A stretch of DNA of 27,609 bases from a virus: IMG/VR virus record IMGVR_UViG_3300049629_000462, positions 1-27,609 of that record, one strand, 5' to 3'. Below the pieces are notes generated by a model. The model ran no database searches, was not told the DNA's origin, and saw only the letters and a list, made by a program, of their open reading frames with translations. This document shows, piece after piece, positions 1-27,609 of this stretch (positions within the stretch are counted from its first letter, which is position 1; each line of letters opens with the position of its first letter). The translations under genes were made by a program, and so were the position numbers.

Positions 1-50
1 AAGGCCGCCGGGTTCTCCCGTGCGGCCTCCACGGCCTGGGTCGCGGTCAG
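1..50 (-). CDS. Possible 5' end of the terminase large subunit (partial)
   Basis: After the stop codon of the putative small terminase, a frame stays open to the window edge and reads (L)TATQAVEAARENPAAF. A CTG codon overlaps the previous stop (CTGA), and a GTG lies further in at 32. The 'xENPxAF' opening resembles the start of many phage large terminases, and the large subunit normally follows the small one. Only about 16 residues are visible, there is no clear ribosome-binding site, and the start codon is undecided, so this is an inference from position and a very short sequence. Confidence 0.27.
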   Translation of the reverse strand, partial: MTATQAVEAARENPAA

Positions 51-469
51 GGCTTGCGCTTGGGCTTTTGGCACGGCTTGGGGGGTTCTACCGGGGCCAC
101 GCCAGCGATGGAGCGGGCCACGGCCTCGAGCGCCCCCTCCGGCATATCGGCGGTGATCTCCACGCGCTCGGTGGCGGTTCCGTCCTCAAGGCGGTAGATG
201 CGGTCCAGTTGGACGGTGGCATCGACCCGATCACGCGACAGGGCGGCCATGACCTCCACGGCGCGCACGCGGGTGCGGGTGTCCATGTTGGGATCGTTCA
301 TCACATCCATGAGGAACGCGGGAGCGGCCTGCGCGGCAGGGGCGGGAATGTCCCACCCGCCGTACACGGCGCGCTCAAGGCATGACAGGTGTAGGGTTTT
401 CTCGCGCCGGGAAACCAGGTCACGAGTATCCCCCTTCCCCCTGCGGGGGTCGGGCGTTTCGTCGGGCAT
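47..469 (-). CDS. Putative small terminase-like DNA-packaging protein
   Basis: 140 residues. The centre is a helical segment (about residues 25-75) with a 'DPNMDTRTRVRAVEVMAAL' pattern, followed by a basic Pro/Lys-rich C-terminus (KPCQKPKRKP). Small proteins of this style, with an armadillo-like 'tRvrAvevmaaL' helix pair, often sit directly before large terminases, and the frame leaving the left edge fits that. The start at 469 is chosen because AAGGGGG lies six bases upstream; in-frame ATGs at 490 and 526 lack such a site. The homology is not strong enough to be sure. A generic DNA-binding accessory protein is the alternative. Confidence 0.45.
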   Translation of the reverse strand: MPDETPDPRRGKGDTRDLVSRREKTLHLSCLERAVYGGWDIPAPAAQAAPAFLMDVMNDPNMDTRTRVRAVEVMAALSRDRVDATVQLDRIYRLEDGTATERVEITADMPEGALEAVARSIAGVAPVEPPKPCQKPKRKP

Positions 470-491
470 AATGCCCCCTTCTGACTGCATC

Positions 492-743
492 TTACCGTGC
501 CTTTCGGTTTTGCAACACGAGGTCAAACCCGGCGGCGTTGGCCACCTTCAGGATGGAGTCAAAGGTGGGCTTGCGCTTCCCGATGACCGTACCGGGTGTG
601 CCGAGGAGGCATCGGACGGTATGGGCGCGCAGGATGCCGTTGGCTTCCATCTCGCGTGCGAGGCCGGATCGCGTGCCGCCAGCGGCGGCCACGGCTTCGG
701 TGATGGTGGCCTTGAATTGGTCGTAGGTCGTGATTACTGCCAT
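492..743 (-). CDS. XRE-like helix-turn-helix protein
   Basis: 83 residues. Residues about 25-55 (TRSGLAREMEANGILRAHTV, then a basic turn GKRKPT) look like a helix-turn-helix. The tail (FDSILKVANAAGFDLVLQ) matches the C-terminal helix and strand typical of small XRE regulators and HigA-type antitoxins. The start at 743 overlaps the stop of the upstream membrane-protein gene (ATGGCAGTAA), implying translational coupling; an in-frame ATG at 755 is also possible. No toxin-like partner is visible, so a phage transcription regulator is the more economical reading. Its DNA target is unknown; the palindrome at 3294-3312 upstream of this operon is one candidate. Confidence 0.6.
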   Translation of the reverse strand: MAVITTYDQFKATITEAVAAAGGTRSGLAREMEANGILRAHTVRCLLGTPGTVIGKRKPTFDSILKVANAAGFDLVLQNRKAR

Positions 744-889
744 ACGCGGAAGCATATCACGCCAACGTAACCCATGATGGCGGCGGCGACGAAACCGATG
801 CAAATGACCACGGCATTGATGATGCGGTCTTGGGATCGGTACTGGCGGCAGATTTCGCACTCGCAGCGGTCATTGTTCACGGGCTTCAT
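734..889 (-). CDS. Small single-span membrane protein with a Cys cluster
   Basis: 51 residues. The N-terminus carries CECEIC (Cys9, Cys11, Cys14), then one hydrophobic segment at about residues 24-47 (VVICIGFVAAAIMGYVGVICF). The stop overlaps the start of the HTH gene by ten bases, and the start lies inside the 3' end of the upstream gene; such nested overlaps support a real gene. AGGAG precedes the start with a spacer of only one base, so initiation probably depends on coupling. A metal- or thiol-binding role for the Cys cluster is conceivable but not shown. Function not recognised. Confidence 0.6.
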   Translation of the reverse strand: MKPVNNDRCECEICRQYRSQDRIINAVVICIGFVAAAIMGYVGVICFRVWQ

Positions 890-1079
890 GCTCCTGGAGT
901 CGGGAAAGGTACAGGGTGTTGCGGGCCTTCGCTTCCTTCAGCTCGGCGCGGAGGCGTTCGATCTCATGAGCGGCCGTGGTTGCTTGCTTGTTGCGTTCGT
1001 TGCACAAGTCATCTTTCGACACGCCATAATCGTCGCTGTACCACGGTATTCGCAGTAGAGTCAGAATGTCACTTTTCAT
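870..1079 (-). CDS. Small coiled-coil protein, function unknown
   Basis: 69 residues. The C-terminal half (about residues 30-69: HEIERLRAELKEAKARN and onwards) is a charged coiled coil. The start at 1079 has GAGGGG about nine bases upstream and overlaps the preceding stop by 11 bases. The next gene starts inside its 3' end. The N-terminal 30 residues (LTLLRIPWYSDDYG) match no family I recognise. Its operon neighbours share the same 'E-R-L-R-x-E' coiled-coil style, so this may be a divergent member of the same small-protein group. Confidence 0.6.
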   Translation of the reverse strand: MKSDILTLLRIPWYSDDYGVSKDDLCNERNKQATTAAHEIERLRAELKEAKARNTLYLSRLQEHEAREQ

Positions 1080-1389
1080 GGGTCGCCCCCTCAAAGCAAG
1101 CCCAGCCAAATGACTTTGCCACCTCCATTGCCGCTTCTTCCAAAGTCAGTTCGTCGTGTGCGGGATTCGGGCAGAAGTCTGTGAATCCACGGCAGTACCG
1201 CCGCCTCGCCTCGTCGCGCTCGGCGGTAAGGGTTGCGTTCTCCTGCCGCAGTCGCCTGTTTTCCTGCCATGCCTTTTCGATCATCGAAACTGCTTCGGTC
1301 GGAGTCATCTCCACGATCACTTCTCCTTCGCACCCCATCAACGTAACGGGGCAGGAAGCATCAATCGTCTTTGGTTTCTTCTTGCTCAC
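1069..1389 (-). CDS. Conserved small phage protein, paralogue A (ERDEARR...GWxCFE)
   Basis: 106 residues with a GTG start in a GTGA overlap with the upstream stop; GGAAGGAGG lies just ahead. The middle is a coiled coil (residues about 38-65, AWQENRRLRQENATLTAERD), followed by 'ERDEARRRYC', a Cys-Pro stretch (FCPNPAH) and the ending 'AKSFGWACFEG'. The gene at 1728-1946 carries the same coiled coil and 'GWDCFE' ending, so the two are paralogues. I have seen this ending in small phage proteins of unknown function. Its place in a run of tiny coupled genes suggests an early host-takeover or accessory role (inference). Confidence 0.7.
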   Translation of the reverse strand: MSKKKPKTIDASCPVTLMGCEGEVIVEMTPTEAVSMIEKAWQENRRLRQENATLTAERDEARRRYCRGFTDFCPNPAHDELTLEEAAMEVAKSFGWACFEGATHEK

Positions 1390-1562
1390 TTGCCTTCCTC
1401 CTTCCGTAGCCGCTGCACTTCCTTCATGTTTTCCTCCAACGCTGACCGCAGTTCTTCGATGAGTTGCGTGGCGTTCGGTGTCGCTCCGCTCAAGCCCCGC
1501 GTCTGGGCGAGAATGCGGTCGGACTTCTGTGCGAGTGTCATGGCGCAGGTGTTACTGAACAT
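1386..1562 (-). CDS. Small helical protein, function unknown
   Basis: 58 residues. The C-terminal half is a charged amphipathic helix (ATQLIEELRSALEENMKEVQ). The start at 1562 is supported by AGAAGGAG seven bases upstream, and it overlaps the end of the preceding membrane-protein gene by 11 bases; the stop forms a GTGA overlap with the next gene. Both junctions, together with the Shine-Dalgarno site, argue that this short frame is translated. No family recognised. Confidence 0.6.
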   Translation of the reverse strand: MFSNTCAMTLAQKSDRILAQTRGLSGATPNATQLIEELRSALEENMKEVQRLRKEEGK

Positions 1563-1737
1563 GGCGAGTCTCCTTCTGTGTGGTGTTGTGGTTCATGCTG
1601 CTCTTGACTCTCCGAGCCTCCCCAATCATCGCAATGAGCAGGACGACCGCGAAGATCGGGATGAGGATGAAGAACACATCGTCGCCTGATGCGTTGTGTC
1701 CGTACTTCGTGTTCTTGTATCTGCCGCCTACTGGCAT
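1552..1737 (-). CDS. Small single-span membrane protein
   Basis: 61 residues with one strongly hydrophobic segment at about residues 22-40 (VFFILIPIFAVVLLIAMIG), a polar N-terminus and a basic, Asn/Thr-rich C-terminus. GAGG lies about ten bases before the ATG at 1737; upstream in-frame starts give a poor N-terminus. It overlaps both neighbours by about ten bases. A small early membrane protein could act in superinfection exclusion, but nothing in the sequence demonstrates this. Confidence 0.6.
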   Translation of the reverse strand: MPVGGRYKNTKYGHNASGDDVFFILIPIFAVVLLIAMIGEARRVKSSMNHNTTQKETRHVQ

Positions 1738-1946
1738 GGCTTGTCCTCCTCGAAGCAATCCCAGCCGTGGTTCTTCGCAATATCAAACGCATCAGGTTGC
1801 ACATCGCGGGATACCCGCCCGCAATACATACGCCTCGCCTCATCTCGCTCTTCGCGGAGGCGTTCGATGGTGTCTGCCGCCTCAAGCATGATCGACGGCG
1901 CAAGGCACTCGCTGTTGGCGCGGAGCTGCGTGACGATGTCTTTCAT
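1728..1946 (-). CDS. Conserved small phage protein, paralogue B (ERDEARR...GWDCFE)
   Basis: 72 residues. The order is a helical segment (IMLEAADTIERLR), then 'EERDEARRMYC', a spacer, then 'AKNHGWDCFEED'. It aligns with the C-terminal two-thirds of the 1069-1389 product, including RDEARR, the Cys after Tyr, and GWxCFE, but is shorter. GGAGG lies about seven bases before the start, and the gene sits in an ATGA overlap with the upstream stop. Some similarity persists at DNA level around the GWxCFE codons, so the duplication is probably not very old. Function unknown. Confidence 0.7.
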   Translation of the reverse strand: MKDIVTQLRANSECLAPSIMLEAADTIERLREERDEARRMYCGRVSRDVQPDAFDIAKNHGWDCFEEDKPCQ

Positions 1947-2242
1947 CGGGAGTCCTCCACCACGGTGTGGATGCCGTGCTGCACCATGATGCCGCGTGGT
2001 TCGCCCTCAAGGCCGCGACGGTCGAACCCGCCGCCCAGGCGCACGATGATGGATTCCAGGCGGTCGCGCTCGGCGCGGTGCTTGGCGGCGGATTCCCAGT
2101 TGTATTGCAACGATTTGACAAGCATGGACACCACTTGTTCCGCCGCAAACGCGGTCGCTGGTCCGGCCTTGTCGGCAAGTTTGCGTAGGTCATTAATTCG
2201 GTTGCGCTCAAATGGCAGAAGGTTTTCCGGTAGTTCGATCAT
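1943..2242 (-). CDS. Helical hypothetical protein
   Basis: 99 residues, mostly predicted helix (FERNRINDLRKLADKAGPATAFAAE), then 'KHRAERDRLESIIVRLGGG' and a Gly-rich tail. GAAGGA lies about six bases before the ATG. It starts inside the end of the wHTH candidate gene and ends in an ATGA overlap with the next gene. The 'RAERDRL' stretch resembles the coiled-coil part of the paralogue pair downstream. No known family recognised. Confidence 0.65.
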   Translation of the reverse strand: MIELPENLLPFERNRINDLRKLADKAGPATAFAAEQVVSMLVKSLQYNWESAAKHRAERDRLESIIVRLGGGFDRRGLEGEPRGIMVQHGIHTVVEDSR

Positions 2243-2511
2243 GCGCGTTCCTTCAGGGCGTTAAGGTTCAGGACACCGGGGCTGACGAGTTCGTAGCCCC
2301 GGTTGCGTTCGGTCACGGAGCGCACGCGCACTCCGTAGGTGTGCTTGGCGTGGTCCACAAGGTGGGAGACCGCCCTGGGGCTGCATCCCCAAATCGTGGA
2401 GAGGGCGAGGCGGGTCGGGTAGATGCCTTTGTCGGTCTGCACCACCAAGTAGATGACGCGGTCGAAGAGGTCGGCGTAGCCGCGCCGGCGGCCTGTGCGC
2501 TTGTGCTTCAT
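2239..2511 (-). CDS. Winged-helix-like DNA-binding candidate
   Basis: 90 residues. A basic N-terminus (KHKRTGRRR) is followed by a probable winged-helix fold: helix DLFDRVIYLVVQ, a helix-turn-helix at about residues 33-52 (TRLALSTIWGCSPRAVSHLV), and a beta wing (YGVRVRSVTERNRGYEL). The AAGGAG site eight bases upstream supports the start at 2511. The overall shape suggests binding to DNA, but no specific family is recognised. It could regulate this operon or the divergent plus-strand one. Confidence 0.6.
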   Translation of the reverse strand: MKHKRTGRRRGYADLFDRVIYLVVQTDKGIYPTRLALSTIWGCSPRAVSHLVDHAKHTYGVRVRSVTERNRGYELVSPGVLNLNALKERA

Positions 2512-2867
2512 TGCGCGTACTCCTTGACGAGTTGCGTGTAGCGGTCGAAGGCGGCCAGCGTGTTGGGAGCAAGCATGGCGCGCAGGACAGCGTTAGCCTC
2601 CTCAAGTTCCTTGAGGCGGGCGCGGACGGCTTCAATGTCGCCCGAGTGCTGCCCACCCCACCACAGTCCTGCGGAGCGCAGGAGGCGGTCGAATTCGGCC
2701 AGGGTGACCGCGCCGCATTGCCGCCACTTGGCTGCGGTGGCGCGGTCAACGGCGGCAAGGTCGCCCACGGTCGGGATGGCCTGCCCGATCATGAGAACGT
2801 GCAGGGCGCGGGTGGAGAGCATCTGATGCACGGGGTCGGAGTCGATGGGTGTTTGTGCGGTGATCAT
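2508..2867 (-). CDS. Helical hypothetical protein with a coiled coil
   Basis: 119 residues from the chosen ATG at 2867. The middle reads 'VGDLAAVDRATAAKWRQCGAV', then a coiled coil at about residues 80-100 (RARLKELEEANAVLRAML). The frame extends upstream to an ATG at 2942 that overlaps the previous stop (ATGGTGA), but that extension would be encoded across a strong GC hairpin and looks like non-coding sequence. There is no good Shine-Dalgarno site at 2867, so the start is uncertain. 'RATAAKWRQ' is faintly HTH-like; function unknown. Confidence 0.55.
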   Translation of the reverse strand: MITAQTPIDSDPVHQMLSTRALHVLMIGQAIPTVGDLAAVDRATAAKWRQCGAVTLAEFDRLLRSAGLWWGGQHSGDIEAVRARLKELEEANAVLRAMLAPNTLAAFDRYTQLVKEYAQ

Positions 2868-2904
2868 GGGTTGTGAAGTTGAAACGAGAGTCTTGGAAAC
2901 AGGA

Positions 2905-2932
2905 AGGCCGACCCCCCAAAGGGGGCCGGCCC
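2905..2932 (-). terminator. GC-rich hairpin between early genes
   Basis: GGCCGNCCCCC pairs with GGGGGNCGGCC around a CAAA-type loop, immediately after the stop of the 2936-3184 gene. Neither strand has a run of T after the stem, so it is not a textbook intrinsic terminator. It may be a partial terminator or an RNA-processing or stability hairpin that lowers expression of the genes further down (inference). Confidence 0.4.
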
Positions 2933-2935
2933 TGT

Positions 2936-3184
2936 TCACCATCGCGGGTTTGCCATGCTGCGCTGCCGTGTTTCGAGTTCCACGCGCCTCTTGCTGATTT
3001 CTGCAAGCAGAGCCTGGAGAACGGTTTCGGTCTTGCGAAGGTCTGCCAGCCGTGCGGCCAGTTCAAACTGCTCCGAGACCATCGTTTTCCCGTACTCCGC
3101 CATGCAATGCAAGGTAGCGATGGCGTTTGAAACAACGGTTGCAGCTTCGGGCTGCGCGACGATGACTGCGTGTGCCTTTCTCAT
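2936..3184 (-). CDS. First gene of the left minus-strand operon; helical hypothetical protein
   Basis: 82 residues. Mostly helical, with a likely coiled coil at about residues 36-74 (EQFELAARLADLRKTETVLQ). The start at 3184 is chosen because AGAGGAA lies about seven bases upstream; earlier in-frame codons run into the promoter region. It is the first gene after the predicted promoter at 3254-3281, so it and the genes down to 47 probably share one transcript. Function not recognised. Confidence 0.6.
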   Translation of the reverse strand: MRKAHAVIVAQPEAATVVSNAIATLHCMAEYGKTMVSEQFELAARLADLRKTETVLQALLAEISKRRVELETRQRSMANPRW

Positions 3185-3253
3185 GGACACGTTCCTCTCT
3201 GCCACTTGGTGGCATTGCCGTACTTCCGCAACGTGCATCCATACGGCACACGG

Positions 3254-3281
3254 ATGATACCCCTCTATATACAGCCGTCAA
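3254..3281 (-). promoter_or_regulatory. Sigma70-like promoter of the left early operon
   Basis: On the minus strand, TTGACG (3281-3276), a 16-base spacer and TATCAT (3259-3254) form a near-consensus promoter about 70 bases before the first start codon (3184). The plus-strand promoter at 9234-9261 has the same architecture and spacer length, which suggests recognition by the host housekeeping sigma factor. Confidence 0.65.
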
Positions 3282-3293
3282 GGGGGTAACATC

Positions 3294-3312
3294 AATAATT
3301 CCAAGAATTATT
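3294..3312. promoter_or_regulatory. AT-rich palindrome, probable operator
   Basis: AATAATTC and GAATTATT are perfect 8-base inverted arms around a 3-base centre (CAA). The site ends about 12 bases upstream of the -35 hexamer and is strikingly AT-rich in a GC-rich genome. The arm length and spacing fit a dimeric HTH regulator. Whether it activates or represses, and which protein binds it, cannot be told from sequence. Confidence 0.5.
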
Positions 3313-3317
3313 TGAGG

Positions 3318-3337
3318 CCGTAGGATGGCTTCTACGG
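3318..3337 (-). terminator. Weak stem-loop after the 3398 gene
   Basis: CCGTAG and CTACGG form a 6-bp stem with an 8-base loop, located between the end of the gene at 3398 and the promoter of the next operon. There is only an AT-rich stretch, not a T-run, after it on the minus strand. It could be a weak terminator separating the two minus-strand transcription units. Confidence 0.3.
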
Positions 3338-3397
3338 GGCAGGGGCGAGGGATGCCCCTAGAGCCATTCGAACGGCGCGGGCGCGTCCTGGGGCAAT

Positions 3398-3703
3398 CTA
3401 GGCCGCTTGCGGGGGTGCTGGGGGATCTTCGGCCACCCCGAAGTCGTTGGCGGTCGCCGCCCACACGATCCGAGGCGTGCCGGCCCCAAGCCACTCCTGC
3501 TCGATTTGATCGGCCACGAACGCCTTCGCATCCCGGTGGCTCATCCCGTCATTGTCCCGGAGGCGAGCTGCAATCATGTCCGCCGAATAGACGGCGACCG
3601 GGATGCCGCGCTCCCCGCTGCGCGGGAACGATACCCCAAGTAAGCAGTCGTCATAGCCGGATAGAAGTATGGCGGCGACGCGCCGGCGCTTGCCCATGTG
3701 CAT
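3398..3703 (-). CDS. Conserved hypothetical phage protein
   Basis: 101 residues. It has the pattern 'AAILLSGYDDCLLG', then 'PVAVYSADMIAARLRDNDGMS', then 'DAKAFVADQIEQEWLGAGTPRIVW'. Small phage proteins with this order (self-describing 'ail-GyddalLG', a Tyr-containing strand, 'dGMs-eeA', 'G-xTP') are common and uncharacterised. The start at 3703 has a strong GGAGG site seven bases upstream; the longer upstream frame is not protein-like. Four bases separate it from the previous gene. Function unknown. Confidence 0.75.
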   Translation of the reverse strand: MHMGKRRRVAAILLSGYDDCLLGVSFPRSGERGIPVAVYSADMIAARLRDNDGMSHRDAKAFVADQIEQEWLGAGTPRIVWAATANDFGVAEDPPAPPQAA

Positions 3704-3707
3704 GAGT

Positions 3708-4163
3708 CTACCTCCGTGGTGCGGGGTTCTTGCGGCAATAGTCGATGGCGACCGCCAGTACGCGGTGCGTGTCGGGGCTGATGCCCAGGCGCTCTTGCGC
3801 CGCTTCGATCTCCTGCCGAGTTGCGGTCGATAGCACCCCCTTCGCCCACGCATCCCAATCCGCGTAGTCCTGCGCGGTCGGGCCTTGCACCGCGCTGGCG
3901 TTCCTGCGCGTGGCCTCCACCTCCGAACGTCCCGCGATTTCCGCCGCCGCCGGGGTGATAGCGCAGTACGCCTTGTGGATGGCCGCGATGTCGGGCCTAC
4001 TGCTGCGGACGAGTTTGTGCTGCTCAATGCAGTCACGCAGCTTGTCTTGGTGCAGCGACCCCCACTTGCGGTTCAGGATCGAAGCCTCCTCCGGGGAGGG
4101 CTGCCACCGGGGCCAAAGCTTGCCCATCAGGATCTTGTTGTCGTTCCAGGTAATCGTTTCCAT
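3708..4163 (-). CDS. Conserved hypothetical protein of the replication cluster
   Basis: 151 residues. The opening 'NKILMGKLWPRWQPSPEEASIL' and the helical 'DKLRDCIEQHKLVRSSRPDIAAIHKAYCAI' resemble small proteins found next to phage replication initiators, where an 'LWPRWxPtxxE' start is recurrent. GAGGAG lies seven bases before the ATG. The gene lies 13 bases after the DUF1376 gene, with which it is probably cotranscribed. A helper role in replication initiation or helicase loading is a guess from position only. Confidence 0.6.
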   Translation of the reverse strand: METITWNDNKILMGKLWPRWQPSPEEASILNRKWGSLHQDKLRDCIEQHKLVRSSRPDIAAIHKAYCAITPAAAEIAGRSEVEATRRNASAVQGPTAQDYADWDAWAKGVLSTATRQEIEAAQERLGISPDTHRVLAVAIDYCRKNPAPRR

Positions 4164-4176
4164 GTCGGTCTCCTCG

Positions 4177-4710
4177 TCACCATTGCGGTTGGTTCAGGTC
4201 TCTGTTCCGGTCTCTTCGATTCTTACCAACCCGCCCCCCCTTTGAAGGGGGGGCTATGGGGGGTTGGATATCTGTGGTTGTGGTTGTGGTTGTGGTTGCC
4301 ATCGTTTCGCCATTGGCGTTGCCATTAGCCCCGCCATTGGCCCCGCCATTGGCGTTGCCATTGGCCACCCCATTACGAGCGCGCCAGCGGGCATCCGCGC
4401 CCCGCCGACCGTTCTCGGAGGCGGTCGCGTGCTTCTCTTCAACGCGGGCGCGTTCGCGCTCCATGCGCGGATTGGATAGGGTGGCCATTGGCCCCGCCAT
4501 CCGCGTGAACCGCTGGCGGATGACCGCCCAATCGGCCTCTGACAGATTGCAACGGGTCAAGGTCGCGCACGCTTCCCGGTCATCGGGAACGCCGTGATTC
4601 GTCCAGGCGTACATCAGCAGTTGCGTGTACGCCCATCCCTGAACCGCCGTCATCGTGGCCGTGCTGACCAAGAAGTCGGTGGGGTACATCGGAAACCAAG
4701 GGGTAGCCAT
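4177..4710 (-). CDS. DUF1376-domain protein, putative phage replication initiator
   Basis: 177 residues. Residues 3-110 match the DUF1376 (YdaU-like) pattern: 'PWFPMYPTDFLVSTATMT', 'GWAYTQLLMYAWTNHGVPDD', 'NLSEADWAVIRQRF', and the closing 'TASENGRRGADARWR'. This family is common in phage replication modules and often precedes a helicase loader. A low-complexity tail follows: Asn-Gly-Ala-Asn repeats (about 113-134), eight Thr (139-146), Pro and a basic end. The start at 4710 has GGAG six bases upstream; the frame continues to 5001 but that part is not protein-like. The tail is encoded by tandem DNA repeats, so its length may vary between relatives. Confidence 0.8.
   Translation of the reverse strand: MATPWFPMYPTDFLVSTATMTAVQGWAYTQLLMYAWTNHGVPDDREACATLTRCNLSEADWAVIRQRFTRMAGPMATLSNPRMERERARVEEKHATASENGRRGADARWRARNGVANGNANGGANGGANGNANGETMATTTTTTTTDIQPPIAPPSKGGRVGKNRRDRNRDLNQPQW
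4273..4296. repeat. Hexanucleotide tandem repeat, 4 copies
   Basis: TGTGGT is repeated four times without a mismatch, encoding the poly-threonine run near the end of the DUF1376 protein. The unit is six bases, so copy-number change adds or removes two residues without breaking the frame. Confidence 0.85.
4309..4380. repeat. 12-base imperfect tandem repeat, 5-6 copies
   Basis: Units of the form GCCATTGGCGTT / GCCATTGGCCCC follow one another every 12 bases, the last one degenerate, and a further partial copy appears near 4485. On the minus strand they encode Gly/Ala-Asn-Gly linker residues. Unit length is a multiple of three, so slippage would alter linker length only. Confidence 0.85.
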
Positions 4711-4925
4711 TCCATGCTCCAAACTCCGCAGGCGAGGCGGGGAGCGGCTGCAAGCTAACCCGCCCCGCCCACGGATGTCGAAATGTCGAGCAGTTGCAGC
4801 CGCTCTCGCTACCCACGATGGGTTGCGTTGGATCGCAGTATACACTATCCTGCGCTCGTCGGGCGATGGTTTTTGCGATAGTCTGCGCGTGCAGCCTATG
4901 CCCGACAATTGAACCCCCGGAAGCG

Positions 4926-4953
4926 CGGCTCGGTTGACGCAAGTCCCGAGCCG
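4926..4953 (+). terminator. Stem-loop followed by a T-rich stretch
   Basis: CGGCTCGG and CCGAGCCG form a perfect 8-bp stem with a 12-base loop, followed on the plus strand by TGTTCTTTT. The shape is terminator-like for plus-strand transcripts, yet no plus-strand gene lies upstream in the window. It could block read-through into the 4177-4710 gene's antisense strand, or serve another role. Confidence 0.35.
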
Positions 4954-4958
4954 TGTTC

Positions 4959-4976
4959 TTTTCCGGCCCCGGAAAA
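4959..4976. repeat. Perfect 18-base palindrome
   Basis: TTTTCCGG and CCGGAAAA flank a 2-base centre. It lies six bases beyond the stem-loop at 4926-4953 and may be a protein-binding site or a second hairpin. No binding protein can be assigned. Confidence 0.5.
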
Positions 4977-5153
4977 CCGCGTGTACGCGGAATCGACACA
5001 TCCAAATAACGTGTACGAAAGTGCTACATATTTGAACATCTGTGGCGCATTCGATCCAGCGGACAGCAGCGCGTGCTTTCAGCTTCGCGCCCTGCCCTGG
5101 CGGTAGGTTTCATTACCCCATTGCTGTATACGCCGGCGGTCGTGCCTTACGGT

Positions 5154-5171
5154 CTTGTGCGCCGGCACAAG
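5154..5171. repeat. Short perfect hairpin
   Basis: CTTGTGC and GCACAAG form a 7-bp stem with a GCCG loop, followed closely by a second small hairpin (GGCC-TTC-GGCC, about 5187-5197). It sits after the end of the HExxH-protein gene on the minus strand, so it may end or stabilise the 6457-5233 transcript; no T-run is present. Confidence 0.35.
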
Positions 5172-5232
5172 TGGGAATCGCGCCTTGGCCTTCGGCCTAC
5201 TACACCCACATCACCGCAGCTCAAGTGTACCC

Positions 5233-5514
5233 CTACTCAACGGGCTTGCCGTCAACAATTCGGCGATACCCAAGCCGCCACAGAAGGTGGGCGATGTCGG
5301 TGGCGGACTTCGTGACGCACTCTTCGTCTGCAAACGGCAGCAGGGCGTGCAGGGCTTCATGGATCGTGGTGTCTAAACGATCCTTCTCACACGGCCAGGT
5401 CGCCACGCGAATGAGGCGGCCAGCGGCCTTGCCGGGGTCGATCATGTCCCCGAAGTCCCTCATGTTCGACGCGAAGCGCAGCGTCCAGTATTTGCCACCG
5501 AGTCGAACTCGCAT
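5233..5514 (-). CDS. Small HExxH zinc-metalloprotease-like protein
   Basis: 93 residues. A beta-rich N-terminus (RVRLGGKYWTLRF) precedes 'DTTIHEALHALLPFADEECV', which contains HEALH (His52, Glu53, His56), the zinc-binding and catalytic motif of gluzincin-type peptidases. Glu64 or Glu65 could be a third ligand. It ends 'HLLWRLGYRRI'. Phage proteins with this order ('iHEclHa...dEe.v...ar.La..LwrLGyr') are known to me as uncharacterised. AGGAGG six bases upstream fixes the start. It lies ten bases after the metallophosphoesterase gene. A protein this short may be a minimal peptidase or a zinc-binding protein that has lost activity. Confidence 0.65.
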   Translation of the reverse strand: MRVRLGGKYWTLRFASNMRDFGDMIDPGKAAGRLIRVATWPCEKDRLDTTIHEALHALLPFADEECVTKSATDIAHLLWRLGYRRIVDGKPVE

Positions 5515-5524
5515 GGGATGCCTC

Positions 5525-6457
5525 CTATTGCGCGTCCATCACATCCCACGCCATGCGCGGATGACCGCGTGACTTGCCGCCGTCCTTGTCATCTTCGGTT
5601 TCCCACCGGATGAACAGGCGCACCCACTTGGCGCGCAGCGGCGTGGGGCCTGGACCCTTCTCCACGATCCATCCGCCCGAACCGTCCCCCCAATCCTGCT
5701 TGTACGTCCCGCACCGCACGAAGTCGCAATGACGATGCCGCACCTCGTACACGCCGTTTCGGGTCTCGAGGTACTCGCGGGCAATGCCGACGATGTTGGA
5801 ATGGTGGTTGTGTCCAACGGCGATGCAGTCCACGCCCTCAAGCCACGAGAGCATTCGCCGGCTGTCAAGTACGCCCATCGACATGGGCGCGCCGCCGCCG
5901 CTGCCGTGGTGATAGCGCATGGTCCAGGTGAGGTTCGTGTTGTTGATATTGACGCGAACCTTCATCCATCCGCCGTAGCCGCCTGCGCCCATCTGTGATT
6001 TCGGATTGATCGACTTGATGGCACGAACAAGGTTTGCCGTGGGGCAGGTCTCGTGGTGCTTGAGCCACGCGCTCTCATGATTGCCTTGCCCCAACACCGC
6101 CCACCACGGCGCGTAGGGTGCGTAGCGTTCCGCCGTCTCGTTGATGACAGCGTCGAAGTACGCGGCAGCAGCGTGTGAACTGCGGAGCATCGCCTTGGAT
6201 TGCCGCCTATCCGAAACGCCACACATCAAATCGAGGCAATCTCCAAGATCGCAAATGATGGCGTTGCGCTCCTTGGCTTGGCGAAGGTGCTTCTCCTCAA
6301 GATTCCTATCGCACTTGGTGTTGTCGGTGTGTGCGTCCGATCTCAAAAGTATGTATTGCTCCCACTCGCGGAACGAAGTCCCGGTGCAGTCCACGATGTG
6401 GATGTTCTTCCCGTGGTGCGTGACTTGGAACGGGAGCGCGGCTGGTCGTTTCGCCAT
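5525..6457 (-). CDS. Calcineurin-like metallophosphoesterase
   Basis: 310 residues with all the motifs of the metallophosphoesterase fold in order: SDAHTD (Asp41, His43), GDCLD (Gly72-Asp76), GNHE (125-128), a HH pair (183-184) and GHNH (215-218). These residues bind two metal ions and hydrolyse phosphomono- or diesters. Phage members include 2',3'-cyclic phosphatases, SbcD-like nucleases and nucleotide hydrolases; this one has no added nuclease-complex domain, so the substrate is open. A weak GAGG lies close to the ATG. It is the first gene after the divergent region at 6458-6618. Confidence 0.85.
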   Translation of the reverse strand: MAKRPAALPFQVTHHGKNIHIVDCTGTSFREWEQYILLRSDAHTDNTKCDRNLEEKHLRQAKERNAIICDLGDCLDLMCGVSDRRQSKAMLRSSHAAAAYFDAVINETAERYAPYAPWWAVLGQGNHESAWLKHHETCPTANLVRAIKSINPKSQMGAGGYGGWMKVRVNINNTNLTWTMRYHHGSGGGAPMSMGVLDSRRMLSWLEGVDCIAVGHNHHSNIVGIAREYLETRNGVYEVRHRHCDFVRCGTYKQDWGDGSGGWIVEKGPGPTPLRAKWVRLFIRWETEDDKDGGKSRGHPRMAWDVMDAQ

Positions 6458-6618
6458 GCCTCACCACGCTATAGGGGTCTGATTGCCCCGCCGCAAAAAA
6501 GAAAAAAGTGGTCAGATTTCTTACAGCCGGGGGCTTGCGTCTGCCGATACCGATGCGTATAACACCACCAAGCGGTGGACGCACGTTGCGGAAGCCGCGA
6601 AATCACGAGGAGATTGCA
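6458..6618. promoter_or_regulatory. Divergent promoter region
   Basis: This 161-base gap separates the minus-strand metallophosphoesterase operon from the plus-strand operon. On the plus strand, TTGCGT (6535-6540), a 17-base spacer and TATAAC (6558-6563) make a plausible promoter 56 bases before the first start codon. On the minus strand, TTGCGG, a 17-base spacer and TATAGC (ending about 21 bases before the start at 6457) is weaker. A/T-rich tracts (two A6 runs near 6496-6507) lie between them and could bend DNA. Confidence 0.5.
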
Positions 6619-6870
6619 ATGAAGATCAAGGTCACCGTCGAAGATGCCCTGAACAACCACCCCACCCTTGGCCGGATCTACGGGGATGTGCTGCTCGCCT
6701 GCGCTCGGGAATTGTCCGACGCGGTCAGCCAGGAAGTCCTCCGTACCCACGCCGACTTCCACCACATCGACCCGGACAACGAGGCCGCGTGGCAGGACGC
6801 GCTTGACCGCCGCGACACCGCCGACCGGATGTTCCTCACCGTCCATGCCAAGACGGAGGTGATCCTGTGA
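6619..6870 (+). CDS. First gene of the plus-strand operon, hypothetical
   Basis: 83 residues, acidic, mostly helical (DVLLACARELSDAVSQEVLR), with a His-rich centre (THADFHHIDPDN) and 'DRRDTADRMFLTVH'. The start at 6619 has GAGGAGA six bases upstream. It ends in a GTGA overlap with the next gene. No family recognised. Confidence 0.65.
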   Translation: MKIKVTVEDALNNHPTLGRIYGDVLLACARELSDAVSQEVLRTHADFHHIDPDNEAAWQDALDRRDTADRMFLTVHAKTEVIL

Positions 6871-7184
6871 GCGCACGACGAACCGACCCGTGGACATCAC
6901 ACGCGGCCGCCGACAGCATGGTGGTCCCTGCCAAGGGGATGCAGGCCAAGTTGCTTGAGGCGTACCGCGCCAGCCCGAACGGCCTGACTGATGAGGAGGC
7001 GGCGGCAGCCGCGGGCCTTCCAATCGGTGCGTGGAAGCGATGCAGCGAGCTGCGTACCAAGGGTCTCATCACTTGGACCGGGGCTACCCGCGTAGCCTCA
7101 AGTGGTCGCCATGCACAGGTGTGCGTCCTGTCGCGGCCCAACCCCACAACCCTCTTCCCCATGCCCGAGGAATACCGATGGTGA
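6867..7184 (+). CDS. Winged-helix phage protein (DPWTSHAAA type)
   Basis: 105 residues with a GTG start in a GTGA overlap. The N-terminal 'TDPWTSHAAADS' followed by a winged helix (LLEAYRASPNGLTDEEAAAAAG, then KRCSELRTKGLITWTG and an SSGRHAQVCVL strand) matches a widespread phage and actinobacterial family of small proteins in replication regions. 'SELRTKGLI' is the recognition-helix end typical of MarR/Rep-like wHTH domains. It probably binds DNA or RNA; its target is unknown. Confidence 0.75.
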   Translation: MSARRTDPWTSHAAADSMVVPAKGMQAKLLEAYRASPNGLTDEEAAAAAGLPIGAWKRCSELRTKGLITWTGATRVASSGRHAQVCVLSRPNPTTLFPMPEEYRW

Positions 7185-7507
7185 GCAACGAAGATAGCCG
7201 CGGGATCTTCACCCGCATCCACGCCGTGACCATGTCCGCTGACCTGTTCCCCGCTGGCGATTCTGCGGGGGAGTACGTTGCCTCCAAGACCGTGGAGGTC
7301 ACGATCCTGGCGCGCTGGCAGCGCACGCCCACCGATCCGCGCCTGCTGGATTGGAGCCTGATTGCCATGTCGCTTGACGGCGTGGCGCTGTCCGAGGAGG
7401 TTGGCATCCCGTCCGACTTCCCCATGCAGCAGCTCGTGAATGCTGCCACGGTCTCCAGCAAAATGCGGCGCATCCTTGAAGGTAACGGGTCAGGAGTGAC
7501 CGCATGA
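7178..7507 (+). CDS. Hypothetical protein
   Basis: 109 residues. Strand-rich N-terminus (GIFTRIHAVTMSADL, then KTVEVTILARW) and a helical C-terminus (MQQLVNAATVSSKMRRIL). GAGGAA lies five bases before the ATG, which overlaps the preceding stop by seven bases; it ends in an ATGA overlap with the next gene. No family recognised. Confidence 0.65.
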   Translation: MVSNEDSRGIFTRIHAVTMSADLFPAGDSAGEYVASKTVEVTILARWQRTPTDPRLLDWSLIAMSLDGVALSEEVGIPSDFPMQQLVNAATVSSKMRRILEGNGSGVTA

Positions 7508-7908
7508 CTACCGAAAACCGTTGGGCTACGCCCACCATCTTGGAAGTGCAATGGCGGTTGGACGGACTGCCGAACTACGTTGACGAGGATTCCATCGCGG
7601 CCACGCTTGCCATGCCAGCGACCAACAAGGATGGCGTTCCTGGGATTGCGGCCATCGGGTGCGATCCGTTGGACAACGTCACTAGCACGCACGCGGACGC
7701 ATTCCCGGTGCGGTATTGGCTTGTTCACGCGCTGCTTGTGGACATTGGAGAGAGCAAGCGCCAGGATGCCGTGATTGCCACGCGCATCTCGAGCGTGGCG
7801 ATGTGGGAGCAAGGCGATACCGCCGACAGCGTCCGCACGGAGTACCTCGGCCGCGTGGTGTCGTTCGTAGCCGACAGCCTCAAGGCAATGGAGGTAGCCG
7901 ATGGTTGA
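7504..7908 (+). CDS. Hypothetical protein
   Basis: 134 residues. The centre (YWLVHALLVDIGESKRQDAVIATRIS) and the helical end (YLGRVVSFVADSLKAMEV) suggest an alpha/beta soluble protein. It starts in an ATGA overlap and ends eight bases into the next gene, so it belongs to the same coupled operon. No family recognised. Confidence 0.65.
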   Translation: MTTENRWATPTILEVQWRLDGLPNYVDEDSIAATLAMPATNKDGVPGIAAIGCDPLDNVTSTHADAFPVRYWLVHALLVDIGESKRQDAVIATRISSVAMWEQGDTADSVRTEYLGRVVSFVADSLKAMEVADG

Positions 7909-8086
7909 CATTGCCCATCAGAAGCTGCTAGCGATTACGGTGAGGCCATCCACCCAGGTGGTGTTTAGCGATGCGACCGGGCGCGACATTGCCGCCATCG
8001 TCATCAACGACAAGCACCCGCACATTGCGCGGTTGGTGTTCAAGGTGTCGGCAGACATCAAGATCCGAAGGGAGACCGCAGAATGA
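7901..8086 (+). CDS. CsrA-like small beta-rich protein
   Basis: 61 residues, the usual length of CsrA/RsmA. The strand order fits: b1 LLAITVRP (9-16), b2 TQVVFSD (18-24), b3 DIAAIVIND (29-37), b4 IARLVFKVS (42-50), b5 DIKIRRET (52-59). The b5 segment aligns with the CsrA 'EVSVHREE' strand, placing Arg57-Glu58 where CsrA has its key RNA-binding Arg44 and Glu45. CsrA proteins bind GGA motifs at ribosome-binding sites and control translation or mRNA decay. The b1 Arg and glycine loops are altered, so the call rests on pattern, not strong identity. It overlaps both neighbouring genes. Confidence 0.5.
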   Translation: MVDIAHQKLLAITVRPSTQVVFSDATGRDIAAIVINDKHPHIARLVFKVSADIKIRRETAE

Positions 8087-8379
8087 GGCGCACCGCAGAA
8101 TCCGTCCGCGCCGGCATCGTTGCCGACGAGGCTGCCGGGATGCAGCCCAAGGCCATCGCCATCAAATGGGGGGTGCATCGGTCCACGGTCAGCCGCCTTG
8201 TGGGAGTCAAGCGCAAGGTGACATTGCAACAGGCTGCGTCCGTCTTGTCGGCGCACCGCCGAGGAGTTAGCAAAGCCATCATCGCCGCAGAGCTGGGGGT
8301 GTCCGTCAGCGCCATCCGCCGCATTCTCCAAGGAAAGACCGCCGCCGCACGAAAAGCGGCAGGAGGTTTGCATGATTAG
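8083..8379 (+). CDS. Small protein with two helix-turn-helix repeats
   Basis: 98 residues. Two similar resolvase/homeodomain-like HTH units follow one another: residues about 8-38 (AAGMQPKAIAIKWGVHRSTVS) and about 47-79 (RRGVSKAIIAAELGVSVSAI). The pattern resembles the C-terminal DNA-binding parts of Hin-type recombinases and transposases, without any catalytic domain, and a basic tail (KTAAARKAAGG) follows. It starts in an ATGA overlap. It probably binds DNA as a regulator or replication accessory. Confidence 0.7.
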   Translation: MRRTAESVRAGIVADEAAGMQPKAIAIKWGVHRSTVSRLVGVKRKVTLQQAASVLSAHRRGVSKAIIAAELGVSVSAIRRILQGKTAAARKAAGGLHD

Positions 8380-8641
8380 TATCCTCGCCCGTGTACGTTT
8401 GCTCCGAAAGGAGGACGGCGCGATGGAAGATCCGTGTGTGGATTGGAGAGCGCGGGCGATAGCCGCGGAGGCCATGCTTGCACGCATGGAGCTGCTGGTC
8501 TACAGCGACCGCCCCACGGTGCAGAATCCCAACGGCATGACTTGGCGCGACCGGGCCATCAGAGCCGAGGAGGAAGCGCAGAAGTGCCGCAACGTCCTGC
8601 CCACGCACATTGAGCGCATCCTGTATGCGGGTGAGGGGTAA
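8372..8641 (+). CDS. Hypothetical helical protein
   Basis: 89 residues from the ATG at 8372, which has AGGAGG five bases upstream and overlaps the previous stop by eight bases. A second start at 8423 also has a strong site (AAAGGAGG) and would give 72 residues, beginning MEDPCVDW; either or both may be used. The centre has paired helices (DWRARAIAAEAMLARMELL and TWRDRAIRAEEEAQKC), a repeated 'W-R-x-R-A-I-x-A-E' motif. No family recognised. Confidence 0.6.
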   Translation: MISILARVRLLRKEDGAMEDPCVDWRARAIAAEAMLARMELLVYSDRPTVQNPNGMTWRDRAIRAEEEAQKCRNVLPTHIERILYAGEG

Positions 8642-8644
8642 CCA

Positions 8645-8839
8645 ATGCCGCGCCAGGAGGAGGACGAGGACATCGTGGACCGTATCAAGGGCAGCGCGAC
8701 GACCGACCCCCTCACCATTGAGGCGATGCATGAGGTGATTCGCATCCGCCGGGAGATGGCGCGGATCATCCGCACGGGGAACCAAATACAGCAGGAGTTG
8801 GAACTTTGCAAGAGCCAGCAGGCCAAGCAGGCGCGTTGA
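8645..8839 (+). CDS. Small acidic helical protein
   Basis: 64 residues. An acidic start (PRQEEDEDIVDRI) is followed by a long helix (IEAMHEVIRIRREMARIIRT, then QIQQELELCKSQQAKQ). GAGGGG lies six bases before the ATG. The stop overlaps the RusA-like gene's start (TGATG), so the two are translationally coupled. A partner of the resolvase is possible but not demonstrated. Confidence 0.6.
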   Translation: MPRQEEDEDIVDRIKGSATTDPLTIEAMHEVIRIRREMARIIRTGNQIQQELELCKSQQAKQAR

Positions 8840-9237
8840 TGTTCAGCGTCCCCGGCGCAGCCGCGCCGCAGGGAAGTAAGACCGTTTTCCGCAGGGGTAG
8901 CCGCATCGTCCTCGTGGAGTCAAGCGCCAAGGTCAAGCCCTACCGCGCCGCCGTGGCGGCAGCGGCTTACGCCGCTGGCGCGGTTGTGGTGGACGGCCCG
9001 GTGAGCGTGCGCGTGGCGTTCTCGTTCGTCCGCCCCGCCAGCCATTTCGGGGCGCGTGGGCTGCGGACGGCCGCACGCACGTTTCCCGGCAAGCCCGACA
9101 CCGACAAGCTCGTGCGCGCCACGCTAGACGCGCTCACGGGCATTGCCTACCGCGACGATGCCCAAGTGGTGGAGATTTGGGCCACGAAGGCATACGGGCC
9201 GACCGCGCAGACGGTCATCGCCATTGCCTCGATTTGA
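8839..9237 (+). CDS. RusA-like Holliday junction resolvase
   Basis: 132 residues. The family signature is clear: 'VPGAAAPQGSKTVFR' at the start, then KPDTDKL (85-91), DAL (97-99) and RDDAQV (105-110). Asp87/Asp89, Asp97 and Asp106/107 correspond to the metal-binding acidic residues of RusA. RusA dimers cut four-way junctions symmetrically. Together with the annealing protein downstream it forms a phage recombination pair. The start at 8839 is chosen because it overlaps the previous stop (TGATG); the longer frame from 8806 is unlikely. The next promoter overlaps its stop codon. Confidence 0.85.
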   Translation: MFSVPGAAAPQGSKTVFRRGSRIVLVESSAKVKPYRAAVAAAAYAAGAVVVDGPVSVRVAFSFVRPASHFGARGLRTAARTFPGKPDTDKLVRATLDALTGIAYRDDAQVVEIWATKAYGPTAQTVIAIASI

Positions 9238-9261
9238 CTTTCGGCTACCGGGCCGTATACT
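9234..9261 (+). promoter_or_regulatory. Sigma70-like promoter of the RecT-like gene
   Basis: TTGACT (9234-9239), a 16-base spacer and TATACT (9256-9261) match the consensus closely. It overlaps the stop codon of the RusA-like gene and lies about 60 bases before the start at 9324, so the annealing protein can be made independently of the upstream operon. Confidence 0.75.
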
Positions 9262-9323
9262 GATTACGCCCTCGCACGTTGCGCGGGACGGGCGCGGCGC
9301 TCCGCGTACATGAGGAGATGCAT

Positions 9324-10247
9324 ATGGAACTCGCAAGGATCGGGCAAGCGCAGCTTGACCCCATGTCGGTCGCCCAGGTGTTCAAGGCTTCGGGGATGTT
9401 CCCCGACATTCAGTCGGAGGCCGCAGCGTGCGCGAAGATCATCATCGGGCGCGGCCTGGGCCTGTCGGACTATGACGCGATGACGGGCCTGCACATCATC
9501 AAGGGCAAGGCCGTGCTGGCCGCCAACCTGATGGCCGCCGCCATCAAGCGCGCAGGGAAGTACGACTACCGCGCTGCCTGCACGGACACGGATTGCAGCA
9601 TCGTGTTCTTTGGCCGCAGCCCGGAGAACAAGTGGGAGGAGATCGGGACCACGACCTTCTCTATGGACGATGCGAAGCGGGCGCAGCTCGGCGGGGACAA
9701 TTGGCGCAAGTGGCCCAAGGCAATGCTCTTCGCCCGCTGCATTTCTAGCGGGTACAAGCAGCATTGCCCGGACGCGCTTGGCGCGGCCCCGGTGTACGTC
9801 GAAGCCCACGGCGAGACCGAGATCACGGAGGAAGCCCCCAAGGCCCGCGCCGCCCTTGCCGCCCCCGCAGCCCCTACGATTGACGCAGAGGCATCGGTGG
9901 TGGAGGATGCCCCGAAGCCCGTCCGCAAGCGCACGGCCAAGCAGGAGGCAAACCCGGCCCCGGAAACGCCCAAGGCGGCTGACGGCTATCCCGACGAGTA
10001 CGAGGGCGAGTTCAAGATCCTGCGCGTGGTGCGCCGCCCCGGCAAGCCCATTGCAATCAACGCCGTGGGCGAACACGGCGCGGCATGGATTGCCACCTCA
10101 ATTCTTGAGTATGGCCACCTGGCGGACGCGAACGTGGACAAGGAGATGCGCCTTGAGGTCGCCCGGATCGGGCAGACGCTACAGGTCATGCGCGTCATCG
10201 GGCCGATTGCGCCGGCCAAGGTTGACCCCGCGGACGTACCCTTCTGA
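9324..10247 (+). CDS. RecT-like single-strand annealing protein with an SSB-like C-terminal tip
   Basis: 307 residues. Residues 15-160 match a RecT-like annealing clade: 'AACAKIIIGRGLGLSDYDAMTGLHII', 'KAVLAANLMAAAIKRAGKYDY', 'TFSMDDAKRAQL', 'NWRKWPKAMLFARC'. Such proteins coat and anneal single-stranded DNA in phage replication and recombination. A Pro/Ala-rich linker (about 165-225) leads to a small alpha/beta domain (228-296). The last residues, DPADVPF, resemble the acidic DDDIPF tip of bacterial SSB. The start at 9324 has GAGGAG six bases upstream; an ATG at 9318 is too close to the site. The gene has its own promoter and a terminator downstream. Confidence 0.75.
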   Translation: MELARIGQAQLDPMSVAQVFKASGMFPDIQSEAAACAKIIIGRGLGLSDYDAMTGLHIIKGKAVLAANLMAAAIKRAGKYDYRAACTDTDCSIVFFGRSPENKWEEIGTTTFSMDDAKRAQLGGDNWRKWPKAMLFARCISSGYKQHCPDALGAAPVYVEAHGETEITEEAPKARAALAAPAAPTIDAEASVVEDAPKPVRKRTAKQEANPAPETPKAADGYPDEYEGEFKILRVVRRPGKPIAINAVGEHGAAWIATSILEYGHLADANVDKEMRLEVARIGQTLQVMRVIGPIAPAKVDPADVPF

Positions 10248-10254
10248 CCGTAGG

Positions 10255-10692
10255 CTAGTCGTTCTTCTCCCCCCCGCTTGCGGCCGCAGGAAGTTGGCCA
10301 GCAGGCGGGGGGTTTTCGTTTGGCACGCCGAACGGTACGAGGCGATTCAGGGCGGCTTGCCGCCGTCCACACGCCTGACACGGCTTGATCCCGATGGCCT
10401 TGGTCGCGGCGGCGACAACGTCACCCAGGCCACGGAAACCCTGCTTGGGCTGTTCCGGCGTTACCTGTTCGGGTGCGGGTTGATCTATGTCCGTAACGAT
10501 GAACAACGGCGGTCGGCGAAGATCACCGTTGCGAGTAACCCTGCGTTCGCATGATCCGCACCCAGCCAAGTCCAACCCAAGATCGCATTGCGGCGTGACC
10601 TCCTTGATGCGATATGAGGTGCAATCAATGATCGGTAGCGAAATGGTGTCGCCCATCAAATTGATGTGGCCCATGATGGGACGATTGCTCAT
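10255..10692 (-). CDS. Small CxxC protein at the end of the virion operon
   Basis: 145 residues. It contains 'CGSCERRV' in the middle and, near the end, 'ATKAIGIKPCQACGRRQAALNRLVPF'. The 'GIxPCxxCxxRxxxLNRxxP' block is frequent in small phage proteins encoded after tail genes, and the four cysteines could bind a metal. The start at 10692 forms an ATGA overlap with the stop of the cysteine-rich gene. Its 3' end carries the plus-strand terminator of the RecT-like gene, and the two operons converge with only seven bases between stops. Function unknown. Confidence 0.7.
   Translation of the reverse strand: MSNRPIMGHINLMGDTISLPIIDCTSYRIKEVTPQCDLGLDLAGCGSCERRVTRNGDLRRPPLFIVTDIDQPAPEQVTPEQPKQGFRGLGDVVAAATKAIGIKPCQACGRRQAALNRLVPFGVPNENPPPAGQLPAAASGGEKND
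10270..10316 (+). terminator. Intrinsic terminator of the plus-strand operon
   Basis: CCCCCCGC (10270-10277) pairs with GCGGGGGG (10305-10312) and is followed by TTTT. The 27-base loop holds an internal palindrome (TGCGGCCGCA) that can extend the structure. It ends transcripts coming from the RecT-like gene. It lies inside the coding sequence of the convergent minus-strand gene. Confidence 0.7.
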
Positions 10693-12494
10693 GTTATTGC
10701 GATTACCGATCCGTCTGTAGTGCAACGGTATGAGGTTGATTGGAACGAACGCAAGCACGGTTGCGGCAACGGATGGTCGATGTTCCATTGCTCACAATCC
10801 TCACCCGGAGGACAGCACAGGGCGGGCGTGTATTGGAACGGGTACGAGTAGCACCAGCTCTTGGGTTCAAATTGCCCAGGGCAAAGGTTTCGCCATCCGA
10901 CCTGGACAACGGTACTGCCCACCACAATGTTGTTGAGCGGCCAACCAACGCGAGATTGGCAACCAGCCACGGTTTCGTAGAAGTTGATGTCCGTGCAGAT
11001 GCTTGTGTTGGAGGACGGCTCCTCAACGCGCCGCATGGTGTATCGGAAGTTGTTGGAGTATTCCGGGAACGACAGGCACTTCAGCACATACGGGTATTCC
11101 GTACCCACGGCAGATATCGCGCAATTGATGACATCGCCCACCGTGGAATAGTCGGAGCGGAGCCGCTGGGAAGCGCAGACGTACCAGCGCGGACTAGATG
11201 CTCGGAGCCAAACACGGATCTGCGCGCCGCCGTTGATGAAGGCCACGCGGTCAACGTAGATGGTGTCGCCAAACGATGCCGGCGGTCTTTCGTTTGGTGA
11301 TGCCTCCGGACAGGCAAAGCATGACTGCCGGAATCCAAACCAAAAGAACGCGGACCACGGGCCGATACCCGAGGCCTGCACGAGTGCGCCGATTCTGCTG
11401 TTGACCTTGGCAGCAATGTGCGCGGCGTTACCCGAAAACATGATGGTGGTGAGGTCGCACACTCGCACATACGGAACGGTAAACACGCCCCACCCCGTAT
11501 TGACCGGGCCAGTAGTCACTTCAACAACCGGATACTCGCCCGTGATGAACGTTTCATTGAGCTGCGCCTGGGCTGTCGGAGATCCGTAGATGATGTCCGG
11601 CGCGAAGCAGGCATCAAACGTCAGTTGCAGAACATCCTCAACGTGATCTTGGCCTTCGCACAGGTTGACCGAATAGCAAGTCGTGTAGTTGTAGGTCTCA
11701 AACCTGTCCTCAAACGAGCTGCAGAAGTCGGGATCGACATCGCAGTTTGGCGTTGAACCGCAGCAGTCGCCTTCCGGGTCGCAATCAGGGCAGTCCATGT
11801 ATTTGAGGAAATACTGCGTCACCGAATAGTTGGTCGGGCATGGGGCCGGAAAATCGTTGACGGTGCAAAGACTCAAGTTCTGCACCATGCCGATGGTCAG
11901 GTTGTCATGCTCAACGGGCGGCCCGTGGTCGCACCGCACGGGCCATGTCACGCCGATGGTTTCGATGCATTGAGTAGCCGACGAAGAAACGGTGACAGGC
12001 ACGGCCGTTCCAACCTGATCAGCAAGGGTGTAGCATTGCGCCACCAGCTCCTCGCATGGATCGCTTGGGATTTCGATATTGGCCCCAGGCAATTTGATGA
12101 TTTGGCCGGGATCTGTTTTGACTTGCGGCTCGGGGTAGCAACATGGGTCACCCGTGGTTGCCTTGTTGCTAATCTTCAACAGCCGACCGACATCAATTGG
12201 ATTGGTTGGTATGACCGGGGGACACACGGCGACCGTTTCATACCCAGTCAGGATGTAGACGCAACAGTCGTAGGCGATGTAATAGCAGAGGTTCGTGATG
12301 TCCGGCGGCAGGGAAATGCCGATGGAGGTCAGGTAACTCTCGCAAAAGTCAATTCGATTTGGGGCCGCGCCGCAGTCCGATTGGCAGCAATAGTCCTCAA
12401 AGAAATCAGGACACTTAATTGCATACCACAACCGCGGCAATGGAGGCGGCGGCGGTTGTTCGCAACAACAGGAAGCGTTCAGGCTCCCGCTCAT
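10689..12494 (-). CDS. Very cysteine-rich large protein of the tail/lysis end
   Basis: 601 residues with 44 cysteines by my count (about 7%), many in CC, CCC or CxxC pairs (ASCCCEQ, YCCQSDC, CPDCDPEGDCC, ALCCPPGEDC). A Pro run (PPPPPLP) follows the first cluster. No repeat unit, enzyme motif or signal peptide is obvious; the rest is aromatic- and Thr-rich as in virion surface proteins. The start at 12494 overlaps a tiny upstream frame (ATGA) and has no strong ribosome-binding site; the longer frame to 12620 reads through two small membrane genes and is not protein-like. Position after the fibre and membrane cluster suggests a virion surface or host-interaction protein (inference). Confidence 0.75.
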   Translation of the reverse strand: MSGSLNASCCCEQPPPPPLPRLWYAIKCPDFFEDYCCQSDCGAAPNRIDFCESYLTSIGISLPPDITNLCYYIAYDCCVYILTGYETVAVCPPVIPTNPIDVGRLLKISNKATTGDPCCYPEPQVKTDPGQIIKLPGANIEIPSDPCEELVAQCYTLADQVGTAVPVTVSSSATQCIETIGVTWPVRCDHGPPVEHDNLTIGMVQNLSLCTVNDFPAPCPTNYSVTQYFLKYMDCPDCDPEGDCCGSTPNCDVDPDFCSSFEDRFETYNYTTCYSVNLCEGQDHVEDVLQLTFDACFAPDIIYGSPTAQAQLNETFITGEYPVVEVTTGPVNTGWGVFTVPYVRVCDLTTIMFSGNAAHIAAKVNSRIGALVQASGIGPWSAFFWFGFRQSCFACPEASPNERPPASFGDTIYVDRVAFINGGAQIRVWLRASSPRWYVCASQRLRSDYSTVGDVINCAISAVGTEYPYVLKCLSFPEYSNNFRYTMRRVEEPSSNTSICTDINFYETVAGCQSRVGWPLNNIVVGSTVVQVGWRNLCPGQFEPKSWCYSYPFQYTPALCCPPGEDCEQWNIDHPLPQPCLRSFQSTSYRCTTDGSVIAIT

Positions 12495-12538
12495 GCCACG
12501 ATGACAAGCGCAGCGATGAAGATGAGCAGGCGCGTCAC
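12491..12538 (-). CDS. Possible 15-residue hydrophobic micro-ORF
   Basis: A GTG start in a GTGA overlap with the 38-residue gene opens a frame, (M)TRLLIFIAALVIVA, that stops in an ATGA overlap with the cysteine-rich gene. Both junctions and the single hydrophobic span are suggestive of a coupled micropeptide or a coupling device that carries ribosomes to the next start, but a frame this short can arise by chance. Confidence 0.3.
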   Translation of the reverse strand: MTRLLIFIAALVIVA

Positions 12539-12651
12539 TTGATGATTCCGCGCTTGCAGAGGTAGATGCCGCCGGCAACGCCGAGGCAGAAGCAAAGGGC
12601 CGCCGCCCACACCGAGCCAACGAAACTGGAGAGGTCTGCGAGAAGCATCAT
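12535..12651 (-). CDS. 38-residue membrane protein, holin-like candidate
   Basis: It starts with two ATG codons (TGATGATG) overlapping the preceding stop and encodes a span of about residues 10-32 (FVGSVWAAALCFCLGVAGGIY) with a basic end (CKRGIIK). Size, single span and charged tail resemble pinholin- or toxin-like small membrane proteins. It follows a lipoprotein and a membrane-anchored coiled-coil protein, a grouping reminiscent of lysis cassettes, although no endolysin is visible. Confidence 0.5.
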   Translation of the reverse strand: MMLLADLSSFVGSVWAAALCFCLGVAGGIYLCKRGIIK

Positions 12652-13145
12652 CAAGCCTTTCTTCGGGTCTGCGCCTTGCGAAACGCCGCGTCAAATTCCG
12701 GGTCTTGCGCCCGCATCGCGGCAACGTACTCCCGATCCCCTTCGGGTCGGTTAGGGTCTAGCATATCCACGGCGAGTTCCGCTTGGGTCACTTTCTTCCG
12801 CGGCAGCCATCCGATTGCAACGCGCATGGCCGTGCCGATGCCCGATTGCCATACGAGGAAGGCGATGCCCGCCACGGCCACGCCGATGCCCCACCACCGC
12901 AGGGTCGAAAGCCATGCCGGGGTGATGTCCTGTACCTGGGTGAGCTGAACGTGGATGTCGGCCGCCGTGGTGTCAATGCGCGTGGCGCGCTCCACCACCT
13001 CCGCGTCCTTGATGGCGTGGCCGTGGTCAATGAGCGCCTGGGCATCCGTACGGATGGCATTCGTATCACCCGCGATACGTTCCACCGGGCTGCACGCGAC
13101 CGCCAGCAAGGCCACCGCGGCAAGCGCAAGCCATACCCGGCTCAT
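12651..13145 (-). CDS. Lipoprotein with an internal membrane span
   Basis: 164 residues. The N-terminus is a lipoprotein signal (VWLALAAVALLAVAC, lipobox ending at Cys18), followed by a helical region with His residues (about 30-75), a hydrophobic span at about 83-105 (WWGIGVAVAGIAFLVW) and a charged C-terminus (PRKKVTQAE...RRKA). It starts in an ATGA overlap with the coiled-coil membrane protein. The pairing of a TM coiled-coil protein with a lipoprotein recalls Rz/Rz1 spanins, but real o-spanins are shorter, Pro-rich and lack an inner span, so this is only a candidate. Confidence 0.65.
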   Translation of the reverse strand: MSRVWLALAAVALLAVACSPVERIAGDTNAIRTDAQALIDHGHAIKDAEVVERATRIDTTAADIHVQLTQVQDITPAWLSTLRWWGIGVAVAGIAFLVWQSGIGTAMRVAIGWLPRKKVTQAELAVDMLDPNRPEGDREYVAAMRAQDPEFDAAFRKAQTRRKA

Positions 13146-13405
13146 TGCTTTTCGATCTTCCCCACGCGCTCCTCGAGCGCCCCGATGCGGACGTTGATGA
13201 CCCGAATCTGTGCATTCCCCTCCCCGGTCGCCTGCTGGATCTTCTCCATTTCCGAAGCCATCTTGTCCAAGGCGCGCGTCTGCTGCTCGTCCCGTTCGCT
13301 GCGCTGTCCCGCGTAAACGAACGCCCCGGCAATGGCAATGACCGCCACCGCAAGCTGCGCGGGCTTCATCCAAAATTCGACGGCATTCTTGGTTTCGATG
13401 GTCAT
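13142..13405 (-). CDS. Membrane-anchored coiled-coil protein, lysis or spanin-like candidate
   Basis: 87 residues. A hydrophobic span at about 15-32 (PAQLAVAVIAIAGAFVYAG) is followed by a long charged coiled coil (RSERDEQQTRALDKMASEME, then INVRIGALEERVGKIEKQ). This N-in, C-out shape with a helical ectodomain is that of inner-membrane spanin subunits and of some phage 'haemolysin XhlA'-type proteins, which share the 'V-x-x-R-I-x-x-L-E' repeat. It starts three bases after the fibre gene and overlaps the lipoprotein gene. Confidence 0.6.
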   Translation of the reverse strand: MTIETKNAVEFWMKPAQLAVAVIAIAGAFVYAGQRSERDEQQTRALDKMASEMEKIQQATGEGNAQIRVINVRIGALEERVGKIEKQ

Positions 13406-13408
13406 GGC

Positions 13409-15049
13409 TCACCACGAGGAAATGATGCAGATGAGGCCGCCGCCACCGTTGCCGCCAGCGCCCGTAGCGGTGGAAGATCCACCCGATCCGCCGCCGCCCG
13501 CGCCGTAGCCACCGATGCCACCCGCTGCGCTTGTGCCGCTTGACGAGGTGCTACCACCGCCACCCGAACCGTAGAAGCCCACATTGCTGCCTGCACCGCC
13601 TGTGCCATCGCCGCCCGTGCCAATGCCAACCCGCGTAGCACCTGATCCGCCAGCATGGGTTGTGCCACCCGATGACATTCCACCACCGCCACCGCCGCCT
13701 GGTGCGCCCTGCGAATTGCTTGGAGTCGTTCCAACCGCAGCACCCGCGCCACCCGAGCCACCAGCACCACCAAGCCACAATGCATTGATCGTGAGAGCCG
13801 CACCGCCAGCGCCGCCCGAATTCGTCCCTCCCGCGCCAAAGTTGCCGCCAGCCGCGTAGACGTAGGTAATGCCGGACGCGGATGCTGACGATGCGCCGCC
13901 CGCCGTTCCTGGATTGCCGTTAGTGCTTGCAGAAACACCCGCGCCACCCGTGCCGCCTGTACCCACCGTGACGGTGAGCGAACCCGGAAGGGCCACGGCG
14001 CGGTACGTCAGCTCCGTGATGCCGCCGCCACCACCTGCACCGCCGCCACCCCTGTTTCCGCTTGCTGCGGCATGGCCGCTACCGCCGCCTCCCCCTGCTC
14101 CGATGCACACAATCTGCACGGATCGGCAGCCGCTCGGCTTCGTCCATGTCCCGGAGGTCGTAAAGAGCTGCACATCGACACCCGGCCCAGGCTCCCATTG
14201 AGTCGTGCCGGAAACGTAGCGCAGCAAGTCGCCATTGGTCGGGGCCGATGACGAAACGGCCGTGCCGCGAATCTTGGCAACGGTCGGGGCTGGATAGGTG
14301 CTTGACAGGTCGCCCGAGGCCGCCCCAGTAGGCGCTCGAGAATCCGACAAGCGAGCATCGTTACCAACGCACGCCGTGGTCGATGCCGTGCCAAATGAAA
14401 CCGTAAACGTCCGGCTTGCCGTCAGATCGCCGCCACCCGTCAGGCCCGTGCCTGCGGTAAGGACGATGCTATTCGCCGCCTTGGCCGCAAGGTCGGTGGT
14501 CAGGTTGGCGACCTGGGACTGCGCGAGTCCAGCGGCTGGAATCGGGTCGCTGCCGGCGCTGCCGTGACTGCTGCCGTGCGAAGTCGGCGTGCGCGCATTA
14601 GAGAGGCGCGCATCGTCGCCAACGCACACGGTATCCGTGAGCGTGCCAAACAGCACTTCCACCGACACGTTGCTTGCAAGCGTGCCGCCGCCGGACAACC
14701 CAGCGCCAGCAATGATTGAACGGGTGGTCGGGACTTTAGCCGCGAGGTCCGTGGTAAGGTTCAAGACTTGCGACTGCGCCAAACCATCAGCAGGGATCGG
14801 ATCGCTACCAGCGGACCCGTGCGAGCTACCGTGCGTGGACGGGGTTCGGGCGTTCGACAGGCGGCTGTCCGTAGCCTCCACGATCTTGCCCGCCGTAGCC
14901 GCGCCGCTGGCTGCAAAGTCCGCGGCAATGGTTCCGGTGGCGGTAATCGTTCCGCCTGTCAGGCCCGTGCCAGCGGTCACGCTTACGACCGCGCCAGCGG
15001 AAACGGTAACGCCCGAATCAACCACCGAGATGGATACCTGTTCGGGCAT
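13409..15049 (-). CDS. Tail fibre / receptor-binding protein with repeats and a glycine-rich tip
   Basis: 546 residues. Residues about 24-240 hold two full and one partial copies of a module ('TAGTGLTGG... DARLSNARTPTSHGSSHGS...GSDPIPA-GLAQSQV-NLTTDLAAK'). Next come the fibre-type 'GDLSSTYPAPTVAKIRG' and 'WTKPSGCRSVQIVCIGAGGGGG' blocks. Residues about 317-540 are dominated by Gly with Ala/Ser/Thr, ending GGGLICIISSW. Glycine-rich tips of this style, as in the phage S16 adhesin, can form polyglycine-II helix bundles that present receptor-binding loops. The start overlaps the preceding stop (TAATG). Confidence 0.8.
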   Translation of the reverse strand: MPEQVSISVVDSGVTVSAGAVVSVTAGTGLTGGTITATGTIAADFAASGAATAGKIVEATDSRLSNARTPSTHGSSHGSAGSDPIPADGLAQSQVLNLTTDLAAKVPTTRSIIAGAGLSGGGTLASNVSVEVLFGTLTDTVCVGDDARLSNARTPTSHGSSHGSAGSDPIPAAGLAQSQVANLTTDLAAKAANSIVLTAGTGLTGGGDLTASRTFTVSFGTASTTACVGNDARLSDSRAPTGAASGDLSSTYPAPTVAKIRGTAVSSSAPTNGDLLRYVSGTTQWEPGPGVDVQLFTTSGTWTKPSGCRSVQIVCIGAGGGGGSGHAAASGNRGGGGAGGGGGITELTYRAVALPGSLTVTVGTGGTGGAGVSASTNGNPGTAGGASSASASGITYVYAAGGNFGAGGTNSGGAGGAALTINALWLGGAGGSGGAGAAVGTTPSNSQGAPGGGGGGGMSSGGTTHAGGSGATRVGIGTGGDGTGGAGSNVGFYGSGGGGSTSSSGTSAAGGIGGYGAGGGGSGGSSTATGAGGNGGGGLICIISSW

Positions 15050-15396
15050 TAGACGGACCCCGCGTAGATGTTGACCTGTGCCGAACCAAGCGAGATCAAT
15101 CGCTTGACCACGCTGCTAGGGAACAGGATGTCAAGGTCATACAGCGCGTTGCCGCACGGGAACGCGCTGGTAATGGCCGAGGGAATCACAAAGGTTCCTA
15201 CGGTCTTTGCGCCGTTCAGCGTGATGTAGTTGGACGTATTCGCGGTCAGATAGGCCGTTTCGCCCGCTCGGGCCACGCGGAGCCGCCAATCAGTAGCCGT
15301 TGCAAGCGCAGGGTAGGTTGCAGGCCAATCGCTGACCGTTACCTGTGCCTGAAATTCCGCGCCCTGCTCAAAGATGATGTTCCACGTTGTTGCCAT
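15049..15396 (-). CDS. Small virion protein preceding the fibre
   Basis: 115 residues, beta-rich: 'TWNIIFEQGAEFQAQVTVSD', 'DWRLRVARAG', 'GTFVIPSAITSAF', 'YDLDILFPSSVVKRLISLGSAQV'. Small all-beta proteins of this kind, with an opening 'g..f.~~v.~~d' strand and 'Y~l~i' strands, lie before fibre genes in many siphoviruses and may link the fibre to the tail tip. It couples to the fibre gene by a TAATG overlap. Confidence 0.6.
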   Translation of the reverse strand: MATTWNIIFEQGAEFQAQVTVSDWPATYPALATATDWRLRVARAGETAYLTANTSNYITLNGAKTVGTFVIPSAITSAFPCGNALYDLDILFPSSVVKRLISLGSAQVNIYAGSV

Positions 15397-15424
15397 TGTT
15401 GCCCTGTCAATTTGAAGAAGAAAA

Positions 15425-17200
15425 TCAGCTTGGCGTGTTACAGGTTACCACCACGGCATTCGGCATTGAGAACCAATATTGCGGTCCAAACGGCGGCGAA
15501 CCTCCTGTGTACGAGGTCGGGAATTGCTCCACCATCATCACGATGGTGTCGTTGCAGATTGGATTCGCCGAGATTTTGGCATTGCTGTAGTCGCTCTGAT
15601 ACACGCCCGGAGCAATGACGTTTGATACGTTGCCGAACCCAAAGTTCAGATTCCCATTCTCTGCCATGTTCCTGGCGTTGATGGTTCCGCTTCGTCCATA
15701 TGCACCGATGGCAACGCTCGGCGTTCCGCCTGCGCTAGCCGCCGGATTCGGTTCCACCTCCTCAAAGGTGTAGAGCCAACGCCAATTGGAATACAGCTCC
15801 GACCCCGTGATCTTGGCAGGGAACACCCGGCACATCGGCGGGGGAACGTCGATGATGGTTGCGCCGACGAGGTTGCGGTAGGCCTGGGCGTTGCCCTTGG
15901 CCGTCACAAGGTCGGACGGGTTGACCTCCGAAGTGCCTTGCAGTCCGAACCGCCAATCGTCCTCGCGTGCCTCGCTAATCGTGTACGGGGCAAGTTCCCC
16001 GTCAATCTCCGCCATCCGATAGGACACGTTGCCGATCTGCCCGATGTTGACGGACGCGCTCGTGTACCACGGAATCCATCCCGCCCACACCGTGCGACCG
16101 AACGGGATATTGCTGTTGCGGGAGACGTAATCGTCCCGGATCTTGGTGCGCGAATTGGCCGGGTTCCAACCGGGCGAAGTGGTCAGCTCCGCGCCCGTGG
16201 CATCGTTCACCACGATGGACGCATCCGTGAGGTATGCCGATCCGATGTCGTTAGGTGCGCGCACCCAGGTCGGGGTAGCACCCTGCGTATCAACCGCCTG
16301 CTGGCTGAAGTTGATGTCGGCCGCGGGGGTGTTGGCGATGGTGACGTTGTTGAACACCGTCCGCCCTTCCACGCTGCGCCGGGGCATGACCACCGAGGCA
16401 ATCTGCGGAGCGCGAGCTTGGTACCCGGTCGCGTTCCACAGGCTGACTAGCGCGTCTGTGGACAGCGCAGCGCCATTGACAGGCTGCATACCACCGCGCA
16501 TGGCCGTCTGATAGGTGTTCATCGCCCCGTTGTATTGCGCTTTGAGGCCCGTTCGGCTGATGAACCGCGTGGAGCTGCCCGTCGATACCACGATCTGCTG
16601 ATTGGCAGAGGCGATGGCATCAAGCAGGAGCGCGAGGCTGACGTTTGGCGAGCCGCACAAGTCGCCAAGCCGGCGGATGTATTCCGGGCTTTGCGTGGTG
16701 AAGTCTGTGGGCATCGTCAGGTTGTCGCCCGATGCCACCGTCCCAATGTCCGTGATGAGATCCGAATAGGTGCGGGTCGAATCAACCCGCCAGCGCCCAT
16801 CGCTTGACCAAGTGGGTGACAGGTTGGTATTCAGGATGGCTGCGCTGGAGAACTTCCAGTACCACCGCTCGTCCACCAGCTCAACCATGACCACGCCGCC
16901 TGACTCGCGCCAAAAGAACGGCTGCTGCGGACGGGCATACAGGCCCGACAGAACGACCGTCCGTCCGCTTGAGTCCTCGAGGGTGAGGCTGACGGTAGTA
17001 GACCCGTACAGCGTTGCAATCTGCGTGGAGGCCACGAGGACGCTTGCCCGCGTGTGCTGCGTCATGCCCACCGGGACATCAACGCGGAACAGATCCTCCT
17101 CTGCAATGCCGATCTGCCGCGCCGTGCTTCGCATCTCCTGCGTGGGCAGGAGCGTGGGGATGACGGTCGCGCCTGCGGTGATGTACGCGCTCACGCTCAT
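15425..17200 (-). CDS. Large tail-tip or baseplate-type protein, unrecognised family
   Basis: 591 residues from the ATG at 17200, which overlaps the upstream stop (ATGA). The frame extends upstream to 17344 but that part is Arg/His-rich shadow sequence. The N-terminal 150 residues look like a distal-tail beta domain (VSLTLEDSSGRTVVLSGLY; GGVVMVELVDERWYWKF). The C-terminal region is Asn/Gly/Thr-rich (NARNMAENGNLNFGFGNVSN). Downstream of the tape-measure candidate and before the fibre, it likely belongs to the tail tip. No enzyme motif seen. Confidence 0.65.
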   Translation of the reverse strand: MSVSAYITAGATVIPTLLPTQEMRSTARQIGIAEEDLFRVDVPVGMTQHTRASVLVASTQIATLYGSTTVSLTLEDSSGRTVVLSGLYARPQQPFFWRESGGVVMVELVDERWYWKFSSAAILNTNLSPTWSSDGRWRVDSTRTYSDLITDIGTVASGDNLTMPTDFTTQSPEYIRRLGDLCGSPNVSLALLLDAIASANQQIVVSTGSSTRFISRTGLKAQYNGAMNTYQTAMRGGMQPVNGAALSTDALVSLWNATGYQARAPQIASVVMPRRSVEGRTVFNNVTIANTPAADINFSQQAVDTQGATPTWVRAPNDIGSAYLTDASIVVNDATGAELTTSPGWNPANSRTKIRDDYVSRNSNIPFGRTVWAGWIPWYTSASVNIGQIGNVSYRMAEIDGELAPYTISEAREDDWRFGLQGTSEVNPSDLVTAKGNAQAYRNLVGATIIDVPPPMCRVFPAKITGSELYSNWRWLYTFEEVEPNPAASAGGTPSVAIGAYGRSGTINARNMAENGNLNFGFGNVSNVIAPGVYQSDYSNAKISANPICNDTIVMMVEQFPTSYTGGSPPFGPQYWFSMPNAVVVTCNTPS

Positions 17201-19029
17201 GCGTAGTCCTGGGGCGTGCCGACGTTGTACGCGGCCGCGTTGGTGTTGGCGTTGAACACGGACACGGCGGTGTTCTGTCCGTCCACATCGGTGTTGAACC
17301 CAAGCGATGCCGGGGCAATGACCGTCTGCGTGGGCGACCACCATTGCCGGCGACCGGACACGGTGCTGTACCCGTTGCTCGTCGCGCCACCGCCGTCATA
17401 TGACTTTAGGGTGCGGGTGTAGACCCCGATAAAGGTGCGCTGGCCGCCCGTATCGACATCGCCGAAGTTGACCTTCCAATCGTCCTTGACCACCACGAAG
17501 CCCGCCGGGATCGGCCGGAAGATGCGCTGCGGCGGGTTGTTGACCCCCTTGACCGTGGTGACTTCCTCGAGGACCGTGCTTGCCTTGCCCGCCTGGAACA
17601 CGAAGTCGGAACCCTGCGTGTACAGGGTTTGCAGGCGGTGCATCTTGGTGTCGGTATAGACGCTCGTGACCGTCTGCGACCGCTCCACGCCAGCGGGCTG
17701 GCCGGATGAATTGTTGGTCATCCGAGGCAGCGTGGAGAACGGACCCTGATTCATGGCCGCGTTGGCCGAGTCAAAGTTCGTGTCCGGGGCCACCATTGAG
17801 GTGGTCGGCGTGCCGGGAGAGCAGTAGTCCGTGATGGCGTTGATGACCGTTGCCACGGGCAAGCTTGACGCTACGCCCGGAGTCTTGGCCGAAAGATTGT
17901 TGTTGTACCAATGCGGCACAGAAGCAATGCCCTTGTATCCGCCATAGGAATCCGGGTATTCCGGGCAAGTACGAACGACCGTGAAGAACTTGCCAATGTA
18001 ATCCGCAAGCGGAACTGGCGGGTAGGTTCCAGGAGCTGGAACATCTCCCTGCCATGCATAGCAACGTGCCTGAATCTCCACGCGCACCTTGGACCGCGTC
18101 ATCATGTCCTGCTCGGAGAACACAATCCGATCAATCATTGCAGATCGGAACGGGATGCGGGTTTGCGCCAACACCACGGCCGACCACATCATGTGCCGAA
18201 CATCGCCATTCACCGGACCCTCAAGGTCACAGTTAAACCGCAGAATGGCAAAAGTTAGGTCAGAGCTGTTTCGCTCGTAGGTGAATTCGCAGTTACCTGT
18301 CAGCGCGCTATCGGGCAGCTTGATTCGCGCCTGGGTGTCAACAATGGTGTAGATGAGCGAGTTGCCGCTTTCGTTGTAGGCAAACGTCTGCGACTCGCGC
18401 CGCCAAATGCTGTCATCCGGCGGACGGGTCGGCAAGATGGCCTTACGGAACAGGTCGGCCCAAGGTGCTTTGCCGTTGACTTGGGCAGCCGTGTTGTCCT
18501 CGGCGTAGGTCGTGTCTGCGTTCGTGTTTGACAGGTCAAGAACGATGCTGCCCGTGACCGTGCGCGTCATGTGGCCCGCAGCATCAAGAGTGAACGATTG
18601 CACCCAGCGATGGGAGACAATCGGGCAATTGTCCTCCTCGGCCATCGCGTGGCCCACGATGGTGAACGTGACCATCGCCGCCTGCCGGCCGCTGATTTCC
18701 GTGACGGTCATGGACATCAGGGGACCGCGCAGCGCATCCGGGCCGGAGGACTCGTATACTGTTTCGGTTCCACCGTCAGCAGTCACCCAAATCTTGACAT
18801 CGTCAACGCGACCTGGTTCCTTCTTGAGTAGGTTTGCAAGCGTGGTGTAGGTCGAAGTTCCGTAAGACACCAGCGCGGACCCCGAGATGGTGGTCTCGTA
18901 GCGGATCTGCGTGTAGCCGTCTTCCGCGTAGATCGCTCGCGCATCCCACGAGGTGATGTTGGCATACGGAAGCGTGAACGTGTTGTCGCCCAGCGTGAAC
19001 GCCACCCATGTATTGCCGTTGGTAGACAT
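17197..19029 (-). CDS. Large tail protein following the tape measure, unrecognised family
   Basis: 610 residues. It opens with a beta-rich 'WVAFTLGDNTFTLPYANITSW' and contains further strands (GRQAAMVTFTIVGHAM; CEFTYERNSSDLTFAILRFNCD; DDWKVNFGDVDTGGQRTFIGVYTR). Length, position directly after the tape-measure candidate and beta content fit a distal tail or hub protein. Both ends overlap neighbouring genes (TGATG and ATGA). I cannot assign a Pfam-type family by eye. Confidence 0.65.
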   Translation of the reverse strand: MSTNGNTWVAFTLGDNTFTLPYANITSWDARAIYAEDGYTQIRYETTISGSALVSYGTSTYTTLANLLKKEPGRVDDVKIWVTADGGTETVYESSGPDALRGPLMSMTVTEISGRQAAMVTFTIVGHAMAEEDNCPIVSHRWVQSFTLDAAGHMTRTVTGSIVLDLSNTNADTTYAEDNTAAQVNGKAPWADLFRKAILPTRPPDDSIWRRESQTFAYNESGNSLIYTIVDTQARIKLPDSALTGNCEFTYERNSSDLTFAILRFNCDLEGPVNGDVRHMMWSAVVLAQTRIPFRSAMIDRIVFSEQDMMTRSKVRVEIQARCYAWQGDVPAPGTYPPVPLADYIGKFFTVVRTCPEYPDSYGGYKGIASVPHWYNNNLSAKTPGVASSLPVATVINAITDYCSPGTPTTSMVAPDTNFDSANAAMNQGPFSTLPRMTNNSSGQPAGVERSQTVTSVYTDTKMHRLQTLYTQGSDFVFQAGKASTVLEEVTTVKGVNNPPQRIFRPIPAGFVVVKDDWKVNFGDVDTGGQRTFIGVYTRTLKSYDGGGATSNGYSTVSGRRQWWSPTQTVIAPASLGFNTDVDGQNTAVSVFNANTNAAAYNVGTPQDYA

Positions 19030-19847
19030 CAGAAGCCCTTCATTCCCATGAGTCGCAGATCCGCCAAGAACGGTTCATTCATCGCGCCGTAGTCAATCTT
19101 GGGGTCCGGGGTCTTGCGGTTCAGGGCGCGGAGATCGCGTGCCATCTCCCTGAACGTGGCAACAATTCCGCCCGCAGGATTCATAAAATCAAAGAGCTCT
19201 TTCCCCTGCTCTCCATACTTGTATCCAACAGCCAAACGAGCAAGGGAACTTGATGTACCGCCGTAAGAGGAAAGCTGAACCATCACCGCAACGGCCTCCG
19301 CTGCCTTTGCCATCGCTTCGGTGATTTTCGGCAAATACTCTTTCAGGTTGTCAAGAACATCGGCAACGTACTTCGTGATTGGGCGAAGGAAGATTGCGCC
19401 TATACCAGCGAACGCAGATCGGATTTCCACGAACGCACGCTCAATGCGGCCCACCTCAAGCATCTGTGCGCCGATGGCCCCGCCGTATTGCATCCCCATG
19501 CGGAACTTGGTGAACACCATCGCCATTCTGTTTTGTGCTTCCGCGAGCTGGATGCCTGGGCTATAGTCGCGCAGATCGCCTGCTACCTCAAGAACAAAGC
19601 GATTCAAGGCGAGAAGCGCCTTGCCGACTTCCCCTACCACCTTTGTCAGCACGGTGAACACACCAGCCACCGCCGTGAACGCCGTAGACGCAAGCCCTGC
19701 CGCCGATGCAAGCGCGCCGATTTCTTCGCTTGCCGCTGCTGCTCCACCGCCTTCGCTGCTAGCCATATGACCAACGCCGCTGATGCCTTCAGCCTTGGCG
19801 CTGCCCTGCTCGTTGATGTCGATGACGATGCGTCCAAGGTCTTGCAT
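19029..19847 (-). CDS. Short tape-measure-protein candidate
   Basis: 272 residues, almost all helical, with hydrophobic stretches at about 45-80 (ALASAAGLASTAFTAVAGVFTVL) and 140-200, a pattern usual for tape measure proteins. It follows the tail assembly chaperones and precedes the large tail proteins, where the tape measure gene belongs. At roughly 0.15 nm per residue, a full-length helical ruler would span only about 40 nm, far shorter than lambda. Alternatives are a tape-measure remnant or a membrane-active tail protein. The start is separated from the previous stop by two bases. Confidence 0.55.
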   Translation of the reverse strand: MQDLGRIVIDINEQGSAKAEGISGVGHMASSEGGGAAAASEEIGALASAAGLASTAFTAVAGVFTVLTKVVGEVGKALLALNRFVLEVAGDLRDYSPGIQLAEAQNRMAMVFTKFRMGMQYGGAIGAQMLEVGRIERAFVEIRSAFAGIGAIFLRPITKYVADVLDNLKEYLPKITEAMAKAAEAVAVMVQLSSYGGTSSSLARLAVGYKYGEQGKELFDFMNPAGGIVATFREMARDLRALNRKTPDPKIDYGAMNEPFLADLRLMGMKGF

Positions 19848-19849
19848 GG

Positions 19850-20302
19850 TTACAGTCCGTTCTCAAAGGCACACACGAAGGTCTCTGTGCCGCGCATCCA
19901 ACCAACCAAGTCCTCTGCTGGCTCAACCTGACCGCCGTTGCGCCAGGTCAGCGCGATGGTGAGAATGCCGTTGAGGTCGTTCTGATTGAGCAGCACCCGC
20001 AGCCCGTCGATGAATTGCTCGATGCCATTGGAACCGGAGATGCGCTCCGTGGCCCGGTTGACCGGGTCAAGGAGGCCGCGCCACCACACCACGATGTCGA
20101 TCTTGGCCTCCTGCAAGCCAACGCCCGACCGCCAATGCAGCGCGGTGTCGCCGCCTGGAATGATCTGTATCGCGTACTGCGCGATGGTCTCATCACTCGG
20201 CCGCTCCGACAGGTACACGGCGCTGCCGTAGCCCTCGGTCACCATCCAGTTGGCAATCTCGGTCAGGAGCGCATTCCACACCGCTGCGTTCTGCGTAGCC
20301 AT
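19850..20302 (-). CDS. Tail terminator / completion-like protein
   Basis: 150 residues. An N-terminal helix (WNALLTEIANWMVTEGY) is followed by strands (AQYAIQIIPGG; AKIDIVVWWRG), a central helix (GIEQFIDGLRVLLNQ) and closing strands (TIALTWRNGG; TFVCAFENGL). This order matches the small alpha/beta tail terminators (lambda gpU-like) that cap the tail tube. It usually precedes the major tail protein; here it lies after the chaperones. It starts in a TGATG overlap with the frameshift product's stop. Confidence 0.6.
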   Translation of the reverse strand: MATQNAAVWNALLTEIANWMVTEGYGSAVYLSERPSDETIAQYAIQIIPGGDTALHWRSGVGLQEAKIDIVVWWRGLLDPVNRATERISGSNGIEQFIDGLRVLLNQNDLNGILTIALTWRNGGQVEPAEDLVGWMRGTETFVCAFENGL

Positions 20303-20556
20303 CAGCCCACCGCCTTCTGATGCTCAAGGTTCATGCGGATACGGAAGGCGAGGTCGGCATCCCCGGTAGCCAGCGCCACCGTCTGCTGCGCCACCTCTGC
20401 CGATCCCAACGCCATAGCGATGGCCCGTGCCTGAACGATGCTCTGCCGCGCCTCAATCATGGGAATGTTCTGCGCGAGGCCCATAGCAGTCTCCGGGTCA
20501 AAGTCGGTGGGAGGCCGCCCATAGGTCGCCAAGAACACGGCGGCCTCCCGTGTCAG
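20302..20556 (-). CDS. Tail assembly chaperone, -1 frameshift extension (gpGT-like)
   Basis: 84 residues read only after a -1 shift at 20556-20562, giving a 171-residue fusion with the 20553-20816 product. There is no credible start codon or ribosome-binding site of its own; the frame opens within the upstream gene. It is helical (MIEARQSIVQARAIAMALGS, then LAFRIRMNLEHQKAVG). In lambda the equivalent T domain recruits the major tail protein to the tape measure during tail assembly. It ends in a TGATG overlap with the next gene. Confidence 0.8.
   Translation of the reverse strand: MTREAAVFLATYGRPPTDFDPETAMGLAQNIPMIEARQSIVQARAIAMALGSAEVAQQTVALATGDADLAFRIRMNLEHQKAVG
20509..20549 (-). promoter_or_regulatory. 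Stimulatory stem-loop for -1 frameshifting
   Basis: GGGAGGCCGCC (20549-20539) pairs perfectly with GGCGGCCTCCC (20519-20509) across a 19-base loop. It begins six bases after the slippery heptamer, the usual distance for a structure that stalls a ribosome on the slip site. The 11-bp stem is almost entirely G-C. Confidence 0.85.
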
Positions 20557-20816
20557 TTTCCCGCGTTCTGTACCGCCTTGCCCAACCGGGCAAAGACCGC
20601 GAACAGCACCTCGTCGGCGGCCTGCTGGGCCACCTCGGGGGTGCGTGCCACGGCCCGGATCGCGTTGGCGATGTCGGCCACGGTCGGCTGTTCGCCGCCG
20701 GCAATGCTGCGCTTCTGCACGGAGGCCACCAGCTCGTTCCATTGGATCACGAGCGCGCCCGTGGGAATGGTGACGCGGAACAGCATCGGGTCGTTTTCTT
20801 CGTTCAGGTCGATCAT
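20553..20816 (-). CDS. Tail assembly chaperone (gpG-like)
   Basis: 87 residues. Beta-rich start (PMLFRVTIPTGALVIQWNEL) and helical remainder (VADIANAIRAVARTPEVAQQ, then EVLFAVFARLGKAV). Position directly after the major tail protein and length fit gpG-type chaperones, which coat the tape measure before the tube forms. The last two sense codons, GGA AAC, lie within a GGGAAAC slip site immediately before the TGA, so a fraction of ribosomes continue in the -1 frame. It starts in an ATGA overlap. Confidence 0.85.
   Translation of the reverse strand: MIDLNEENDPMLFRVTIPTGALVIQWNELVASVQKRSIAGGEQPTVADIANAIRAVARTPEVAQQAADEVLFAVFARLGKAVQNAGN
20556..20562 (-). promoter_or_regulatory. -1 frameshift slippery heptamer GGGAAAC
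   Basis: In the frame of the upstream chaperone the bases read G GGA AAC, the X XXY YYZ pattern required for simultaneous tRNA slippage; lambda uses GGGAAAG in the same gene. The zero-frame TGA follows immediately. After the slip, translation resumes at CTG in the -1 frame. Confidence 0.88.
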
Positions 20817-21304
20817 GTGGAGGACGAGGTAGCGAGGACGTTAGTGGACGGGGTCGGGATGGCCTTGAAGGTCAGCCCAAGACGCTGCTCCACGTTGCCG
20901 AAGTTGCTGTGGTTGATGGCATCGCCCATGATCATGCACGTTGCGAACGTGTATGAGGTCTTGCCAGCCGTCAGCGGAAGGATCTTCACCCCAAACGTGC
21001 CGTTGCCGTTGATGAGCAGACGGCCTACCGTAGTGGTGTATTCCGCGCCGCGCTCCCGCACGGCCAAGGCCGTCAGGTTGGCCGCGTCCCACTTGACCAG
21101 GGTGCAGGAGATGACCGCCGTGGTGTTCTGAAGCACCATTTCCTCCGGCACAGCGCCCGAGGCCACGGTCTTGATCTCGTGGACGTTGTCGGTGTAGGTG
21201 ATCTGCGGGAGGCTGTCGTTGTCGGTCAGTCCGAGGTCAACGTAGCCAGCTCCGAGGTTCACCTGGATCTTGGTTGGTCCTGCGACGAAAATTGCGGTAG
21301 CCAT
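20813..21304 (-). CDS. Major tail protein
   Basis: 163 residues, beta-rich with Thr/Ala/Gly-rich strands: 'TKIQVNLGAGYVDLGLTDND', 'PQITYTDNVHEIK', 'EEMVLQNTTAVISCTLVKWD', 'EQRLGLTFKAIPTP'. The 'd.l~~lG.td~~' opening followed by 'PEE~~lg~~~~i~c~L~~~d' is the usual signature of siphovirus tail-tube proteins. It lies between the head-tail connectors and the frameshifted chaperones, as expected. AAGGAAG lies before the start, which overlaps the previous stop (TGATG). Confidence 0.8.
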   Translation of the reverse strand: MATAIFVAGPTKIQVNLGAGYVDLGLTDNDSLPQITYTDNVHEIKTVASGAVPEEMVLQNTTAVISCTLVKWDAANLTALAVRERGAEYTTTVGRLLINGNGTFGVKILPLTAGKTSYTFATCMIMGDAINHSNFGNVEQRLGLTFKAIPTPSTNVLATSSST

Positions 21305-21990
21305 CAGCTTCTTCCTTTCAGGATTCGGGCGAGGCCTAGTCTAATCGACTTTCCGATCTCTCCCCATTCATCGTTGGTCGGAATCATAAACGGTCGCTTG
21401 GGGACGGTCACGCCCTGCCAAGCCATCACGAAGTCCTTGCCGCGCACCAAGCCCTCCTTGGTGGGGTTGTTGCCCGTGGCGTGCGACCGCTTGCCCTTGC
21501 GCGTCAGCGGGATGTAGTTCGGACCGCTAGTCTCAAACCCAAGTTCGTGGAAGATCGCGTGCAGCGGGCCGTACAGGATGATCGAAATGCCGTTGCCGCC
21601 CGTCTGCCCCTTGGCGTTCATCTCTCGCATCATCTGCCCGGTGTCGCGCAGAGGCTTCCCGCCAGCGCGGTAGGACTCGCCCGTCACGAGGTATTCCGTG
21701 ACCGAAGTGGGCTTCGCCACGGTCTTGCCGTTCTTCATCTTGCGCTGCCGCACCACGACCACCGTTCGCGTGGCCTTGATGGCCGCGGAGTCCTTCGGCT
21801 TGCTCGTGGTCCAGTATTCGCCCTTCACGGCCGCCAAGGGCTGCAACGCCGTTTCCCCGCCGCTCTCGTCCCGACCGCGGCTCGTTGCAATGTGCTGCTT
21901 CGCGTAGCGGCCTACGAGGGTGGCAATTCCGTTGACCACCGCGGGGTCGCGCAGCGCCTTGGCAACGCGCTTGCCCCAATCGGAAGCCAT
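21304..21990 (-). CDS. Head-tail joining / virion morphogenesis-like protein
   Basis: 228 residues. The centre has 'SYRAGGKPLRDTGQMMREM', then 'ISIILYGPLHAIFHELGFETSG', and later 'PKRPFMIPTNDEW'. The series 'pL.dTG.l..s', 'Y~~~hn~G' and 'P~R~fl' is the hallmark of HK97-gp10/Mu gpG-like connector proteins; here 'HAIFHELG' and 'KRPFMIP' serve as those blocks. Position between the adaptor and the major tail protein agrees. The N-terminal half is Lys/Arg-rich. Confidence 0.75.
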   Translation of the reverse strand: MASDWGKRVAKALRDPAVVNGIATLVGRYAKQHIATSRGRDESGGETALQPLAAVKGEYWTTSKPKDSAAIKATRTVVVVRQRKMKNGKTVAKPTSVTEYLVTGESYRAGGKPLRDTGQMMREMNAKGQTGGNGISIILYGPLHAIFHELGFETSGPNYIPLTRKGKRSHATGNNPTKEGLVRGKDFVMAWQGVTVPKRPFMIPTNDEWGEIGKSIRLGLARILKGRS

Positions 21991-22484
21991 TAGCCGCCCC
22001 GGTAGATGTTCGGGGCGCGAGGACGGAAGAACGCGCTGCTGCTCACGTTGTTGTACCAGGCGAGGTTGTTGATCGGCACAACGGCCACCTCACACACGCC
22101 GGCATCGGCGGCCTTGGCAACCGCTCCGAAGATCATCTTGCCGTCCCGCAGCGCCTCAAGCATGGCACGGGCCTGGGTCACCCGCGCCTCCACGGCCGGG
22201 GTGATCTTCATGGCGCGGCGCTGGAACAGCATCTCGGTCGCCAAGTCCACCGTCAGCATCACGAGGAGGCCATCATTGGCGGCCGCCAGCGTGTTCAGGT
22301 CGGTGTCCGTGTAGATGTTCCCCACGCGTGCATACGCCTGCACCACGCTGCTGGCGCGTTGCAGGATGGTGTCCACGAGGCAGTTCGCGCCGGGGTTGTT
22401 GCTGCCCGTATCGCTTGAGAGCTGCGCGATGATGTTGGCATCAAGCGATGACTCAAGTTCCGCATAGCCGGCGTACTGTGGCAT
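21990..22484 (-). CDS. Head-tail adaptor (DUF1320 / gp36-like)
   Basis: 164 residues. Helical, with 'YAGYAELESSLDANIIAQL', then 'LVDTILQRASSVVQAYARVGNIYTDTDLNTLAA' and 'LVMLTVDLATEMLFQRRAMK'. The order 'Y.t..dl...l....l..l', 'i~~ai~~As~~ida~l~~Ry', 'l~~~~~dla~~~L~~rr' is that of the DUF1320 connector family, which binds under the portal. AAGGGG lies before the ATG. The C-terminus (AFFRPRAPNIYRGG) is an extended tail. Confidence 0.75.
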   Translation of the reverse strand: MPQYAGYAELESSLDANIIAQLSSDTGSNNPGANCLVDTILQRASSVVQAYARVGNIYTDTDLNTLAAANDGLLVMLTVDLATEMLFQRRAMKITPAVEARVTQARAMLEALRDGKMIFGAVAKAADAGVCEVAVVPINNLAWYNNVSSSAFFRPRAPNIYRGG

Positions 22485-22505
22485 GGTGTCCCCTTATGCG
22501 AACAC

Positions 22506-22537
22506 GGGGGGGCAGGAATCGAAACTCCTGCCCCCCC
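22506..22537 (-). terminator. Strong hairpin downstream of the major capsid gene
   Basis: GGGGGGGCAGGA (22506-22517 on the plus strand) pairs perfectly with TCCTGCCCCCCC (22526-22537) around an 8-base loop, about 20 bases after the capsid-gene stop. There is no T-run on either side, so it is either a weak terminator that lowers expression of connector and tail genes relative to capsid, or an RNA-stabilising 3' end. Confidence 0.65.
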
Positions 22538-22557
22538 ATGACTGTGGCTAGCAAACA

Positions 22558-23598
22558 TCAGCTCGTGACATCAGCAACCAGCACGCCCGACACCGGGGCA
22601 ACCAGTTCCGAGGTGCTGTTGTCGATCACGCGGCCTTCAATGCGACGATCACGCGGATCGTCCCAGTTCTCAACCGTCATGTCTTCGAAGGCGAAGATCT
22701 GACAGGTGGAGAACGAGGTGGAGCCTTCCACGCCAACCAGGCCACCCGGACGGCTCACGAACACGGCCGAGTTGCCGTAGACGAAGGAGCGGGTGGTGCT
22801 GGCAGCACCCTTGCGGGTGGTGACCTTCACGCTGTCATCGACCACGACCTGCACGCCGAACAGGTTCGGCGGGAGGCCGTACTTGGCGAACGTGTCATTA
22901 CCCTGGAGGAAGGGCAGAGCGGCCGGGTAGTTCTTGACGTAGTCACGAACTTCGGTGGTCTGCGAGAGCAGATTGGCAACCGTGGGCGAGATAACGAGCA
23001 TGATGTCGGTCTCACCACGCACCGCGCCGCCCGTGGCGAGCGAGATGCGCTGGAGAGCCGTCTGAATGCCCTTCTGAATCACGTTGGTGCTGGAGGTGGT
23101 CCATGCACCGCCCGAGATCGCATTTCCGGTCGCGTAGTAGTTGCCCGCGGCCGTAAACGCCGTAACCGCCGCGCTGCCCGTGAGGGCGGTCGCGGTACGC
23201 ATGGAGCGAGCCGTCATGGCGAGCTGCGCCTTCGCACGAGCGTGCTGGGCAACAACGTCCCACGCGGCCTGCTTCACGGTCTCGTTCGGGATGTAGAACG
23301 GGTAGGCGTAGCGGGCAGCGGTGAACGACACGAAGTCGTGCTGGTTCATCTTGCCGACCGGACGGTCGTTGCCCAGGGGCCAAGCGAACTCGTTCACATC
23401 AGTCACGCGGACGTTGTCGTCCGAGTCAAGACGGAGGTAGTAGCCCGTCATCTGCTGGGTGGGAACGATCTGCGCGTACTTCGTGATGGGGAAGGTGTTC
23501 ACCGCACGGGTGAATTCAACCTGGAGAGCGCCCGTTGCGAGGGCGTTGGTGGAGGGGACGAACGTATTCAGTCCGCCACCGACGGTCACATAACTCAT
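22558..23598 (-). CDS. Major capsid protein
   Basis: 346 residues, the usual size of a compact HK97-fold subunit. Recognisable parts are an E-loop/A-domain pattern ('TDVNEFAWPLGNDRP', 'YAYPFYIPNETVKQAAWDVVAQHARAKAQLAM'), the long spine helix, 'DIMLVISPTVANLLSQ', and 'FVYGNSAVFVSRPGG' near the end. It begins with VTVGGGLNTFVPST, whose core decapeptide recurs at the protease-scaffold junction. A perfect AAGGAGGT site precedes the start, consistent with high expression. No N-terminal delta domain is present; the scaffold is supplied by the 24033-25541 gene. Confidence 0.85.
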   Translation of the reverse strand: MSYVTVGGGLNTFVPSTNALATGALQVEFTRAVNTFPITKYAQIVPTQQMTGYYLRLDSDDNVRVTDVNEFAWPLGNDRPVGKMNQHDFVSFTAARYAYPFYIPNETVKQAAWDVVAQHARAKAQLAMTARSMRTATALTGSAAVTAFTAAGNYYATGNAISGGAWTTSSTNVIQKGIQTALQRISLATGGAVRGETDIMLVISPTVANLLSQTTEVRDYVKNYPAALPFLQGNDTFAKYGLPPNLFGVQVVVDDSVKVTTRKGAASTTRSFVYGNSAVFVSRPGGLVGVEGSTSFSTCQIFAFEDMTVENWDDPRDRRIEGRVIDNSTSELVAPVSGVLVADVTS

Positions 23599-23624
23599 GG
23601 TAAGACCTCCTTAAGGTCAGGGAA

Positions 23625-24011
23625 TCAGAGCGCCTTGGTGGCGGGGAGACGGTAAGCCCAAAAGATGGTGCTGGCCGCAGCATCTTCAAGAGCAACGAAG
23701 AGCGGAACATTGCCCGAGCCAGCAGCGGTGATCGCCACGCCTGCGGTCGAAGCAATGAGGCCGAGGCCAGCGGTAACGGCGCTTCCGCCGCACTTGAGCT
23801 GCACGCAGTTGGACGGCTGGAGGCTGATCGGGTCGCCCGAAGCCGCGTGGAGCGCGGAGTCGAAACGCTTGGTCGAACCGTCAGCAACGCCGACAACGTA
23901 GTCAGCAGCAGCGGTGGAAGCAAGGCCCGTGAATGCCGTGGTGGACATCTTCACGATGGCGTAGGGGTTGATGTCGCCGCCTGCAACGAGATTGGGGGAG
24001 AACTGAAGCAT
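23625..24011 (-). CDS. Capsid decoration-like protein
   Basis: 128 residues. The pattern 'NPYAIVKMSTTAFTGLASTAAADYVVGVADGST' then 'GDPISLQPSNCVQLKCGGSAVTAGLGLIAS' then 'FVALEDAAASTIFWAYRLP' is that of small capsid-stabilising or decoration proteins (DUF2190-like, 'gi~~g~a~~g~~v~l~~~G~~~v~~ga~it~G'). It lies between scaffold and major capsid genes, the usual place. AAGGA lies ten bases upstream of the ATG. Confidence 0.7.
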   Translation of the reverse strand: MLQFSPNLVAGGDINPYAIVKMSTTAFTGLASTAAADYVVGVADGSTKRFDSALHAASGDPISLQPSNCVQLKCGGSAVTAGLGLIASTAGVAITAAGSGNVPLFVALEDAAASTIFWAYRLPATKAL

Positions 24012-24032
24012 TTCTGTAGTGTCCTTCTGCGA

Positions 24033-24653
24033 TTAACGCTTGATGCGGGAGTTGATGGCCTTGGCGAACTCTTCCGGCTTGCCGGCGAATTCCTTGACCA
24101 ACGAGGAGATGTCGCCACCGCTGACGGTCTTCGGCATGGCCGCACGGCTCATGTCAATCTTCGCACCGATGGGATCACGGGAGAACAGGGAGCGCCACGA
24201 CTCAAGCAGGGCAACCGGATCGCGGCTGGCCTGGAGCTGGGTCATCAGATTGTCGCGCTGCGACTCGGGGATGCGGTAGCCATCCTGCTCGAGAATGTCG
24301 ATCTCGCGGGAGAACTTCTCGCGGCGAATCTCGGCCTCAAGGCGCTCCATGCGGGACTTCAGGCGGGCGTTCTCCGAACGCAGCGAGTAGGTCGAACGGG
24401 CAGCGACCACGGGCATGGCCTCTTCTTCTTCCTCTTCCTCGGGAGCCTCAACGTCATGGCTGCCGATGTCGATGTGAACGCCTTCGTCGCCTTCATTGGC
24501 CTGGAATTCCATGTCTTCCATGGTCTCGGCGGACATCTCGTCCTTCTCGTCCTCGGACTCGTCCTCACCGAACTTCTTCTTCATCATGTCAGCGAGTTCG
24601 CCGATGGCGCACTTCATCGCCTCAAGCTCTTCGCGGTAATCGTTGGATGCCAT
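24033..24653 (-). CDS. Nested scaffold protein from an internal start
   Basis: 206 residues in the same frame as the C-terminal part of the 24033-25541 gene. An ATG at 24653 (MASNDYREELEAMKC) has AAGGAGG eight bases upstream, a better site than the full-length gene possesses. The product is acidic (Glu runs at about residues 85-95), then a coiled coil (SLRSENARLKSRMERLEAEI) and a basic end, typical of scaffolds. Lambda makes its scaffold Nu3 in the same way from within gene C. Confidence 0.7.
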   Translation of the reverse strand: MASNDYREELEAMKCAIGELADMMKKKFGEDESEDEKDEMSAETMEDMEFQANEGDEGVHIDIGSHDVEAPEEEEEEEAMPVVAARSTYSLRSENARLKSRMERLEAEIRREKFSREIDILEQDGYRIPESQRDNLMTQLQASRDPVALLESWRSLFSRDPIGAKIDMSRAAMPKTVSGGDISSLVKEFAGKPEEFAKAINSRIKR

Positions 24654-25541
24654 TGAGGCTTCCTCCTTGGTGGTCGCCGGGACAAAGGTGTTGAGTCCGC
24701 CTCCGACCCCGGCGAGGTCGAAGTTTGACTTGGAACAAGTGATCTTCTTCCCCTCGCGGGCGAAGTGGGTATCGGGCAACGGCCGGCGCGGGGTCTCGCG
24801 GCCCAGCAGGGCCACTTCCGACAGGTGGTTCGATTCAGCCCAAATCTCTGCCGACCGACGCGGGAATGCGTTGGTTGCAATGAGGCTGTCGAAGATGGGC
24901 TTGTTCACCTCCATGTCTCCCACAATGTAACCGATGCCATTGCGTTCTTCGTAATTGATCGAAGGAATTCTGCCAACGGCGCTCTTCGGCTCGTCCCCGT
25001 TCTTCTCGTGCATGACCACGACCTGGGGGAAGGAGCCACGCGCCATGTGGGCGCGGGTGGCGCGGACGATGGACTTCAGGCGCTCGTTGTTGAACCGCTT
25101 CAGCTCCGGGTCGGAATCGCCATCGTCGATGGCGGGGTCGAACGCCATAAACAGCTCCACGCGCTCAATCTTGATCTTCTCGCCGTCATCCTTCACGCTG
25201 TGCGATGCCTTGCTATTCACGGTCTTGTCCTCCTTGCGGTCAAGTTCCTTGCTCTTGCGGTCGGCCCACGCCTTGCCAGCATCGCCGCCCCACAGAAGCC
25301 ACGCGATATACCCGGCAGAATCATTGCCCCAGCCCTCGCCCTTCTTGTCCACCTCGTGGCGGGCAAAGTAGGAGTGCATCCGGCGCACCGTGTCCGGGGA
25401 CAGGTTCTTGCGGTTCTTGATGTCCCGCGCCCGCGCCACGCCAACCTCCGTGCCGCCACGGCCGTGCTTCTCGCGCAGCGTCAGCCCACGCTCGGCGTTG
25501 GCGGCCATCTCCTCCGTAGGCTTCAAGTCAATGTCGCTCAC
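24033..25541 (-). CDS. Prohead protease-scaffold fusion
   Basis: 502 residues from the GTG at 25541 (GTGA overlap with the SGNH gene); a GTG at 25553 is an alternative. Residues about 5-95 are a small domain ('LSPDTVRRMHSYFARHEVDK', then 'SAGYIAWLLWGGDAGKAWA') seen in many phage proteins. Residues about 125-260 resemble XkdF/S78-type prohead proteases: 'FPQVVVMHEKN', 'FPRRSAEIW', 'LSEVALLGRETPRRPLP'; His178 and Ser230 are my catalytic candidates. After the VGGGLNTFVP junction (279-288) comes the acidic, coiled-coil scaffold region. The protease should mature the head and digest the scaffold. Confidence 0.8.
   Translation of the reverse strand: MSDIDLKPTEEMAANAERGLTLREKHGRGGTEVGVARARDIKNRKNLSPDTVRRMHSYFARHEVDKKGEGWGNDSAGYIAWLLWGGDAGKAWADRKSKELDRKEDKTVNSKASHSVKDDGEKIKIERVELFMAFDPAIDDGDSDPELKRFNNERLKSIVRATRAHMARGSFPQVVVMHEKNGDEPKSAVGRIPSINYEERNGIGYIVGDMEVNKPIFDSLIATNAFPRRSAEIWAESNHLSEVALLGRETPRRPLPDTHFAREGKKITCSKSNFDLAGVGGGLNTFVPATTKEEASMASNDYREELEAMKCAIGELADMMKKKFGEDESEDEKDEMSAETMEDMEFQANEGDEGVHIDIGSHDVEAPEEEEEEEAMPVVAARSTYSLRSENARLKSRMERLEAEIRREKFSREIDILEQDGYRIPESQRDNLMTQLQASRDPVALLESWRSLFSRDPIGAKIDMSRAAMPKTVSGGDISSLVKEFAGKPEEFAKAINSRIKR
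24662..24668 (-). promoter_or_regulatory. Internal ribosome-binding site for the nested scaffold
   Basis: AAGGAGG on the minus strand, eight bases before the ATG at 24653, inside the protease-scaffold gene. It encodes Lys-Glu-Glu in the fusion frame and is the strongest Shine-Dalgarno match in that gene. Confidence 0.65.
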
Positions 25542-26917
25542 GCAGTTACCCACAGGGCGTTGATGATTGTGGATGACATCACTTCGTACCCGTTGCTGTT
25601 CGATCCGCTTGGATCGGACAAATGCACATCGCTCGTGGTGTTGTTCTGATAGTACGTCTTGCTGCTCACGCCAATTCCATAGGTGAGAGCGTCATACGGC
25701 ATGAGAGACTTGATGTCCACGACCGTCATGTCCGGATTTTGCTGTGCCATGAGATTTGCAGCAGCACGAACCGCAATCAGGTTTCCAGCGCTTCCGCTGT
25801 TGCTTGTGTCGGCGGAATTTCGCGGCGCACCAACAAACGAAACGATTGCCAAATCTGCCATCGGATACCCAAGAGCTGCCCACGCTGCCTTGTACGTTGT
25901 CCAAATGTTCCGATGAGCCGTGGTCCATGTCGTGGCGGTATCAGCGCCGTTGATCCCGGAATGCGCCACAATCAACACCCGTCCCGTTCCGCCAGCAGCA
26001 ATCTGCCTGGTGCGGATTTCCCGAAGCTGATTCTGAAGCGGTGTATTGCCAATCCCCGTGATCACGCTGGCAATCGTGGTGCTGTCGCCGCCCGAGATGT
26101 AGCCGTGGCTAGTGACAGCCCATCCCTTTCGCTTGCAGTAGATGCTATGAGACAGGATGGCGCACGGACCTGTAGCGGTCGGCCCGCTCCATGATGAATT
26201 GAGATACACGCCCTGCGGCGTGAACGAATACTCGTACGCATTCACGGAATACGAACTGCCAAGCGTCGATTGCGACGGCCCGGTCGCATAAATCGTTCCA
26301 GCGGCAAATGAACGGGTTCGCCCACGGAAGGAACCAGTACCGAAGGTGAACGTGCCATAAACCACGCGGTGAAACAGCTCGAGCAAATTGGAGTTCAGCG
26401 GATGCGCTGCAAACAGTTCGACCGCGTTGTAGTTGTCCGAGTACGTCCCGGAAGCGATGTACGCCCAATCGTCCTTTGCGGGAGGGGAGGCTGTGTATGA
26501 GCCGTAGCGCACCCAATTCGATCCAGGAGTCCACACGGAATACGCCGTCCCTCCACCGGACGTATTTCCGCTAGCGAGGTTTCCGGTTGGATTAGCCAGG
26601 TAGCAGCTGCTCTGCCAACCGCCAAGGGAATACGCCGCGCCGGCTCCGGTCCATCCCGTCATGGTTGGATATACCGAAGTTCCATAGCACGCCCATCCCT
26701 TGTTTTGCATCGCTTGACTGAATCCGTTGTTATATCCATAGGATCCAGCCGTTGCCGACATCGTATTGCTGTCTCCAACAACAATGATGTCCAGGGAATT
26801 CGCGCCCGATGCAAGGTCTGCAAAGAACTGCGAAGGCGCAAGACTTCCATATGTCGCCGTTGCGGGCTGAATCGTGTCTGCGACGTTATAGAGCGGCCTT
26901 GTCCTTATCGCTCGCAT
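25538..26917 (-). CDS. SGNH/GDSL-type hydrolase in the head module
   Basis: 459 residues. Block I is IIVVGDSNTM (Gly48-Asp49-Ser50-Asn51, Ser50 as nucleophile). A block III-like RVLIVAHSGINGAD carries Asn323. A block V-like SDVHLSD carries Asp430 and His432, two residues apart rather than the usual three. These blocks define SGNH esterases, including carbohydrate deacetylases. The region between 60 and 290 is Ser/Thr/Gly/Tyr-rich and virion-like. It lies between two structural genes, so it may be a virion-bound esterase acting on host surface glycans. AAAGGA precedes the ATG. Confidence 0.75.
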   Translation of the reverse strand: MRAIRTRPLYNVADTIQPATATYGSLAPSQFFADLASGANSLDIIVVGDSNTMSATAGSYGYNNGFSQAMQNKGWACYGTSVYPTMTGWTGAGAAYSLGGWQSSCYLANPTGNLASGNTSGGGTAYSVWTPGSNWVRYGSYTASPPAKDDWAYIASGTYSDNYNAVELFAAHPLNSNLLELFHRVVYGTFTFGTGSFRGRTRSFAAGTIYATGPSQSTLGSSYSVNAYEYSFTPQGVYLNSSWSGPTATGPCAILSHSIYCKRKGWAVTSHGYISGGDSTTIASVITGIGNTPLQNQLREIRTRQIAAGGTGRVLIVAHSGINGADTATTWTTAHRNIWTTYKAAWAALGYPMADLAIVSFVGAPRNSADTSNSGSAGNLIAVRAAANLMAQQNPDMTVVDIKSLMPYDALTYGIGVSSKTYYQNNTTSDVHLSDPSGSNSNGYEVMSSTIINALWVTA

Positions 26918-26932
26918 CGGTTGTCCTTTCGG

Positions 26933-27460
26933 TCAGAGGATCGCCCACAGCACGCCCATCGTCACGCCGCTGCCCGATGACACCTTGAAGTCAACGGTGA
27001 CAAGCTGGCAACCGATGGCATCCACAACCACGGACGCAAGTTCCGTGGACGATGCGGAGAGAGCAGTAGGCGAGAACGTCAACGCGGCGGGTTGTCCAAC
27101 ATTCTGCGAGACACCGCTGAAAAAGTTCCGCGAAGTGCCATCAATCGTCCCGGACGGGACCGTACCCGTGGTAAAGGTCGGGCTAAAGTCGGCAAGCACC
27201 GTCGGGACGTACAGGAAGTTCGGGGTCGCGGTCTGATAGTAACGCCGCCAGCCGACCACGCGGAAACCGGGCGCACCGCTTGACTGCGAGGTGTACGGGG
27301 TGATGTGAATGAGATTCGGGGCATCGACCGCGTTGTCCTGAAAGATGACGTTCGTGGTCGGAGAAGTCGTGGTCGGAGCCACGGCCGTATAGGTCGTGTT
27401 GGACAGGCTGCCGATCTCAAGCTTGCCGTAGTTGTCCTGCGTGGTGTTGATGACGGGCAT
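26933..27460 (-). CDS. Small beta-rich structural protein
   Basis: 175 residues, Thr/Ser-rich and beta-rich: 'TTYTAVAPTTTSPTTNVIFQD', 'GFRVVGWRRYYQTATPNFLYVPTVLADFSPTF', ending 'TVDFKVSSGSGVTMGVLWAIL'. Composition and place between head genes suggest a head fibre, decoration or head-exterior protein. GAGGAGAA lies six bases before the ATG, which overlaps the preceding stop. No family recognised. Confidence 0.6.
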   Translation of the reverse strand: MPVINTTQDNYGKLEIGSLSNTTYTAVAPTTTSPTTNVIFQDNAVDAPNLIHITPYTSQSSGAPGFRVVGWRRYYQTATPNFLYVPTVLADFSPTFTTGTVPSGTIDGTSRNFFSGVSQNVGQPAALTFSPTALSASSTELASVVVDAIGCQLVTVDFKVSSGSGVTMGVLWAIL

Positions 27461-27609
27461 CAGAGTTCTCCTCGGCGCTTCATGTCGAGCGCAATGGCAA
27501 CCGCCTGGTCCTGCGGCTTGCCTTCCTTGATGAGTGTGCGGACCTTGTCGCTGACGGCCTTGTCGGCCTTCTCCATGAGCTTGAGGCCGGCCTTGTCCTG
27601 CTCGGTCTC
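27460..27609 (-). CDS. 3' end of a head-module protein (partial)
   Basis: 49 residues before the stop, starting beyond the right edge. The sequence 'DKVRTLIKEGKPQDQAVAIAL' followed by 'DMKRRGEL' matches a recurrent block ('ki~~l~~EGkp~~QAvAiAl~m~r~GeL') found at the ends of phage portal-adjacent and minor head proteins and as short stand-alone phage proteins. It is read in the same direction as, and ends in a TGATG overlap with, the next gene. The identity of the full protein cannot be told from this fragment. Confidence 0.65.
   Translation of the reverse strand, partial: ETEQDKAGLKLMEKADKAVSDKVRTLIKEGKPQDQAVAIALDMKRRGEL

Follow-up and report, generated by a model that had tools for sequence, protein, structure and literature searches.

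The window analyzed here is a 27,609-nucleotide stretch (positions 1 to 27,609 of the IMG/VR virus record IMGVR_UViG_3300049629_000462) whose plus strand carries a block of small genes ending with genes for a RusA-like Holliday junction resolvase (8839..9237, +) and a RecT-like annealing protein (9324..10247, +), and whose minus strand encodes a major head protein and a connector protein. Within this block, and co-directional with the RusA-like gene, lies a CsrA-like gene (7901..8086, +, stop included) for a protein of 61 amino acids, referred to below as P0001. The gene starts with ATG at 7901 and ends with TGA at 8084-8086, and a Shine-Dalgarno sequence, GGAGG (7890..7894, +), stands six bases 5' of the start codon. 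The end of the upstream neighboring ORF (7504..7908, +; 134 aa, no assigned function) overlaps the start of P0001, and the ATG at 8083 of the downstream neighbor, a gene for an HTH DNA-binding protein (8083..8379, +), overlaps the P0001 stop codon (ATGA). The same upstream neighbor, in the same order, recurs in several diverged relatives. Rfam and tRNA scans of the window found nothing. On the minus strand, a 12-base tandem repeat of 5.6 copies (4308-4374) lies within a primosomal-like gene (4177-4713), where it codes for an Asn-Gly-Ala-rich stretch and adjoins a TGTGGT array at 4273-4298.

P0001 is 97-100% identical in nine viral contigs (IMG/VR relatives of the window). When the window was compared with eight of these nine (L008, which has a stretch with the same changes as L006/L007, was omitted), 18 of the 21 variable codons were synonymous and three nonsynonymous. 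NG86 estimates were dN 0-0.045 and dS 0.05-0.23 for this group, and dN vs. dS of 0.09 vs. 0.69 and 0.12 vs. 0.96 for two pairs from other family groups. The ORF at 7901-8086, first picked out in a sequence-only reading of the window, is confirmed by its position, its nine relatives and this codon pattern; it is a real gene, conserved and under purifying selection. That it is instead a spurious ORF without a product, for which the absence of any library match to P0001 might be cited, has practically no probability left: this explanation is already refuted by the codon evidence, and the family to which the gene belongs is kept on about 45 other contigs.

The sequence-only reading had proposed that the gene encodes a divergent, phage-borne CsrA-like translational regulator, a claim that would stay open on single-sequence evidence alone. 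P0001 by itself had no match in Pfam, PHROGs or NCBIfam, and its matches among PDB sequences were chance ones only, the DARPin/ankyrin chains (E 0.21 and worse) being set aside as such. Against 50,697 phage records P0001 gave a single match at E 7 and nothing significant, and its diverged relative L031 had no significant match in the same collection. Neither P0001 nor L031 had relatives among genome contigs that would tie the gene to a host or a prophage, and a distant DNA search with positions 5525-12620 of the window returned short matches only, two of them under RusA genes.

Relatives were found by taking RecT as an anchor (63 loci) and iterating an HMM over all ORFs of those loci, and the family was extended by scans with new members and by searches of whole records. 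By our own count it occurs on 45 other viral contigs: nine carry the window type, another 30 belong to the main group, four to a second group, and two carry weaker members. Members of the main group are 24-48% identical to P0001 where aligned, and the second group matches the main group in a profile comparison with Prob 95.9. Sixteen main-group loci other than that of the window were examined, and in every one the gene sits upstream of RusA or RecT in the same orientation, often behind the same neighbors (105, 108 and 134 aa); at the five loci of the second group plus L048, it lies downstream of RecT, again on the same strand. A family member was present at 27 of the 63 RecT loci (own count), and absence from the remaining loci is not shown because many of them are fragments.

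The alignment used for most comparisons (A3, 24 rows) consists of 20 main-group sequences, out of 25 distinct ones, plus four weaker ones (E 0.019-0.11); one truncated and four near-duplicate main-group sequences were omitted, as were four noise rows (E 3.8 and worse). L122 (G017), whose match spans only 22 positions, was dropped as a chance match. The two weaker members of the family, L120 and L121 (E 1.1e-7 and 5.2e-5 per record), picked up later from related records, were used in an extended alignment, and L120 (as L048) also in alignment A5. Neither has a Pfam match, and tblastn searches of the phages gave four matches at E 4-6 for L121 and none for L120. In both (L120 at 1495-1863, L121 at 1333-1713), the loop joining strands 2 and 3 is shorter, and strand 1 is followed by Gly-Asp in place of the Gly-Glu of CsrA; they are possible intermediates between the family and CsrA.

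When 25 members were scanned singly against 24,736 Pfam models, nine matched PF02599 (CsrA), with a best E of 0.0032, and the only other family to appear was DUF1989 (five of the 25, best E 0.074). The CsrA-matching members come from separate subfamilies (L031/L083/L077, L032/L097, L021 and, from the second group, L063), and the match covers profile positions 5-45 of 53 in L083 and L077 and 4-45 of 53 in L021. No member reached the curated PF02599 cut-off of 27 bits, the best scoring 17.8 bits, and none of 81 phage records lay above it. Because PF02599 at E up to 1 also matches in four control genomes, likewise below the cut-off, single weak matches of this kind mean little, and the weight of the argument falls on profile comparison and its controls.

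The 24-row family alignment was compared by hhalign with 16 CsrA rows (E. coli CsrA plus 15 phage and plasmid CsrAs, leaving out L112, which is broken off at residue 28, and L113, which has two units in one chain). The two profiles aligned over 47 columns with Prob 83.8, a pairwise E of 7.8e-6 and a score of 29.0, placing P0001 residues 10-61 on CsrA residues 2-48. Prob was 34.5 with a smaller CsrA set, 36.7 for the main group alone and 43.7 for the second group alone, and rose to 88.5 when L120 and L121 were added. None of 200 column permutations scored as high as 29.0 (best 17.0), and reversing the profile gave 10.1. Rotating it by 5, 8 and 11 columns still gave 27.5-28.8, as is to be expected when the first ten columns are not part of the aligned region, and rotations are therefore useless as a control. 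Among 135 ORF clusters of the same loci (mechanical ORFs, coding or not, with the family as one of them and 134 others), the family ranked first, with a score of 25.3 over 46 columns compared with 19.4 over 17 columns for the next. Leaving out each of nine groups in turn gave scores of 27.5-34.4, with CsrA R44 on the same arginine each time. The window group alone scored 12.7 against CsrA, with Prob 1.2, so that P0001 is linked to CsrA by way of its relatives. Homology to CsrA along the core is thus detectable at the level of the family profile. Of the proposed CsrA-like identity, what holds is a profile match above all controls, with CsrA the choice of nine of the 25 members; what does not hold is membership of PF02599 as curated, given the 81 phage records below its cut-off.

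The alignment pairs R57 of P0001 with CsrA R44, E58 with E45, T13 with T5 and R15 with R7, so that the earlier assignment of Arg57-Glu58 to the position of CsrA Arg44-Glu45 was recovered in the same register by profile comparison. R57 (codon at 8069..8071, +) and G27 are invariant in all 24 rows; E58 is kept in 20 of them, and position 15 is R or K in 20. Alanine occupies the place of CsrA A36 in 16 of 24 rows and proline that of P37 in seven, and A36-P37-K38 of CsrA is kept as A-P-K in the L031/L083 group. CsrA R6 is not kept: P0001 has V14 there, and position 14 is hydrophobic in 24/24 rows. Nor is E46, as glutamate stands at position 59 in a single row of the 24. CsrA G9 is replaced by S17 in P0001, and this position is glycine in 10 of the 24 rows. 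The differences from CsrA in the first-strand arginine and glycine that had been remarked on from the sequence were accordingly borne out, as V14 for R6 and S17 for G9. For RsmE, possible RNA contacts are described from T5 and R6 on one subunit and from R44 and E46 on its partner (PMC4005645). R44 is reported to be essential for RNA binding in CsrA/RsmA, and loss of R62, its equivalent in RsmN, to lower affinity more than 1,000-fold (PMC3791407; PMC7366521). Judged by the alignment, the family keeps the main RNA-contact arginine and has lost the R6/E46 clasp, the subunit salt bridge to which R8-E64 corresponds in RsmN.

AlphaFold2 modeled the P0001 monomer, with the family alignment, as five strands at a mean pLDDT of 89.1 (one of the five models reached only 63.9), and a monomer model of L083 had nearly the same five strands (pLDDT 88.2). 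All on the plus strand, the predicted strands of P0001 are strand 1 at residues 7-14 (7919..7942), aligned with CsrA beta1; strand 2 at residues 18-23 (7952..7969); strand 3 at residues 29-34 (7985..8002); strand 4 at residues 43-50 (8027..8050), aligned with CsrA 30-37; and strand 5 at residues 54-59 (8060..8077), covering part of the IKIRRE motif and placed by both the model and the profile alignment. Through the alignment these fall on the five strands of CsrA, and the model thus agrees with the strand order that had been read from the sequence. The loop between strands 2 and 3 (residues 24-28, DATGR; 7970..7984, +) is about five residues longer than in CsrA. No C-terminal helix follows beta5 in the model of either P0001 or L083, and P0001 ends two residues past strand 5.

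The sequence-only reading had made the CsrA claim depend on the predicted structure, and on this point it was not borne out: Foldseek and the VIA second fold search, run with the two confident monomer models, had no CsrA or RsmN among the best 50 matches listed for each, and a viral structure library named no CsrA among the matches listed. Foldseek gave no match at an E of 0.001 or better. For P0001 the best Z was 4.9, to 4h4n (3.1 A over 53 residues), with TRAP at Z 3.9, and for L083 it was 4.7, to the NEDD4 C2 domain (3.2 A over 62). Likewise, no CsrA chain turned up at E up to 10 when the family profile was run as an HMM against PDB sequences. Such results, like the constant company of RecT/RusA, would suit an unrelated small early phage protein whose five beta strands form some other fold, Ig-like or barrel-like, and whose likeness to CsrA is convergent; it might work with RecT/RusA or with the overlapping HTH gene. 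We judge this alternative rather unlikely. The middling hits are to varied beta proteins, and their Z values fall short of what the fold tool itself describes as telling; among Pfam matches CsrA is the most frequent, with only one other family appearing; and the profile match runs end to end, in register, at a level that the controls did not reach. Moreover, strands 1 and 5 of CsrA are described as intertwining with the other subunit (PMC7366521), and a lone-chain model is for that reason a poor test of the CsrA fold. With predicted monomers of this kind, the missing CsrA counts mildly against a CsrA identity and is no proof of a different fold.

Ribosome-binding sites had been offered as a further argument, on the grounds that CsrA binds GGA and that nearly every gene in the window has GGA there. 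GGA was found at 26 of 39 start sites (hand-picked from the ORF list) compared with 28% of random 20-mers, an excess that upholds part of the observation and leaves "nearly every" too strong. GGA in a predicted hairpin loop occurred at four of the 39 sites, compared with 8.25% of 400 random 55-mers, which is background. The argument therefore falls, since upstream GGA is what any Shine-Dalgarno sequence gives and GGA in hairpin loops is no commoner than by chance.

P0001 is not a member of the CsrA family as curated. We file it with a CsrA-like family because the cut-off, the R6/E46 residues and the C-terminal helix were each tested and not found. The likeness to CsrA/RsmA/RsmE (PF02599) lies in a length of 61 aa in both E. 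coli CsrA and P0001, in five strands in the same order with CsrA residues 2-48 aligned, and in R57, E58 and T13 at the places of R44, E45 and T5. The family differs in scoring below the curated cut-off, in the loss of R6/E46, in having no C-terminal helix and no CsrA among the listed fold matches, in the loss of G9 in P0001, and in the roughly five additional residues between strands 2 and 3, which include the invariant G27. RsmN/RsmF of Pseudomonas aeruginosa (PDB 4kji, 4k59) is described as divergent too, its strands 2 and 3 separated by an insert, its C-terminus truncated and without a helix, and an arginine standing at the R44 place (PMC3791407). By its published description, however, the RsmN insert is of about 16 residues and helical, whereas that of the family is of about five and has no helix, and RsmN keeps an R8-E64 pair whose equivalent is lost in the family (PMC3791407). 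RsmN subunits are reported to dock without swapping (PMC3791407).

CsrA carried by phages is established (PMC7366521, PMC11879866), with a reported occurrence in 30 of 2,517 phages (PMC7366521), and in our tblastn search 85 of the 50,697 phage records matched E. coli CsrA. Those among the matches listed (60 of the 85) are 45-100% identical to E. coli CsrA. Like P0001, canonical phage CsrA is a small regulator-sized protein carried by phages, but it is close to E. coli CsrA, whereas P0001 and L031 had no significant match in that same collection. Knock-down of the csrA homologue of phage PTXU04 is reported to give smaller plaques (PMC11879866). Among the titles and abstract openings listed by our searches of the open-licence PMC literature, none describes a phage family like this one, divergent and CsrA-like.

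We consider P0001 to be, somewhat probably, a remote member of the CsrA superfamily acting as an RNA-binding regulator in a gene block with RusA and RecT, as sequence comparison suggests. Given the family link and R57, the likely mechanism would be that of an RNA-binding dimer. P0001 would be expressed early; its five strands would assemble into a dimer in which strands 1 and 5 form two faces for RNA; R57 would touch either a base in the loop or the phosphate backbone; and P0001 may sit on ribosome-binding regions of early phage or host mRNAs and block or adjust their translation. Because R6/E46 and the helix are gone and the loop between strands 2 and 3 is longer, a docked, non-swapped dimer of the RsmN type and a motif other than ANGGA may apply, although an RsmN-like docked dimer in this family is speculation by analogy. 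Taken together, it is possible, if doubtful, that the family is a hitherto unrecognized branch of the CsrA superfamily, confined to phages, which retained the beta core and the RNA-contact arginine while losing the helix and R6/E46, and which, as a docked dimer like that of RsmN and with a new RNA specificity, controls early phage or host translation from a place beside the recombination genes.

P0001 might alternatively be a CsrA decoy that regulates no mRNA itself and instead pairs or competes with host CsrA, or titrates its sRNAs, thereby freeing mRNAs from repression. A small CsrA-like core without R6/E46 could dimerize without full RNA specificity, phage CsrA has been proposed as a means of manipulating the host, its immune systems among the processes affected (PMC11879866), and Rsm control of CRISPR-Cas is described (PMC8450108). 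We regard a decoy as quite improbable: the RNA-contact residue R57 is invariant, as is G27, and a pure decoy would need neither; heterodimers of CsrA paralogues, moreover, had by one account not been shown even in hosts (PMC7366521).

If P0001 and its relatives are indeed CsrA-like RNA-binding regulators, phages use this fold to control translation more widely than has been counted: surveys of phage CsrA start from canonical CsrA (as with the 30 of 2,517 and 85 of 50,697 above), and such searches miss this family. The family would also show which CsrA features are dispensable (the helix and R6/E46) while the R44 arginine stays fixed. The CsrA-like reading supplies, in addition, a candidate function for an anonymous gene with shared synteny across a set of uncultured phages.

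Several of the CsrA sequences gathered for comparison had unusual architectures. L113, on a Xanthomonas campestris plasmid (NZ_CP066976.1, 18-404), is annotated as a carbon storage regulator and seemingly has two CsrA-like beta units in one chain, making it a possible fused CsrA dimer. The Pseudomonas phage CsrAs L099, L101 and L102 share a C-terminal extension of about 70 residues that is nearly the same across the phages. L106, a CsrA on plasmid pPLIM01 of Planctopirus limnophila (201-410), has additional residues following strand 2, roughly where the phage family has its longer loop.

Follow-up and report, generated by a model that had tools for sequence, protein, structure and literature searches.

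A single-strand annealing protein (SSAP) encoded in a 27,609-nucleotide stretch of viral DNA (IMG/VR virus record IMGVR_UViG_3300049629_000462, positions 1 to 27,609; hereafter the window) carries behind its annealing core a linker, a predicted OB-fold domain and an SSB-like terminal tip. Comparisons of related sequences indicate that the locus retains the linker, OB domain and tip while unrelated annealing cores are swapped in front of them. The best explanation, which we regard as probable, is that the window protein is a phage SSAP with a fused SSB-like accessory module (the OB domain and tip) that docks SSB-binding proteins at the site of annealing.

The window annealer and its predicted C-terminal domain

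The features of the annealer gene and its upstream neighbours are collected in Table 1. The open reading frame runs from an ATG at 9324 to a stop codon at 10245-10247, its translation ends ...KVDPADVPF, and the C-terminal letters of the 307-aa annealer are GPIAPAKVDPADVPF. The promoter pattern upstream was found once against 0.3 expected in shuffles. On the 3' side (10248-10320), an inverted repeat made of a C-run and a G-run precedes TTTTCGTTT, and a convergent ORF, 10255-10788 (-), ends within this region. The repeat could be a terminator; a pattern scan did not call one there.

Table 1. Features of the window annealer and its upstream neighbours (positions in the window)
Feature	Position	Strand	Basis or remark
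64-aa protein, function not assigned	8645..8839	+	conserved in the same cassette; no Pfam or PHROG match
RusA-like Holliday junction resolvase, directly upstream of the annealer	8839..9237	+	PF05866 E=7.5e-17
Sigma-70-like promoter match TTGACT-16-TATACT, upstream of the annealer gene	9234..9261	+	consensus match only
RecT-like single-strand annealing protein gene	9324..10247	+	ORF, 307 aa + stop; PHROG 561/4171
Annealing core, residues 1-152	9324..9779	+	segment swapped for PF03837 RecT cores in relatives
Linker, disordered, Ala/Pro-rich, residues 153-217	9780..9974	+	pLDDT below 50; core exchanges break here
OB-fold domain (predicted), C-terminal, residues about 222-293	9987..10202	+	b-b-b-a-b-b; AlphaFold2 + Foldseek
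Short linker from OB domain to tip	10203..10223	+	length and sequence vary among relatives
SSB-like tip DPADVPF	10224..10244	+	67/75 distinct module sequences end PF; codon analysis

The core matched PHROGs of RecT-like ssDNA annealing proteins (phrog_561, E=9e-11; phrog_4171, E=1e-7), and these PHROG matches bear out the earlier description of the protein as RecT-like. Searches of the window protein against Pfam and NCBIfam gave nothing credible for the core, PF03837 being unmatched. Because a PF03837 core takes its place in near-identical loci, the window core probably works like a RecT. Among annotated phages, only Synechococcus phage S-LBS1 had a similar core (38% over residues 12-159), and the annotation there reads DNA single-strand annealing protein.

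The sequence-only reading had described an extra small domain at the C-terminus and had proposed a structure prediction of this region for an OB fold. When the C-terminal 93 residues were modelled in AlphaFold2 from 18 sequences, such a fold was returned at a pLDDT of 88, with the OB order strand-strand-strand-helix-strand-strand. The extra domain is thus present, but the start given for it, 10050, cuts into the OB domain, which begins at about 9987. In the full-length model the OB domain had a pLDDT of about 87-92, the core was moderate and residues 153-217 were disordered. Among PDB entries the best Foldseek match was the OB domain of Deinococcus RecO (1u5k, TMq 0.62, rmsd 2.0, E=0.012, probability 1.00), RecO being an annealing protein itself; the next matches, mostly OB domains, were RPA, CST, Stn1/Ten1, Cdc13 and a small Mycoplasma ssDNA-binding protein, and among viral models baculovirus LEF-3 proteins were matched. 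The model therefore combines a five-stranded barrel, a helix between strands 3 and 4 and matches to known OB domains, as in the OB-fold superfamily, and the C-terminal domain of the window annealer is predicted to be an OB fold.

The matches listed for the full-length model in Foldseek were only OB-containing or unrelated proteins and were to the C-terminal part, with no structural match for the core, and no credible match came from a PDB sequence search using profiles of the OB domain and the core. A PDB match to L-threonine aldolase (E=0.02) was dismissed as chance. Residues 213-307 had no match to the SSB profile PF00436. The OB domain is without a sequence match to any SSB family, and its net charge of -1 to -4 is not typical of a strong ssDNA binder.

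Core exchange in front of the module

A scan of viral contigs with the whole protein found 63 relatives, and further scans with the OB domain found more; no relatives were found in bacterial genome contigs in two scans, and there was no match to the module among 50,697 annotated phage records. Counts were taken over 75 distinct module DNA sequences, which are related to one another and do not represent independent events, and the module contigs are all metagenomic and may be incomplete. By core class these carriers comprise 27 RecT-like, 21 RecT (PF03837, E=4e-31 for L096, and PHROG 2780) and 25 ERF (PF04404, E=1e-21 for L111) sequences, with two unclassified. The three core profiles did not match one another in hhalign, a comparison whose sensitivity is limited by the shallowness of the profiles.

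RecT-like and RecT cores interleave in a tree of the OB domain. Across all three groups, parsimony on this tree, which was built on only 70 columns, gave 12 core changes, at least five of them forced by well-supported branches, and an identical OB protein sequence is found on both of these kinds of core (L096 and L098). Individual exchanges can be seen in close pairs of contigs. L100 (RecT-like) and L101 (RecT) are 95.9% identical over 2.26 kb up to the start codon, cannot be aligned over the core (2322-2842) and align again, at 87.5% identity, from a point within the linker across the OB domain, which starts at 3007, and the tip; L090 and L088 have the same pattern, with the core break lying between flanks of 95.6% and 95.8% identity. 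The tip, which the sequence-only reading had described on one RecT-like protein, is therefore better described as one part of an OB and tip module that is common to three annealer families and survives core exchange.

In the reverse direction, a stretch of about 480 bp covering just the RecT-like core is shared, at roughly 73-85% DNA identity, with phages that have other C-termini and, in the loci compared, no further similarity above 150 bp. The other C-termini on RecT-like cores include an unrelated tip-less domain (A3) and a domain ending EELEF or EEEVEF. The latter domain, seen in L036, L038 and L053, appears to be helical, and its end is possibly an independent second acidic-Phe tip. For the A3 domain (alignment L032-L059) the strand pattern suggests an OB fold; its profile did not match the module profile.

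The module phages largely represent one locus layout. Most RecT and ERF module loci, and about half of the RecT-like loci, also contain a Siphovirus Gp157 gene (PF05565). Elsewhere in the window, a 310-aa protein with GDCLDL/GNHES motifs (5525-6457, -) matched the PHROG 'DNA repair exonuclease' (E=1e-10) and may be a metallophosphoesterase nuclease; a protein of similar size and place is encoded in ERF-type contigs (L111:4106-5023, -).

Conservation of the tip and its possible partners

Likening the end of the window protein to the acidic-hydrophobic-Pro-Phe tip of SSBs raised the question, also posed in the sequence-only reading, of whether the terminal motif is conserved in homologues. It is: PF forms the end of 67 of the 75 distinct module sequences, almost always within [D/E]-[V/L/I/M]-P-F, and three others end EEVF or EEIF, the Pro being missing, which brings terminal Phe to 70/75. 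The remaining five are without the tip, ending EEATHV (L023 and L024) or RQEVVR or RQEVAR (L146 and L153), or being frameshifted (L095). The last of these is a RecT-core module gene with frameshifts in both core and tail, which may reflect sequencing error or decay. Among the PF-ending sequences, position -3 is always V, L, I or M, position -4 is D or E in 60 of the 67, and residues from position -5 outward drift (pN/pS about 0.6-1.7, vs 0.42 in the OB domain). About 959 other non-overlapping ORF C-termini from the same contigs, some of them spurious, served as a control: there was one PF end (three were listed, two being module proteins that the filter passed over) and none of the form [DE][VLIM]PF. 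These sequence counts place the conservation of the tip beyond chance.

The 67 sequences use all four CCN codons for the Pro and both TTY codons for the Phe, in eight combinations, and this use of all synonymous codons indicates that constraint acts on the protein. The complete lack of nonsynonymous change at the two positions is by construction, because the set was chosen for its PF ending, and the fair figure is 67/75, or 70/75 for the terminal Phe. These data bear on whether the tip is a functionless relic of the lineage, kept by recent common descent, as might be suspected from the single locus layout of most module phages and the loss of the tip in a few members. We regard this explanation as highly improbable, given that P and F are retained, with no more than synonymous change, while OB domains diverge to about 46-60% identity and relatives differ in both the length and the sequence of the linker before the tip.

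Acidity is a less constant property of the tip. Those linked to ERF cores are barely acidic (e.g. KVEVPF, KQEVPF), and over the last nine residues the net negative charge is 0 or less in 19 of the 67 PF-ending sequences. Acidic tails are known to regulate ssDNA binding in T4 gp32 and T7 gp2.5. Such regulation in SSB-type proteins (discussed in PMC5928155) would be consistent with a tip that is an autoinhibitory DNA mimic, folding back on the OB domain or core until released by ssDNA, a mechanism that has been proposed for SSB and for the T4 and T7 ssDNA-binding proteins. This is decidedly unlikely, because electrostatic mimicry predicts the reverse of a pattern in which the hydrophobic-Pro-Phe end is conserved rather than net charge, and this same pattern favours docking of the tip into a protein pocket. 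The idea of a strictly acidic DNA mimic is likewise weakened by the near-neutral tips of the ERF group.

Docking could alternatively involve a partner encoded by the phage, the RusA-like resolvase or the ~60-aa protein being the likeliest, and would then couple annealing to branch resolution. Both are candidate partners because in almost every locus of each of the three classes they are encoded close to the module gene (RusA-like gene, 24/27 RecT-like, 21/21 RecT and 24/25 ERF loci; ~60-aa gene, 24/27, 21/21 and 21/25, respectively), and the RusA of module loci was not found beside RecT-like genes with other C-termini, save for one partial edge match in L031. A phage-encoded partner nonetheless seems unlikely to us, as the tip-less L023, L024, L146 and L153 still have RusA and host pockets are known for the SSB consensus to which the tip corresponds. 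Host pockets could also be the target if the tip were a decoy, filling the SSB-tail pockets of nucleases and helicases and so shielding phage DNA ends. The presence of a Mu Gam-like end-protection PHROG match in a relative, the L018 contig, raises the prospect that end protection belongs to the lifestyle of these phages, but a decoy needs neither fusion to an annealer nor retention through core exchanges, and we consider this role very doubtful.

The preferred explanation, a fused accessory module that docks SSB-binding proteins, implies a division of labour within the protein. The core would pair complementary strands, the OB domain would sit on adjacent ssDNA or hold the complex together, and the tip, on its flexible linker, would dock into the SSB-tail pocket of SSB-interacting proteins, with RecO, PriA, RecQ, ExoI and the like as host candidates. 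Docked proteins would thereby be brought to the annealed intermediate, and the phage would need no separate SSB gene. During evolution, the module stays in the locus as unrelated annealing cores replace one another. Within this scheme, it is ssDNA binding by the OB domain, docking by the tip and the identity of the partners that we infer.

An SSB-like tip also occurs on a different replication protein, as a primosomal protein (phrog_9327/3992) of the L018 contig (L067:79-555) ends GNDSLPF. Its counterpart in the window by PHROG match (4177-5001, -) ends LNQPQW.

Relation to SSBs and known annealing proteins

The six nearest annotated phages of the three cores are without the module, and all six encode a PF00436 SSB. 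The ssb gene adjoins the annealer gene or lies within two genes of it in S-LBS1, S-H1, LP.2, Pq0 and Silence, and four of these separate SSBs end DDEEVPF, DEDVPF, DSIPF and DDDLPF, the same family of tips as in the module. No PF00436 gene was found in the 38 module contigs searched (0/15 and 0/23), a pattern of gene content compatible with fused replacement of the ssb gene. We rejected this complementarity as proof of replacement, because a PF00436 gene was equally missing from 18 contigs whose RecT-like core bears other C-termini, and the absence is therefore not module-specific. More tentatively, the protein could be a natural SSAP-SSB fusion, in which one polypeptide anneals, coats ssDNA and presents its own SSB tip, recombining without recognising host SSB. 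If true, the annealer would escape the host-SSB specificity by which RecT/Redbeta are limited, and the exchange of unrelated cores onto the same module would be accounted for.

The module resembles bacterial and phage SSBs (PF00436) in its OB fold, flexible linker and terminal D/E-hydrophobic-P-F tip, but has no sequence similarity to them, and its OB domain is of about 70 residues, with a short linker, and is fused to an annealing core. Gp2.5-type SSAPs (T7 gp2.5, PF10991) likewise combine DNA annealing with an OB fold and a C-terminal tail. In Gp2.5 the OB fold is itself the annealer, whereas in the window protein it is appended behind a separate annealing core. As in RecT/Redbeta (PF03837), an annealing core is joined to a small C-terminal domain by a flexible linker, and some module carriers have a genuine PF03837 core, although the window's own core is not recognised by that profile. 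Binding to the host SSB tail is the norm for RecT/Redbeta proteins, and in Redbeta the C-terminal domain (CTD) provides it (PMC8303780, PMC10711431); this helical domain makes a contact with host SSB that is needed in vivo and also binds lambda exonuclease (PMC8303780). The Redbeta CTD is a three-helix bundle, in contrast to the predicted b-b-b-a-b-b OB domain of the window protein, which bears an SSB-like tail of its own.

An SSAP gene commonly has ssb as its neighbour, the figure being almost 80% for erf of Firmicutes phages (PMC8093625). The 25 module sequences with an ERF core (PF04404) differ from this arrangement in having the OB domain and tip fused to the annealer, with no PF00436 gene found in the module contigs searched. 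A tail can also act across two proteins, as the NDYPPF tail of the HK620 phage SSB is required to bring Sak4 onto SSB-covered ssDNA (PMC5928155); there too a phage SSB tail brings an annealer onto ssDNA, but here a single polypeptide is involved. Fusion of an SSB tail to the OB protein PriB gave higher ssDNA affinity and PriA stimulation (PMC8509808). A precedent for a mobile C-terminal part is the HTH domain shuffled among the SSAP families Sak4, RecT and Erf in Firmicutes (PMC8093625). That domain is related to the Redbeta CTD, whereas the module is an OB domain with an SSB tip whose core exchanges are shown directly by close contig pairs. In the open-access literature no description was found of an SSAP fused to an SSB-like tail, or of an OB and SSB-tip module common to SSAP families; within that literature, shuffling of C-terminal HTH domains among SSAPs is known and an OB and SSB-tip module common to SSAP families is new here.

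These findings point to the module being a selected, reusable SSB-like part. Family labels for SSAPs that are based on the core miss this shared C-terminal function, and the occurrence of the same module on three cores provides a ready-made domain-swap series for studying the role of the SSB tail in annealing. The host range of RecT follows SSB tail recognition (PMC10711431), and recombineering is limited because RecT/Redbeta perform best where the SSB tail of the host is one that they recognise. An annealer with its own OB domain and SSB-like tip, kept through repeated core exchange, suggests a different solution to this host limit.
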